Assembly (NCBI GenBank): GCA_017433405.1
Contig: JAFRHH010000009.1
Coordinates: 1 to 54,440 of the forward strand
Source: Clostridia bacterium
Lineage (GTDB): Bacteria; Bacillota; Clostridia; Christensenellales; Aristaeellaceae
Length of the DNA: 54,440 nt
Reading direction: 5' to 3'
Both the position numbers and the translations under genes were made by a program. The notes beneath the pieces are model-generated. The model was not told the DNA's origin and did no database searches. It saw only the letters and a list, made by a program, of their open reading frames with translations. Positions 1 to 54,440 of this stretch are shown in pieces; positions within the stretch are counted from its first letter, which is position 1; each line of letters starts with the position of its first letter.

Positions 1-3
1 GAT

Positions 4-19
4 GAGTTGCGTGCAACTC
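4..19. repeat. Short perfect inverted repeat
   Basis: GAGTTGC-GT-GCAACTC, a 7 bp perfect stem with a 2 nt loop. No T-run follows it on either strand, so it is not a convincing intrinsic terminator. It lies just upstream of the candidate promoter of the methyltransferase gene and could be an operator or the end of an upstream unit outside the window. Confidence 0.4.
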
Positions 20-32
20 CTCCTACCGTGCT

Positions 33-61
33 TTGTAGTGTGCCTCTCTCAAGCGTAGTAT
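33..61 (+). promoter_or_regulatory. Candidate sigma-A-type promoter of the TrmH-family gene
   Basis: TTGTAG (33-38) and TAGTAT (56-61) are separated by 17 bp. The methyltransferase start codon at 138 lies about 75 nt downstream. Each hexamer matches the consensus at four positions, so this is moderate evidence. Confidence 0.45.
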
Positions 62-137
62 ACCAGAAAGCGGGTAATTTTGCGGCTCCCGTTTTCATTC
101 CTATTTGTGCCGGTGCCGCACCGGCATGAGGATTAAG

Positions 138-875
138 ATGCCAGCTTTATCAGCCTACCGGTCCGAACTGGATTACAGCTACGCCCCGGGGATTTTTCCG
201 AGCATCGAGTGCCTGATGCACCGGCCGGAAAAGGTGCGGCGGCTGCTGGTGCATTCCGATTCCCGAAGCCGCTCCCGGGAGGGGCTGGAGCGCCTGCTCG
301 GCATGGCGGCGGATCTCGGAATCCGAATCGAGGAAGCCGATCGGGCCCTGGCCCGGATCAGCGGCAAGGAAAACTGCTATGCCGCCGCCGTTTTCGAAAA
401 GTTCCAGGATACCCTGTATCCCGCCCGGCCCCATGTGATGCTTCACTGCCCCGGGGATTCCGGCAACGTCGGAACGATTCTGCGAACCGCCCTGGGCTTC
501 GGCTTCGACGACGTCGCGCTGATCCGCCCCTGCGCGGACCTTTTTGATCCCAAGACCGTCCGGGCCAGCATGGGCAGCCTCTTCAGCCTCCGGGTTCACG
601 TTTTTGAGTCCTTCGAGGAATACCGCCGGGCCTATGCCTCCCGCGCCCTGTATCCCTTTATGCTGGACGCCTCCGTTCCGCTGGATACCGTGCTCCGCCG
701 CAGGCTGTCCCCGGAATTCACCCTGATCTTCGGCAACGAGGGCAGCGGCCTTCCGCCCGCCTTCGCGAAGCTGGGTACCCCGGTCCGGATTCCCAGCAAC
801 GACCGGGTCGATTCCCTGAACCTGGCGGTGGCCGCCGCCATCGGCATCTATGAGTTTTCCCAGGTGATCAAATAG
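138..875 (+). CDS. TrmH/SpoU-family RNA 2'-O-methyltransferase
   Basis: Predicted SAM-dependent RNA ribose methyltransferase of the SPOUT superfamily, 245 aa. All three SpoU motifs are visible: GNVGTILRTA near residue 109 (motif 1, with the catalytic-type Arg), FGNEGSGLP near 198 (motif 2) and DSLNLAVAAAI near 225 (motif 3). Together they form the trefoil-knot SAM site. The N-terminal ~100 residues look like the substrate-binding domain common in this family. The start at 138 is preferred over an in-frame ATG at 105 because GAGG lies 6-9 nt upstream and the 11 extra residues (Cys/Arg-rich) look non-genic. The target nucleotide cannot be told from the sequence. The 3' end overlaps by 28 bp a convergent gene remnant on the other strand. 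Confidence 0.85.
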   Translation: MPALSAYRSELDYSYAPGIFPSIECLMHRPEKVRRLLVHSDSRSRSREGLERLLGMAADLGIRIEEADRALARISGKENCYAAAVFEKFQDTLYPARPHVMLHCPGDSGNVGTILRTALGFGFDDVALIRPCADLFDPKTVRASMGSLFSLRVHVFESFEEYRRAYASRALYPFMLDASVPLDTVLRRRLSPEFTLIFGNEGSGLPPAFAKLGTPVRIPSNDRVDSLNLAVAAAIGIYEFSQVIK

Positions 876-1063
876 CCGACAAAATCCGGTTCCCCCGTAA
901 AGGGATTGACCGGCGCCTCCACCAGGCCCCGGAAGGCCAGGGTCGGTAAGTCCGCGTTGGTCATGAAATCCCCGCTGATCCGGAAGGGCCCCTTCTCGTT
1001 AAAATCCTTGACCAGCAGCAGCTCAATCGGCCCCGTAACCAGCTGCCGCAGCGCGTCCCCCAT
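848..1063 (-). pseudogene. Stand-alone C-terminal fragment, possibly of a membrane sulfatase/LTA-synthase-like protein
   Basis: A 71-codon frame with its own ATG and a good Shine-Dalgarno (GAGGAG, from a GTTCACAGAGGAG cassette at 1073-1091). The peptide contains FMTNADLP near residue 33 and APVNPFTGEPD near residue 50. I associate these with the extreme C-terminus of Clostridia sulfatase/phosphoglycerol-transferase-like envelope proteins, from memory and without high certainty. No catalytic domain is present. It starts 27 bp after the stop of the recQ-transglutaminase gene and runs 28 bp into the convergent methyltransferase gene. It is probably a 3' remnant of a deleted gene, now fitted with a new translation start; expression as a small peptide cannot be excluded. 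Confidence 0.45.
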
Positions 1064-1090
1064 GACTGTCCTCTCCTCTGTGAACGTCCG

Positions 1091-4000
1091 TTATTCCCTG
1101 TACCGGATCTCCGTCAGCGTCAGCCTTCTTTCCCCATACAGGGTATAGGTAAACCGCTCCACGCCGTAGCGCTGCACGCCGTCCAGCTCCGCCTGCCAGT
1201 CAAAGTCCCCCGCCAGCATCAGCCGGATCTCCGCCGGCTTTTCCGGAAGCCGCTCCGCCAGCGCCTCCCGCATCTCCCGGCTGTTTCTGACGGAAACCAG
1301 ACTGCCGTCGAAGCGCGGATTCCGCAGGAAAACGAGCCCGGTGCTTCCGTTATAGGTGCAGGTAAAGGGCGCCTCCAGCCGCGTCCGGCTCAGGAGATCC
1401 ATCAGGCCCTCCTGTCCTCCGCCCAGCAGGATCCGCGCCGTGGGGGCGTCAAACCGGATCGCGATTTCCGCCGGCGCTTCCGCCGCCAGGGAATCGATCC
1501 ATTCAGCCGCCTCCGCCGGGGATGCCGCCCGCAGGTACCGAAAGCCCTCCGGCATCAGCTCCGGCCAGTCCTCCCGGCACAGGTTCACCCATTCCTCCGC
1601 CTCCTCCGGCCAGAGATGATCCAGGGCCATGCTGACCGAGCCCCGGTTGTACCACAGCCAGGAACAGCCCTCCTGATCCCCGGAGCCGGCGATGCCCGTA
1701 TCGTCCCAGGTCAGATCCACCATGACCCACTGCCCCCGGATATGGATCAGGTTCCACATATGGCCCGCCTCTTCCCCGGTTCCAGCGGCGCCCCATCCGC
1801 TGAAGTACTGAACCTTCAGCCCCGCCAGCCGGCCCGTCAGAAAAAAGGCGTCCGAATAGCCGTCGCAGTTCGCAACCCCGCCGAGCAGCGCGCCGACGGC
1901 GCAGTCATCCTCGTTTTGCTCCACCCCGTCGTTTCCGTACCGGATCCGGCGGCAGAGCTCGTCGTGGATCATCCGCTCCTTCTCCAGCGCGGAACCCTCC
2001 GCCCTCGCGGCGATTTCCAGCGCCGCCGCCAGCGTGTCCCACTCCCGCCGGGACAGTTCCTCGCTCCGCCCGGTGCTGTACCAGGCCCAGATCTTCGCCC
2101 CCGCCATATAATCCAGGGTAGCCGCCTCAATCCGGTAGCCGCCGCCGGTGGTAATCAGCCGGCCGCTGTAGCCCGTCAGGCCGAAAAAGCAGAGCAGCCG
2201 GGAGCGGAATTCCTCATTGGTCCACAGCTCATAGATCCCCTTCGAGCAGGTAAAGGAAAAGGTTTCGGCGCCGCTTTCCGCGGTCTCCTGGATCAGCTCC
2301 GCCAGCTCCCGGACGTTCCCGACGGTTTCCGCCCGGGCCGCCGGAAGGCGCCCCGTCCAGGCCTGAAGCAGGGCCAGCGCCAGCAGGAGCAGCCCCAGCT
2401 TCTTCAGCCGGTGAAGGATGGCCCCCCGGGTCCGGCGATGGCTCTCCGCCAGCTCCCGGATGGGGATCTGCTTCTGAACCTCCCGCCGCAGCCGCTCGTC
2501 CTCCTCCGGCGTCCAGGGCTGGTACGCCGCCGGATTCCGGTATCGGTCAATCAGCTTCAGCATCCGGTCCCCGTAGCGGTTCGCCTTGAACAGGCCCATG
2601 CCCTCCACCGCCGCCAGCTCCTTTTTGGTCTCGGGCATCCGGCGGCAGAGGTCCCGCAGGGTCGCGTCGGAAAAGAGCGCGGAGGCGGCGATATACTCCT
2701 CGGCGGAAATCTGGTACCGAAGGCGCTTAAGGGCTTCGAACAGATCCGTCCCGCTGACGTCTTCCCCGTTCGCGGCCTCCCCGGCGGCGGATCGCTGCAG
2801 GACCAGTACCCGCCGCTGCCGGAAGAGCACCTCCTTCGATGACTCCGTCAGTTTCAGGATGCCCGTTCCATCCTCCGCCTTTTCCAGATAGCCTTGCCGC
2901 GTGAGCGCCCGGATCCAGTGGAGCACCTGCTCCTCCGTCTCCGCCTTCATCAGGCCGAAGGTCGTCAGCTCCTTTTCCGGGTCTTCTCCGCCGTATCCCT
3001 CCGGAACGATTCCCCGGAGCAGCTCCGCCGCGTCCTTCTCCCCCAGCCGCTGCCCCGTCCGCACGATATGGGACAGGATCATCTGGGCCTGGCGGGTGAT
3101 GTCGACATGCAGGCATTCCCCGACGCAGTTCGAGCAGTTTTCGCAGCGGTCCGGCGCTTTTTCCCCGAAATACCGCAGGATAAAGCCCCGAAGGCATTTC
3201 CTGCTCTTGCTGTAGAAGGCCATCTGTTTGAGCCGCTCTTCCTCCTTCGACCGGACCTCCGCCTGCTCCTCGGGCGTCAGCTCCGGGTTGGGATCGCTGT
3301 GTTCAATCAGCCAGCGGCCCGTGATAACATCCTGCCCGGCATACAGCAGGATGCAGTCCGCCTCGCAGCCGTCGCGGCCCGCCCGGCCCGCCTCCTGATA
3401 GTAGGCCTCCAGGCTTTTGGGCATGTTAAAGTGGATGACATAGGACACGTTCGATTTATCGATCCCCATGCCGAAGGCGTTCGTTGCCACCATGACCCGC
3501 TTCCGGTCGAAGAGGAAATCCTCCTGATTCTCCATCCGCTCCTTCTGCTCCAGCCCGGCATGGTAGCGGGTCGCCGGAAAGCCTTCCCGGATCAGCAGGG
3601 CATAGACCGACTCCACGTTCTTCCGCGTGGCGCAGTAGACGATCCCGGACTGGTGAAACCGGTCCCGCAGCAGGCCCAGCAGCTTTTCCTCCCGATCCCT
3701 CGGCTCATACACCGAATAGGTCAGATTCGGCCGGTCATAACCCGTGATCACCGTCTCCGGATCGGTAAGGCGCAGATGCTTTGTGATGTCCCGCTGCACC
3801 TGGGGCGTGGCCGTCGCCGTGAAGGCGCCGATCACCGGCCGTGCGGGCAGGGCCTCCACCAGCTCCGGAATCTTCAGATAGCTGGGCCGGAAATCCTGCC
3901 CCCACTGGGAAATACAGTGAGCCTCGTCCACCGCCAGCAGCGGAACGGTCAGCCGCCTGCACAGCGCCACAAACCCGGGCACCCGCAGCCGCTCCGGCGC

Positions 4001-5098
4001 CACATAGAGCAGCTTCAGCCTTCCGCTGTCCGCCAGACGGAGCAGCTCCCCGTATTCCCTTTCGCCGGTGGCGCTGTTCAGGCAGGCCGCGGCGATGCCC
4101 CTCCCCCGGAGGGCGCTGACCTGGTCCTTCATCAGGGAGATCAGCGGAGAGATCACGATCGTCGTCCCCGGCAGGAGCAGAGAGGGAATCTGGTAGCAGA
4201 TGGATTTCCCGGAACCCGTGGGCATCACCCCCAGCACATCCCGTCCCGCCATCAGATCCCGGATGATTTCCTCCTGTCCCTCCCGGAACTGCGTATAGCC
4301 AAACACCTCGGACAGCAGGCGCTGCGCCCGGAGTATCGTTTCTCCGGCCAATGCCGCCGGTCCCGCGGCAGCTTTTTCAAGCGTTTTTCCCGCCGGCGTT
4401 GCCTGCTCCGCGGCATTGTTCTTTACCGATGTTCCGACCGACACAGTCTCTTCTGGTTTTTTCCCCTGGTATCCCGGTTCGATGGGATTTTTCCCGGAAC
4501 GAGTCCCCGACGGTATTCTTTCAGCCCCTGCCTCCGATCCTTCCGGGGCCGCGTCTGCGTCTGTTCCCGTCAGGCTGTAGGCGCGGTAAAAGTTCTTCCA
4601 TTCATTGCCCATTTCCATATATTTCAGCAGGATTCCCGCGCAGGCCTGGCTGTCGCTGTCCGCCTGATGGTGATTCAGGGACAGCCCGAACAGGTCGCTC
4701 AGGGCATTCAGCCGGTGGCTCTTTCCGGGCAGCAGCTTCCGCCCGATCTGCACCGTACACAGATACCGAACCGACGGCTTCCAGGAAATCCCGTAAGCCC
4801 GGAGGCAGGCCTTCAGCACCCCCAGGTCGAACACCGCGTTATGCGCCACCAGCGTTCCGCTGCTCATCAGGGGTTCAATCTTCTCCCAGAGAGCGGGAAA
4901 AGTCGGCGCGTCCTGCACCATCTCCGGCCGGATCCCGGTCAGCTGGATATTGAAAGGGTCAAATCGACATTCCGGATTCACCAGCGAATAAAAGGAGTCG
5001 ACAATCCGCCCGTCCTCCACCACCGAAATCCCGATAGCGCTGATCCGGTTGTTGGCGGCATTCGGCGTTTCCACATCGAAGGCAATGAATCTGGCCAC
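1091..5098 (-). CDS. recQ: DEDDh exonuclease-RecQ helicase-HRDC-transglutaminase fusion protein
   Basis: A single open frame of 1335 aa. Residues 1-165 are a DnaQ-like 3'-5' exonuclease (FDVET at 7-11; VAHNAVFD near 85; a HHQADSD motif near 142). After a low-complexity linker (~175-255) comes a RecQ core: Walker A MPTGSGKS near 290, DEAH near 391, QEAGRAGRDG near 550, then a four-Cys zinc site (CLRGF...CENCSNC) and an HRDC domain near 800. A short HTH-like tail (PWTPEEDERLRREV) ends near 895, as in ordinary Clostridia RecQ proteins. The frame then runs straight into LKKLGLLLLALALLQAWTG...ARA, which looks exactly like a Sec signal peptide, and on into a transglutaminase-like domain with the Cys (ANCDGYSD, ~1075), His (GHMWN, ~1113) and Asp (VDLTWDD, ~1130) triad. 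The helicase part should unwind recombination intermediates. A secreted-type protease/transglutaminase domain on a cytosolic helicase makes little sense, so this is probably two genes merged by loss of the recQ stop and the next start. Confidence 0.85.
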   Translation of the reverse strand: MARFIAFDVETPNAANNRISAIGISVVEDGRIVDSFYSLVNPECRFDPFNIQLTGIRPEMVQDAPTFPALWEKIEPLMSSGTLVAHNAVFDLGVLKACLRAYGISWKPSVRYLCTVQIGRKLLPGKSHRLNALSDLFGLSLNHHQADSDSQACAGILLKYMEMGNEWKNFYRAYSLTGTDADAAPEGSEAGAERIPSGTRSGKNPIEPGYQGKKPEETVSVGTSVKNNAAEQATPAGKTLEKAAAGPAALAGETILRAQRLLSEVFGYTQFREGQEEIIRDLMAGRDVLGVMPTGSGKSICYQIPSLLLPGTTIVISPLISLMKDQVSALRGRGIAAACLNSATGEREYGELLRLADSGRLKLLYVAPERLRVPGFVALCRRLTVPLLAVDEAHCISQWGQDFRPSYLKIPELVEALPARPVIGAFTATATPQVQRDITKHLRLTDPETVITGYDRPNLTYSVYEPRDREEKLLGLLRDRFHQSGIVYCATRKNVESVYALLIREGFPATRYHAGLEQKERMENQEDFLFDRKRVMVATNAFGMGIDKSNVSYVIHFNMPKSLEAYYQEAGRAGRDGCEADCILLYAGQDVITGRWLIEHSDPNPELTPEEQAEVRSKEEERLKQMAFYSKSRKCLRGFILRYFGEKAPDRCENCSNCVGECLHVDITRQAQMILSHIVRTGQRLGEKDAAELLRGIVPEGYGGEDPEKELTTFGLMKAETEEQVLHWIRALTRQGYLEKAEDGTGILKLTESSKEVLFRQRRVLVLQRSAAGEAANGEDVSGTDLFEALKRLRYQISAEEYIAASALFSDATLRDLCRRMPETKKELAAVEGMGLFKANRYGDRMLKLIDRYRNPAAYQPWTPEEDERLRREVQKQIPIRELAESHRRTRGAILHRLKKLGLLLLALALLQAWTGRLPAARAETVGNVRELAELIQETAESGAETFSFTCSKGIYELWTNEEFRSRLLCFFGLTGYSGRLITTGGGYRIEAATLDYMAGAKIWAWYSTGRSEELSRREWDTLAAALEIAARAEGSALEKERMIHDELCRRIRYGNDGVEQNEDDCAVGALLGGVANCDGYSDAFFLTGRLAGLKVQYFSGWGAAGTGEEAGHMWNLIHIRGQWVMVDLTWDDTGIAGSGDQEGCSWLWYNRGSVSMALDHLWPEEAEEWVNLCREDWPELMPEGFRYLRAASPAEAAEWIDSLAAEAPAEIAIRFDAPTARILLGGGQEGLMDLLSRTRLEAPFTCTYNGSTGLVFLRNPRFDGSLVSVRNSREMREALAERLPEKPAEIRLMLAGDFDWQAELDGVQRYGVERFTYTLYGERRLTLTEIRYRE

Positions 5099-5143
5099 AG
5101 CCCGTTCTCCTCCCCGTCATTCGCTGGCAGCGTTCATACGCCT

Positions 5144-5173
5144 ATCATATCACAGGAAGGCGCCTTCTGTCAG
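5144..5173 (-). promoter_or_regulatory. recQ-fusion promoter with palindromic spacer
   Basis: On the minus strand CTGACA (-35, 5173-5168) and TATGAT (-10, 5149-5144) are 18 bp apart, about 50 nt before the recQ start. The spacer contains a 12 bp perfect palindrome, GAAGGCGCCTTC (5156-5167), placed where a bound repressor would block RNA polymerase. It does not match the GAAC-N4-GTTC LexA box of Bacillota, so the regulator is unknown. Confidence 0.5.
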
Positions 5174-5201
5174 AAAAAAACACGGATACAGGAAAATCCG
5201 A

Positions 5202-5231
5202 TTGCAAGAAACACCATGGTCATAGTAGAAT
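5202..5231 (+). promoter_or_regulatory. Candidate promoter of the MaoC-like gene
   Basis: TTGCAA (5202-5207) and TAGAAT (5226-5231) are 18 bp apart. The start codon at 5262 is 30 nt downstream with the strong Shine-Dalgarno AAAGGAGG in between. The arrangement is divergent from the recQ promoter. Confidence 0.55.
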
Positions 5232-5261
5232 GGGCCAGGTTTCGTCAAAGGAGGATGCCCC

Positions 5262-5744
5262 ATGTATTTTGAGGATATGAAGCTCGGTATGACCACCGAA
5301 ACGGCCCCGGCTGTGATCACCCTGGATAAGATGATTGCTTTCGCCAGAGATTATGATCCCATTCCCCTTCATACAGACGAAGAATATGCAAAAAAGACGC
5401 CCTTTGGAAAACTGATCGCTCCGGGCGTTATGTCGTTTATGTCCGTATGGGCCAGGTATCTGGAAGCGGATTTCTGCGGCGATGAACTGATCGCGGGAAA
5501 ATCCACAAAAATCGAATGGCTGAAGCCCGTATTCGCTGATGATGCGCTGATCGGGACGGTCACCATTACAAAGCTGACCAGGCGAAACGCGAAAAACGGT
5601 CTCGTGGAGATGACCGTGGAGGTGCGAAATCAAAACGGGGTTCTGGTTCTGACCGATGTCACGGAAGCGGTCGTGAAATGCAGGACGTCCGGTTCTGAGG
5701 ACTGCGCTTCCAGTCCGTCATCTGTCAAACCAGCGCAGAAATAG
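5262..5744 (+). CDS. MaoC-like hot-dog-fold dehydratase
   Basis: 160 aa, preceded by AAAGGAGGATGCCCC. The MaoC/(R)-specific enoyl-CoA hydratase fold is recognised from FARDYDPIPLHTDEEYAKK at residues 28-46, which carries the catalytic-type Asp and His of the hydratase signature, followed by PFGKLIAPGVMSF and a C-terminal VEVRNQNGVLVLT strand. Family members hydrate trans-2-enoyl-CoA or act on other acyl thioesters; the substrate is not evident here. After the domain end (~AVVKCR, residue 145) there is a 15-residue Ser-rich tail that is probably unstructured. It looks monocistronic, followed by a decayed region. Base composition is lower in GC than the neighbouring operons, possibly indicating acquisition. 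Confidence 0.75.
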   Translation: MYFEDMKLGMTTETAPAVITLDKMIAFARDYDPIPLHTDEEYAKKTPFGKLIAPGVMSFMSVWARYLEADFCGDELIAGKSTKIEWLKPVFADDALIGTVTITKLTRRNAKNGLVEMTVEVRNQNGVLVLTDVTEAVVKCRTSGSEDCASSPSSVKPAQK

Positions 5745-5793
5745 CTTCGGAAGTCTTAAAAGCTTTTCGAAAGCAGGATAATACTTAAACATC

Positions 5794-6102
5794 ATGGATC
5801 AGGATCATCGGTTTGAGGCGGCACTGAACGGGGATCCGCGCGAAAAGAGGCAGGAGGTGAAAACGATGTCCGAGTGGCTGACTAAAGACAAGGGTGCTCA
5901 GTGAGAGCGAGGAAAAGGGTGTAAAGCAGGGCTTAGAAAAGGCGTGAAGCAGGGCGTGAAGCAAGGCGTAGAACAAGGGGAAAACCGGCTGGGTTCGTTG
6001 ATGACGAAGCTGAAAGAGGTTGGGCGGACAGATGACGCGTTCCGCGCAGCAGCTGACCCGGATTATCGCAAGAAGCTTTATAAGGAATTCAAACTGGCCT
6101 GA
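5794..6102 (+). pseudogene. Decayed C-terminal remnant of an Rpn-family (PD-(D/E)XK) nuclease gene
   Basis: From ATG 5794 the frame reads ...KTMSEWLTKDKGAQ and stops at TGA. The reading then continues in other frames through a GVKQG-type repeat and resumes near 5940 as GVKQGVKQGVEQGENRLG..., ending FRAAADPDYRKKLYKEF and TGA at 6100-6102. Gly/Glu/Lys repeats followed by a short helical tail are typical of the C-terminus of Rpn recombination-promoting nucleases, compare the intact gene at 45345-46211. At least two frame changes and an internal stop are needed to read it, and the nuclease domain is absent. It marks an old mobile-gene scar between the MaoC and MATE genes. Confidence 0.65.
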
Positions 6103-6150
6103 GAACATCGCATCCCAGAGCCTTCATGTTGATCCTAATCACCTATGAAC

Positions 6151-6188
6151 CCACAAAGTCCCCGGCGTGAACGCCGGGGGCTTTGTGG
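6151..6188. terminator. Strong hairpin, possible bidirectional terminator
   Basis: CCACAAAG-t-CCCCGGCG-TGAA-CGCCGGGG-g-CTTTGTGG: a 16 bp stem, nearly perfect, with a TGAA tetraloop. There is no long U-run outside the stem, but the A/T-rich stem base (CACAAAG/CTTTGTG) could act like one. It sits between two decayed gene remnants, so it may also be a DNA-level repeat. Confidence 0.5.
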
Positions 6189-6389
6189 TATTGCTCCGAA
6201 AAGCCTTCCGTATTTATTTGGTCTCAACTGTCGGGTACAATCACCCCTCTGTTCAAGGCCATCATGAACGGCGACAGCAAAAACCCAGGCATCGTCACGA
6301 TCAAGCTGCTTTGCGACGGCCTGGGGATTTCGCTCTTTGACTTTTTTAATGCGGAAGACTTTCAATCTCTGGATCAGGAGCTCTGCTGA
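6183..6389 (+). pseudogene. N-terminally truncated XRE-family (Cro/CI-type HTH) regulator remnant
   Basis: A 68-codon frame whose recognisable part begins around residue 15 and includes KAIMNGDSKNPGIVTIKLLC and DGLGISLFDFF. That matches the second half of an XRE helix-turn-helix (recognition helix region plus the GxxLxxFF tail). The first two helices are missing and the first ~12 residues come from the hairpin at 6151-6188. There is no convincing Shine-Dalgarno. Best read as a broken regulator gene ending directly before the duplicated 3' end of the MATE gene. Confidence 0.55.
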
Positions 6390-6393
6390 AGGC

Positions 6394-6505
6394 TACAGGA
6401 CCGAGATCATTTTCCGGTCACAGCGGCGGTAGAACAAAAGGCAGACTGAATGTTACAGGACCGAGATCATTTTCTGGTCACAGCGGCGGTAGAACAAAAG
6501 GCAGA
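6394..6505 (-). repeat. 60 bp tandem duplication of the MATE gene 3' end
   Basis: The last ~52 bp of the MATE gene (6454-6505) are repeated at 6394-6445 with a 60 bp period. Only a few bases differ: one in the coding part (CAG to CGG on the coding strand), and the stop TAA (6455-6453) becomes TAG (6395-6393). Both copies end in an aligned stop codon followed by a related TTCAG. Confidence 0.9.
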
Positions 6506-7850
6506 TGACCAGGGAAACCGTCTCGGCGATCAGGAAGCTCCACCAGACCGCGTTGACGTCGCCCGTCAGGCGGGCCAGGAGCCAGGCCGAGGGCAGGAGT
6601 ATCGCCAGCTGGCGGCAGATGCTCAGGATCATGCTGTAAACGCCCTTGCCCACCGCCTGGAACACGGTCGAAAGTACGATGCCCACCGCCGCCATCGGGA
6701 AGCTGGTGGCGATGGCCCGGAAGGCCACAACGCCGATCCGACTCATCTGGGACGTCAGCTCCGGTTCCGCGTCGGATTCAAAGATCGCCATCAGCTGGCC
6801 GGGGAAAATCATAAAGATCAGCATGCCCACCAGCATGATCACCAGGGCCCAGGTCAGCGCCACCCTGATGCAGGAATAGATCCGTTCCCTGTTCCGGGCG
6901 CCGAAGTTGTAGCCGACGATGGCGATGATGCCGTTCGAGAGTCCGAAGACCGGCATGAAGATGAAGGACTGCAGCTTGAAATAGACCGCCATGACGTTCA
7001 GGGCCGCGTTGCTCTGGGCGAAGCCGGAGAGGATCGCGTTCATGCCCATGTTCATCACAGAACCGATCGCCTGCATCACGGTGCTGGGAAGACCCACCGC
7101 CACGATATCCCGGATCAGCGGGAGGCTGACCGCGAAGTCCTTCAGCCGCAGCAGCAGCTCCGGATTCTTCTTCTGATTCAGGATCAGGCCGACAACGGCG
7201 GAAGCCCACTGGCCGATCACCGTCGCGATCGCCGCGCCGGCGACGCCCATCCGCGGGCAGCCCAGCAGGCCGAAGATCATGATCGGATCCAGGACAATAT
7301 TCGTCACGGCGCCCACCAGTTGGGTCACCATGGAAAGCATCGTATTGCCGGTGGACTGCAGCATCCGCTCAAACACGATCGACAGGAAAAGGCCCGTGCT
7401 CCAGGTCATCACGATGGAAAGATAATCCACCCCGGTCCGCAGGATGGTATCCGCGTTCTGCAGATTGTCGGAAACGACCAGCTTCATCAGCGCGCCCGCC
7501 GCCGTCACGCCCAGGATCACGAAGATCAGGCTGCCGGCCACCTCAATCAGGATGCCGTTCCAGGCTGCCTTCCGGGCCTCCTCCGGCCGCCTCGCCCCCA
7601 GCTTCCGGCTCAGCAGGCTGTTGACGCCCGTCCCCATGCCGACGCTCAGCGCGATCATCAGCATCTGGAAAGGGAAGGCCAGGGACACCGAAGTCAGGCC
7701 GTTGGGGTCAAAGCGGGAGACGAAAATGCTGTCCACCACGTTGTAAAGCGCCTGAACCAGCATGGATATCATAATTGGAATACTGACCTTAGGAACCAGG
7801 CGTTTCATAGCCATGGTTCCAAGCATGGCGGAGCGGTCGGCGTGCTGCAT
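6453..7850 (-). CDS. MATE-family multidrug/Na+ antiporter
   Basis: 465 aa integral membrane protein of the MATE family, with about 12 hydrophobic segments in two six-helix halves. The N-terminal half begins VPKVSIPIMISMLVQALYNV and contains the DSIFVSRF and MGTGVNSLLSRKLG signatures typical of DinF/NorM-like exporters. It should extrude cationic drugs or metabolites in exchange for Na+ or H+ across the cytoplasmic membrane. The start at 7850 (ATG, AAGGGA 7 nt upstream) is preferred over the upstream ATG at 7904, which lacks a Shine-Dalgarno. It is transcribed alone from the promoter at 7947-7975, divergent from the GTPase-nuclease fusion. Its 3' end is tandemly duplicated just beyond the stop. 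Confidence 0.88.
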   Translation of the reverse strand: MQHADRSAMLGTMAMKRLVPKVSIPIMISMLVQALYNVVDSIFVSRFDPNGLTSVSLAFPFQMLMIALSVGMGTGVNSLLSRKLGARRPEEARKAAWNGILIEVAGSLIFVILGVTAAGALMKLVVSDNLQNADTILRTGVDYLSIVMTWSTGLFLSIVFERMLQSTGNTMLSMVTQLVGAVTNIVLDPIMIFGLLGCPRMGVAGAAIATVIGQWASAVVGLILNQKKNPELLLRLKDFAVSLPLIRDIVAVGLPSTVMQAIGSVMNMGMNAILSGFAQSNAALNVMAVYFKLQSFIFMPVFGLSNGIIAIVGYNFGARNRERIYSCIRVALTWALVIMLVGMLIFMIFPGQLMAIFESDAEPELTSQMSRIGVVAFRAIATSFPMAAVGIVLSTVFQAVGKGVYSMILSICRQLAILLPSAWLLARLTGDVNAVWWSFLIAETVSLVICLLFYRRCDQKMISVL

Positions 7851-7946
7851 CGGAGCGTCCCTTCTTTCATATAAAGAAGCCTCTTTCAGCACAGCAATCT
7901 GCACCTGGCTGCTGATAAGGCGTCCGCCTCATTTTGAGGCCCGGAT

Positions 7947-7975
7947 ACTGTAGCAGATTTTCCACAGCCCGTCAA
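7947..7975 (-). promoter_or_regulatory. MATE gene promoter
   Basis: Minus strand TTGACG (7975-7970) and TACAGT (7952-7947) with a 17 bp spacer. The gene starts about 100 nt downstream, and the leader includes GAAAGAGGCTTCTTT. Confidence 0.65.
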
Positions 7976-8014
7976 GATTCCATGTCAGGTTGCCTGGCAG
8001 GTTTCGCAGTTCGC

Positions 8015-8044
8015 TTGACCCCCTTCCTCTCTCTTTGGTACAAT
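8015..8044 (+). promoter_or_regulatory. Promoter of the GTPase-nuclease fusion gene
   Basis: TTGACC (8015-8020) and TACAAT (8039-8044) with an 18 bp spacer. The leader to the start at 8220 is about 170 nt. It contains a possible 7 bp stem ACCGGCT/AGCCGGT (8055-8083) and a complete ribosome-binding-site cassette. Confidence 0.65.
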
Positions 8045-8114
8045 AGACGCCGCGTACCGGCTTCTCAGGATGAATAGAGCCGGTATCTCGGAATGTTTCA
8101 GCAAGACAGCGAAA

Positions 8115-8212
8115 GGAGACAGATTTTGCCCGCGAACGCTCAAGCGAAGCGGCTGCAAAATCGTCATCCGCCGCAGAATGGCAGACGTGAACCGATGTTC
8201 ACAGAGGAGGGA
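8115..8212 (+). repeat. Dispersed RBS-cassette element, complete copy (b)
   Basis: About 97 bp. The left half runs ATTTTGCCCGC to GCGGCTGCAAAAT and is an imperfect hairpin with ATTTTG/CAAAAT ends, followed by CGTCATCCG. The right half is GTGAAC-CGAT-GTTCAC followed directly by AGAGGAG. GAGGAG/GGAG serves as Shine-Dalgarno for the ATG at 8220. The copy at 18135-18230 is nearly the same over its whole length. Confidence 0.85.
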
Positions 8213-8219
8213 GAAGGCG

Positions 8220-11048
8220 ATGGCTCAGAGAGCGGTGATCGGCCTGGCGGCCCACGTGGACGCCGGGAAAACCACGCTGTCCGAATCCATGCTTTTTCTC
8301 TCCGGAGCGCTGCGCAGGCAGGGCCGGGTGGATCATGGGGACGTGTTTCTGGACACGGACCGCATGGAAAAGGAGCGCGGCATCACCATCTTTTCCAAGG
8401 AAGCCCGGCTGACCTGGAAAAAAACGGAGCTGACCCTGGTCGATACCCCCGGCCATACCGATTTTTCAGGGGAAACGGAGCGGGCGCTGGGGATCATGGA
8501 CGCAGCCGTGCTGGTCATCAGCGCGCCGGAGGGCGTCCAGAGCCATACCCGGACCCTGTGGCGGCTGATGGCGGAAGCGAAGCTTCCGGTGATTCTCTTC
8601 GTTAATAAAATGGATTATTTTCAGGGAAACCGAGAAGCGCTTCTCTCCACCCTCCGGCAGCAGCTGGATCCCATGGTGCTGCCCTTCCCGGATCCGGATC
8701 CCGAAACCGTCGCCCTGTGCGACGAGGCGAGCCTGGACGCCTTCCTGCGGGAGGGCGCCCTGCCGGAAAAGCGGATCCGCGCCCTGTTCCGGGAGCGGAA
8801 GCTGTTCCCCTGCTTCTTCGGCAGCGCCCTGAAAAACGAGGGCGTGGAGCCGCTGATGGATTTTCTGGCCGGCTGCGAACCCTCCGCCTCCTCCGGCAGC
8901 GCCTTCGGGGCCAGGGTTTATAAGATCGCCCGGGATCCCCAGGGGGCGCGGCTGACCTTCCTGAAGGTTACGGGCGGCGTGCTGAAGGTTCGGGACACGC
9001 TACGCCCGTTCACAGCCGACGGGACGCCGGCATCGGCGGAAGAAAGCTGGGCGGAGAAGGCCGCCGAGCTGCGGCTGTATTCCGGGTCTCGCTATACCAC
9101 GGTCCCGCAGGTTCCGGCCGGAAGCCTGTGCTGCGTCGTCGGGCTGAGCAAAACCCGGCCGGGGGACGGGCTGGGGGCCGCGAAGGGCCGGCGGGAGCAG
9201 ACGCTCCGCCCCTGCTGGCAGTGTCGGCTGATTCCGCCCCCGGGAGCGGACCTGCACTATGTGCTGGACTGCCTGCAGGCCCTGGAGGAGGAAGAGCCGC
9301 TGATCCAGGTGGATTATCTCGAAAACCGCCGGGAGATCCGGATTCAGTCCATGGGCGATGTCTATCTGGAGGTGCTCTCCCGCCAGCTGAACGATCGTTA
9401 CGGGCTGGAGGTCACCTTCTCCGAGAGCGGCGTCCTGTATCGGGAAACGATTCTGGAGCCCGTGGAGGGCGTCGGGCATTATGAGCCTCTCCGCCACTAC
9501 GCCGAGGTTCATCTGCTGCTGGAGCCGCTGCCGGCCGGCAGCGGCCTGGAGTTCGCCTCCGCCGTCCCGGTCGATGACCTAGCGCTGAACTGGCAGCGGC
9601 TGATCATGACCCACCTGCGGGAAAAGGTGCATGCCGGGGTGCTGACCGGTTCGCCGATCACCGATATGAAAATCACCCTGACGGCAGGCCGGGCGCATCT
9701 CAAGCATACGGAGGGTGGGGATTTCCGCCAGGCCACCTACCGGGCCCTCCGCCATGGGCTGATGAGAGCCCTGGAAAAGAGCGCCTGCCGGCTCCTGGAG
9801 CCAACCCTCTCCCTGGAAATCACGGTGCCGGAGGAAAACCTGGGGCGGGTTCTGTCCGACCTGACCCGGATGGGCGGTTCCTTCGAATCCCCGGAGGAGG
9901 CCGAAGACGGGATGAGGCGTCTGACCGCCCTGGCGCCGGCCTCCGCCTGCGCCTCCTGGGGCAAGGAGCTGCGGATCTTCACCCGGGGCCGGGGCCGGCT
10001 GGTAACCGCCTTTCACGCCTGGCAGCCCTGCCCGGATCAGGAGGCGGTCGTCGCGGACCGCCGTTACGATCCCCTGCGGGATCCCTTCAACTCCCCGGAC
10101 TCCGTCTTCTGCTCCCACGGCGCCGGCTATGTCGTTCCCTGGAACGAGGTGGAGCGGCACATGCATCTGCCCTCCCTGGTGGAGCTGCGAAAGCGGCGGG
10201 CGTCCGCCCTGGGGCAGCCGGCCCCGGACAGCGCTCCCAACGCTCCCAACGCTCCCAACGCATCCAACGCTTCCATCTCTCCCAATGCTCCCAACGCTTC
10301 CGTTCCTCCCGGATCGCCCCGGCCCGGCAGCCAGCCCTACCGGGGAACCGCGGAGGAGGACGCCGCCCTGGAGAGAATCTTCGAGCGCACCTATGGGCCG
10401 GGAAAAGCCCGGCAGCTGATGACCTCCCCGCCCCGGGCCGCGGCGGAAAATCAGGAGGATAGCGGCTCCGGAGCGGCCGGGGCGCGGGAGACTGTCTCCC
10501 TGCCGGCCCCGGAGATTCTGCTGGTAGACGGATACAACGTCCTGTACGCCTGGGAGGAATGGAAGCCGCTGATGCAGGGGGATCTGGGCATCGCCCGGAA
10601 GGCGCTGGCCGATCTCCTGTGCAACTACGCGGGCGCTACCGGCCACCGGGTGATCCTGGTCTTTGACGCCTACCGGGTGCAGGGGCATCCGGGCTCCGCT
10701 GAGAAGTACCAGAACATCTTTATCATCTATACCCGCCAGTCCCAGACGGCGGACGCCTTTATCGAGCAGACCACCTATCTCGCCCGGAATTCCGGAAGAG
10801 TGCGGGTCGTCACCTCGGATCAGCCCGAACAGCTGATCGCCGCGGGCAACGCCGCCCTGCGCACCTCCGCCCGGGAATTCCGGGAGGAGGTCATCCGGGT
10901 CCGCGGAAGCATCGCCGCGTTTCTGGAAAAGAACAACCGCCCCGGGGGCGAAAAATCCCTGGAGCGGGCCTATAAGGAGGCCTGGAAGAAACAGGCGCTG
11001 AAGAAAAAGGAAACCCCGGACGGAGGCAGGAACCATCCCCCTGTCTGA
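8220..11048 (+). CDS. TetM/EF-G-like ribosomal GTPase fused to a Rae1/YacP-like NYN endonuclease
   Basis: 942 aa. Residues 1-~660 are an EF-G/ribosomal-protection-type translational GTPase: G1 AHVDAGKTT (9-17), G2 RGITI, G3 DTPGHTDF, G4 NKMD, then EF-G-like domains II-V. A low-complexity linker of Ala-Pro-Asn repeats (~671-704) follows. Residues ~765-935 are a YacP-type NYN (PIN-like) domain with the expected acidic residues in LLVDGYNVLYAW, VFDAYR, TADAFIE and VTSD. B. subtilis YacP (Rae1) is a ribosome-associated endonuclease that cuts mRNA in the A site. The GTPase family displaces or protects at the same site, so the fusion plausibly couples A-site engagement to mRNA cleavage. Start at 8220 (ATGGCTCAG) after GAGGAGGGAGAAGGCG; the upstream in-frame ATG at 8070 would translate the repeat and is rejected. 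tex follows 42 bp downstream. Confidence 0.85.
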   Translation: MAQRAVIGLAAHVDAGKTTLSESMLFLSGALRRQGRVDHGDVFLDTDRMEKERGITIFSKEARLTWKKTELTLVDTPGHTDFSGETERALGIMDAAVLVISAPEGVQSHTRTLWRLMAEAKLPVILFVNKMDYFQGNREALLSTLRQQLDPMVLPFPDPDPETVALCDEASLDAFLREGALPEKRIRALFRERKLFPCFFGSALKNEGVEPLMDFLAGCEPSASSGSAFGARVYKIARDPQGARLTFLKVTGGVLKVRDTLRPFTADGTPASAEESWAEKAAELRLYSGSRYTTVPQVPAGSLCCVVGLSKTRPGDGLGAAKGRREQTLRPCWQCRLIPPPGADLHYVLDCLQALEEEEPLIQVDYLENRREIRIQSMGDVYLEVLSRQLNDRYGLEVTFSESGVLYRETILEPVEGVGHYEPLRHYAEVHLLLEPLPAGSGLEFASAVPVDDLALNWQRLIMTHLREKVHAGVLTGSPITDMKITLTAGRAHLKHTEGGDFRQATYRALRHGLMRALEKSACRLLEPTLSLEITVPEENLGRVLSDLTRMGGSFESPEEAEDGMRRLTALAPASACASWGKELRIFTRGRGRLVTAFHAWQPCPDQEAVVADRRYDPLRDPFNSPDSVFCSHGAGYVVPWNEVERHMHLPSLVELRKRRASALGQPAPDSAPNAPNAPNASNASISPNAPNASVPPGSPRPGSQPYRGTAEEDAALERIFERTYGPGKARQLMTSPPRAAAENQEDSGSGAAGARETVSLPAPEILLVDGYNVLYAWEEWKPLMQGDLGIARKALADLLCNYAGATGHRVILVFDAYRVQGHPGSAEKYQNIFIIYTRQSQTADAFIEQTTYLARNSGRVRVVTSDQPEQLIAAGNAALRTSAREFREEVIRVRGSIAAFLEKNNRPGGEKSLERAYKEAWKKQALKKKETPDGGRNHPPV

Positions 11049-11090
11049 AAGCCGCGCCGCCCCAAACGCAATCATCAGGAGGAACCCATC

Positions 11091-13250
11091 ATGAATTTTG
11101 CTGAAATCCTCGCGAAGGAATTCACCCTTCGCCCTGCCCAGGTGCAGGCCGTCATCGACCTGCTGGACGCCGGAAACACGATTCCCTTTATCGCCCGCTA
11201 CCGCAAGGAGGCCACCGGCTCCCTGGACGATCAGGTGCTGCGGGAGATAGCGGAGCGGCTGGAATACCTGCGGAATCTGGAAAAGCGCCGCGCGGAAATC
11301 GAAAAGGCGCTGACGGACCAGGAGGTGCTGACGGAGGAGCTGTCCGCCCGCCTCGCCGCGGCGGTGACGCTGTCCGAGCTGGAGGATCTGTACCGCCCCT
11401 TCCGCCCGAAGCGGCGCACCCGGGCCACCGTCGCCCGGGAGCGCGGGCTGGAGCCCCTGGCGCTGTGGCTGATGCTGCAGCATCCGAAGGGGGATCCGGA
11501 GGAGGAAGCCCGCAAGCGGATCGATCCGGAGAAGGAGGTTCCCGACGCCGAGACCGCCCTCGCCGGCGCCCAGGACATCATCGCGGAAACGGTCAGCGAC
11601 GACGCCGATCTGCGCAAGTCCCTCCGGGCCCTCCTGTCCCGGGAGGGTATTCTCCGCACCAGGGCCGCGAAGGAGGAGGACAGCGTCTACAGCATGTATT
11701 ATGACTTCTCCGAGCCGGTGCGTTCCATGGCCGCTCATCGGATCCTGGCCGTCAACCGGGGCGAGCGGGAGGAATTCCTGAAGGTCACCCTGGAGGTGCC
11801 CCTCGACAAGGCGGCGTCCGCCGTCCGCGGCGCCTACGTCCGGGGCGATTCCCCCTCCTCCCGCCAGGTGGAGAAGGCCTGCGACGACGCGCTGGAGCGC
11901 CTGATTCTTCCTTCCCTCGAGCGGGAAATCCGCAACGAGCTGACGGACCGGGCCAATGTTTCCGCCATCCGGGTCTTTTCCCAGAACCTGCACCAGCTGC
12001 TGATGCAGCCCCCGATCAAGGGCAAGGTCACCCTGGGGGTCGATCCGGGCTTCCGGACCGGCTGCAAGCTGGCCGTCGTGGATGAAAACGGGCGGGTGCT
12101 CGATACCGGCGTAGGCTTCTTCACCCTCCCGGGCAACGAGAACGGAAAGGCGGCCGCCGCCAGGCTGATCAAAGGCTTCGTCGCCAGATACGGCATCACC
12201 GCCATCGCCATCGGCAACGGCACCGCCAGCCGGGAAAGCGAGCAGTTCATCGCCTCCCTGCTGCCGGAGCTCCCGGGCGTCGCCTACATGATCGTCAGCG
12301 AGGCCGGCGCCTCCGTCTATTCCGCCAGCAAGCTGGCCGCGGCGGAGTTCCCGGACTTTGACGTCACCCAGCGCAGCGCCGTTTCCATCGCCCGGCGGAT
12401 GCAGGATCCCCTGGCAGAGCTGGTCAAGATCGACCCGAAGGCCATCGGCGTCGGTCAATATCAGCACGATCTGAAGCAGGCCGAGCTCACCGACGCCCTG
12501 AACGGTGTGGTCGAGCAGTGCGTCAACCAGGTCGGCGTGGAGGTTTCCACCGCCTCGGCGGAGCTGCTTTCCCACGTCGCGGGCATCGGGCCCGCCCTGG
12601 CGAAGAACATCGTGGCCTACCGGGAGGAAAACGGCATTCCCTCCCGGGCCGCCCTGAAAAAGGTGCCCAAGCTCGGCCCCCGGGCCTATGAGCAGTGCGC
12701 CGGGTTCCTGCGGGTCGCCGACAGCAAAAACCCCCTGGACGCGACCGCGGTTCACCCGGAAAGCTACGACGCCGCCAAAGCGCTGCTGGAGCGGCTCGGG
12801 ATCGATCTGAAGGAGGTGCGCCGCGGCGTCCCGGATATCGCCCGCCGCGCGGCCGCCTGCGGGCTGGAAAAGCTGGCGGCGGAAATCGGCGTCGGCCTTC
12901 CCACCCTGAAGGACATGCTGGACGAGCTGGCCAAGCCCGGCCGGGATCCCCGGGACGAGCTTCCCAGGCCGGTGCTCCGAACCGATGTGCTGGATCTCAA
13001 GGACCTTACGCCCGGCATGGAGCTGACCGGAACCGTCCGCAACGTGATCGACTTCGGCGCTTTCGTGGATATCGGCGTTCATCAAGACGGCCTGGTTCAC
13101 ATCTCCCGCATGGCCGACCGCTTTATCCGCCACCCCTCCGAGGTGGTCAGGGTCGGGGATGTGGTAAAGGTCTGGGTGGTCGAGGTCGACGAGAAGAAAA
13201 AGCGCATCGCCCTGACCATGGTCAAGGGCCGCGGCGCCACGCCGAGATGA
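11091..13250 (+). CDS. tex: Tex-family S1 RNA-binding protein
   Basis: 719 aa, the normal length for Tex/YhgF. Starts with the Tex N-terminal domain (PFIARYRKEATGSLDD near residue 30) and has the YqgF/RNase H-like core beginning TLGVDPGFRTGCK near 310. Helix-hairpin-helix segments follow (VAGIGPALAKNIVAYRE near 500), then a C-terminal S1 domain from ~640 (TGTVRNVIDFGAFVDIGVHQ, DGLVHISRM). Tex is a cytosolic nucleic-acid-binding factor linked to transcription/translation stress. AGGAGG lies 6 nt upstream. It is 42 bp after the GTPase-nuclease fusion and likely co-transcribed with it; the pairing of two ribosome/RNA factors is suggestive. Confidence 0.93.
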   Translation: MNFAEILAKEFTLRPAQVQAVIDLLDAGNTIPFIARYRKEATGSLDDQVLREIAERLEYLRNLEKRRAEIEKALTDQEVLTEELSARLAAAVTLSELEDLYRPFRPKRRTRATVARERGLEPLALWLMLQHPKGDPEEEARKRIDPEKEVPDAETALAGAQDIIAETVSDDADLRKSLRALLSREGILRTRAAKEEDSVYSMYYDFSEPVRSMAAHRILAVNRGEREEFLKVTLEVPLDKAASAVRGAYVRGDSPSSRQVEKACDDALERLILPSLEREIRNELTDRANVSAIRVFSQNLHQLLMQPPIKGKVTLGVDPGFRTGCKLAVVDENGRVLDTGVGFFTLPGNENGKAAAARLIKGFVARYGITAIAIGNGTASRESEQFIASLLPELPGVAYMIVSEAGASVYSASKLAAAEFPDFDVTQRSAVSIARRMQDPLAELVKIDPKAIGVGQYQHDLKQAELTDALNGVVEQCVNQVGVEVSTASAELLSHVAGIGPALAKNIVAYREENGIPSRAALKKVPKLGPRAYEQCAGFLRVADSKNPLDATAVHPESYDAAKALLERLGIDLKEVRRGVPDIARRAAACGLEKLAAEIGVGLPTLKDMLDELAKPGRDPRDELPRPVLRTDVLDLKDLTPGMELTGTVRNVIDFGAFVDIGVHQDGLVHISRMADRFIRHPSEVVRVGDVVKVWVVEVDEKKKRIALTMVKGRGATPR

Positions 13251-13254
13251 ATTC

Positions 13255-13386
13255 GAGCTGTGCGGCCCGGCCGCCCGGCTGCGGTATTTTCGCCCGCGGA
13301 CGCTTAATTGACTTCGAACCTGCCCTTATGGTAGATTTTACACTGGTTCACGTTAGCATTTGCCGGGGTTCCAAAAGCTCCCCGGC
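13255..13386 (+). repeat. Two dispersed repeat segments upstream of the glycosidase operon
   Basis: 13255-13302 (GCTGTGCGGC...GCCCGCGGACG) aligns with 35514-35560, sharing GCCGCCC-GCTGCGGTAT and CCGCGGACG. 13349-13368 contains GTTCACGTTAG-C-ATTTGCCG, also found at 53106-53125 as GTTCACGTTAG-A-ATTTGCCG. It is followed by a GCCGGGG/CCCCGGC hairpin (13361-13386). These look like further families of small intergenic repeats. Confidence 0.6.
13308..13337 (+). promoter_or_regulatory. Candidate promoter of the envelope operon
   Basis: TTGACT (13308-13313) and TAGATT (13332-13337) with an 18 bp spacer, about 105 nt before the glycosidase start, between two repeat segments. The -10 matches the consensus at four of six positions. 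Confidence 0.45.
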
Positions 13387-13441
13387 GAAAGGCCCGTTCG
13401 TTTCCACGGCCGCGGCCGCACCCTTTTTCGGAGGCGTTTTC

Positions 13442-14470
13442 ATGAACAGAACCCGAACCCTGATCTGGCTGATTCCCCTGATCCTTCTCCTGCTGCTGAT
13501 TCCCTTCGTCGTCCCCAACGCCATCGTGGACGCGGACGCGGAGGAAGCCGGCTTCTATACGCTGGAAGACCTGCCGGCCTATGAGCCGGTGACCCTCGCC
13601 AACCCGGATCCGGACCCCCTGCCCCTGGGGATCAGCAGCAAAAAGAACCCGCTGGGGGACGGCGCGCCCTACGCGCCGAAGGCGGAAAACTTCCTGCCGG
13701 ACAACGGCGGATACCTGGACAGCACGATCTCCGTCCGCGTCGAGGAGCGGGTGCTCCGGAACACGAAGATTTACTTCACCTTCGTCCAGATTGCCGATCC
13801 GACCCAGCTTCGCGCCGCCCTGGCCAATCCCTATCCCTCAACGAAGTGGAAGAAGGGGCCCCAGATCGCCGAAGGCCGGAACACGGTCGTCGCCCTGAAC
13901 GGGGACTGGTTTGCCAACAAGGACAACAAGGGCCGGGGCACCATTTACCGCAACGGGGAGCTGCTCCGGAGCAAAAACAGCGGGATCTATGACGCCCTGA
14001 TCATCGATACGGCCGGAGATTTCCATATTATTCCCCACGCCACAGAGGAAGACTTCGCCCCCTATGAGGGCACCGTGCTGCAGAGCTACTGCTTCCCCTG
14101 CGCCCTGGTCATCGACCGGCAGCTGATGACCTTCAACCAGAAGGACAAGGATACCGACAGCCTGCTGGCCCACCATATCGAGGGCTGGAAGAAGGCTCAG
14201 CGCTCCGTGCTGTGCCAGATGGGACCCCTGAGCTACCTGATCATCACCGCCGAGGGCCCGGATCAGAGCAAGGGCGGCGGCCTGACCATTCCGGAGGTCG
14301 CCCGGCTGGCCTGGGATATGGGCGCCCTGCAGGCCTTCAACATGGATGGCGGATCCTCCGCCCTGCTGATGCTGAACGGAAAGCGGATCAACTGCCTGGT
14401 CAATGGCAAGGCCCCCAAGAACAACCGGGACGTCGGAGATATCATTTATTTCGCCACCGCGGAGCCCTGA
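13442..14470 (+). CDS. Phosphodiester glycosidase (NAGPA-domain) exported protein
   Basis: 342 aa. The N-terminus MNRTRTLIWLIPLILLLLLI is a signal peptide or anchor. The NAGPA (phosphodiester glycosidase) domain occupies roughly residues 90-340, with VALNGDWFANKDN, the GGGLTIPEVARLAWDMGA segment and the family hallmark FNMDGGSSALL near 300. Family members remove GlcNAc or related caps from phosphodiester-linked sugars, or modify exopolysaccharide; it should act outside the membrane. The start at 13442 follows CGGAGGC and gives a proper signal peptide. It is the first gene of a three-gene plus-strand run with the Lgt-like and PIG-L genes. The 3' end (TATTTCGCC...GAGCCCTGAGGCCC) is repeated 53 bp downstream. 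Confidence 0.82.
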   Translation: MNRTRTLIWLIPLILLLLLIPFVVPNAIVDADAEEAGFYTLEDLPAYEPVTLANPDPDPLPLGISSKKNPLGDGAPYAPKAENFLPDNGGYLDSTISVRVEERVLRNTKIYFTFVQIADPTQLRAALANPYPSTKWKKGPQIAEGRNTVVALNGDWFANKDNKGRGTIYRNGELLRSKNSGIYDALIIDTAGDFHIIPHATEEDFAPYEGTVLQSYCFPCALVIDRQLMTFNQKDKDTDSLLAHHIEGWKKAQRSVLCQMGPLSYLIITAEGPDQSKGGGLTIPEVARLAWDMGALQAFNMDGGSSALLMLNGKRINCLVNGKAPKNNRDVGDIIYFATAEP

Positions 14471-14528
14471 GGCCCCTGGGCGGACAGGCCCCCATCCTCT
14501 ATTTCGCCACCGCCGAGCCCTGAGGCCC
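14447..14528 (+). repeat. Duplicated 3' end of the phosphodiester glycosidase gene
   Basis: 14447-14475 and 14500-14528 match over 29 bp with one difference (GCGGAG versus GCCGAG, synonymous for Ala if read in the same frame). Both include an aligned TGA stop (14468-14470 and 14521-14523). The period is 53 bp, so the second copy is out of frame with the gene. Confidence 0.88.
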
Positions 14529-14559
14529 GGCGAATAAGTCCCGAAGGAAGCGATTCACC

Positions 14560-15645
14560 ATGGAACCACTGCTGACTCTTGGTCCGCTGCGGGTGACCCC
14601 CTACAGCCTGATTCTCTTTGCCGGGGCCCTGGCGGGAACCCTGCTGGCCGCCCGCAAAAAGGCGGTTCGCCCCGCCCTGCCCCTGGTCATCCTGCTGGCC
14701 CTTCTCTTCGGCCATGTGGTCTGGTGCCTCCTGAACGATACCGCCATGGAATACTATGGCTTCTCCCTGCTGTTTCAGCCCTGGCGCGGAGGCTATACCC
14801 TCTACGGCGCCCTGGCGGGCGGAGCCGTCGGCGCCGCCATCGCCGCGGCCCTGACCCGTCAAAGCTGGCTGGAGCTTCTGGACGCCCTGGCCCCCGGAGC
14901 CGCCGCCGCGCTTTTCTTTGCCCGGCTCGGCGAATATTTTTCCGGCCAGGGCGTCGGGCCGACGGTCGAAAGCGAAGCCCTCTGCTTCTTTCCCCTGACC
15001 TTCCTTCCTTACGGGGAAACCCCGGAAACCGGGGACTGGGTCTACGCCGTCTGGTTCTGGGAGGCCGTGACGGCCCTCGTCCTGCTGGCGGTGCTCCTGC
15101 TCCGCCGGAACAGGCGGCGGGGGGATCCGACCTTCCTGTTCCTCTCCGTCCTGGGCCTTACCCAGATTTTCTTCGAGCAGATCCGGCGGGACGACTATGT
15201 TTCCCTGACGGGCTTCGTCCGCTTCAGCCAGGTGGGCGCCCTGGTTTCCATCCTCGCCGTCATGATCGCGCTGACGGTCATGCGCAGGCCCCGGCCGCTC
15301 CGGGCGGTGCTGAGCTTCGCGGTTCTGGTCTGCGCAGGCCTGACGGTGATGTATGTCGAGTTCGCCCTGGATAAAACCCGCTACTTTCCCTTCCTCTACG
15401 CCGCCACCGCCGCCACCGCCGCTGCCGCCGCAGCGCTGCTTCTCGCGGCCCGGGGGCGGCAGGGAAGGATGAGCGCCGGGATGACCGCCCTGGCCGGGGG
15501 CATCCTGCTCTTCTCCCACGGTCTGGAAGCGCCCACGACGGATATCTATATCATCCTGTACGGCTTCATGGCCTGGGCCCTGGGCTGCATCGGCATCGCC
15601 GTGGCCATCTGCATGCAGCCTCAGCCGAAGGAAGGCAGTCTATGA
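14560..15645 (+). CDS. Lgt-like multi-spanning membrane protein
   Basis: 361 aa, about ten hydrophobic helices. Features recall prolipoprotein diacylglyceryl transferase: GGYTLYGALAGGAVGAA near residue 78, ARLGEYFSGQGVG near 126, and a late ...FSQVGALVS segment near 224. However the HGG motif expected in front of the glycine-rich helix is GGYTLYGG-like without the His, and the Arg-Gly-Asn motif is only partly kept. The protein also carries about 100 extra C-terminal residues with three more helices. It is therefore probably a divergent Lgt-superfamily paralogue rather than the housekeeping enzyme. GAAGGAAG Shine-Dalgarno; its stop overlaps the next start by 4 bp (ATGA), so translation is likely coupled to the PIG-L gene. 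Confidence 0.6.
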   Translation: MEPLLTLGPLRVTPYSLILFAGALAGTLLAARKKAVRPALPLVILLALLFGHVVWCLLNDTAMEYYGFSLLFQPWRGGYTLYGALAGGAVGAAIAAALTRQSWLELLDALAPGAAAALFFARLGEYFSGQGVGPTVESEALCFFPLTFLPYGETPETGDWVYAVWFWEAVTALVLLAVLLLRRNRRRGDPTFLFLSVLGLTQIFFEQIRRDDYVSLTGFVRFSQVGALVSILAVMIALTVMRRPRPLRAVLSFAVLVCAGLTVMYVEFALDKTRYFPFLYAATAATAAAAAALLLAARGRQGRMSAGMTALAGGILLFSHGLEAPTTDIYIILYGFMAWALGCIGIAVAICMQPQPKEGSL

Positions 15646-16985
15646 GAAATACGAGAGTCTTCGTCGGCCTGCTGCTGCTTTTTCTGTGGCTGTTTCCGCT
15701 GGTTATCGCCCTCGGCGAGGAGGATTTCCTCGTGGTCGAAACGGTGGAGCTTCCGGAAGGGGAGGGAACCGCTGCCGGAACCGATCTTCCCTCCGGGGAA
15801 GCCGCCGCCCCGCCGACCGATGCCGCCCTCCGGGAAGCCCCAGATCTGACCGAAGCCTGCTCCATGACCTTTTCCACGAAAAAAAACGCTTCCTACAGGA
15901 AGCGCTTAATCGACGGAAACAACAACACCAGCTGGGCCCGGGGGAAAAAGAAGGAGGGCTGGATCGTCCTGCGCTCTGAGGAGCCGATCGCCAGCCTGTA
16001 TCTCTGCTTCGACCTGCAGCCGGAAACCTGGGAGATTCAGATCCCCCCCGGGAAGATCGCCTCCGGAGAGATCGCCTCCGGGGAGGAATGGGTCACCGTC
16101 TGGACCGGCCCCAGCCCCTATGTCCATGTCTATATCCCCCTGCCGTCGCCGTCGCGGACCGTCCGCTTCTGGTGCCCGGTCACGAAAACCCGAACCCAGA
16201 TCGCGGAGCTGCGGGCCTACGGAACCGGATCCTTTCCCGCCGGCGCCCAGAACTGGCTGCCCCCGACGGAAAACGCGGATATCCTCTTCCTGGCCACCCA
16301 TGCCGACGACGAGCTGATCTTCTTCGGCGGGGGCATTCCGACCTATGCCGCGGAGCGGAAAAACCGGGTGCTGGTCGCCTATCTGGCCAACTGCGGCAAG
16401 CGCCGCACCCATGAGCTGCTCAACGGCCTCTGGTCCATGGGGGTGCGGAACTATCCCGTTATTTCCCCCTTCGAGGATACCGCCCAGCGAACCATGACGA
16501 AGGAATACCAGAAGATGGGCGGGCAGAACAAAGTCCGAAACTGGGTCATCGCCCTGTACCGGCAGTACCGGCCGAAGGTGGTCGTCACCCATGATGCCAG
16601 AGGGGAATACGGCCATGTCCAGCACCGGGTCTGCGCCGCCGTCGCCCAGGCGGCTTACGACGCCGCGGCGGATCCTTCCGTGGATCCCGCCTCCGCCGAG
16701 GCCTTCGGCCCCTGGCAGGTGCGGAAGCTGTATCTGCATCTGGCGAAGGAGAACCGGATCACGATGGACTGGGATCAGCCCCTCTCCTCCCTGGGCGGGA
16801 TCACCGGCCTGGAGGCCGCCGTCCGCGCCTTCGAATACCATGTCTCCCAGCATCCCTACAGCATGAACGTGACCAGAACCGGCAGTCAGTACGACAACCG
16901 GATCTTCGGCCTGGTCCGAACGGAAGTCGGGCCGGACGAGGCCGGCGGCGATTTCCTCGAGCATATTCCCCTTTCAGCCGAATGA
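15642..16985 (+). CDS. Exported PIG-L (LmbE-like) N-acetylglucosamine deacetylase-family protein
   Basis: 447 aa with signal peptide (residues 1-~26, VGLLLLFLWLFPLVIALG). A Gly/Ala-rich stretch is followed by a beta-sandwich-like region (70-200), perhaps a carbohydrate-binding discoidin-like module. The PIG-L domain starts near 210: ILFLATHADDELIFFGGG supplies the zinc-binding His-Asp-Asp (AHPDDE motif with Pro replaced by Ala) and EYGHVQHRV near 324 supplies the second His pair. Family members deacetylate GlcNAc-containing glycans or glycolipids. With the glycosidase and Lgt-like protein upstream (ATGA overlap) it suggests envelope glycan or glycolipid remodelling. The gene end (GGDFLEHIPLSAE) is repeated 55 bp downstream. 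Confidence 0.8.
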   Translation: MRNTRVFVGLLLLFLWLFPLVIALGEEDFLVVETVELPEGEGTAAGTDLPSGEAAAPPTDAALREAPDLTEACSMTFSTKKNASYRKRLIDGNNNTSWARGKKKEGWIVLRSEEPIASLYLCFDLQPETWEIQIPPGKIASGEIASGEEWVTVWTGPSPYVHVYIPLPSPSRTVRFWCPVTKTRTQIAELRAYGTGSFPAGAQNWLPPTENADILFLATHADDELIFFGGGIPTYAAERKNRVLVAYLANCGKRRTHELLNGLWSMGVRNYPVISPFEDTAQRTMTKEYQKMGGQNKVRNWVIALYRQYRPKVVVTHDARGEYGHVQHRVCAAVAQAAYDAAADPSVDPASAEAFGPWQVRKLYLHLAKENRITMDWDQPLSSLGGITGLEAAVRAFEYHVSQHPYSMNVTRTGSQYDNRIFGLVRTEVGPDEAGGDFLEHIPLSAE

Positions 16986-17040
16986 ATAAAGATGGAACGG
17001 CGGCGATTTCCTCGAGCATATTCAGCTTTCAGCGGAATAG
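16943..17040 (+). repeat. Duplicated 3' end of the PIG-L gene
   Basis: 16943-16985 and 16998-17040 align over 43 bp, both ending exactly at a stop (TGA, TAG). The second copy read in its own frame gives the same peptide end except Pro to Gln. GCC to GCG is synonymous. The pattern is like two alleles rather than random decay. Confidence 0.9.
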
Positions 17041-17046
17041 CAAGCC

Positions 17047-17109
17047 GGAACGTGGGGACAGTCCCCCTGTTCCACGCTCCGTGGAACCGGGGGACTGTCC
17101 CCGCGTTCC
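17047..17109. repeat. REP-like palindrome with GGGACAGTCCC arms
   Basis: GGAACGTGGGGACAGTCCCC...CGTGGAACCGGGGGACTGTCCCCGCGTTCC forms a long imperfect inverted repeat, with inner TTCCACG/CGTGGAA. It lies between the convergent PIG-L and AEC genes, where it may act as a bidirectional terminator. Related copies are at 46709-46776 and (half) 53048-53078, and a degenerate one near 18074-18092. Such elements are usually moved by REP-associated transposases, none of which is in this window. Confidence 0.8.
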
Positions 17110-17112
17110 GTC

Positions 17113-18054
17113 TCACCCCAGCATTCCAATCAGCAGGCTCAGCAGCGGAATCGTCGCGATGCTGAGCAGGGTCGAAAGCAGCGCGCAGTTGGCAGCCAGC
17201 TTCTGGCCGTTCTGATGAATCTCCGCGAGGTTCAGCAGGATGCTGGCGCAGGGCGTGGCCGACAGCATCAGCACGCTGGCCTTAAAGACCGGCGACAGCG
17301 GCAGCGGCACAACCAGCAAAAAGCTGAAGAGCGGAAAGACCACCAGCTTCCCGAGCGCCGCCAGCCAGGGCACCGGCTGGCTCACCATTTCCTTCACGCT
17401 CATGGTGGACAGCCGGATGCCCAGAATAAACATGCTCAGCGGCGTCGTCATGCCGCTCAGGGTCTGCAGGCCGCCCTTCAGCATCGCCGGCAGCCAGCGG
17501 CCCGCCCCGGCCAGATACAGCAGGAAGCCGATGGCCACCGAAATTACCGTCGGATTCAGAAAGGCCGCCCGCGGGGAAATATATTTCCGCTCCCCGGTCA
17601 GGCAGAAGACCCCCAGCGTCCAGGCCAGGATATTCATCGTCGCGCAGAAGATGCAGGAATAGGCCGCGGCCTCCGGCGCGTCGGGAAACGCCGCCCGAAC
17701 GATGGGCAGCCCAAAAAAGCCCACATTGCCCATGACGGTGGCGATGGAGAGAATGCGGAAGGCGAACTCCTTCCGCCGCCGGCCCAGCATCAGGGTGACC
17801 AGCCCGAGAAACAGGAGCTGGGCCGCCATGGTGACCCCGAAAAAGGCCAGCATCCTGAGGCTCAGGCTTCCGGAGGGCTCCAGGGAAACCAGGGCGTTCA
17901 CGAACATCCCGGGGGCGCAGATATACAGGAGGATGGTGCTGACGCTGCCCATATGCTCCGCCCGCACCTTGCCGGCCCGGCTGAGCAGCCATCCCGGCAG
18001 GAGATACAGAAGCGTCAGCAGCACATTGTTAAATGTGACCGCAAAATAGCTCAT
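17113..18054 (-). CDS. AEC-family (auxin efflux carrier-like) permease
   Basis: 313 aa, ten predicted membrane helices, beginning MSYFAVTFNNVLLTLLYLLP. GWLLSR and the later MLSATPCASILLNLAEIHQ segment with a Pro-broken helix are typical of the AEC/malate-permease-like family. The likely substrate is an organic acid, unspecified. The start at 18054 has GGAGGCGGAG upstream. An in-frame ATG further upstream (18117) would add a Gly-rich hydrophilic stretch without a Shine-Dalgarno and is rejected. It follows the M18 aminopeptidase on the same strand with an RBS-cassette element in the gap, but the cassette is ~80 bp before the start rather than adjacent to it. Confidence 0.8.
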   Translation of the reverse strand: MSYFAVTFNNVLLTLLYLLPGWLLSRAGKVRAEHMGSVSTILLYICAPGMFVNALVSLEPSGSLSLRMLAFFGVTMAAQLLFLGLVTLMLGRRRKEFAFRILSIATVMGNVGFFGLPIVRAAFPDAPEAAAYSCIFCATMNILAWTLGVFCLTGERKYISPRAAFLNPTVISVAIGFLLYLAGAGRWLPAMLKGGLQTLSGMTTPLSMFILGIRLSTMSVKEMVSQPVPWLAALGKLVVFPLFSFLLVVPLPLSPVFKASVLMLSATPCASILLNLAEIHQNGQKLAANCALLSTLLSIATIPLLSLLIGMLG

Positions 18055-18134
18055 ATCTCCGCCTCCTTCCTGAACCTGTCCCCGTGTTCCGACCCCACTC
18101 TCATCCTGCCAGGACAAAAGAAGCGTCCCCCTGT

Positions 18135-18230
18135 CTCCTCCGTGAACGTCCGTCCACCTCTGCCCTTCTGTCCGGATGACGATTTTGTAGCCGCTTCGCT
18201 GACGCGTTCGCGGACAAAATCTGTCTCCCG
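18135..18230 (-). repeat. Dispersed RBS-cassette element, complete copy (c)
   Basis: Minus strand: GACAGATTTTGTCCGCGAAC...GCGGCTACAAAATCGTCATCCG, then GTGGAC-GGAC-GTTCAC and GGAGGAG. Nearly the same as 8115-8212 over its full length. It begins about 25 bp after the stop of the M18 gene. Here the GAGGAG is not next to a start codon: the AEC ATG is ~80 bp further on and has its own GGAGG. Confidence 0.85.
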
Positions 18231-18253
18231 CCCTCCGGCCGGGTTTTGCGCTT

Positions 18254-19513
18254 TCAGCTCCAAAATTCCTTCAGCGCTGCGATCAGATACCCCAGATCCG
18301 CCGTGCCGGCCGTCTCGTACAGGGAATGCATCGCCAGCTGCGCCAACCCGATATCCACCGATTCCATGGAAACATGGGTGTTGGACAGGTGCCCGAGGGT
18401 CGATCCGCCGGGCAGGTCGCTGCGGTTGGCAAAATGCTGCACGGGCACCCCCGCCTTTTCGCAGATCAGCGCGAACCTCGCGCAGGAAACCGCGTCCGTC
18501 GTGTATTTCTGGCTGGCGTTGTGCTTGATGACAACGCCTTTGTTCATATATACCCGATTCTGCTTATCATATTTCTCCGGATGATTGGGATGAACCGCGT
18601 GGGCGTTGTCCGCCGAAACCATGAATCCGCCGGCCACCGCCGCCCGGATTTCCCCGTCCGAGGCCCCCAGCGCGAAGCCCATCCGCGTCAGGGTGTCATA
18701 CAGGAAGCCGGAATCCGCCCCCTGCCGGGAGCCGGAGCCGACCTCCTCGTTGTCGAAAACCGCGCAGACCTGAACCGCGTCCCGGGCCGTGCTCTCCGTC
18801 AGGGCCGTCACAGCCGCCCACGCGCACTCCAGGTCGTCAATCCGCCCGCAGGAGAAATAGGCGTCCTCCGCGCCCCAGACGGTGGCGTTCAGCCGCCCGT
18901 ACAGGAACAGATCATGCCCCAGGATATCCTCTTCCGCCACCCCGGCCGCCTCCGCGATCTCCCGCATGAGCCGGCCCTTCTGCTCCGCGCTGCCGTAAAG
19001 CGCCATCATGTCCGTCTGTGGATCGAAGGCAAAGCCCTGGTTCACCTCCCGGTTGAAGTGAATCGGCAGGTTGGGAATCAGCACTGCGTCCCGGTCCAGG
19101 TTCACCAGCCGGGTCGTGATCCCGTCCCCCTCCCGAACCGCCAGCCGCCCCGCGATGGAAAGCGGCCGGTCCATCCAGGTGGACATGATCATCCCGCCGT
19201 ATTTTTCGACGTTCAGCCGTACATAGTCCCCGCTGGCGTCCTCGAAATGCCGCTTCAGCTTAAAGGCCGGGGAATCGGAATGAGCCGCCGCGATCCGGAA
19301 GGCCGCGAACCCGGTCTCCGGCACGGCGAAGGCGATCAGGGCGGAATCGTTCCGCATCACGTAGTATTTTCCACCCGCGTCGACAAACCAGGGATCTGTT
19401 TCCTTCAGCCGCTGAAACCCCTTCTCCTCCAGCATCTCCACCAGGTTCGCCGCGGCATGAAAGGCCGTCGGCGACTGCTCCGCAAAGGTCAAAAACCGCT
19501 CCAGCTGATCCAT
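18254..19513 (-). CDS. M18-family aminopeptidase
   Basis: 419 aa, full length for M18. Metal and catalytic motifs are visible: AAAHSDSPAFKLKRHF near residue 95 (His-x-Asp), GRIDDLECA near 222, FDNEEVGSGSRQGA near 255 (Glu-Glu) and a late GSTLGHLSNTHVSM near 385 (His). It is a dinuclear-zinc cytosolic exopeptidase for N-terminal acidic or neutral residues in peptide turnover. AAGGAGG is 9 nt upstream of the ATG. It sits ~20 bp after the intrinsic terminator of the ATP synthase operon with no room for a promoter in between, so it probably depends on read-through or on a promoter within atpC. Confidence 0.92.
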   Translation of the reverse strand: MDQLERFLTFAEQSPTAFHAAANLVEMLEEKGFQRLKETDPWFVDAGGKYYVMRNDSALIAFAVPETGFAAFRIAAAHSDSPAFKLKRHFEDASGDYVRLNVEKYGGMIMSTWMDRPLSIAGRLAVREGDGITTRLVNLDRDAVLIPNLPIHFNREVNQGFAFDPQTDMMALYGSAEQKGRLMREIAEAAGVAEEDILGHDLFLYGRLNATVWGAEDAYFSCGRIDDLECAWAAVTALTESTARDAVQVCAVFDNEEVGSGSRQGADSGFLYDTLTRMGFALGASDGEIRAAVAGGFMVSADNAHAVHPNHPEKYDKQNRVYMNKGVVIKHNASQKYTTDAVSCARFALICEKAGVPVQHFANRSDLPGGSTLGHLSNTHVSMESVDIGLAQLAMHSLYETAGTADLGYLIAALKEFWS

Positions 19514-19537
19514 GAAAAAAGCCTCCTTCCGCTCTTT

Positions 19538-19566
19538 AAAAAAGGCGAACGGTTTCCCGCTCGCCT
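19538..19566 (-). terminator. Intrinsic terminator after the ATP synthase operon
   Basis: Minus strand AGGCGAGCGG-GAAA-CCGTTCGCCT followed by TTTTTT: a 10 bp stem with one mismatch, GAAA tetraloop and U-tract. It ends about 15 bp before the M18 Shine-Dalgarno, so it may act as an attenuator between atpC and the aminopeptidase. Confidence 0.85.
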
Positions 19567-19624
19567 GAAAACGTCTGTTACGCCCGGGCCCCGGCGGGCT
19601 CTCCGTGCCAGGCCACCGCCGAGG

Positions 19625-21447
<1,823 letters not shown>

Positions 21448-21482
21448 TGCTCCGCGACCCCGGGCCAACCAGGCCTCCGCCC

Positions 21483-22283
21483 CTACAGCCCGCTCCCGGC
21501 CACGATTTCCGTAATCTCCTGGGTGATGCTGTTCTGCCGGGCCCGGTTGTACTGCAGCTGCAGGCGGTCAATCATCTCCTGCGCGTTCTTCCCGGCGGAA
21601 TCCATCGCCATCCGGCGGGCTGCCACCTCGCTGGCGAAGCTCTCCCGCACGCACGCGGTCAGCACCCCGCAGACATAGGTCGGCACCGCGGCGTTCAGCA
21701 CCGTCATCTCGTCCGGCTCAAAGACCGGCCCCGCGCCGGCATCCTCCTCCATCTTTTCCAGTGGAAGCACCCACTCAAGCGTCGCTTCCTGGCTCATCAT
21801 GGACCGGTACCGGGTGAACAGAATCCCCAGCTTTTCAAACTTTCCGTCCAGAAAGTCCCGGCACATTTCCTCCGCGATCCGCCGCGCATCCGTCACCGGA
21901 AACCGCTCCGAGGAGATCACCGGCTTTCCGAACCGCTCGCACGCCCGCTTGCCGATGGGAATGATCTCCGCCTCCGGCACCGTCGCCGCCAGGCGGAACA
22001 CATTGGCGTTGTACCCCCCGGCCAGCCCCCGGTCCCCGGCGATTACGATCAGCCGCGTCCCCGTACCAACCGGCCTCATATAAGGGCTTCGCTCGCACTC
22101 CGGAGCGGCCCTGAGCACCTTCAGCAGATCCTCCATGGCTCCCGCGTATTCACGGGTCTGATTCATGCTCCGGGTCGCCCGGCGAATCTTGGAAGAGGCC
22201 ACCAGGCCCATGGCCCGGGTCAGATGCAGGGTGGAATCCACGCTGCGGATCCGGATCTTCAGGCTTTTGATGTCCGCACCCAT
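21483..22283 (-). CDS. atpG: F1Fo ATP synthase gamma subunit
   Basis: 266 aa. The N-terminal helix is MGADIKSLKIRIRSVDSTLHL and the Rossmann-like part contains IVIAGDRGLAGGYNANVFR. The C-terminal helix is RMAMDSAGKNAQEMIDRLQ, with the RQNSITQEITEIVAG signature at the end, which forms the rotating coiled coil in F1. It starts 3 bp after the atpA stop and uses a Shine-Dalgarno inside the end of atpA. Slightly short compared with ~285 aa in relatives. Confidence 0.95.
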   Translation of the reverse strand: MGADIKSLKIRIRSVDSTLHLTRAMGLVASSKIRRATRSMNQTREYAGAMEDLLKVLRAAPECERSPYMRPVGTGTRLIVIAGDRGLAGGYNANVFRLAATVPEAEIIPIGKRACERFGKPVISSERFPVTDARRIAEEMCRDFLDGKFEKLGILFTRYRSMMSQEATLEWVLPLEKMEEDAGAGPVFEPDEMTVLNAAVPTYVCGVLTACVRESFASEVAARRMAMDSAGKNAQEMIDRLQLQYNRARQNSITQEITEIVAGSGL

Positions 22284-22286
22284 GCT

Positions 22287-23780
22287 TTACCTCCGCAGCC
22301 CTTCGAGCGCCTTCTTCAGCGTATCGATGTCGCTCTCCTCCCAGAATCCGCCCCGGATCCGCTCCAGCAGCTCGCCGTACTGATTCCGCAGCGTGTCGAA
22401 GAGCTTCTCCTCGTAAGCCGGCACGTCCTTCGTCGCCACGTCGTTCAGATACCCATGGATCACGGCATACACGACGGCCACCTGGCATCCGACCTCCACG
22501 GGCGAGGATCGCTTCTGCTTGAGCACCTCGACGATCCGCTCGCCCAGGGCCAGCCGGTTCTTCGTATCCGCGTCCAGATCGCTGCCGAACTGGGCGAAGG
22601 CCTGGAGCTCCCGGTACTGCGCGTAGAGGAGCTTCAGCTCGCCGGCCACCTTCTTCATGGCCTTGATCTGCGCGCTGCCGCCGACGCGGCTGACGGAAAT
22701 ACCCGGGTTGATCGCCGGACGGATGCCGCTGTGGAACAGCTCCGTCTCCAGGAAGATCTGCCCGTCGGTGATGGAAATGACGTTGGTGGGAATATAGGCG
22801 GAAACGTCCCCCGCCTGGGTCTCGATGATCGGCAGGGCGGTAATCGACCCGCCGCCGTATTCCGGCGCGACGCAGGCCGCCCGCTCCAGCAGCCGGGAAT
22901 GGAGATAGAAAACATCCCCCGGATAGGCTTCCCGGCCCGGCGGCCGCCGGATCAAAAGGCTCAGGGCCCGATAGGCCACCGCGTGCTTGCTCAGGTCGTC
23001 ATAGACGATCAGCACGTCCTTGCCCTGCGCCCGGAAATATTCCGCCATGGCGCACCCGGAGTAGGGCGCGATATACTGCAGCGGAGCGCTCTCCGCCGCG
23101 CTGGCGCAGACAATGATCGTGTAGGGCAGTGCCCCGGCCTTTTCGAGCTCCTGCGCAATCTGCACCACGCTGGACTGCTTCTGGCCGATCGCAACATAGA
23201 TGCAGATCACGCCGGTGTCCTTCTGGTTCATGATGGTGTCGATGGCGATGGTGGTCTTGCCCGTCTGCCGGTCCCCGATGATCAGCTCGCGCTGGCCCCG
23301 CCCGATAGGGATCATGCTGTCGATGGCCTTGATCCCGGTCTGCAGCGGCACGCTGACGCCCTTGCGCTGAATGATCCCGGGAGCCGGCGCCTCAACCGGG
23401 CGGATCCCCGCGGTCTCCGCCGGGCCCTTCCCGTCGATGGGCTCGCCCAGGGCGTTAACCACCCGGCCCAGCAGCCCTTCGCCGACGGGCACGCTCAGCG
23501 CCTCGCCGGTCCGGAACACCGCGGAGCCTTCCCTCAGGGAGTCCTTGTCGGACAGGATCGCGACGGAAACCGTCTCCTCCTCGAGGTTCTGGGCCACGCC
23601 AAAGCTGCCGTCCTCGAATTTCAGCAGCTCATTGGCCATGCAGGAGCGCAGCCCGTACACCGTGGCAATCCCGTCGCCGACGGTGATGACGGTGCCGTTC
23701 TCCTTCATCTCGATTTTGCCTTCGTACTGCCGTATCTGCTCCTTGATGATACTGCTGATTTCAACCGCCTTGGAGCTCAT
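22287..23780 (-). CDS. atpA: F1Fo ATP synthase alpha subunit
   Basis: 497 aa non-catalytic nucleotide-binding subunit. [15 protein letters not shown] is at about residue 168 (Walker A), [31 protein letters not shown] near 270, and the C-terminal helical domain. Starts with [16 protein letters not shown]. Overlaps atpH by 4 bp (ATGA at 23777-23780). Confidence 0.96.
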
Positions 23781-24310
23781 GCGTTCATCACTTCCTTGAT
23801 CTTGCGAAGCTTATTTGAAATACTGTCGTCGATGACCCAGCCGTCCGCCTCCACGCGGACCCCGCCGATCAGCGCGGGATCGACCGTGCAGTTCAGAATG
23901 ATCTTCCGCCCCGTCTTCTTTTCAAGCAGGGACCGAAGCTGCACCATTTCCGCTTCCCTAAGCGGCACCGCGCTGGTCACGGCGGCCACCGTCTCTCCGC
24001 GCTGCTCGCGGGCCAGGCCCTCATATTCCTCCGCCATCTCGTCGATCGCGGCGATGTGCCCCCGGCTCACCATCATCCGCAAAACGGCCAGCAGAATCTC
24101 CGGAATCTTGCCGCGAAAGGCGTCCTCGAGGGCTTTGATCCGTTTCTCCTTCCCGATGGCCGGGCTGGCCAGCAGGCTCCGGTATTCCGGCGTCTGCATC
24201 AGGGCGCTCCGCACCGTTACCAGGCCGTCCAGCGTTTCCTCCGTCTGCTTCTCCGCGCTGGAAAGCCCGAACAGCGCCTCGGCGTATTCTCTACTTGTTG
24301 TCGTCGTCAT
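23777..24310 (-). CDS. atpH: F1Fo ATP synthase delta subunit
   Basis: 177 aa. The N-terminal helical domain starts [20 protein letters not shown]. The C-terminal part [20 protein letters not shown] with [16 protein letters not shown] is the family signature. The start at 24310 is preferred (GGGAG upstream, inside the end of atpF). An in-frame ATG at 24337 would add nine residues without support. It connects the peripheral stalk to F1. Confidence 0.93.
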
Positions 24311-24803
24311 CGCTAATCTCCCGCAGGAAGGAGCCAATCAGCGCCCGGTGATCCTCCGCGTTAATCTCCCGCTCAAGCAGCTTCCCTGTCAGCCTGGTGG
24401 AAACATCCGCGATCTCCCGCTTCATGTCCTCCTCCGCCTTCTTTCGCTCCAGCTCCGCGTCCGTCTCCGCCTGCCGGCGAATCTCCGACGCCTTCCCGCG
24501 GGCCTCCGCCACGATCTCGTTCCCGCGGCGCTCCGCCGTCCTCGCCGCCTCGCTGATCATCTGGTCCGCCGTCTGTTTCGCCGCGGTCATGGCGGCCTCG
24601 TAGTTCTTCCGGCTTTCCTCCGCCTCGTCCCGGGCCGCCTTCGCCTGGGCATAATCCCCGTCGATGGCCGCGCGGCGGCTGTCCATCACCTTTTTCACCG
24701 GCTTGAACAGAAACCGCTTGAGGATCAGGGTCAGAATCAGCAGGTTGGCCAGCGAGGCCAGAATCGCCCAGATATTGACGGAAATCACATCTAATTCTTG
24801 CAT
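24291..24803 (-). CDS. atpF: F1Fo ATP synthase b subunit
   Basis: 170 aa. One N-terminal membrane helix (VNIWAILASLANLLILTLILK) is followed by a long charged coiled coil rich in Ala/Glu/Arg/Lys, as in the peripheral stalk. Start at 24803 (ATGCAAGAATTAG) with GGGGAAA 6 nt upstream. An upstream in-frame ATG at 24869 would translate the RBS-cassette sequence and is rejected. It overlaps atpH by 20 bp and is separated from atpE by a 117 bp gap that contains a cassette copy. Confidence 0.93.
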   Translation of the reverse strand: MQELDVISVNIWAILASLANLLILTLILKRFLFKPVKKVMDSRRAAIDGDYAQAKAARDEAEESRKNYEAAMTAAKQTADQMISEAARTAERRGNEIVAEARGKASEIRRQAETDAELERKKAEEDMKREIADVSTRLTGKLLEREINAEDHRALIGSFLREISDDDDNK

Positions 24804-24828
24804 GTCATTTCCCCGTTCCCTGTCGTTA

Positions 24829-24885
24829 TTTCTCCTCTGTGAACGCCTGTTCACATCTGTCATTTTCATCCGGAGGCCGCGAACA
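24829..24885 (-). repeat. RBS-cassette element, partial copy (f) between atpE and atpF
   Basis: Minus strand: TCCGGATG...GACAGATGTGAAC-AGGC-GTTCACAGAGGAGAAA. The left hairpin half is truncated. The GAGGAG is ~24 nt before the atpF ATG, which has its own GGGGAAA, so the cassette is present but only loosely spaced for translation. Confidence 0.8.
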
Positions 24886-24920
24886 ATAGGCCTTGCCGAA
24901 TTCCCGGTTATGATTTCCGA

Positions 24921-26152
<1,232 letters not shown>

Positions 26153-26160
<8 letters not shown>

Positions 26161-26581
26161 TCAGATCACTTCCTTCCGGTTCCTCAGGCGTCACGCCGCG
26201 CTTCCGATCGACCGCCGGACGGAAAAAAAGCCCGATCCGGGGAAAAAGCAGCGGGATCACCGTCGCGTAAACATTGGTTTTCAGGACGGCCACCAGCAGC
26301 ACGCACAAAAGCGCCGACCCGGCCAGCCGGAGCCCCGCGGACGCCCGCACCCGCCGGGCCGCCTCCTCGGGCTTCCCCTTCTCGACCGCCCGGCTCACCG
26401 TCACCGCCAGGGCGAAATAGCTCCCCAGCGCGATCAGGGCGCCGCCGAGATTCCCGAGCAGCACGGACAGATCCCACTTTCCCGCGATCAGGAACACCGC
26501 CTGCATCAGCAGACTGAGCAGAAGCACCCAGGCCGCCGCGTAGAGCGTTTCCTTTTTGACCGCGGGATCCAGTCCGGACAC
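26153..26581 (-). CDS. AtpI-like small membrane protein
   Basis: 142 aa with four hydrophobic segments (residues ~15-35, 40-62, 80-100, 100-118). It is the first gene of the ATP synthase operon, the position normally taken by atpI. Sequence similarity to AtpI cannot be claimed beyond topology. AtpI proteins help assemble the c-ring or import Mg2+/Na+. A strong promoter lies 30-60 bp upstream, and the 3' end overlaps atpB. Confidence 0.65.
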
Positions 26582-26614
26582 AGCCGTCCCCTCCTGACTC
26601 TAAACCTGTCGACT

Positions 26615-26643
26615 ATTCTACCAAATCCCACCGCTTTTTGCAA
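26615..26643 (-). promoter_or_regulatory. ATP synthase operon promoter
   Basis: Minus strand TTGCAA (26643-26638) and TAGAAT (26620-26615) with a 17 bp spacer. About 34 nt upstream of the first start codon; the only good promoter seen for the nine-gene operon. Confidence 0.75.
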
Positions 26644-26814
26644 CTTCCGGAGCAGTGAAAAATGGCGCATTTTCCGTGCATTTTCCGCGCCCCGGGATAA
26701 AAAGCGCCGGAAGGCAGCCGGCCCCCACAGCGGCAGTCCGCGACTCTCCGGCCTGCTGAAAAAATGGTGGAAATCCCGGCTGAATTGCGATAGAATACCG
26801 GTGAGCAAAATTCA

Positions 26815-26842
26815 TTACAGCCAGCACATGTTCCTGTACAAT
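26815..26842 (+). promoter_or_regulatory. Candidate promoter of the zinc-ribbon membrane protein gene
   Basis: TTACAG (26815-26820) and TACAAT (26837-26842), 16 bp spacer, followed after ~10 nt by AAAGGAG and the ATG at 26865. The leader would be very short. Divergent from the ATP synthase promoter; nothing else is evident in 26644-26814. Confidence 0.5.
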
Positions 26843-26864
26843 CAAAGTGATAAAGGAGATCGCT

Positions 26865-27989
26865 ATGGGAAAGCTTGTCATGGGATACTGGGACTGCCCC
26901 TACTGCGGCGCGAAGGGCATCGCCGGGAACATCACCGGCTGCCCCTCCTGCGGCCGGGCCCGGGGGGACGTGCAGTTCTACATGAAAAACGTGGACGAGG
27001 GCGAAACCCGCGAACAGCACGAAACCGGGGACATCGAGTACCTGACGGAGGAGCAGGCGCAGCAGGTCAGCGATAATCCGGACTGGTACTGCTCCTTCTG
27101 CAATTCGCTCAACAGCGATAACGCTCAGTTCTGCACCACCTGCGGGGCCTCCCGGGCGGATTCGGAGAGCAATTATTTCGACCAGCTGAAAAAGAAACAG
27201 GAAAAGGAAGCCGCCGAGGCCGCGGCCCAGGCCGCCTCCCGCCCGGTTCCGAAGAAGAAAAGCCCGCTGGCCATCCTGGCTGTCGCCGCCGCCATGATCA
27301 TCGCCCTGGTCCTGTTCCTGAACAGCAGCAAGACCACCGGCGGGCTGACGGTCACCTCCCTGAACTGGCAGCGGATCATCACCGTCGAAAAGAACAGGCA
27401 GTTCAGCGAGTCCGGCTGGCAGGCCCCCGACGGCGCCGAGGTCACGAGCCGGAAGCAGGAGCTGCATCATTATGACCGGGTTCTCGACCACTATGAAAAC
27501 CGCGAGGTTCAGCGCTCCCGCCAGGTAGTCGACCATTACGAAACCTATTACACCTATTCCGACCGGGGCAACGGCACCTTTGAGCAGATTTCCCACCAGC
27601 GTCCGATCTATACGACCGAGTACTATACGGAAACCGTCCGGGAGCCTGTCTACCGCCAGGTTCCCCGCTACGCCACCAAGTATTACTACAACATCCGGCG
27701 GTGGGTCGCCGACCACAACGCGGAAGCCGCCGGGACGGATCAGAATCCCTACTGGCCGGAGCTGAACCTCGCCAGCGACGAGCGGGCGGGGCAGCGCAGC
27801 GAGGAGTACCGCTTCACCGTGGAGGATCCGAAAAATCAGTCCACGAAAACCTACCGGATCGCCGAGGCGGACTGGATGAAGCTGACGGTGGGGGGAAGCC
27901 TGGACATCACCTCAAAGCGGACCGGCGGAAGCCCCTATATTTCCGATGAAAAGGGCGAGAAGGTCGCGGATATTGAACTGGTGGAGTGA
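26865..27989 (+). CDS. Zinc-ribbon single-pass membrane protein of unknown function
   Basis: 374 aa. The cytosolic N-terminus has two paired-Cys zinc ribbons: WDCPYCGAKG...CPSCGRARG (residues ~8-32) and WYCSFCNSLN...FCTTCGASR (~81-105), similar to RanBP2-type fingers. A charged linker leads to one membrane helix (AILAVAAAMIIALVLFL, ~140-157). The ~215-residue outer part is unusually rich in Tyr/Thr/Arg/His (HYDRVLDHYENREVQ, YYTETVREPVYRQVPRYATKYY) and seems to have no known domain. Start at 26865 after AAAGGAGATCGCT; an ATG 18 nt upstream in frame is less well placed. Monocistronic, ending at a bidirectional terminator. Confidence 0.8.
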   Translation: MGKLVMGYWDCPYCGAKGIAGNITGCPSCGRARGDVQFYMKNVDEGETREQHETGDIEYLTEEQAQQVSDNPDWYCSFCNSLNSDNAQFCTTCGASRADSESNYFDQLKKKQEKEAAEAAAQAASRPVPKKKSPLAILAVAAAMIIALVLFLNSSKTTGGLTVTSLNWQRIITVEKNRQFSESGWQAPDGAEVTSRKQELHHYDRVLDHYENREVQRSRQVVDHYETYYTYSDRGNGTFEQISHQRPIYTTEYYTETVREPVYRQVPRYATKYYYNIRRWVADHNAEAAGTDQNPYWPELNLASDERAGQRSEEYRFTVEDPKNQSTKTYRIAEADWMKLTVGGSLDITSKRTGGSPYISDEKGEKVADIELVE

Positions 27990-28015
27990 CTGCTTCGGCC
28001 ATCTGAAATCACCGC

Positions 28016-28056
28016 AAAAAATCTCCGGCGGACGCTGTTTCCGCCGGAGTTTTTTT
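28016..28056. terminator. Bidirectional intrinsic terminator
   Basis: AAAAAAT-CTCCGGCGGA-CGCTGTT-TCCGCCGGAG-TTTTTTT: 10 bp perfect stem with A-run and T-run on either side. It serves the plus-strand zinc-ribbon gene and the minus-strand lepB operon. Confidence 0.92.
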
Positions 28057-28160
28057 ACCTGACCCCCGCCGCTGGCTGAAAGGGAAGATGATCCGGCGCG
28101 CAGCCGGTCACCTGACCCCCCGCCACTGGCTGAAGGGGAAGACGATCTGGCGCACATGGC
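28055..28160 (-). repeat. Duplicated 3' end of lepB
   Basis: The last ~50 bp of lepB (28108-28160) are repeated at 28055-28106 with a 53-54 bp period. Read on the coding strand the pairs differ by CCC/CCT (synonymous), GTC/ATC (Val/Ile), CAG/CGG and one base deletion. Stops TGA (28110-28108) and TAA (28057-28055) line up. The outer copy directly abuts the terminator. Confidence 0.88.
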
Positions 28161-29115
28161 CGATGATCATGCTGCGGTCCACCGCGCCGACGTTCCGGCT
28201 GTCGTTGGAATTGTTCCGATGGTCGCCCATCAGGAAGAAATAATCCCGGTCCACCGTGAAGGACTGACCGGCCAGGGTCCGGATCAGCTCGGCATAGCCG
28301 CTGTCCGAATTGGCGACGGTCTTTCCCTGATAGGTGATCTCCGTGCCGCGGCTGGCGAAGATCATTTCCTTTCCCTCCGCGTCCCGGCAGAACAGCCGGG
28401 TGTTCCGGACATCCCAGGGCTCGCCGTTCAGGCAGAGCACATAGTATCCGTTCCCTTCCTTAAAGGTCAGAACATCCCCCTTCTTCGGGACCACGTATTC
28501 GCTCATCTCGTTCAGGCTGCCGGTGCGGTAATCGTCATTCAGGAAGGCTTCCTCCTGCTTCTCGCCGTTCAGATACAGGATGCCGCCCGTCAGCGCCACC
28601 GTGTCCCCGGGCATCCCGATGACCCGCTTGACGAAATTCGTGTCCCCCCGGTCCGGATAGCGGCAGACCACCACGTCGTTCCGGGAGGGGTTCCCGCCCA
28701 GCACGAGCCGCGGGGCGTTTTCCTTCGCGCTGTCGTCCTGCCAGGGGAAGCTCAGCCAGTTGCTGGAATAGTCAAACTTGCTGACGAACATGATCTCTCC
28801 GTCCGCCAGGGTATCGTCCATGGAATGGCCGTCCACCCGGACCGGCTCAAAGATCAGCCCCCGGATCAGAAGCGCCGCCACCACCGCCGCGAGGATGGTC
28901 CACACCCAGGAGAGGATTTCCTGCCCCAAGCTCTTTTTCTCCTTCTTTCCCTTTTTCCGCCTGCCCGGCGCTTCGGTTTCCGCCGCTTCTCCGGCTTCCC
29001 CGGCCTTCTCCGCCCCGGCGTTCAGGGGGGCGTCCGTCTTTCCGGCCTCCGCGGCCCCGGGCGTTCCGGTTTCCTCCGCCCTCAGGGCTTCTTCATTCCG
29101 TTCGGTTTCACTCAT
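28108..29115 (-). CDS. lepB: Signal peptidase I
   Basis: 335 aa. Residues 1-60 form an Ala/Glu/Lys-rich acidic-then-basic cytosolic extension, followed by one membrane helix (~66-88). The catalytic Ser is S98 in DGHSMDDTL and the catalytic Lys is K163 in FVKRVIGMPGD. The GDHRNNSNDSR box lies near 300. It cleaves signal peptides on the outer face of the membrane. ATG at 29115 follows GTTCACAGAGGAGCGAAAGAAA, so its Shine-Dalgarno is donated by the RBS-cassette at 29125-29219. Last gene of a five-gene minus-strand run. Confidence 0.95.
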   Translation of the reverse strand: MSETERNEEALRAEETGTPGAAEAGKTDAPLNAGAEKAGEAGEAAETEAPGRRKKGKKEKKSLGQEILSWVWTILAAVVAALLIRGLIFEPVRVDGHSMDDTLADGEIMFVSKFDYSSNWLSFPWQDDSAKENAPRLVLGGNPSRNDVVVCRYPDRGDTNFVKRVIGMPGDTVALTGGILYLNGEKQEEAFLNDDYRTGSLNEMSEYVVPKKGDVLTFKEGNGYYVLCLNGEPWDVRNTRLFCRDAEGKEMIFASRGTEITYQGKTVANSDSGYAELIRTLAGQSFTVDRDYFFLMGDHRNNSNDSRNVGAVDRSMIIGHVRQIVFPFSQWRGVR

Positions 29116-29124
29116 TTTCTTTCG

Positions 29125-29219
29125 CTCCTCTGTGAACGTTCGTTCACATCTGTCCTTTTACACGGATGACGATTCTGGTACCGCTCCCGCTAACGCGGTT
29201 CGCGGACAAAATCAGTCCC
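29125..29219 (-). repeat. Dispersed RBS-cassette element, complete copy (g)
   Basis: Minus strand: GACTGATTTTGTCCGCGAACC...GGAGCGGTACCAGAATCGTCATCCG, then GATGTGAAC-GAAC-GTTCACAGAGGAG 10 bp before the lepB ATG. Its first bases include the TGA that ends the upstream TPR gene (29214-29212), so the element also supplies a stop codon. Confidence 0.88.
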
Positions 29220-30168
29220 CCTTCAGCCGCGCGATTTCCTGCTCCACCTGGGCCTTCGACCAGTAATTCAGCGGGGAGAAGCGCCCCCCGAGGGCTTTTT
29301 CCAGCTTCTCCAGCGCCGCCCGGGTATCCCCGGCGTCCTCGTCGTAACGGCTCAGGAAAACCAGGGTGTCGATCTGGCTGTCCTTGATCTTCAGCGCCTT
29401 TTCGAAATAGCGCTTCGCGGCCTCCCTGTCCCCCTTGACCCGGTACAGGAACTGGCCCATATTGTCCAGGCAGATGGCGTCCTCGTCATCGTAATCCACA
29501 GCCTTCTCCAGGAACTCCTCCGCCTTTTTCTTCCCCGCCTCCCAGGCTTCCTCCGGGCTTGCCGGCGGCTCCTTCGCCGCTTCCGCCGGCGATGTCCCTT
29601 CCCGTGCCGTGCTCTCCGCTGCCTCAGCGCCCTGAACCGCGGTTCCCGCGCCCTCTGTCTCAGACTTCACCGTACCTGCGGCTTCACCAGCCATCTCCGG
29701 CGCTCCGGCCGCGCCCGCTTCCGCGTCCTTCGACGCCGCGTCCGCTTCCGCCTTCGCCGCCTTCATCGCCTCAAAATCCGGCCGGTTCGCCCGGTCGTAC
29801 TTCTCGACATAGAGGTAGCCCAGGGTCTGATACAGAATGCCGGTCTCCGTCTTCCGGAACTGCTGCTCCAGGGTATTAATCCCCTTATCCAGATCCCCCA
29901 GCCGGAAGCAGCAGACCGCGTAATCCACCAACAGATTCGTCCGCTGATCCTGGGTCATTCCCGGCGCCTTCTGATGCTTCACCAGAAAGTCCTTCGCCTT
30001 CTGATACTGCCCGTCCCGGATGATCAGCAGCGCGTAGGCCAGGTTATACCGCGGATCGTCCAGCCCCTCGGCAAAACATTCCTCATACAGCCGGAGGGCC
30101 TCTTCCTTATTCCCGTTCCGCTGCAGGCGATAGGCCTTGTTCGCCTTGATTCCCGTTAAAAAACTCAT
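29212..30168 (-). CDS. TPR-repeat protein with Ala/Glu-rich insert
   Basis: 318 aa. TPR-like helices run from residue ~5 to 125 (ALRLYEECFAEGLDDPRYNLAYALL...), are interrupted by a low-complexity Ala/Glu/Gly-rich region (~130-205), and resume at ~210-310 (ICLDNMGQFLYRVKGDREAAKRYFEKAL). No signal peptide. Probably a cytosolic scaffold; the client is unknown. Overlaps mrfB by 4 bp. The terminal Gly-Asp and stop codon fall inside the downstream repeat element, so the natural C-terminus may have been altered by its insertion. Confidence 0.75.
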   Translation of the reverse strand: MSFLTGIKANKAYRLQRNGNKEEALRLYEECFAEGLDDPRYNLAYALLIIRDGQYQKAKDFLVKHQKAPGMTQDQRTNLLVDYAVCCFRLGDLDKGINTLEQQFRKTETGILYQTLGYLYVEKYDRANRPDFEAMKAAKAEADAASKDAEAGAAGAPEMAGEAAGTVKSETEGAGTAVQGAEAAESTAREGTSPAEAAKEPPASPEEAWEAGKKKAEEFLEKAVDYDDEDAICLDNMGQFLYRVKGDREAAKRYFEKALKIKDSQIDTLVFLSRYDEDAGDTRAALEKLEKALGGRFSPLNYWSKAQVEQEIARLKGD

Positions 30169-31313
30169 GCGTTTCGCTCCTTCAGCCGGCGTCTGAGCCG
30201 TTGATGCCGGTATTGTACCTCATTTTTCAGCGCTTGTACAGCTTCCCCGTTTTCCAGGGAGGGTTCGCTCAGCAGGCTCAGCGCCTGCTCCGTCAGCCGC
30301 AGCGCCTCCGCCGGATTCCGCCGGACATGCTCCTCATACTTCGCCAGTTCGATATAGGGCTCCGCCCCGCCCTGCCGGCGGGCGATCATTTCCCGCCAGA
30401 CCCGGGCGGCTTCCTCCCGATCCCCGCCGCGCCGGTAGCTGACCGCCAGGGCCCGGGAGGCCTCCGTTCCCATCTTTCCCGGCCGGGCCAGGGCGTAGCA
30501 GCGCCGGGCCTCCTCCCGGTGCCGGGTCTTTTCCAGCGCCCGGCCCATGGAATAGACGTCCTCGCTGAAGGCGATCTTCTCCGGGTGCAGATACAGATCC
30601 GCCATATGGTTCAGCAGCACGCAGAGGCTGGCGATGTCCTGCGCGTTATGATCCAGCACATCCGTCAGCAGCGATTCCTGTCCTGTCTTCAGATAGGTGA
30701 AATAGCGCTGGGGCACCTCGCTGCCCGGAAGATCGTCCTCCCGGGGCTTCCCCAGGATCACTTCCTCCAGCCGCCCCAGGTTGCAGCGGCCCAGCCGGAG
30801 CTTCCACAGCCGCCTGCACAGATGCAGAAGATCCAGGTGGGGCAGGCGCAGGCAGCCCCGGTCCATCCGATTCATCAGAAGCCGGCTTTCCAGCAGCGGA
30901 AGATCAAAGGTGGAGCCGTTGAAGGTACAGAGCGCGTCGAACTTCTCCAGCCCCGCCGCCACATGGCGCAGGAGATACGGCTCCTCCGGATAGTCCCGCA
31001 TCAGGAACTGATGGACCTCAAAGCCCCGGTCCGTCAGATAGCCCATCCCCACCAGGAAGGCCACGCTGCCGGCGCCCCCCAGGCCGGTGGTTTCCGTATC
31101 CAGATACAGAATCTTCCGGGGATCCAGCCGGGGAGGAATTTCCTTTTCCGTCATCAGAGACAGGGTTTCCCCCGTCAGCTCCTCCGCCCCCGGAAACTCC
31201 GTCAGCGGGCGGATCTCCGAAAGATGGCGGCAGTCCGCCGCCGTCTCCGGCCGGGGCTCCGCCGGGGCGCGGACCGGCCCGCCGACCGCCCGAAGCTTAT
31301 CGCGCAGGTTCAT
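30165..31313 (-). CDS. mrfB: MrfB/YprB-type 3'-5' exonuclease with TPR tail
   Basis: 382 aa. Ribonuclease H-like DEDD core: LYLDTETTGLGG near residue 70, LCTFNGSTFDLPLLESR near 135 and DHNAQDIASL near 215, followed by TPR-like helices (~240-370). In B. subtilis YprA/YprB (MrfA/MrfB) form a helicase-nuclease pair that repairs mitomycin-type lesions. The same gene order and a 4 bp overlap with mrfA are seen here, so the assignment is good although made from memory of the family. Confidence 0.82.
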   Translation of the reverse strand: MNLRDKLRAVGGPVRAPAEPRPETAADCRHLSEIRPLTEFPGAEELTGETLSLMTEKEIPPRLDPRKILYLDTETTGLGGAGSVAFLVGMGYLTDRGFEVHQFLMRDYPEEPYLLRHVAAGLEKFDALCTFNGSTFDLPLLESRLLMNRMDRGCLRLPHLDLLHLCRRLWKLRLGRCNLGRLEEVILGKPREDDLPGSEVPQRYFTYLKTGQESLLTDVLDHNAQDIASLCVLLNHMADLYLHPEKIAFSEDVYSMGRALEKTRHREEARRCYALARPGKMGTEASRALAVSYRRGGDREEAARVWREMIARRQGGAEPYIELAKYEEHVRRNPAEALRLTEQALSLLSEPSLENGEAVQALKNEVQYRHQRLRRRLKERNA

Positions 31314-33580
31314 GGCATCATTTCCTTCAGGATCCGCATGGCGGTTTTCTTCCCGTCCTCCCCGACCTCGCCCGCGGGCCCGACGCAGGAGGGACAGCCG
31401 AATTCACAGGAGCAGTCCGCCGCCACCTGCAGCGCCCGGCCCAGCAGGATGTCCCGCATGCCGAAGGCCTTTTCGGAAAGCCCGATGCCGCCGGGGCAGT
31501 TGTCGTAGAGGATCAGGGTCGGCCGGTCCGTGATCGGGCTCTTGACCTGATAGACCACCGCGATGTCCGTCGGCGCGCACATCAGATACAGGGGGCAGAC
31601 GATCCGGAGGAGGTTCGCGATCCCCATCATACCGTTTTTCAGCCGGTCGCTGGGGAACATGGCCACCACCCGGTCCGGCACCGTCCACCACATGGCGGTC
31701 GTATGCATATCCGTCTCCGGCAGGCGCACGTGGCCGAAGCCCAGCGTTTCATGGGTGTCGAAGCGGATCTTCTTGAACATGGTCACCAGGGCCGTCACCT
31801 TGATTTCCCCCAGGGCCGCCGTCCCGCCGCCAAAGCTCTGCTCCTCCTTTTCCACGTCCAGCAGGCTCAGGTTGATGTTCAGGTCGGCGTCCGTATAGTA
31901 CCCGGTCTCGACGCTGCGGATAAAGGCCTTGCAGGCGTCAAAATCCAGCTTCTCCACCTGGAACTGCCGCCCCTCATGCATATAGATGGCGTTTTCATGC
32001 AGAAGCATCGGCGCCGTGAACCGGTCCATCTCCCCCACGACCCGGTGATGAGCCGGATCGGTGATATCGATAATGATGAAATTCTCCGAGGAGGCGGACC
32101 GCAGGGAGATCTCGCTGGCCGGGAAATCCTCCGCGGACCAGTGATACCGGCCCTCGGCCCGGTGCAGAATGCCCGCTTCCTCGAGATATTCCTTCAGCTC
32201 CCGGGCCCCCGGCGCGTTTCCGAAGCCATCCTCCTCCCCGAAGGGCAGCTCGAAGGCGGCGCACTTGAAATGGCTCAGCAGGATATACAGGTTGTTCGGG
32301 TTCAGCAGCGCGTTCTCCGGGCTCTTTTTCAGGAAATAGTCCGGATGGTTGACGATGTACTGGTCGATGGCCGCGGAGGAGGCGACGAAGAAAACCAGGC
32401 TGGTTCCCTGCCGCCTCCCGGCCCGGCCCGCCTGCTGCCAGGCGCTGGCGATCGTACCGGGATAGCCGCACATGACGCAGGCGTCCAGCGCGCCGATGTC
32501 GATGCCCAGCTCCAGGGCGTTGGTGGAAACCACCGCGTCGATCTGCCCCGCCCGCAGCCCGCGCTCGATCTCCCGCCGTTCCCGGGGCAGATAGCCGCCC
32601 CGGTATCCCCGGACCCGGCCCGCGTTCCCCAGGGGATCCCGGACCATGTCCTTCAGATAGCGGGTCAGCACCTCCACCGTCAGCCGGGAGCGGGCGAAGG
32701 TAATCGCCTGAATGCCGTTTTTCAGCAGCATGCCGGAGATCGCCCGGGTCACAGGCACCGCCCCCTGGCGAATGCCCAGCTGCCGGTTCACCACCGGCGG
32801 ATTGTAAAACACAAAATGCCGCTCCCCCATGGGCGCGCCGTTGTCGTCGATCAGCGTTACCGGGCGCCCGATCAGGGTTTCCGCCAGCTCCTCCGGGTTG
32901 GCGATGGTGGCGCTGCAGAGGATGAACCGCGGATGGCTTCCGTAAAAATCGCACAGCCGCAACAGCCGCCGGAGCACGTTGGCCAGATTGCTGCCGAAGA
33001 CGCCCCGGTAGGTATGAATCTCGTCGATCACGATGAAGCGGAGGTTTTCAAAGAGCTTGACCCATTTGGTATGATGGGGCAGAATACCCGAATGCAGCAT
33101 GTCCGGATTGGTCACCACGATATGCCCCGCCTGGCGAACCGCCTTGCGGGCCGCCGCCGGGGTATCCCCGTCGTAGGTATAGGTTTTGATATCCACCCCG
33201 GCCATCTCGATCATCTCGTAGAGCTCGCTGACCTGGTCCGCGCTCAGGGCCTTGGTGGGAAACAGATAGAGTGCCCGGGCATCCGGGTTCTTCAGAATCT
33301 CGGACAGCACCGGCAGATTGTAGCACATGGTCTTGCCGGAGGCGGTGGGCGTAACCACCGTCACGTCCTCTCCCCGGGCCGTGGCCTCCATGCTGTGGGT
33401 CTGATGGGTATAGAGCTGATGAATCCCCTTCTTCGCCAGCACCGCCTTCAGCCGCTCGTCCATCCCCGCCGGAAAGGGCAGGGTTCGCGCCGGCCGGGCG
33501 GGAAGGACCTCCCAGCGGGTCACATCCTTCATGAAATGATTGTCGCGTCTGAGCTGATCCGCCAGCTGGGCTGCGTTCAT
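31310..33580 (-). CDS. mrfA: MrfA/YprA-type DEAD/DEAH helicase
   Basis: 756 aa superfamily 2 helicase. Walker A is VVTPTASGKTMCYN near residue 80, FPTKALSADQ near 106, motif II VIDEIHTYRG near 183, and motif VI QAGRAGRRQG near 395. The C-terminus has the DUF1998-type zinc site with four Cys (DCSCEFGCPSCVG, ~725-737). The MrfA family translocates 3'-5' on DNA and works with the MrfB nuclease in repair of interstrand or mono-adducts. The start at 33580 follows GGAGGAAGCAGCC. It is 24 bp after the Na/Pi transporter gene. Confidence 0.88.
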   Translation of the reverse strand: MNAAQLADQLRRDNHFMKDVTRWEVLPARPARTLPFPAGMDERLKAVLAKKGIHQLYTHQTHSMEATARGEDVTVVTPTASGKTMCYNLPVLSEILKNPDARALYLFPTKALSADQVSELYEMIEMAGVDIKTYTYDGDTPAAARKAVRQAGHIVVTNPDMLHSGILPHHTKWVKLFENLRFIVIDEIHTYRGVFGSNLANVLRRLLRLCDFYGSHPRFILCSATIANPEELAETLIGRPVTLIDDNGAPMGERHFVFYNPPVVNRQLGIRQGAVPVTRAISGMLLKNGIQAITFARSRLTVEVLTRYLKDMVRDPLGNAGRVRGYRGGYLPRERREIERGLRAGQIDAVVSTNALELGIDIGALDACVMCGYPGTIASAWQQAGRAGRRQGTSLVFFVASSAAIDQYIVNHPDYFLKKSPENALLNPNNLYILLSHFKCAAFELPFGEEDGFGNAPGARELKEYLEEAGILHRAEGRYHWSAEDFPASEISLRSASSENFIIIDITDPAHHRVVGEMDRFTAPMLLHENAIYMHEGRQFQVEKLDFDACKAFIRSVETGYYTDADLNINLSLLDVEKEEQSFGGGTAALGEIKVTALVTMFKKIRFDTHETLGFGHVRLPETDMHTTAMWWTVPDRVVAMFPSDRLKNGMMGIANLLRIVCPLYLMCAPTDIAVVYQVKSPITDRPTLILYDNCPGGIGLSEKAFGMRDILLGRALQVAADCSCEFGCPSCVGPAGEVGEDGKKTAMRILKEMMP

Positions 33581-33604
33581 GGCTGCTTCCTCCGCCCCGT
33601 TTCC

Positions 33605-35389
33605 CTACGCGGGGATTTCATCCTTCTTCCGCAGATACTTCGTCTGGAATTCGTTGTAGTATTCCTCGAAATGATGCGGATGATCCTGCTTGATCAGGTC
33701 GGACATCTCATGGACGTCCAGTGCGTTGTCCTTCAGCTCCACGATCACGATGGCGATGTTGGAGCAGTGATCGGACACGCGCTCAAAGTCCGCGACCAGA
33801 TCATTGAAAATATATCCGTTGACGATCGTGCACTTGCCCTTCTGCAGCCGGGCCGTATGCCGCTCCTTCATCCGGCGGCAGAGCCTGTCGATCACCTGCT
33901 CCAGCGGCTCCACCCGGTAGGCGACTTCCACGTCATCGTTCACAAAGCTGTCGAAGGTGATGGCGATGATCTCTCTGATCGCCTCCACCAGGTTATCCAT
34001 CTCCCGGGTGGCCTTCTCGGAGAAACGAATTCCCTTTTCGTGAATCTCCTCCGCCCGCTCGGCGATGTTCAGGGCATGATCGCTGATCCGCTCCAGATCG
34101 GTAATGGCCCGCAGATACTGGCTGACCGCCCGGTTCTGGGTCTCCGGCATTTCATGCCCCGTCAGCTTCATCAGATAGCTGCCGATCTTGTCCTCATACC
34201 GGTCCACCAGCGATTCCAGATTGCGGACCTCCTGCATCCCCTTGTCGGAAAACTCCTTCAGCAGGGTGACCGCCTCCTGAATGGATTTCCGGGTCAGCCG
34301 GGCCATCTGGTGAATCGTCAGCCGGGTTTGCTCCACCGCCAGGGTCGGATAGGCGATAAAGCGCTCCTCCAGCCGGTTCATGTCCTCGGTTTCCGCCTCG
34401 TCCTCCGGACTGCCCGGGATCAGGGCGCAGACCAGCCGCTCAAACAGCGGGATGGCGGGCGCCAGCAGCGCCACCGTCACCAGGCGGAACAGGGTGTTCA
34501 CCAGCGCGATGGAAAACATGTCCATGGTCTGATGCATGATCGGGAAGGCGAAAATCGCGTTCAGCGGATAGAAGATCGCCGCGAACAGCACCACCCGGAT
34601 CACCTCGATCACCAGATAGGACAGGGCCGCGCGCTTGCCGTCCCGGCTGGACCCCACGCCGGAGATCAGCACCGGCACCGAGGCGCCGATGGCGATTCCC
34701 AGAATGATCGGCAGGGCGATGTCCATCGTGATCAGCCCGGTATTGGACAGGGCCTGCAGGATACCGACCGCCGCCGAGGCGCTCTGCAGGATCGCCGTAA
34801 AAACAATGCCGATCAGAATCCCCAGGAAGGGATTGCTGAAGCTGGTCAGGAAGGAGATAAAATTCGGATCCTCCCGAAGCCCGGAAACGGCGCCGCTCAT
34901 GGTCTTCATGCCGAACATCAGCACGGCGAAGCCCATCATGATGTCCCCGATATGCTGGGTGCTTTTCTTTTTGGCCACCATCCGGCACAGGATCCCCGCC
35001 ACGGCGATCACGGCGCTCAGGGTATCCGTGCTGAGCAGCTTCAGCGCCGCCGAGGCGCCGTCCCCTCCCACGCCGGAGAGACAGATCACCCAGCCGGTCA
35101 CGCTCGTTCCGATAATGGCGCCCATGATGATGGCGATGGCCTGGCGAAGCTTCATCATGGCGGAGTTCACGAAGCCCACCACCATCACGCTGGTGGCGGA
35201 GGAGCTCTGAATCACCGCCGTCACCCCGGTTCCCAGCAGGATCCCCTTCAGCGGCGTGCTGGAAAGCCGATAGAGAATCAGCTCCAGCTGATTCCCGGCC
35301 ACGCGTTTGAGCCCGTCCCCCATCAGCGACATGCCGAACAGGAACATGGCCACGCCGCCCAGCAGAATAATGACACTCGATAAATCCAT
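33605..35389 (-). CDS. Na+/phosphate cotransporter-family protein with PhoU-like domain
   Basis: 594 aa. The N-terminal half has about nine membrane helices and two inverted Na/Pi-cotransporter repeats (MAMFLFGMSLMGDGLKRVAG near residue 15, GVTAVIQSSSATSVMVVGFVNS near 60, and the second QSASAAVGILQAL near 215). The C-terminal ~220 residues are PhoU-like helices (YLRAITDLERISDHALNIAERAEEI). It imports phosphate or regulates it. ATG at 35389 after GGAGGAAAAGC; an upstream in-frame ATG at 35449 lacks a site. First gene of the run leading to mrfAB, TPR and lepB. Confidence 0.9.
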   Translation of the reverse strand: MDLSSVIILLGGVAMFLFGMSLMGDGLKRVAGNQLELILYRLSSTPLKGILLGTGVTAVIQSSSATSVMVVGFVNSAMMKLRQAIAIIMGAIIGTSVTGWVICLSGVGGDGASAALKLLSTDTLSAVIAVAGILCRMVAKKKSTQHIGDIMMGFAVLMFGMKTMSGAVSGLREDPNFISFLTSFSNPFLGILIGIVFTAILQSASAAVGILQALSNTGLITMDIALPIILGIAIGASVPVLISGVGSSRDGKRAALSYLVIEVIRVVLFAAIFYPLNAIFAFPIMHQTMDMFSIALVNTLFRLVTVALLAPAIPLFERLVCALIPGSPEDEAETEDMNRLEERFIAYPTLAVEQTRLTIHQMARLTRKSIQEAVTLLKEFSDKGMQEVRNLESLVDRYEDKIGSYLMKLTGHEMPETQNRAVSQYLRAITDLERISDHALNIAERAEEIHEKGIRFSEKATREMDNLVEAIREIIAITFDSFVNDDVEVAYRVEPLEQVIDRLCRRMKERHTARLQKGKCTIVNGYIFNDLVADFERVSDHCSNIAIVIVELKDNALDVHEMSDLIKQDHPHHFEEYYNEFQTKYLRKKDEIPA

Positions 35390-35466
35390 GCTTTTCCTCC
35401 GGGCGGCCTCTCCGCGGGCCCCGGGCCCGCTCCGCCCGTCTCTCCTCAATCTTTATTTCGGGAGGG

Positions 35467-35496
35467 ATTATACCATATCTTCCTTTCCCCGGACAA
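35467..35496 (-). promoter_or_regulatory. Promoter of the Na/Pi-mrfAB-TPR-lepB operon
   Basis: Minus strand TTGTCC (35496-35491) and a perfect TATAAT (35472-35467), 18 bp spacer, ~78 nt before the start. Confidence 0.75.
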
Positions 35497-35502
35497 CCAC
35501 CA

Positions 35503-35525
35503 AAAAACCGCGAGCTGCGCGGTTG
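35503..35525 (-). terminator. Intrinsic terminator of the nucleotide-sugar operon
   Basis: Minus strand AACCGCG-CAGCT-CGCGGTTTTTT: 7 bp stem and T-run, just upstream of the next operon's promoter. The stem partly overlaps a repeat shared with 13255-13302. Confidence 0.75.
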
Positions 35526-35560
35526 AGCCGCCCAGCTGCGGTATATGTGTCCGCGGACGG
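35514..35560. repeat. Copy of the GCCGCCC-GCTGCGGTAT...CCGCGGACG repeat
   Basis: Aligns over ~47 bp with 13255-13302 with about ten differences. It lies at the 3' end of the nucleotidyltransferase gene. Confidence 0.6.
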
Positions 35561-35567
35561 CAGCCGG

Positions 35568-36302
35568 TCAGCCGGCGCCTCCGAAGCCCCGGTACCGGTC
35601 CCGAATCGCCTCGTAGGAGGCCAGATCTCCGATATCGTGCCGGCTTCCGGGCATCCGCCAGGCGTACATCGCCGTCTTCCGGCTCAGCCAGGCGGCAAAG
35701 CTGCCCGGCGCGTCCGCCCCGCAGCCCTCCCTCAGGGCCTCGCCGATCCGCCGAAGATCCGCTCCCCGGTAATAATAGAAGGGCGGCACCGCCAGGTTTC
35801 CCTTCGGCTCCTCCGGCTTTTCCTCGTATCCGGTAATCCGGCCCCCGCCGTCCACGGTGATCACCGCGGTCCGCCGCAGGGCCTCCGGGCGGTTTTCCTC
35901 ATGGCACATGACGCAGGAGGCGCCTTTCTCCCGGGCGAAGCGGACGAAGGGCACCAGGGAGAAATCCAGCACGTTGTCCCCCGCCAGCACCAGCCAGTCC
36001 CCCACCGGCGCCTTTCCCGCCGCCAGCTGAATATCCCGGACCGCGCCGAGGCGGGTTTCGTTGGAGACGGTGCCGTCGTCCAGCACCGTGATCCGCTCCG
36101 GCCGCTCCGCCGCCCAGCGGCGGAAGTCCTCCGCGAATTTATGGTTGCTGACCAGCCGGAACTCCTCGGCCTCCTCCCGAAGGTCCTCCACCAGCCAGTC
36201 CAGGATCGGCCGGCCCCCGACGGGCAGCAGCGGCTTGGGAAAGTTTTCCGTCAACGGATACAGGCGGGTCGCGTAGCCCGCCGCGAGCAGTATCACCCTC
36301 AT
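35568..36302 (-). CDS. Sugar-1-phosphate nucleotidyltransferase
   Basis: 244 aa. The nucleotidyltransferase signature MRVILLAAGYATRLYPLTEN is at the N-terminus, with FPKPLLPVGGRPILD following, LAGDNVLDFS near 110 (metal Asp) and GYEEKPEEPKG near 165. It makes an NDP-sugar from NTP and a sugar-1-phosphate. ATG at 36302 overlaps the stop of the kinase gene by 4 bp. The earlier in-frame ATG lies deep inside the kinase gene and is rejected. Short for the family, with no C-terminal hexapeptide-repeat domain. With the kinase and epimerase it forms a salvage route to a UDP- or NDP-sugar. Confidence 0.85.
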   Translation of the reverse strand: MRVILLAAGYATRLYPLTENFPKPLLPVGGRPILDWLVEDLREEAEEFRLVSNHKFAEDFRRWAAERPERITVLDDGTVSNETRLGAVRDIQLAAGKAPVGDWLVLAGDNVLDFSLVPFVRFAREKGASCVMCHEENRPEALRRTAVITVDGGGRITGYEEKPEEPKGNLAVPPFYYYRGADLRRIGEALREGCGADAPGSFAAWLSRKTAMYAWRMPGSRHDIGDLASYEAIRDRYRGFGGAG

Positions 36303-37483
36303 CGTCCGTCGCCTCCCGCCAGGGAAACCCCGTCGTCCGAGGCGCACAGGGCCCCCTGATATTTCCCGCGCAGCTCCGGGAAGGAAGCCAGATATTGATC
36401 CTCCACGGCGGCGAGGATCTCCTCCGCCCGTCCCGGATCCACCAGCGCCATGCAGCAGCCCTTGAAGCCGGCGCCGCTGAAGCGCCCGCCATAGATCCCC
36501 GGGGTTTCCCGCAGGATCCCGTAAAGCCGGATCAGCTCCGGGCAGCCGCATTCGTAGTTGTTCACGCTGCTCTCCCCGGATTCGAAAATCAGCCGGCCGT
36601 ACTGTTCCAGATCCCCCGCCTTCCAGTATTCCGACCCCAGCCTCACCCGTTCCATCTCGGAAAAGAAATGCTCCGCCCGCTTCCGGAAGGGCTCCGGCAG
36701 CCGGCCCTTCCATTCGTCGAAGACCTCCCGGGGAACCTCCCGAAGCACCGCCTCGGAAAACTTCCCGTAGCTTCTTCCGGAAAAGGCCATCAGGTCGTAG
36801 GCCGCCGCCTTGCACTCGTCCTGGCGCAGGTTATAGGCGCTGCCCGCCAGGGAGCGCTCCAGGCCGCTGAAGAACACCGCGATGCCAAAGGGTTTTCCGG
36901 TCCAGGGAATCAGGCTGTAGCTGTCGTCCCGGCAGTCCAGGCAGAGCAGCTGATCCTTCCGGCACAGCACCTCGCAGCTCTGATCCAGCTTGCCGCAGTT
37001 GACCCCGACATATTCGTTTTCCGCCTTCTTGGCCAGCCGAATGACCTCCCAGGGCTCCAGCCGGATGCCATTGACGGCCGCGAGCACCGACAGGAAGGCG
37101 ATGATCACCGAGGCGCTGCTGCTCAGCCCGCCGATGGGCAGGCTGCCCTCGATCACGCCGCCGATCCCGGTTCGCAGGGGATATTTCTCCCCCAGCATTT
37201 TCGCCGCCGCCCGGCAGTGATCCGCCCAGTCCCCGACCTTTTCCTCCGGAATATTCGCGACATGGAACTGGGCGCGCTTGGAAAAGTTCAGGCTCCGCAG
37301 CTCGCAGATGCCTGAATCCTTCCTGCCGTAGGCGATATGAATCCCCCGGTTGATGGCCAGCCCGTGGACGATGCCCAGCTGATGGTCGATATGCGCCCCC
37401 AGGGGCGCGATCCGGTAGGGGCAGAAGGCGACCGACTCCGGCGCCCGCCCGTACAGCTCCCGGTAGATTTCCTCACAGCGCAT
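36299..37483 (-). CDS. GHMP-family sugar kinase (galactokinase-like)
   Basis: 394 aa. GHMP ATP-binding motif GSLPIGGLSSSASVIIAF near residue 113. The N-terminal sugar-binding loop reads CPYRIAPLGAHIDHQLG, replacing the galactokinase RxPGEHTDYN with PLGAHIDHQ. The C-terminal motif GGRFSGAGFKGCCMAL lies near 345. The altered sugar loop argues for a uronic acid, arabinose or similar substrate rather than galactose. The neighbouring epimerase looks like a UDP-glucuronate 4-epimerase, which favours a uronokinase; this is inference. Overlaps the epimerase gene by 11 bp and the nucleotidyltransferase gene by 4 bp. Confidence 0.78.
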   Translation of the reverse strand: MRCEEIYRELYGRAPESVAFCPYRIAPLGAHIDHQLGIVHGLAINRGIHIAYGRKDSGICELRSLNFSKRAQFHVANIPEEKVGDWADHCRAAAKMLGEKYPLRTGIGGVIEGSLPIGGLSSSASVIIAFLSVLAAVNGIRLEPWEVIRLAKKAENEYVGVNCGKLDQSCEVLCRKDQLLCLDCRDDSYSLIPWTGKPFGIAVFFSGLERSLAGSAYNLRQDECKAAAYDLMAFSGRSYGKFSEAVLREVPREVFDEWKGRLPEPFRKRAEHFFSEMERVRLGSEYWKAGDLEQYGRLIFESGESSVNNYECGCPELIRLYGILRETPGIYGGRFSGAGFKGCCMALVDPGRAEEILAAVEDQYLASFPELRGKYQGALCASDDGVSLAGGDGR

Positions 37484-38603
37484 GCACTTCCGCCCCCCTC
37501 AGATCCTCGGGCTTCGCCGGCCCGTAGTATTCGTAATGCCACTCGCAGTATTTCCGGATCGTCTCCCGCAGCGGAATCGTCGGCACGAACCCGTAGTCCC
37601 GCTCCAGGGCCGCGCTGTCCGCGAAGGTCACCGGCACGTCCCCCGGCTGCATCCCCACCAGCTCCCGGTGGGCCTCGAAATCGTAATCCGGCGGCAGCAC
37701 CTTCGCCCGGACCAGCTCCTCCTGCAGGATGCGGACAAATTCCAGCAGGTTCTCCGGCTTCCCCCCGCCGATGTTGTACACCGCGTAGGGCGGAACCGGC
37801 AGCCCGTCCGGCCCCTTCTCCCGGATCGGCGCCCCCTTCATGACGCGGACCACGCCCTCGACGATGTCGTCCACATCCGTGAAATCCCGCTTCATGTCGC
37901 CGTAGTTGAAAATCCGGATCTTCTTCCCGTGAACCAGCTGATTCGCGAAGCCCATCAGCGCCATGTCCGGCCGGGAGGCTCTGGAGATGACCGTGAAGAA
38001 CCGCAGGCCGGTGGAGGGAATGTTGTACAGCTTGCTGTAGCTGTGGGCCAGCAGCTCGTTGGACTTTTTCGTCGCCGCGTACAGGGACACCGGATGATCC
38101 ACCGGATCCTCCGTGCTGAAGGGCACCTTCCGGTTGCCGCCGTAGACCGAGGAAGAGCTGGCGTAAACCAGATGCTCCACCCCCTCCCGCCCGCCGTCCG
38201 TGCTGTGGCGGCAGGCCTCGAGGATCCGGAAGAACCCGATCAGATTGGAATGAATATAGTCCTCCGGATGGTCGATGCTGTAGCGCACCCCGGCCTGGGC
38301 CGCCAGGTTGACCACCACGGCAGGGCGCCAGGCATCGAAGACCTCCCTGACCAGCCCTTCGTCGGCGATGTCCCCCCGGATAAACAGATGCTCCGCGGAG
38401 GCGGACGCCGCCGCCTTTTCGATCAGCTTCAGCCGGTATTCCTTCAGGCCGACGTCATAATAGGGACAGAGGTTGTCCAGGCTGATCACCCTGCCGCCCT
38501 TCATCTCCGAAAGCAGGCGGAGCACCAGGTTCGCCCCGATAAAGCCGGGGCTCCCGGTCACCAGGATCGTTTTTTCGTTCAGGTCGACAGGCTGTTTTTT
38601 CAT
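37473..38603 (-). CDS. NAD-dependent UDP-glucuronate 4-epimerase-like protein
   Basis: 376 aa extended short-chain dehydrogenase. Rossmann motif ILVTGSPGFIGANL near residue 14; DNLCPYYDVGLKEYRL, VNLAAQAGVRYSIDHPEDY and YASSSSVYGGN follow, and the catalytic YxxxK is in SLYAATKKSNELLAHS. These are characteristic of CapI/LpsL UDP-GlcA 4-epimerases. The usual RFFTVYGPxGRPDMA is here RFFTVISRASRPDMAL, a local change in the substrate-binding loop. ATG at 38603 after AGGAGGCTAAAACCC. An earlier in-frame ATG (38900) would run through the promoter and is rejected. First gene of the three-gene operon. Confidence 0.85.
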   Translation of the reverse strand: MKKQPVDLNEKTILVTGSPGFIGANLVLRLLSEMKGGRVISLDNLCPYYDVGLKEYRLKLIEKAAASASAEHLFIRGDIADEGLVREVFDAWRPAVVVNLAAQAGVRYSIDHPEDYIHSNLIGFFRILEACRHSTDGGREGVEHLVYASSSSVYGGNRKVPFSTEDPVDHPVSLYAATKKSNELLAHSYSKLYNIPSTGLRFFTVISRASRPDMALMGFANQLVHGKKIRIFNYGDMKRDFTDVDDIVEGVVRVMKGAPIREKGPDGLPVPPYAVYNIGGGKPENLLEFVRILQEELVRAKVLPPDYDFEAHRELVGMQPGDVPVTFADSAALERDYGFVPTIPLRETIRKYCEWHYEYYGPAKPEDLRGAEVHAL

Positions 38604-38700
38604 GGGTTTTAGCCTCCTGTTCCTCCGGATCCGCCGCCGGCATACGCAGGCTTCTTCCCCCCTGCCGCAAGCCGCTTCGGATTCCGCTTCGCGCCCGTCC

Positions 38701-38729
38701 AGTATAGCATATCCCGCTCCGCGGGACAA
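38701..38729 (-). promoter_or_regulatory. Nucleotide-sugar operon promoter
   Basis: Minus strand TTGTCC (38729-38724) and TATACT (38706-38701), 17 bp spacer, ~97 nt before the epimerase start. Confidence 0.7.
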
Positions 38730-38797
38730 CGACGTCCGGACCGGATCAAAAATGCCGAAAAAGATTGAAGAAAAAACAGAAATCCTTTTCTGAGCCC

Positions 38798-38827
38798 TTG
38801 CGTACAGGGGGATGGCTATGCTATAAT
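38798..38827 (+). promoter_or_regulatory. STAS operon promoter
   Basis: TTGCGT (38798-38803) and perfect TATAAT (38822-38827) with an 18 bp spacer; leader of ~60 nt to AAGGAGGAG and the start. Confidence 0.7.
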
Positions 38828-38892
38828 TTAACGACTTTTTTGATTTACCCCGTCGGGCCCCAAGGTCTGACGCGAACGTAAGGAGGAGCACC

Positions 38893-39189
38893 ATGACCAT
38901 TCAGAAGACTCAGAATGACAAGACCCTGTGCATCGCGCTGGAAGGCCGGCTGGATACCATGACCGCGCCGGAGCTGGAGGCGGAGCTGAATCAGTCCCTC
39001 GGCAGCGTGGATCAGCTGATCTTCGATTTTTCGAAGCTGGACTACATTTCATCCGCCGGCCTGCGGGTGCTGCTTTCCGCCCATAAGATCATGAGCGGCA
39101 AGGGCGGCATGAAGATCACCCATGTGAACGAAATCGTTCAGGAAGTTTTCGATGTCACCGGTTTCTCTGATATTCTGACGATCGAATAA
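38893..39189 (+). CDS. STAS-domain anti-sigma-factor antagonist
   Basis: 98 aa, a single STAS domain of the SpoIIAA/RsbV type. The phosphorylatable Ser is in KLDYISSAGLRVLLSAHKI near residue 56. Such proteins bind and release a partner-switching kinase or anti-sigma factor when unphosphorylated. AAGGAGGAG is 4 nt upstream. The next gene follows after 11 bp. Confidence 0.88.
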   Translation: MTIQKTQNDKTLCIALEGRLDTMTAPELEAELNQSLGSVDQLIFDFSKLDYISSAGLRVLLSAHKIMSGKGGMKITHVNEIVQEVFDVTGFSDILTIE

Positions 39190-39200
39190 GGAGATACTCA

Positions 39201-39797
39201 ATGAAATCTGATGTAATTTCCGTCAGTAACAGGGGACGGAATTTTGAGCCTGCCCTGAAGGAAGCGGAGGCCGTCGCGGCCTATAAGCAGCTTCCCCCCC
39301 GGGCCACCCTTCAGCTCCGGCTGCTGGCCGAGGAAATGATGAGCATGATGCGCTCCATCGCCGGCCCGGCGGAAGGCGAATTCTGGATCGAGGAAAAGAA
39401 CAACAATTTCGTTCTGCATCTGGAGGTTTACAAGCGCCTGAACGAGGAGAAGCGGGAACAGCTGATTTCCTCCTCCTCCTCCGGAAAGAACGAGGCGGAG
39501 CGGGGCTTCCTGGGCAAGATCCGCGCCTTCTTCGACGCCGGGGATCCGGATATGCCGGCGCTGACCCACGGTCCCCTGCTGACCGGCTCCATGGACGGGG
39601 ATTTCTCCTCCATGCAGAGCTGGGAGTGGTCCATGCTGGAATACCGGAACGCGCTTTCGGAGGAGGAGCAGAGCGAAGCGACCCGCGAAGCCTGGGATGA
39701 GCTGGAAAAGTCCGTTCTGGCCAACGTGGCTGACGATGTCAAGGTCAGCATCAAGGGCGCCGAGGTCGAGCTGATGGTATTTAAGAAATTTGCCTGA
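39201..39797 (+). CDS. Putative STAS partner with degenerate HATPase-like N-terminus
   Basis: 198 aa. Residues 30-75 (LQLRLLAEEMMSMMRSIAG, EFWIEEKNNNFVLHLEVY) resemble the N-box helix and following strands of anti-sigma serine kinases. The conserved Asn of the E-x3-N box is not present (EEMMS). Residues ~100-198 have no family I recognise: acidic, with several Met/Trp (GDFSSMQSWEWSML). AAGGAG precedes the ATG. Position directly after a STAS gene suggests a partner-switch module, possibly without kinase activity. It ends at a bidirectional terminator. Confidence 0.55.
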   Translation: MKSDVISVSNRGRNFEPALKEAEAVAAYKQLPPRATLQLRLLAEEMMSMMRSIAGPAEGEFWIEEKNNNFVLHLEVYKRLNEEKREQLISSSSSGKNEAERGFLGKIRAFFDAGDPDMPALTHGPLLTGSMDGDFSSMQSWEWSMLEYRNALSEEEQSEATREAWDELEKSVLANVADDVKVSIKGAEVELMVFKKFA

Positions 39798-39841
39798 GCC
39801 CACACCGGACAATCGGCTCCTGCAGGCGCAGGCCCATCCTG

Positions 39842-39874
39842 AAAAAACCGACTCCCTTTCGGAGCCGGTTTTTC
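39842..39874. terminator. Bidirectional intrinsic terminator
   Basis: AAAAAA-CCGACTCC-CTTTC-GGAGCCGG-TTTTT: 8 bp stem with one mismatch, between the convergent STAS-partner and metI transcripts. Confidence 0.88.
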
Positions 39875-39902
39875 GTTATCCTTTTTTCCTGTTTTCCTTT
39901 TT

Positions 39903-39953
39903 CTCCTCTGTGAACGTCAATTCACGTCTGTCATGCTGCGACGGATGACGGTT
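39903..39953 (-). repeat. RBS-cassette element, orphan copy (h) downstream of metI
   Basis: Minus strand: AACCGTCATCCG...GACAGACGTGAAT-TGAC-GTTCACAGAGGAGAAAAA. No gene follows on this strand; a terminator does. This copy has a Shine-Dalgarno but nothing to translate, which argues that the element is mobile or was left when a downstream gene was lost. Confidence 0.8.
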
Positions 39954-39956
39954 TTC

Positions 39957-40667
39957 TTATTTCTCCTTCAGCCGCCGGTCGCACTTCCGGGCCAGCCAGG
40001 TTCCGAAGGACTGGATCACCTGGGTAATCATCACCAGCACGATCACCGCCAGATACAGGATCGCGAACCGGTACCGCTGGTATCCGTAGGAAAGGGCCAG
40101 CTTGCCCAGGCCGCCGCCGCCCACCGCGCCGCTCATGGCCGTATAGCCCATGATCGTCGTAATGGCCAGCGTGATGTTGGTAATCAGGCTGGGAACGCTC
40201 TCGGGCAGCATCACGTGGAAAACGATCTGCCAGGGGCTCGCGCCCATGGACTGGGCGGCCTCGATGATGTTCGGGTTCACCTCCCGCAGGCTGCTTTCCA
40301 CCAGCCGGGCGATGAACGGAAACGCCGCCACCGTCAGCGGGATGATGGAGGCCACCGTTCCGACGGAGGTCCCCACGATCAGCCGGGTCAGCGGGATGAT
40401 CATGACCATCAGGATAATGAAGGGCACCGACCGCAGCAGGTTGATCAGCACGTTCAGAAAGCTCATCAGCGGCCGGGGCAGCGGACGGATGCCCTTTGGC
40501 TCTCCCGCCACCAGCAGCACGCCCAGCGGGAGCCCCAGCACCACGGCGAACAGCGTCGCCAGCAGGGTCGAATACAGGGTTTCCCAGATCGCAAAGGGGA
40601 ACTCCGTCAGGAAGCACTGCCAGGCCTCCTGCAGCCTTTCCGGCGTAAAAGCATTCGCGAAATTCAT
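39957..40667 (-). CDS. metI: Methionine ABC transporter permease
   Basis: 236 aa, five to six membrane helices. The EAA-type loop GASPWQIVFHVMLPESVPSL and preceding AAQSMGASP are standard for MetI. ATG at 40667 with GGGAGGTGCAGGC upstream, overlapping the metN stop by 4 bp. The earlier in-frame ATG (40853) lies inside metN and is rejected. Confidence 0.93.
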   Translation of the reverse strand: MNFANAFTPERLQEAWQCFLTEFPFAIWETLYSTLLATLFAVVLGLPLGVLLVAGEPKGIRPLPRPLMSFLNVLINLLRSVPFIILMVMIIPLTRLIVGTSVGTVASIIPLTVAAFPFIARLVESSLREVNPNIIEAAQSMGASPWQIVFHVMLPESVPSLITNITLAITTIMGYTAMSGAVGGGGLGKLALSYGYQRYRFAILYLAVIVLVMITQVIQSFGTWLARKCDRRLKEK

Positions 40668-41692
40668 GCCTGCACCTCCCTGGCCGCGTATTCCGCCTCC
40701 ACCTGAACCGTAATGTCCGGCATCCGGCTCAGATAACTGACCGCCCGGGCCAGCTCCTCCGGCCCGCCGGGAATATCCAGCAGCATATAGCCGTAAGCCC
40801 GGTCGCCGACGGAGCGGGTCGAGGCGCCGACGATGCTGGCCAGAATCTGGCACTCCACCGCCATCTTCGCGATCAGCGGCTCCCGGGAAGCGATCGCGCC
40901 GTTGAAGATCACCCGAATCCGCTGTCCGCCCTTCTCGAAGATGTTGACGCTCTCCGCCAGCTCCGGATAGATCAGGTTTCGGGTCGCGTTGGCCCGGGGA
41001 TTCGAGAAGACCTCGCTGACCTCCCCCTCCTCGACCACGCTGCCGTTTTCCAGAATCGCGACCCGGTTGCAGACCTCCTGCACGACGCTCATCTGATGGG
41101 TAATCACGATCACCGTGATCCCCAGCTTCTGATTGATATCCCGGATCAGCTCAAGGATCGCGTGGGTCGTCTTCGGATCCAGCGCCGAGGTCGCCTCGTC
41201 GCACAGGAGCACCTGCGGATCCGTCGCCAGGGCCCGGGCGATGGCGACCCGCTGCTGCTGACCGCCGGAGAGCTGCGCCGGATAGGCGTTGGCCTTGTCC
41301 GGCATCCCCACCAGCTCCAGCAGCTCCAGCGCCCGCTTCTCCGCCTTCGCGCGGTCCACGCCGGCCAGCTTCATCGGCAGCATGACGTTCTTCAGGCAGG
41401 TTCGCTGCATCAGCAGGTTGAAGCCCTGGAAGATCATCGTAATCTTCCGCCGCATGGCGCGGAGCTCCCTTTCCGTCAGGGTTCCCATGTCCTTCCCGTC
41501 CAGCAGGACGCTGCCCTCCGTCGGCCGCTCCAGCATGTTGATACAGCGGACCAGGGTGCTCTTTCCCGCGCCGCTCATGCCGATAATGCCGTAGATATCC
41601 CCGTCCCGCACCGTCAGGTTGATATGCTTGAGCGCGTCCACCGGCCCATCGACCGTGGTGAACAGCTTCGACAGGTTTCTCAGCTCAATCAC
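40664..41692 (-). CDS. metN: Methionine ABC transporter ATP-binding protein
   Basis: 342 aa. Walker A GMSGAGKSTLVRCIN near residue 38, signature LSGGQQQRVAIARAL near 140, Walker B LLCDEATSALD near 160, and the C-terminal NIL/ACT-like regulatory domain (~265-340) that binds methionine and inhibits transport. The start is GTG at 41692 (GTGATTGAGCTG) after GGAGGGGA. It has its own promoter downstream of the metQ terminator. Confidence 0.94.
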   Translation of the reverse strand: MIELRNLSKLFTTVDGPVDALKHINLTVRDGDIYGIIGMSGAGKSTLVRCINMLERPTEGSVLLDGKDMGTLTERELRAMRRKITMIFQGFNLLMQRTCLKNVMLPMKLAGVDRAKAEKRALELLELVGMPDKANAYPAQLSGGQQQRVAIARALATDPQVLLCDEATSALDPKTTHAILELIRDINQKLGITVIVITHQMSVVQEVCNRVAILENGSVVEEGEVSEVFSNPRANATRNLIYPELAESVNIFEKGGQRIRVIFNGAIASREPLIAKMAVECQILASIVGASTRSVGDRAYGYMLLDIPGGPEELARAVSYLSRMPDITVQVEAEYAAREVQA

Positions 41693-41727
41693 GCCGTCCC
41701 CTCCTCCAGCAAAAACATCCGACGCTT

Positions 41728-41757
41728 ATTATATCCCGTTTCCCCGCCTTCTGGCAA
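41728..41757 (-). promoter_or_regulatory. metNI promoter
   Basis: Minus strand TTGCCA (41757-41752) and perfect TATAAT (41733-41728), 18 bp spacer. It directly follows the metQ terminator. Confidence 0.75.
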
Positions 41758-41758
41758 C

Positions 41759-41784
41759 AAAAAACCGGGCGTTTCCGCCCGGCC
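41759..41784 (-). terminator. Intrinsic terminator after metQ
   Basis: Minus strand GGCCGGGCG-GAAA-CGCCCGGTTTTTTG: 7 bp GC stem, GAAA tetraloop and T-run. It separates metQ from metNI. Confidence 0.88.
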
Positions 41785-41847
41785 TTGAAATCGCATGGAG
41801 GATCTTCCCTCAAATCCCGCTTCCCGGGATCCGTGGAAGGCTTCCGC

Positions 41848-42693
41848 TTACTTGCTGATCCCCAGCGCCGCGACGTCGGTCTGCTTGCCGGCGTAGAGGC
41901 CCATGGGCTCCACATGCACGCCCGCGATGGTGACCAGCTTGGTGCCGTTCTGGGCGTTGAAGTCATCCTGATAGGGCTGATGGGCGAAGAAGTTCGCGAA
42001 GACATCGCCCGTGTCCACCATGGTGTTCGGGGTGATATAATCATCCACCACCGTGACCTCCAGGGTGATGTTCTTTTCCGCCAGGATCTTCTTGGCGATA
42101 TCCAGCACGAAGGAATGGGGATCCAGGGTGCAGGCGACCTTGATGGTCTGACCGGCCAGGGCGTCATAGTTCACCGTGGCGTCGTAGCCGTCGGTGGGAT
42201 TCTCCACCACGGAGATAGCCTGGCCTTCATAGCTCTTGAAGTAGTCCACCACCTGCTGGCTCAGCACGGCAGCCGCCAGCGCCTTGGCCATGTCGGAATC
42301 CTTGTTTTCTTCCTTAACGCTGACCACGTTGACATAGGGGGATTCGGCATTCTCGTACAGAAGCGCCGTCAGCGTCTGGCCCGCCTGTGCCGCCGCCAGG
42401 GCGTAGTTGCCGTTGATGATGGCGTAATCCACATCCGCCGCCACGTTGGGCACCATCGCCGCCTCCACCTCGTTGAAGGCGATGTTCAGGGGATTTTCCG
42501 TGATGTCCGCCACCGTCGCGGTGATGCCGGCATCGGGATTGACCTTGATCACGCCGTAGGCCTGCAGAAGCAGGAGGGCACGGCCTTCGTTCGTCGCGTC
42601 ATTGGGAACGGCGATCGTAATCCCGTCCGCCAGGGCGGCCGTCAGGGAAAGGGTCAGAACCAGGGCTACCAGCAGAGAAATCAGTTTCTTCAT
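41848..42693 (-). CDS. metQ: Circularly permuted MetQ methionine-binding protein
   Basis: 281 aa. Signal peptide 1-22 (ends TAALA). Residues 24-160 (ITIAVPNDATNEGRALLLL, DITENPLNIAF, VDYAIINGNYAL, ESPYVNVVSVKEENKDSD) match the second half of ordinary MetQ/NlpA proteins. Residues 181-270 (QTIKVACTLDPHSFVLDIA, DDYITPNTMVDTGDVFANFF, HQPYQDDFNA, GVHVEPMGLYAGK) match the first half. The order is thus reversed, joined by a new linker (~162-180), with new ends at the usual lobe crossover. No lipobox Cys is present, so it is not a typical lipoprotein. It has its own promoter (42724-42752) and terminator. Next gene on the strand is metN. Confidence 0.93.
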   Translation of the reverse strand: MKKLISLLVALVLTLSLTAALADGITIAVPNDATNEGRALLLLQAYGVIKVNPDAGITATVADITENPLNIAFNEVEAAMVPNVAADVDYAIINGNYALAAAQAGQTLTALLYENAESPYVNVVSVKEENKDSDMAKALAAAVLSQQVVDYFKSYEGQAISVVENPTDGYDATVNYDALAGQTIKVACTLDPHSFVLDIAKKILAEKNITLEVTVVDDYITPNTMVDTGDVFANFFAHQPYQDDFNAQNGTKLVTIAGVHVEPMGLYAGKQTDVAALGISK

Positions 42694-42723
42694 TCTTCAT
42701 CGCTCCTTTTTTGATGATGCCTC

Positions 42724-42752
42724 ATTATATTCATCTCCAGAGGGTTTGTCTA
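42724..42752 (-). promoter_or_regulatory. metQ promoter
   Basis: Minus strand TAGACA (42752-42747) and perfect TATAAT (42729-42724), 17 bp spacer. Only ~30 nt to the ATG, so there is no space for a SAM riboswitch or T-box. Confidence 0.8.
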
Positions 42753-42784
42753 TACATCCGAAAAGGAAAAACAAGCAAAATTCA

Positions 42785-42813
42785 TTGTCCGGCGCGGGAT
42801 TTCCGGATATAAT
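42785..42813 (+). promoter_or_regulatory. Possible plus-strand promoter reading antisense through tRNA-Arg
   Basis: TTGTCC (42785-42790) and perfect TATAAT (42808-42813), 17 bp spacer. A transcript would cross the tRNA gene in antisense and could reach the YdcF-like gene at 43147. Confidence 0.4.
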
Positions 42814-42824
42814 GGAGACGGTCA

Positions 42825-42854
42825 GAAAAAGCAGGCCTCCGCAAGGAAGCCTGC
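42825..42854 (-). terminator. Intrinsic terminator of the tRNA-Arg gene
   Basis: Minus strand GCAGGCTTCC-TTGC-GGAGGCCTGC-TTTTTC: 10 bp stem with one mismatch, starting 5 nt after the tRNA 3' end. Confidence 0.9.
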
Positions 42855-42858
42855 CGGA

Positions 42859-42932
42859 TGAGCCAGGAGGGGCTCGAACCCCCGACCTACAGATTCGAAG
42901 TCTGCCACTCTGTCCAACTGAGCTACTGGCCC
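42859..42932 (-). tRNA. tRNA-Arg (anticodon TCG)
   Basis: 74 nt cloverleaf on the minus strand: acceptor GGGCCAG/CTGGCTC (one G-T pair), D-arm AGCTCAGTTGGACAGAG, anticodon stem GCAGA/TCTGT with loop CTTCGAA (anticodon TCG, codon CGA), T-arm GGGGGTTCGAGCCCC and discriminator A. CCA is not encoded. A strong promoter and a terminator frame it as a single-gene unit. Confidence 0.97.
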
Positions 42933-42950
42933 GAACGCTGTTCGGATTTC

Positions 42951-42979
42951 AGTATACCCGGAAACCGAAGGGCTGTCAA
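42951..42979 (-). promoter_or_regulatory. tRNA-Arg promoter
   Basis: Minus strand TTGACA (42979-42974, perfect) and TATACT (42956-42951), 17 bp spacer, ~18 nt before the tRNA 5' end. Confidence 0.9.
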
Positions 42980-43146
42980 TTCAGCCGCCTTCGGAGGAGT
43001 GCCAAACTCCACCCCCTGGCGGACCGCCACGGTTCCGCTCCATTCAGCCGGGCGCCGGGAGGCATCCCCCGCCGCTGAAGGCAGCGTCTGCTTCGGCTGT
43101 CCATACCAAAGGATCAATAAAACAGGAACAGGAGATCATTCATAGA

Positions 43147-44055
43147 ATGGCTATTTTGAAACGAATCATTCTTCTCTGCGCCGCCCTGCTGCTTTCCGGC
43201 TCCTCCGCCCTGGGGGAAGCTGTCCCGCCGCCGATCGACGGACGGAACGCGGAAGCCTTCGGCCGGCTGCTGACCGGCCTGGTTCAGGCCTACGAAGCCC
43301 CTTCCGCTTCCGATGACGACGCCATTGACGCCGCCCTGGCGGACATCCGGTCCGTCAGCGAAGCGGACGGGCTGCTGGCCTCCGCCATCGCGGAGCACTG
43401 GCGGGCGGTCTATCTGAACCCGGATTATTCCCTCCACTGCCTCCCCAGGGGCGCGACCGAGGCGGAATCGCTCGCCGGGAGCGCTATTCCGGACAGCCCC
43501 AGCCACGCCTTCGTCGTCCTGGGCTTCAAGCTGCTGGACGGGGAGATGACCAACGAGCTCAGGGGGCGCTGCAGGGCGGCGGCCGCGGCGGCCCGGTCCT
43601 TTCCGGAAACCTGGCTCATCTGCTCCGGCGGCGCCACGGGCTCCAACAATCCCCAGCACCACACCGAGGGCGGCCTGATGAAGGATTTCCTTGTCAAACG
43701 CTGCGGCATCACGCCGGAGCGGATCCTGACGGACGAGAAGGCCATGACCACCCTGGACAACGCCCGGAAAACCTTCGAAATTCTGGAATCCTACGGGATT
43801 GGGACCATCACCATCGTAACCTCCTCCTATCATCAGCGGTGGGGGCAGATGGTCTACCTGGCCATGTCGGCCCTGAACCGGAACCGGGGCGGATATTCCG
43901 TGGAAATTATCGATAACTACTGCTATGAAACGAAGGCCCCGGAGACCTATCAGCACGACGACCGCTTCGCGGCCAACCAGATCGCCGAGCTGCTGGAGCT
44001 TCCCACCGAGGTCACCTCGGCCATGCGAAAGGCCTTCCGCCGCATCCGCCCCTGA
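43147..44055 (+). CDS. Exported YdcF/SanA-like (DUF218) protein
   Basis: 302 aa. Signal peptide 1-~24 (IILLCAALLLSGSSALG). The DUF218 domain starts near residue 118: HAFVVLGFKLLDGEMTNEL, WLICSGGATGSNN, EGGLMKDFLVKRCGI, DEKAMTTLDNARKTFEIL, TSSYHQRWGQM. These match the ordered motifs of the family, linked to envelope barrier maintenance and glycan handling in other bacteria. An N-terminal ~90-residue helical region precedes it. GGAG lies 12-15 nt upstream of the ATG, a long spacing. The next gene follows 27 bp later. Confidence 0.82.
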   Translation: MAILKRIILLCAALLLSGSSALGEAVPPPIDGRNAEAFGRLLTGLVQAYEAPSASDDDAIDAALADIRSVSEADGLLASAIAEHWRAVYLNPDYSLHCLPRGATEAESLAGSAIPDSPSHAFVVLGFKLLDGEMTNELRGRCRAAAAAARSFPETWLICSGGATGSNNPQHHTEGGLMKDFLVKRCGITPERILTDEKAMTTLDNARKTFEILESYGIGTITIVTSSYHQRWGQMVYLAMSALNRNRGGYSVEIIDNYCYETKAPETYQHDDRFAANQIAELLELPTEVTSAMRKAFRRIRP

Positions 44056-44082
44056 AAACCCACGGAAGGAGGTTCCATACAG

Positions 44083-44400
44083 ATGGATCAGCAGGAAGCC
44101 CTGGCGGAAAGCCGGCGGGATCACCCCGGCAGCCGCTCCCTCCGCTGCATCTGGCACTGCGGCCTGATCAACGGTAAAATCCGCGAGGCGGCCCGCCTCG
44201 GAGAAACCAGCCTCGCACTGGATTTTCCCCCGAAGCACTATGTCGTCACGCACCGGGATCTGTTTATGAAGCTCTACGCGGAACAGGGCTACCGGGTCCG
44301 CTTCGACCCGGATTACCGATATATCCAGCCAAGCAAGTGGACCTTTACCCTCTCCTGGGATCAGGTCCCGCCCCTCTCCGGCGAAGGCTCCGTGTCGTAA
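44083..44400 (+). CDS. Small hypothetical protein
   Basis: 105 aa with a strong Shine-Dalgarno (GGAAGGAGG) and likely co-transcribed with the YdcF-like gene. It is soluble, rich in Arg/Trp/Tyr/His, with SLRCIWHCGLINGKIREAA near residue 20 and a YRVRFDPDYRYIQPSKWTF segment near 70. No family recognised. The stop is 22 bp from the convergent uracil-DNA glycosylase stop, and no terminator is visible between them. Confidence 0.7.
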   Translation: MDQQEALAESRRDHPGSRSLRCIWHCGLINGKIREAARLGETSLALDFPPKHYVVTHRDLFMKLYAEQGYRVRFDPDYRYIQPSKWTFTLSWDQVPPLSGEGSVS

Positions 44401-44422
44401 GGAGTCAGGGAGGATTTCCACT

Positions 44423-45022
44423 TCAATCCTGTTCCTCATTCGCTTCGTAAAGATCCCGATAAAGGCCCAGTTCCTTCAGCTTTTCCCGCAGGCTCTTCAT
44501 GTCCTCCCAGGCCTGCGGTTTTTTCGTCTCGTCCCGCAGAAGCGCCGAGGGATGGTAGGTCGGCATCATCCAGACGCCCTTTCGCTCCGTCCATCTTCCC
44601 CGTTCCCGGGTGATCCGGATTTCCGGATCCAGCAGCGCCTTTGCCGCCGTGCTGCCCAGCAGCACGATGACCTTCGGGCGGACCAGCCAGGTCTGATTCC
44701 GCAGGTGGATCCGGCAGGCCGCCGCCTCCTCCGGCGTCGGAACCCGGTTTCCCGGTGGGCGGCACTTCACCACGTTGCAGATATAGACCCGCTCCCGGGG
44801 CAGGCCGATGGCCTGCAGCATCCTCGTCAGCAGCTGGCCTGCCGCCCCGACGAAGGCCAGGCCCTGCTCATCCTCCGTCTGCCCCGGCCCCTCGCCGATC
44901 AGCATCAGCGGCGACCGTCGATCCCCCTGGCCGGGAACCTTGTGCTGAATGCCGCGGCAGAGCGAACACAGCCGGCAGGCCTCCACCTGCTCCTCAAAAA
45001 GCTCCCAGGTCATCTCCGGCAT
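44423..45022 (-). CDS. Family 4 (thermostable-type) uracil-DNA glycosylase
   Basis: 199 aa. Fe-S cluster Cys pair CRLCSLC at residues 16-22, catalytic motif 1 GEGPGQTEDEQGLAFVG near 43, a further cluster Cys pair around VVKCRPPGNR and AACRIH, and motif 2 PTYHPSALLR near 155. Removes uracil from DNA in base-excision repair. Upstream, between 45023 and 45125, only a decayed copy of the Rpn-fragment 3' end is seen. Confidence 0.92.
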   Translation of the reverse strand: MPEMTWELFEEQVEACRLCSLCRGIQHKVPGQGDRRSPLMLIGEGPGQTEDEQGLAFVGAAGQLLTRMLQAIGLPRERVYICNVVKCRPPGNRVPTPEEAAACRIHLRNQTWLVRPKVIVLLGSTAAKALLDPEIRITRERGRWTERKGVWMMPTYHPSALLRDETKKPQAWEDMKSLREKLKELGLYRDLYEANEEQD

Positions 45023-45082
45023 GCGCTCTCCTCCTTCCCCCTCTCCGTCTTTCCGCGAAAGGGTTCCGCTGCGGCAAAACAG

Positions 45083-45110
45083 TTACTTGGTTCATCGTTT
45101 ATGTAACCAT
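45083..45110 (-). repeat. Decayed second copy of the 3' end of the small Rpn-like gene
   Basis: Minus strand GTTACATAAACGATGAACCAAGTAAC (45108-45083) parallels GTTACATGAAAGAGTAACGGAGTAAC (45151-45126): LHKR-stop-TK-stop versus LHERVTE-stop, with a period of 43 bp. It is a degraded form of the 3'-end duplication seen at other genes. Confidence 0.6.
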
Positions 45111-45125
45111 TTTACCCGGTTTGGG

Positions 45126-45335
45126 TTACTCCGTTACTCTTTCATGTAACTTTTGTTCTTTTTCAGCCGATCCGCGCAATTCCTTCCAGCCTTCCCTGTC
45201 TGAAGTTTCCTTCAGCATCACCGCATACTTTTCCTTTTCTTCCGCCGGAATATCCATATATTCCAGCGCTTTTTCCAGGGACATTCCCTGCTTCTTCATC
45301 GCCCGGCGAATGTTGGAGAGCTTTTCTTCATCCAA
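45126..45335 (-). CDS. Stand-alone Rpn C-terminal domain (possible RpnS-like antitoxin or gene remnant)
   Basis: 69 aa. LSNIRRAMKKQGMSLEKALE and YMDIPAEEKEKYAVML parallel the C-terminus of the upstream nuclease (ISNIRTVMRKMKYSAEKAMD, DISMEDQEKYAPLL). Its ATG lies 9 bp after the nuclease stop without a Shine-Dalgarno, so translation would be by coupling. In E. coli, small proteins made from the 3' part of rpn genes inhibit the nuclease. A separate copy could act the same way, but a 3'-end duplication scar is an equal explanation. Confidence 0.55.
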   Translation of the reverse strand: MDEEKLSNIRRAMKKQGMSLEKALEYMDIPAEEKEKYAVMLKETSDREGWKELRGSAEKEQKLHERVTE

Positions 45336-45344
45336 AGAGTTGTT

Positions 45345-45581
45345 TTATTCCTTTTCTGCCGATTCCCGCAGGAGCGGAGCATATTTCTCCTGATCTTCCA
45401 TTGAGATATCCAGAAAATCCATCGCTTTCTCGGCACTGTATTTCATTTTCCTCATGACCGTACGGATATTGGAAATCCTTTCTTTCTCAGTGCCTTCTTC
45501 ACGACCTTCTTCTCGACCTTCTTCTCGACCTTCCTCTCGGCCTTCCTCTCGGATTTCCAAATCCCGAATTGCCATGGTCAT
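45345..45581 (-). CDS. Possible intragenic short Rpn product (RpnS-like)
   Basis: Within the nuclease frame an ATG at 45581 is preceded by AAAGGAG 10 nt upstream. It would give a 78 aa protein holding the REEG repeats and C-terminal helices only. This parallels the intragenic RpnS inhibitors described for E. coli rpn genes. The Shine-Dalgarno is seen directly; expression is inferred. Confidence 0.5.
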   Translation of the reverse strand: MTMAIRDLEIREEGREEGREEGREEGREEGTEKERISNIRTVMRKMKYSAEKAMDFLDISMEDQEKYAPLLRESAEKE

Positions 45582-46211
45582 GTATTCCACTCTCCTTTCC
45601 TCGCTGGACTTGATGGCCGCAACAGCATTATCCAGCTCCTGGCTGTACTTTCCCGAAATGGACCCATCGTTCAGGTAGCGGATCACTTCTTTCAGGTTTT
45701 CGCTGACTGAATCCAGATTTCCGCCCGTGTTCACAACGATTTTAACCGCTTCGTCCCCGAACACCAGGCCCGGCACTTCCCGGCAGACATTCTCAAAGGT
45801 ATAGATGCACCGGCCCCGCTCAAAGGGATCGAAATTGCAGATGAAGATCACGTAGGTCTTCCTCAGGTTCCGGTAATCCACGCCCGGCTGCAGAATGTTC
45901 ACATCGATCGTGGACTGGTAATACCGCATCCGCTTTGGAATGTTCTTCTTCGTGGTCGTCTGTACCTCTACGTTATATACCGTTCCCTGATCGTCCATCA
46001 CATACAGATCCAGCCGGACGCCCCGGGACTGATATCCTTCCTTCTCGGTCTTCTGGGGCTCGATCAGCTCGATCTTCGAGATCGTAACGTTCAGGATGAA
46101 CTCCAGCAGCGGCTTCAGATGCCGGGTCTCCCGCATCACCTGGCTGAACATGTAGTCGTCCATCAGGGTCAGCTCGTCGATGGTTTTGATTCTTTTCTGC
46201 ACCTGCATCAT
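45345..46211 (-). CDS. Rpn-family recombination-promoting nuclease / PD-(D/E)XK transposase-like protein
   Basis: 288 aa. The N-terminus has the family signature IKTIDELTLMDDYMFSQVM. The nuclease core is VRLDLYVMDDQGTVYNVEVQ near residue 68 (Asp and Glu-x-Gln), then RMRYYQSTIDVN and KTYVIFICNFDPFERG. The C-terminal part has five REEG repeats (~217-236) and a short helical tail. Rpn proteins are DNA endonucleases spread with mobile DNA and reported as phage-defence toxins. The base composition is clearly more AT-rich than the flanks. A 25-codon frame overlaps its start, and an RHH gene lies upstream. Confidence 0.85.
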   Translation of the reverse strand: MMQVQKRIKTIDELTLMDDYMFSQVMRETRHLKPLLEFILNVTISKIELIEPQKTEKEGYQSRGVRLDLYVMDDQGTVYNVEVQTTTKKNIPKRMRYYQSTIDVNILQPGVDYRNLRKTYVIFICNFDPFERGRCIYTFENVCREVPGLVFGDEAVKIVVNTGGNLDSVSENLKEVIRYLNDGSISGKYSQELDNAVAAIKSSEERRVEYMTMAIRDLEIREEGREEGREEGREEGREEGTEKERISNIRTVMRKMKYSAEKAMDFLDISMEDQEKYAPLLRESAEKE

Positions 46212-46285
46212 CCCTTGCCTGCTTTGTCACTCAAATAATTAGTGTCATATGGGCGAACGTATTGAGTCATCGCAAATTTCGCCAT
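46208..46285 (-). CDS. 25-residue reading frame coupled to the Rpn gene
   Basis: ATG at 46285 after AACAGGAGGAAGCGGAAGC, encoding MAKFAMTQYVRPYDTNYLSD plus five residues. Its TGA overlaps the Rpn ATG (GGATGATG). It could be a leader peptide giving translational coupling, or a small protein in its own right. It follows the RHH gene by 17 bp. Confidence 0.5.
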   Translation of the reverse strand: MAKFAMTQYVRPYDTNYLSDKAGKG

Positions 46286-46302
46286 GCTTCCGCTTCCTCC
46301 TG

Positions 46303-46494
46303 TTATTTCTTTTCGATGACCAGATTCTCAATCGCAAAATCCAGCGACTTCAGAACGATCTCATTCCTCGTCCGGCCCGTCTCCTCCGCGATCCGGTCCA
46401 GAATCGCCACCATATCCTTTGGGATCCTGATGGAAAAAATCTGGGATTCTCCCCCGTACTTCCGCTGCCGGACTACAAATTTCTTTTCAGCCAT
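46303..46494 (-). CDS. Ribbon-helix-helix (CopG/Arc-type) DNA-binding protein
   Basis: 63 aa. The RHH pattern is seen in QIFSIRIPKDMVAILDRIAEE (strand plus helix A) and TGRTRNEIVLKSLDFAIENL (helix B). CAGGAGTGACTGACAA precedes the ATG. RHH proteins often autorepress toxin-antitoxin operons. Its position just upstream of a nuclease gene, with a common promoter, suggests it controls or antagonises the Rpn protein (inference). Confidence 0.8.
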   Translation of the reverse strand: MAEKKFVVRQRKYGGESQIFSIRIPKDMVAILDRIAEETGRTRNEIVLKSLDFAIENLVIEKK

Positions 46495-46531
46495 TTGTCA
46501 GTCACTCCTGGTGTATTGTTTTTCTGTTCCT

Positions 46532-46560
46532 ATATTAACATTGTTGTATTACAAATACAA
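46532..46560 (-). promoter_or_regulatory. RHH-Rpn operon promoter
   Basis: Minus strand TTGTAT (46560-46555) and TAATAT (46537-46532), 17 bp spacer. The surrounding sequence is AT-rich and contains TTGTAATACAA, a short palindrome at 46546-46556 that could be the RHH operator. Confidence 0.6.
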
Positions 46561-46654
46561 GTACTATTTTATCAGGGCGAACTATTATTTCAACGATTAT
46601 TTCAACGAGAGAGCTGTTTTCTGTGGGCGAGCTATAAATTTCTTCTGTGGACGC

Positions 46655-46806
46655 GCGGAACCGATCGCGGTATACTTTGAGGAGCGGTACCAAAATCGTC
46701 ATCCGGGCGGAACGCGGGGACAGTCCCTGTGTTCCACATTCGTGGAACGCAAGGGACAGTCCCCACGTTCCGAAGAACAGCAGACGTGAAATGACGTTCA
46801 AGGAGG
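46655..46806 (+). repeat. RBS-cassette element, copy (i), interrupted by a REP palindrome
   Basis: Left half GAGCGGTACCAAAATCGTCATCCG (46681-46704 region) and right half GCAGACGTGAAA-TGAC-GTTCAAGGAGGAG (46783-46806) are separated by the 46709-46776 palindrome. The right half supplies the GGAGGAG Shine-Dalgarno of ylmH. Confidence 0.8.
46709..46776. repeat. REP-like palindrome with GGGACAGTCCC arms
   Basis: GGAACGCGGGGACAGTCCCTGTGTTCCAC...GTGGAACGCAAGGGACAGTCCCCACGTTCC, an almost full inverted repeat like 17047-17109, sitting inside an RBS-cassette. Confidence 0.85.
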
Positions 46807-46816
46807 AGGAACACCC

Positions 46817-47569
46817 ATGGATTCAAGCCTTCAGGTCACCCGCCATCTGCTGGATCTGTGCCGCCGCAGCGAGCGAATCGGTGCCTGGCAGTATTCCGCC
46901 TTTCTGTCCCCGGCGGAGCAGGAGGACTGGGTCCGCAGCCCGGAGGCCGCGGGCTGCTCCTGGTCCTTCTTCGGCGGCTATGAGGGCGCGGAGCGAAGGA
47001 TCCTCGTCGCGGGGGATGAAAGCCAGCTGGGCTTTCCGCCGGAACCGCCCCTGCGGGTCATCGCCGTCCGTCCCGTGTCCCCGAAATACGCGGAGGAGCT
47101 GAGCCACCGGGATTACCTCGGCGCCATTCTCGGCCTCGGGATTGAGCGGAGCCTCATCGGGGACATTCTGATCCGGGAAAAGGAAGCCTGGTTTTTCTGT
47201 CTGGAATCCATCGCGGCCTTTCTGACCGATTCCCTGACCCAGGTGCGCCGGACCGGCGTGACCGCCTCCGAAGCGCCCTCCGACGCGCCGGAGCTGCAGC
47301 CCCGGCTGGCGCCTCTTCGGATCAACGTCGCCTCCGAGCGGCTGGACGCGGTCGTTTCCGCCTTTACGGGCCTTTCCCGGGGGCAGGCCGCCGCGCTGCT
47401 CTCCTCGGAAAAGGTTTTCGTCAACAGCCGGCCGGTTGTCAGCAAAAGCCACTTTCTGAAGGAGGGGGATATCTTTTCCGTCCGCGGTTTCGGCAAGGCC
47501 GTTTACCATGGGATCGAGCGGGAAACCCGCAAGAACCGGCTGTGGGTTTCGCTCCAAAAATATGTATGA
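46817..47569 (+). CDS. ylmH: YlmH-like S4-domain RNA-binding protein
   Basis: 250 aa. The N-terminal and middle YlmH-type region contains VRPVSPKYAEELSHRDYLGA and ILGLGIERSLIGDILIREKE. The C-terminal S4 domain (~175-245) has LRINVASERLDAVVSAFTGL, SRGQAAALLSSEKVFVNSRP and LKEGDIFSVRGFGK. YlmH binds the ribosome/tRNA and has been tied to ribosome quality control and to the division-gene cluster in B. subtilis. Here it stands alone, translated from a repeat-supplied Shine-Dalgarno, and converges on cvpA with 5 bp between stops. Confidence 0.88.
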   Translation: MDSSLQVTRHLLDLCRRSERIGAWQYSAFLSPAEQEDWVRSPEAAGCSWSFFGGYEGAERRILVAGDESQLGFPPEPPLRVIAVRPVSPKYAEELSHRDYLGAILGLGIERSLIGDILIREKEAWFFCLESIAAFLTDSLTQVRRTGVTASEAPSDAPELQPRLAPLRINVASERLDAVVSAFTGLSRGQAAALLSSEKVFVNSRPVVSKSHFLKEGDIFSVRGFGKAVYHGIERETRKNRLWVSLQKYV

Positions 47570-47574
47570 TATTC

Positions 47575-48282
47575 TCAGAGGTGGCCGTTCATGATGGCAA
47601 GGATCAGGTTGCCGCTGTTGAAGAGGGGGGCCAGGGCGCTGGCCTCCACCAGCTCCTGGATGCCGTCGATGGGAACGATGGTCTGGATCAGGGGCAGCAG
47701 GGCGAAGGCCACGAAGCAGAGCAGGGCGCCGCGGATCAGCCCGAAGACGCCGCCCACCAGAGAATTCATCTGCTTGAGCACCGGGAAGCGGAAGATCACC
47801 TTCAGGAAATTCAGCACGATATGAAACGCCAGCATCAGCCCAAGGAAGCAGACGATAAAGCAGATCACGTTCAGAATCGCGCCCACGATGGTCTGGGACA
47901 CATAATCCCCCACCGCGGTCAGGCCGGAGGGCGCGAAAACCTGCTTTTCCAGATTCGTCCGCAGCAGGGCGTCCAGGGGCGGCGGCAGCTTGACCCGCGA
48001 AAGAATATCCGCAATCCCGGCAGGGCTCAGGGCGCTGACCGGGGACAGGCTCAGGTTCAGATCCCCGAGCCGGCTCTGGGCGTCCGTATAGCTCATCAGC
48101 GTCCGGATCAGCTCCGGATTGCCCTGCACCCAGCTGACCAGCTTCGGGCTGAGCACGAAGCTGAGCCCCAGGGACAGGAGCGTCCCACCGATGGAGGCCA
48201 CCGAGGAAATAAATCCCCGGTACAGCCCCACCAGGACGCTCACCCCCAGGATCGCAAGGATCACGATATCCACCGCATTCAT
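47575..48282 (-). CDS. CvpA-family membrane protein
   Basis: 235 aa, four membrane helices. The N-terminus MNAVDIVILAILGVSVLVGL and YRGFISSVASIGGTLLSLGL and the late MNSLVGGVFGLIRGALLCFV are characteristic of CvpA/colicin-V-production proteins. An extra hydrophilic segment (~55-115) lies between helices 2 and 3. Function in Bacillota is not established; linked to envelope stress in proteobacteria. Overlaps the transpeptidase gene by 4 bp. Confidence 0.82.
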   Translation of the reverse strand: MNAVDIVILAILGVSVLVGLYRGFISSVASIGGTLLSLGLSFVLSPKLVSWVQGNPELIRTLMSYTDAQSRLGDLNLSLSPVSALSPAGIADILSRVKLPPPLDALLRTNLEKQVFAPSGLTAVGDYVSQTIVGAILNVICFIVCFLGLMLAFHIVLNFLKVIFRFPVLKQMNSLVGGVFGLIRGALLCFVAFALLPLIQTIVPIDGIQELVEASALAPLFNSGNLILAIMNGHL

Positions 48283-50051
48283 GGCCTGTCTGTTTCCTCC
48301 AGTGCTTTTTGCGCCTTCTCCCGGGCCGCCGTCATGACCGGATCATGATCGCCGCCCGGGGCATATTGCTGATTCGTCTTCTCGATTTCCGCCCGCCGCA
48401 GGGGCGCGTCGCAGGCGGTGCACCGCCGGGCGGCGGCATAGGCTTCCTCCTCCAGCGCGCCGTAGCGGACGGGCGTCGTCCGGGCCCCCTTCAGCTGGGA
48501 GCATTTCGTCGAGGTATGGTAAACCGGGTTCCTTCCCGAGGTCACATAGAGGGGCAGCTCCGGATCCGGAAAGGGCAGCTGCCGCCCCTGCCAGTCCTCC
48601 CAGATCAGCAGCTTCATATCCCGCTTCCGATGGTTCCAGAGCCACTCGTGGTTGGTTCCCTTCGGGGTCTGCTTCCGCTGCACCCGGATGCAGCCATGGC
48701 TGGCCCGGGTGCCCAGCTTCCGGTCCGCGGCACTGAAATCCCGGGTCACCCCGTCGCTCATCAGGGAATAGGGCACCTCGTGCAGCAGGTCCCCGTCGTT
48801 AAAGCGCATGGCCAGCCGTCCGGTCACATCGTCCGACACGATGGCCCCCACCCAGTTATGCACCAGGAATTCCCCGCTGCGGGTCTCGTTATAGGGCTGC
48901 CGCTCGTTCGCCAGCCCCGTGGAGACCTGCAGGGTATCATACAGCTCCCCGTCCCGGAAGATATACAGCCGCTGGGTCAGCTTATCCACCACCAGGCCCA
49001 TCGTCTGATCCGGCAGCGTCTCCTTCAGATACGACGTCGGTAGCCAGCCCTGCACCAGGGCGTTCCAGTTCTTCACCGCCGAATCGTGGAAGGAGGAGGA
49101 ATAGCATTCCACCAGGCTCCAGTCCTCCCCCCGCTCCAGCACGTGGACCGACTGGGTGATACAGGTCACCACCCCGACGCCGGGGCTGTCCTCCCGGGGC
49201 TCCCGCCGCAGGATCACCTGCAGCCGCTCCGCGTTGTTCCTTCCGTTGTCCACCACCGTCACCGGCGCCGTCAGCACCGCCCAGACCGCCTCGGTATCCG
49301 TGATATCCATGGGCAGGGTCCAGTAATTCAGCGTCGGATCCGTTCCCGCCGCGGGGCTTCCCCAGGCGGGAGTAAAGGCGGTCGCCTTCGGCCGGGAAGG
49401 CCATTCGTCAAAAATCGTCTGCTCCACCCGCAGCCCCAGGGCCACCGGCTCCGACCGCATGCCTTCCGCATCCTCCAGGGTCAGCCACAGCCGCCCCTCC
49501 CCCGGCGTCTCCGCCAGGATCACCGCCTCTCCCCAGCCTTCCTGAACCGGCCGGGTCCAAAGGGGCGTTTCCTTTTCTTCCCACCGGGCAGTCAGACTGC
49601 CCGCCCGGGTCGCGAAAAAGCGCAGGGTAACGCTGTCCCCCCGGAGCGCCGTCTCCGTGGAGAGCTCCGCACCGATCAGGCAGGGGGCCATGGGGCCGAC
49701 CGTTACCTTCGCCTCCGCCGATTCCTCCCCCCGGATCACCGTCAGGCGCCATACGCCCTCCGGCGCCGGCAGGCCCTGCCAGGTCCCGTTCCAGTACAGC
49801 CGGTTTTCTCCGGCCCGCATCATCCGCCCAAGCGCCACGACGGAGATCTGCCGCCCGGTCTCATCCCGCAGCACCAGATCCACTTCCCCCGCCTCGGCCG
49901 CCGTCACCGTCACCAGGGACGGCGCCCCCGGCCGCACCACGCCCTCGAGGGAAACCCCCAGCGCGCCGGAGGACGCAAGGGAGGACACGGCCGGCAGAAA
50001 CAGCGCGGCCAGGGAGAAAAGGAGCGCCAGGAGAACCATCCGTTTTTTCAT
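48279..50051 (-). CDS. Exported L,D-transpeptidase (YkuD domain)
   Basis: 590 aa. Signal peptide 1-~27 (MVLLALLFSLAALFLPAVSS). Beta-rich modules at ~30-220 (two FlgD/Ig-like units), an SH3-like part near 260-340, then the YkuD domain with GLVVDKLTQRLYIFRDGELY near 345 and the catalytic ASHGCIRVQRKQT near 450. A C-terminal Cys-containing segment (YHTSTKCSQLKGA, RRCTACDAPLRR) follows. It makes 3-3 crosslinks in peptidoglycan or anchors proteins. Start at 50051 (GGGAGAGACGGCG upstream) gives a standard signal peptide. It follows the PBP gene by 20 bp. Confidence 0.87.
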   Translation of the reverse strand: MKKRMVLLALLFSLAALFLPAVSSLASSGALGVSLEGVVRPGAPSLVTVTAAEAGEVDLVLRDETGRQISVVALGRMMRAGENRLYWNGTWQGLPAPEGVWRLTVIRGEESAEAKVTVGPMAPCLIGAELSTETALRGDSVTLRFFATRAGSLTARWEEKETPLWTRPVQEGWGEAVILAETPGEGRLWLTLEDAEGMRSEPVALGLRVEQTIFDEWPSRPKATAFTPAWGSPAAGTDPTLNYWTLPMDITDTEAVWAVLTAPVTVVDNGRNNAERLQVILRREPREDSPGVGVVTCITQSVHVLERGEDWSLVECYSSSFHDSAVKNWNALVQGWLPTSYLKETLPDQTMGLVVDKLTQRLYIFRDGELYDTLQVSTGLANERQPYNETRSGEFLVHNWVGAIVSDDVTGRLAMRFNDGDLLHEVPYSLMSDGVTRDFSAADRKLGTRASHGCIRVQRKQTPKGTNHEWLWNHRKRDMKLLIWEDWQGRQLPFPDPELPLYVTSGRNPVYHTSTKCSQLKGARTTPVRYGALEEEAYAAARRCTACDAPLRRAEIEKTNQQYAPGGDHDPVMTAAREKAQKALEETDRP

Positions 50052-50071
50052 CGCCGTCTCTCCCATCGCCC

Positions 50072-52936
50072 TTACTCCAGCCCCGCCATCGCCTGGGTCA
50101 GCAGGGACATGGCCGCGGCCACGTCGTTCTGGGAGGGATTCTCCGCCGCGATCAGGCCGCTGAGGTAATCCGCCGCCCTGCTGATGGACTGATGGCCCTC
50201 CGCCGGATCCAGACCCTCCAGCATGCTTTGGGCGCCCGAAAGCAGCTCCCGGGCGTCGGCGATCAGCCGCGCCGTCGTCGGGGAGATACCGCTTTCCTGG
50301 TTTTCCGCCGTATGGAAGGTGCAGAGCTGGCCGCTGGCCGCCGCCGCGGTTCCCAGGTACTGCTCGATCACGCTCTGATATTTCGTTCCCAGATAATTAT
50401 ACAGCGGATGCCCCGCCGGCAGCGTGATCACGCCGCTTGTAACCGGATTGGGGCAGAAGGGGCCCGCCGGCATGCCGGTGTCCGCACACAGCGTCTGGCT
50501 GACATGCATCTGGCAGTAGACGGTGGGCTGTGTGCCGGCCTTCCAGTAGTCCGTCACCGTGCCGTAGCCCATGGCGTCATGCATGCAGGCGTCCGTCGCC
50601 AGCTGGCCGGACACCCCGCAGGTGGTCACCCGAACCAGGCCGTAATCCGCCGCGTCCCCGTCCAGGATGTCCCGGTTCGAAAGGCCGGCGTGAATCTTGC
50701 TCATATAGGCCTGCCACAGGGGCGCAGCCGCACCGCTGCCGGTGCTCTTGGAGGACAGGGCCTTATAGTTATCATGGCCGACCCAGAGGGCCGAGGAATA
50801 ATAGCCGGTCATGCCGGCGAAGAACACGCCCTTCTGGTCGGAGTTGGTACCGGTCTTGCCGCCGACGGTCTGCCCCTTGATCCGCGCGGAGGTTCCGGTT
50901 CCCGAGGAGACGACGGTTTTCAGCATGTCCACCGCCATCCAGGCGGTGCTGTCGGAGAACACCCGCCGCCGCTCCTGATGCTGATGGCCGTCCCAGACCA
51001 CGTTGCCGGCGGCGTCGGAGATTCCCAGGACGGAGATCGGCTCCTGATAGACGCCGCCGTTGGCCAGCACGCCGAAGGCCACGGTCATCTGCAGGGGCGT
51101 CACGCCCGAGGAGCCCAGGCTCAGGCCGAAGGGCGTCGCGTCGATATGCTCGTCGTCAATGCCCAGCCGGTGCAGGAAATCCACGCTGCGGTCCACGCCC
51201 ACCATGGTCAGCAGGGTATAGGCCGCGGCGGTATTATGGGATCGGGCCATGGCGGTCCGCAGGGTTTCCGGCCCCACGTAGCCCCCGCCGCCGTAGTTGG
51301 AGGGCCAGGCGTCGTTGCCCTTGGAATCCTTCCATCCGGCGATGGGAATCGGCATGTTGTAAACGATGCTGGCGGGACTCGCCCCCAGCTCCAGCGCCGG
51401 CGCGTAGACCGCGATGGGCTTGATGGAGGAGCCGACGGGCATCTTCATGTCCACCGCCCGGTTCAGGGTCTTCCGGGCGGTCACCTCCGTCCGGGACCCG
51501 ATGATCGCCTTAAGCTCCCCGGTCCGGTAGTCCAGGACGGCGCAGGCCGCCTGGGGCTGGATGATCTCCGTATAGGTCCCGTCCGCGTTCTTGCTGCGGA
51601 ACACCTTGTCCGACGGATCCCGGAGGGCCGGATACTTGTTCCATTTCCGGACGGTCTCCTCCACGGTTCCCTGAATCTCCGGATCCAGGGCCAGCTTCAC
51701 GTGATAGCCGCCGGTCCGGAATTTGTTTTCCATGGCCGCCCGGTTCGCGGCGGTATCCTCCAGGCCGTTGAGCTCCAGGAGGATCCCCGCCACCTCCCGT
51801 ACCGCGTATTCCACGTAATGGGCGTAGGGATACATCCCCGTGGATTCGGAGGGCGCCTTTTCCCGAACGGAGGCCGTCGCGGGATCCAAGGCCTGCTGAT
51901 ACTGCTCATAGGTGATAAACTGGTTTTCATACATGCAGCGAAGCACATAATTCGTCCGGTTATTGGTCACCGCCGCGTAGTCCCGGTCCCCGCCCGTCCG
52001 GGTATAGAAATTCCGGCGGGGGTTATAGTAGTAGGGATTATTGGTCGTCCCGGCCAGCATGGCGCACTCCCGCAGGGTCAGCTCCCCCAGGGATTTGCCG
52101 AAATAGCCCTCCGCCGCCACCTGCACCCCGTAATAGTTTTCCCCCAGATAGATCGTATTCAGGTAGCTCTCGAGAATCTGGTCCTTGGAATACTTCATCT
52201 CCAGCTGAAGGCTCAGCCAGGCCTCCTGAATCTTCCGCTTATAGCTGACCTCCGAGGACAGAAGCGTATTCTTGATCAGCTGCTGCGTAATCGTGGAGCC
52301 GCCCTGGGTTCCCGAGGAGGAGAGATTGCTGACGAAGGCGCCGACGATCCGCTTGAGATCCACGCCGGAATGGCTGTAAAACCGGGCGTCCTCCACGGCG
52401 ATAAAGGCGTTTCGCAGCACCTTCGGAATCGCGTTCAGGCTCACCATGACCCGGTTCTCCGAGCCCTTGTATTCCGTAATCAGCTTCCCGTTCCGGTCAT
52501 AGATAAAGGAGGTCTGGGCCTGGCTGTCCAGGGCGGCGAGGTCCAGCTCCGGCGCCGTATCCATATAGCCCTTGGCGATGCCGATCAGCGCGCCGGCCCC
52601 GCCGATTCCCGCCAGCAGCAGGATGACCAGCAGCGTCCGCACCGTATTGAGCAGCACGCTGACGGCGAAGTTCGGCTTCCGCGTATCCGGGCGGAACAGG
52701 CTGTGAGGCTCCTCCGGCGGCAGGGGCGCCGTCTCCGGCGCCTCGTCCTCCAGCTCCTCCGCGCCCCAGGACGGCTCGTCCGGCTCCGCCTGCGGATTCC
52801 ACGACAAATCCGCCTCCGGATCCTCCTCCGAAGGCGTCAGCTCCGAGGCGCTGAACCGCCGCGTTTCCTCCTGATCTGCCTCCGCGCCGTTCCATTCCTC
52901 TTCCGGCGCGGCATCCCGTTTCCTTTTTCCGAACAT
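50072..52936 (-). CDS. Class A penicillin-binding protein (transglycosylase/transpeptidase)
   Basis: 954 aa. A ~90-residue acidic cytosolic tail precedes one membrane helix (~95-120). GT51 motifs: AVEDARFYSHSG near 180 with the catalytic Glu, GGSTITQQLIKN near 215, KYSKDQILESYLNTIYLGENYYG near 250. Transpeptidase motifs: GSSIKP near 502 (Ser-x-x-Lys), SHN near 565, KTGTNSD near 690. A Cys-containing tail (~790-870) and helical C-terminus follow. It polymerises and crosslinks peptidoglycan on the outer face of the membrane. First gene of the PBP-LDT-cvpA run. Confidence 0.95.
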   Translation of the reverse strand: MFGKRKRDAAPEEEWNGAEADQEETRRFSASELTPSEEDPEADLSWNPQAEPDEPSWGAEELEDEAPETAPLPPEEPHSLFRPDTRKPNFAVSVLLNTVRTLLVILLLAGIGGAGALIGIAKGYMDTAPELDLAALDSQAQTSFIYDRNGKLITEYKGSENRVMVSLNAIPKVLRNAFIAVEDARFYSHSGVDLKRIVGAFVSNLSSSGTQGGSTITQQLIKNTLLSSEVSYKRKIQEAWLSLQLEMKYSKDQILESYLNTIYLGENYYGVQVAAEGYFGKSLGELTLRECAMLAGTTNNPYYYNPRRNFYTRTGGDRDYAAVTNNRTNYVLRCMYENQFITYEQYQQALDPATASVREKAPSESTGMYPYAHYVEYAVREVAGILLELNGLEDTAANRAAMENKFRTGGYHVKLALDPEIQGTVEETVRKWNKYPALRDPSDKVFRSKNADGTYTEIIQPQAACAVLDYRTGELKAIIGSRTEVTARKTLNRAVDMKMPVGSSIKPIAVYAPALELGASPASIVYNMPIPIAGWKDSKGNDAWPSNYGGGGYVGPETLRTAMARSHNTAAAYTLLTMVGVDRSVDFLHRLGIDDEHIDATPFGLSLGSSGVTPLQMTVAFGVLANGGVYQEPISVLGISDAAGNVVWDGHQHQERRRVFSDSTAWMAVDMLKTVVSSGTGTSARIKGQTVGGKTGTNSDQKGVFFAGMTGYYSSALWVGHDNYKALSSKSTGSGAAAPLWQAYMSKIHAGLSNRDILDGDAADYGLVRVTTCGVSGQLATDACMHDAMGYGTVTDYWKAGTQPTVYCQMHVSQTLCADTGMPAGPFCPNPVTSGVITLPAGHPLYNYLGTKYQSVIEQYLGTAAAASGQLCTFHTAENQESGISPTTARLIADARELLSGAQSMLEGLDPAEGHQSISRAADYLSGLIAAENPSQNDVAAAMSLLTQAMAGLE

Positions 52937-52995
52937 GCGCTCCTCCCCATCCGGGTGCGTCCCTCCGCCCTTTCCGGGCGACAGAAAGACAGTAT

Positions 52996-53025
52996 ATTAT
53001 ACCACAGTCCCTTTTCCCGGCACAA
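52996..53025 (-). promoter_or_regulatory. PBP-LDT-cvpA operon promoter
   Basis: Minus strand TTGTGC (53025-53020) and perfect TATAAT (53001-52996), 18 bp spacer, ~60 nt before the start. Confidence 0.65.
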
Positions 53026-53047
53026 GGTCGGCGAAATGATTCGGAGC

Positions 53048-53078
53048 GGGGGGGGACAGTCCCCTCGTTCCGGTCCCC
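53048..53078. repeat. Half REP-like GGGACAGTCCC element
   Basis: GGGGGGGGACAGTCCCCTCGTTCCGG, corresponding to one arm of the palindromes at 17047-17109 and 46709-46776. Confidence 0.7.
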
Positions 53079-53105
53079 GGGTTCAGGGTTCAGACAGATA
53101 TATAA

Positions 53106-53147
53106 GTTCACGTTAGAATTTGCCGAAGGCAAAGCTCTTGAGTGAAC
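53106..53147. repeat. Nested hairpin repeat upstream of clpB
   Basis: Outer inverted repeat GTTCAC (53106-53111)/GTGAAC (53142-53147) encloses TTTGCC-GAA-GGCAAA. The first 20 bp are shared with 13349-13368. No promoter or coding role is clear. Confidence 0.6.
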
Positions 53148-53184
53148 GGAGTATAGATTTTTTTATAAACCGGTGATTTTGCTC

Positions 53185-53212
53185 TTGACAAGCGGATGAA
53201 AAGGTGTAAAAT
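53185..53212 (+). promoter_or_regulatory. clpB promoter
   Basis: TTGACA (perfect) at 53185-53190 and TAAAAT at 53207-53212, 16 bp spacer. Confidence 0.88.
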
Positions 53213-53221
53213 GATCTCGAA

Positions 53222-53238
53222 AGTCAAAGATAGTCAAA
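53222..53238 (+). promoter_or_regulatory. CtsR-type operator
   Basis: AGTCAAA-GAT-AGTCAAA, a direct heptad repeat with 3 bp spacer matching the CtsR box (GGTCAAA-NAN-GGTCAAA), followed by an inverted TTGACTTT. It lies just downstream of the -10, so a bound CtsR would block initiation; heat-shock control of clpB is expected. Confidence 0.88.
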
Positions 53239-53278
53239 CTTGACTTTCCCCGAATGACCTCGCAAAGGAGTGATTTCC

Positions 53279-54440
53279 ATGAACATGAATCAGTTTACGC
53301 AGAAGACCGTTGGAGCCCTGGAGCGGGCTCAGTCCCTGGCGATTGAATACGGACATATGCAGGTAGAGCAGGAGCACGTGCTCATGGCGCTGACGGAGGA
53401 CGGAAACGATCTGATCCCCCAGCTGCTGGAGAAGTGCGGCCTGTCGGTGGCCTCGCTGCGGGCGGGGCTGGAGGACCAGCTGAACCGGACGCCCCGGGTC
53501 TCCGGCTCCGGCCGGGAGCCCGGAAAGGTCTATATCGCCCAGGAGCTGGAAAAGGCGCTGGTGGAGGCGGAGAAGACCGCCAAGCAGATGAAGGACGAAT
53601 ACCTCTCCGTCGAGCACGTCTGGATGGGAATCTGCGCGAAGCCCTCCTCCGCGGTGTCCCGGCTGTTGAAGAGCCTGGGCTACCGGCCGGACGCCTTCCT
53701 GAAGGCCCTCAGCGAGGTCCGGGGCGCTGCCCGGGTGACCTCCGACAACCCGGAGGAAACCTATGACGCGCTGAAGAAGTACGGGTCGGACCTGGTGGAG
53801 ATGGCCCGGAAGCAAAAGCTGGATCCGGTCATCGGCCGGGACAGCGAAATCCGGAACGTGATCCGGATTCTGAGCCGGAAAACCAAAAACAACCCGGTGC
53901 TGATCGGCGAGCCCGGCGTCGGCAAGCCGGCCATCGCCGAGGGGCTGGCCCAGCGGATCGTCCGGGGCGACGTGCCCGACAGCCTGAAGGACAAGACGAT
54001 CTTCTCCCTGGATATGGGCTCGCTGATCGCGGGGGCCAAGTTCCGCGGGGAGTTCGAGGAGCGGCTGAAGGCGGTGCTGGCGGAGATCAAGAAGAGCGAC
54101 GGGCGGATCATTCTGTTCATCGATGAGCTGCACACCATCGTCGGGGCCGGCAAGGCCGACGGCGCGATGGACGCTGGCAACCTCTTAAAGCCCATGCTGG
54201 CCCGGGGCGAGCTGCACTGCATCGGCGCGACGACCCTGAATGAATACCGGCAGTATATCGAGAAGGACGCGGCGCTGGAGCGCCGGTTCCAGCCGGTCAT
54301 GGTCTCCGAGCCCACGGTGGAGGATACGATCGCCATTCTCCGGGGCCTGAAGGAACGGTACGAGGTGTTCCACGGCGTCAAGATTCAGGACGGCGCCCTG
54401 ATCGCAGCGGCGACCCTGTCCAACCGGTATATTACGGACC
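53279..54440 (+). CDS. clpB: ClpB chaperone (3' end outside window), Walker A altered
   Basis: 387 codons visible; no stop before the window end. The Clp N-domain covers 1-145 ([37 protein letters not shown]). AAA1 starts near 160 with [22 protein letters not shown]. Walker A reads [15 protein letters not shown], with Pro at codon 53927-53929 in place of the Thr/Ser that coordinates Mg-ATP; ACG to CCG is one base. Walker [15 protein letters not shown] and the Arg finger ALERRFQ are intact. ClpB with DnaK rescues aggregated protein in the cytosol. ATG after AAAGGAGTGATTTCC; CtsR-type operator upstream. Confidence 0.93.

Follow-up and report, generated by a model that had tools for sequence, protein, structure and literature searches.

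The question raised by this locus is whether a gene of the MetQ/NlpA family, in which the two halves of the product stand in reversed order, encodes a genuine methionine-binding protein, and how such an order could have arisen. The gene lies in the window, i.e., the whole stretch of 54,440 nucleotides of Clostridia bacterium DNA that was analysed; its features are collected in Table 1. The preliminary description had called the frame intact without giving the strand; the open reading frame is indeed intact and is read on the minus strand. PF03180 (NlpA lipoprotein) matches the product with 205.3 bits (cut-off 27, Pfam) in two stretches; there is no single collinear match and the halves are reversed, so the protein is filed as a permuted variant of MetQ/NlpA and not as an ordinary member. 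In the search of the own genome, positions 42636-42220 correspond to profile positions 93-231 (E 1.8e-37) and positions 42144-41863, in the same frame, to profile positions 1-94 (E 1.4e-22). This gene is the sole PF03180 match in its assembly (92 contigs, 89% complete). Beside the two halves, the half-profiles leave the linker and a tail of 6 residues; the chain terminates 11 residues past YAGK.

Table 1. Features of the permuted metQ gene and of its operon (positions in the window)
Feature	Position	Strand	Basis
Permuted metQ, 281 aa, entire coding sequence	41848..42693	-	Pfam and genome profile search
Signal peptide-like leader MKKLISLLVALVLTLSLTAALADG, residues 1-23, without cysteine or lipobox	42625..42693	-	translation, lipobox script
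Normally second segment (PND-TNEGR, INGNY, SPYVN), now first, residues 24-163	42205..42624	-	half-profile (20-163), PF03180 93-231
Linker of 18 residues ENPTDGYDATVNYDALAG bridging the old C- and N-termini, residues 164-181	42151..42204	-	half-profiles
Normally first segment (IKVACT, DDYITPN, FFAHQPY, VEPMGLYAGK), now last, residues 182-281	41851..42150	-	half-profile (182-275), PF03180 1-94
Ribosome-binding-site-like AAAGGAG, 9 nt upstream of ATG	42703..42709	-	sequence read directly
Sigma-70-like promoter TAGACA-17-TATAAT	42724..42752	-	consensus match only
Terminator-like hairpin CCGGGCG-GAAA-CGCCCGG and six U, between metQ and metN	41759..41782	-	sequence, folding
metN, ABC ATPase with C-terminal NIL domain	40664..41692	-	ABC_MetN 350 bits, NIL 53.5 bits
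metI permease, 236 aa from the ATG overlapping the metN stop	39957..40667	-	MetI model NF008049, start by eye

The comparison with solved structures gives the same picture. With phmmer, 22 distinct PDB sequences match the protein, every one in two stretches, and the three alignments displayed are reversed: query residues from 181, 182 or 184 to 271 fall on chain residues 2-100, and query residues 21-158 or 21-160 on chain residues 96-249. No solved permuted relative was found among the PDB chains, none of which aligns full-length in one stretch. Separate alignment of segments 24-160 and 181-270 had been proposed before; these ranges agree with the half-profile limits within a few residues, the segments are not collinear with MetQ, and the old ends are joined by the 18 residues that had been estimated approximately. 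The known MetQ/NlpA proteins (E. coli 4YAH/6CVL, Neisseria 3IR1/6DZX, Treponema Tp32 1XS5, and 4IB2, which we take to be an R. gnavus protein) match both halves with high scores, and the window protein shares with them the ligand residues and the MetN-MetI operon. It differs in the reversed halves, in the linker at the old ends and in the new ends at the junction between the halves. The NCBI MetQ models stay below their curated cut-offs (NF008285, 137.4 against 374 bits, and TIGR00363, 135.7 against 228.85, each in two stretches; a further model, 118 against 487), as is expected of a permuted chain. A break at the lobe crossover would fit the halves of the PF03180 profile. We believe that the window protein is, with high probability, the methionine-binding protein of a MetNI-type ABC importer in a naturally occurring, circularly permuted form.

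Relatives of the same order were sought, as the preliminary description had advised. The 294 loci collected give 257 distinct cores after merging of identical ones (four partial frames on short contigs or broken, L142, L188, L285 and L287, were left out): 107 in permuted clade A, to which the window protein belongs, 19 in permuted clade B and 131 collinear. The permuted order claimed earlier is borne out by profile halves that match in reverse within one open frame and by these 107 distinct relatives with a linker of nearly constant length; what had been overlooked is the size of the family, the second permuted lineage and a collinear paralogue adjoining this second kind. The clade A linker has 18 residues in 100 proteins, 17 in five and 19 in two, with a common pattern around DY-x-x-L-x-G; that of clade B has 26-30 residues. 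Clade A proteins end just past the YAGK-QTDL region and clade B proteins extend some residues further, which places the break within about ten residues in both.

We presume that the order arose by duplication of the metQ gene followed by permutation, and that this would have occurred at least twice at the same region, once in each clade. Tandem duplication with subsequent trimming, suggested earlier, is our best guess as to the route. The first part of this suggestion stands: in the class, collinear metQ genes do stand in tandem as pairs or triples, with head-to-tail copies in at least six genomes (G151, G177, G181, G300, G391, G409). The second part gained no such witness, as no fused intermediate with 1.5 or 2 copies was found among the loci examined. 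Two loci considered as split intermediates because of unequal frame lengths (L269, L271) proved to be whole permuted genes. A frame of 811 aa (L276), considered as a fusion with another domain, has in Pfam only PF03180 near its end, and its remainder is probably just open frame. Fission of the gene and fusion of the half-genes is the other recognised route to permutation (according to an excerpt of PMC3320104), and the break does sit between two compact halves; we nonetheless consider it unlikely here, considering that half-only frames are limited to the four short-contig or broken cases, that no family of free halves was seen, and that tandem collinear copies do exist.

Type II binding proteins of the MetQ class have two crossovers between the lobes and both termini in lobe 1. 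The permuted chain would fold into the usual two-lobed shape, with the linker bridging the old ends, both presumably in lobe 1, and with the new ends at the first lobe-to-lobe crossover; each lobe would thus be one continuous piece, and one covalent strand, the one after SPYVN, would connect the lobes instead of two. Methionine would be caught in the cleft and passed to MetNI as usual. The hinge opening and the 24-degree twist of MetQ on MetNI, described in an excerpt of PMC6739813, suggest as a hypothesis that a one-strand hinge could matter for this motion.

The ligand site can be followed residue by residue. The same excerpt lists as methionine contacts of Neisseria MetQ R156, N213 and N238 on one lobe and Y81, F98, H100 and Y103 on the other, and equates N238 with E. 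coli N229. The latter is the N of SPYVN; when aligned to a clade B query, 4YAH shows N at this place and the 6CVL chain shows A. The window protein keeps all seven contacts, as Y219, F236, H238, Y241, R38, N94 and N122, mapped by motif spacing and, for N122, through the same 4YAH/6CVL alignment of the clade B query; the counterpart of N213 could be N96 rather than N94, both being present and N96 also being invariant in clade A. The seven contacts (Y, F, H, Y / R, N, N) are kept in 107 of 107 clade A proteins, in 17 of 19 of clade B (the exceptions are L275 and L286) and in 92 of 131 collinear ones. One exception, L286 (genome G804), is a second, diverged clade B gene with the FxH contacts changed to C and T, and metN and metI are absent within about 3.5 kb of it.

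Permuted metQ is the first gene of a metQ-metN-metI set, all on the minus strand. The neighbours also fall below the NCBI cut-offs (ABC_MetN, 499.7 bits for the score in Table 1; NF008049, 201.5 against 212 bits, scored on a longer GTG frame). Where a locus extends 2.3 kb or more to each side of the gene, MetN and MetI are encoded on its strand in 62 of 65 cases in clade A and in 12 of 13 in clade B; among the 42 clade A loci with shorter flanks, both are present in 21, MetN only in 20 and neither in one. A promoter and a terminator had been claimed, and candidates for both are present. The promoter-like site agrees with the consensus at 11 of 12 positions, and the scan gave 4 such sites against 0.9 in shuffles. 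The GC-rich hairpin with its U run was missed by the pattern scan and found by folding (positions 41755-41800, -20.1 kcal/mol, z -3.1). A hairpin between the gene for a binding protein and those for its transporter is common where the cell makes an excess of binding protein.

Rfam gave no SAM riboswitch at the gathering score, nor any other riboswitch, at window positions 38000-44500; none was found in 14 clade A loci, where the search gave one T-box, tRNAs and Gut-1, nor in 18 further loci, where it came back empty. T-box leaders precede permuted metQ in two Faecalibacterium-like loci, L085 (4562-4831, 93.5 bits) and L107 (4572-4845, 91.6 bits, slightly under the gathering score of 93). In both, A-AUG-G stands directly past the conserved GAA, for which reason the specifier is read as AUG, i.e., Met; the rule locating it past GAA is our assumption, with the Rfam consensus as a guide. 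T-boxes are rare: their core motif was found upstream of 2 clade A genes out of 105, and upstream of none of 129 collinear or 19 clade B genes.

Could the permuted protein have left methionine for a methionine derivative, a short peptide or another ligand? MetNI-type systems carry several substrates (so an excerpt of PMC6739813), and a collinear paralogue, clade C, in which four of the seven contacts are missing, adjoins clade B in five genomes; its loss of contacts implies that the MetQ family does change ligand. A change of this kind is quite improbable in the permuted proteins, considering that the seven contacts are present in every clade A protein, that the specifier of the two T-boxes is read as AUG and that the window metN carries a NIL domain. 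The preferred reading is that of a methionine-binding protein, and the remark that it is probably functional gains support from the kept ligand residues, from the metN-metI neighbours and from its being the sole PF03180 protein of many genomes.

The rates of substitution give no clean picture. By a simple method, dN/dS takes values of 0.05-0.33 for 11 of the 12 most closely related pairs and of 0.81 for the remaining one; over 1889 pairs the median is 0.43 and values reach 1.22. For the window gene and the three genes closest to it in silent distance the values are 0.38-0.77, and silent changes look saturated there. The silent and replacement distances of the closest pairs argue for constraint.

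Clade C itself is a divergent collinear PF03180 paralogue recognised by the motif KYSKSQGPYTELF in members of the genus. The four contacts are replaced by L, E, T and L in 9 of 131 collinear proteins: L013, L015, L016, L045 and L049, in tandem with clade B, and L012, L014, L289 and L290. Five genomes thereby have one ABC locus with a permuted clade B and a collinear clade C binding protein. The replaced contacts suggest that the clade C protein probably serves another ligand.

Did the permutation occur once or twice? For a tree, 79 representatives were rearranged to the collinear order (242 columns, IQ-TREE). Clade A is monophyletic (100/98), as is clade B (100/100); B nests stepwise among collinear proteins, in a subfamily of 22 rows (100/98), and the sister of A is a collinear protein from Coriobacteriaceae (98/93). 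The full tree, in which the bootstrap is unsettled (0.965) and one collinear branch is long, requires two changes of order, and 0% of 200 bootstrap trees are content with one. Each half of the protein, taken alone, also needs two changes, with a support for B of only 84 in the first-half tree. A tree in which both clades are forced into one group is worse by 96.8 log units (p-AU 8.4e-5). Identity between A and B does not exceed 36%; the nearest collinear protein is 45-65% identical to A and 45-51% to B. Since the two clades lie in different collinear subfamilies and a single origin is rejected, the same break would have been used twice, and a second independent permutation event in the MetQ family is probable on these trees. 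One permuted ancestor, with the collinear neighbours misplaced or permuted back, would account for the common break region and for the presence of both clades within one bacterial family and, in G010, G011 and G036, within one genome, and linkers of 17-19 and 26-30 residues could have drifted apart; against the identities, the constraint test and the two changes forced on the full tree as well as on either half-tree, we regard it as very improbable.

The permuted order is widespread. Within the genus, PF03180 was matched in 34 of 37 genomes (G000-G036), each with at least one permuted gene; clade A is present in 30 and clade B in 7, with both in the three genomes just mentioned, and in G012 and G020 an ordinary collinear MetQ replaces clade A. 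Of 24 further genomes of the order, 7 are matched, in every case by collinear proteins; the family survey gave a match in 72 of 80 genomes, with both orders present. The class survey gave PF03180 matches in 188 of 391 genomes and full-length matches to the clade A model in 18 of the 391, the own genome included (428-477 bits). It is bimodal, the next matches to this model being collinear halves with at most 186 bits. When 341 genomes were searched with the clade B model, one further genome, G337, was matched (472 bits). Three of 299 genomes sampled from the phylum have clade A, and one of the three, G487, does not belong to the class. In 17 of the 18 clade A genomes of the class the permuted gene accounts for all PF03180 matches among those listed (G189 has a third), and it is the sole one in all 8 genomes of the named loci, five of which are Faecalibacterium.

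Outside the phylum the survey is based solely on a contig scan with one genome per species. Among the best 80 of its 574 confirmed stretches, 62 loci are permuted and 18 collinear, the latter labelled as spirochaetes, Fibrobacter and Coriobacteriaceae; the permuted ones include F. prausnitzii (L093, L096, L098), F. gallinarum, F. longum and a Faecalibacterium chromosome titled complete (NZ_CP094466.1, L112). Permuted metQ is also present in the single-contig genomes G022, G035 and G447. Three permuted loci labelled as Anaerolineaceae or Chloroflexi (L053, L054, L056) are 76-77% identical to the window protein and probably come from mislabelled MAGs. An assembly or chimera artefact, or a decaying pseudogene, has next to no probability and is already refuted for the family: the window genome is fragmented and many relatives are MAGs, but the order recurs in those 62 loci, including named isolates and the chromosome titled complete, with open frames and, in clade A, invariant ligand residues.

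A broader proposal is that the first MetQ crossover is a natural permutation hot spot, cut at least twice, each cut leaving continuous lobes joined by a single strand, and that such proteins took the place of the ordinary form as sole MetQ in lineages among which is Faecalibacterium; we advance it tentatively, as possible rather than expected. If it is true, a one-strand hinge that carries the leader may make the twist of the lobes on docking to MetNI easier, or may alter how the protein is anchored. Natural circular permutations are already known; in MetQ, a single site of a single family would have been permuted on two apparently independent occasions, collinear relatives of both lineages survive at the identities given above, and the bacteria are culturable gut inhabitants. 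This allows a direct test of whether history or function favours a break site, and lets one ask how a binding protein with one hinge strand works and what its linker must do. It makes permuted MetQ a good test case for natural rearrangement of a protein with its function retained. For annotation, the NCBI MetQ models miss it, and tools expecting a single collinear match would take it for a fragment or a duplicate.

The nearest precedent is MglB-2 of Treponema pallidum (Tp0684), a natural circularly permuted glucose-binding protein (PMC4990184, in part). According to the same part of that paper, it is likewise a binding protein of an ABC importer permuted near the hinge, it has relatives in Gram-positive gut bacteria, and its binding is retained by experiment. 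The two are unrelated: MglB-2 is a sugar-binding protein of type I, or cluster B, and belongs to the permuted type Ic, whereas the window protein has PF03180 only (Pfam) and no sugar-binding homology. The permutation of MglB-2 adds a fourth crossover, while that of MetQ would reduce two to one; also, unlike MglB-2 as presented there, permuted MetQ would represent two independent events at one break region and has close collinear sisters. That such proteins can tolerate permutation is known from engineered binding proteins and from permuted halves of the ribose-binding protein (PMC9815098, in part); these are laboratory constructs of other families, whereas permuted MetQ is natural. The earlier remark that no description of a permuted MetQ was known holds for the open-access literature, where none of a permuted MetQ/NlpA was found, subscription journals lying mostly outside the search; the words lipoprotein, periplasmic and substrate-binding are all absent from a 2025 preprint on the detection of permutations (PMC12667903). 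Permuted MetQ is a real, widespread natural circular permutation, unreported as far as searched.

As to the leader, lipidation matters for Neisseria and E. coli MetQ; lipidated MetQ stimulates the transporter most and the unlipidated pre-protein with its signal sequence does so partly (both from an excerpt of PMC8416018). Unlike lipidated MetQ, the window protein has no lipobox; its leader lacks the lipidation cysteine, so the protein would be either held by an uncleaved leader or released. By a rough script, a lipobox is present in 45 of 106 clade A, 2 of 18 clade B and 75 of 131 collinear proteins. It is thus missing in 61 clade A and also in 56 of the 131 collinear proteins, and on the latter ground its absence is not due to the permutation. 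A genus devoid of lipidation was considered as the cause and rejected, considering that Lgt (PF01790) is matched in 13 of 13 genus genomes, the weaker matches among which may be other proteins; the window has a weak second Lgt-family match (14569-15273, plus strand, 87.6 bits). Anchoring was suggested as the driver of the MglB-2 permutation (PMC4990184, in part); the leaders of permuted MetQ appear to give this no general support.

Leaders vary within clade A. Among its 45 lipobox-bearing proteins, 13 have a Tat-like start by the script, e.g., in F. prausnitzii; in L093 (4860-5774) and other Faecalibacterium loci the permuted MetQ has a twin-arginine-like lipoprotein signal (PF10518, 29.2 bits). 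A MetQ-type binding protein is usually taken to be exported by Sec, so that a Tat-like signal is unusual. In L040 (3739-4755) a lipobox is followed by a long EAPAAEE-type repeat spacer and then by the permuted domain, and in L030, L032 and L035 the leader resembles a plain membrane anchor without an evident cleavage site.

Near the operon, the window holds a tRNA (42859-42932, minus strand), a DUF218 protein (43147-44055, plus strand), a uracil-DNA glycosylase superfamily protein (44423-45022, minus strand) and a PD-(D/E)XK nuclease family transposase (PF12784; 45345-46211, minus strand) with an REEG repeat stretch near its end.
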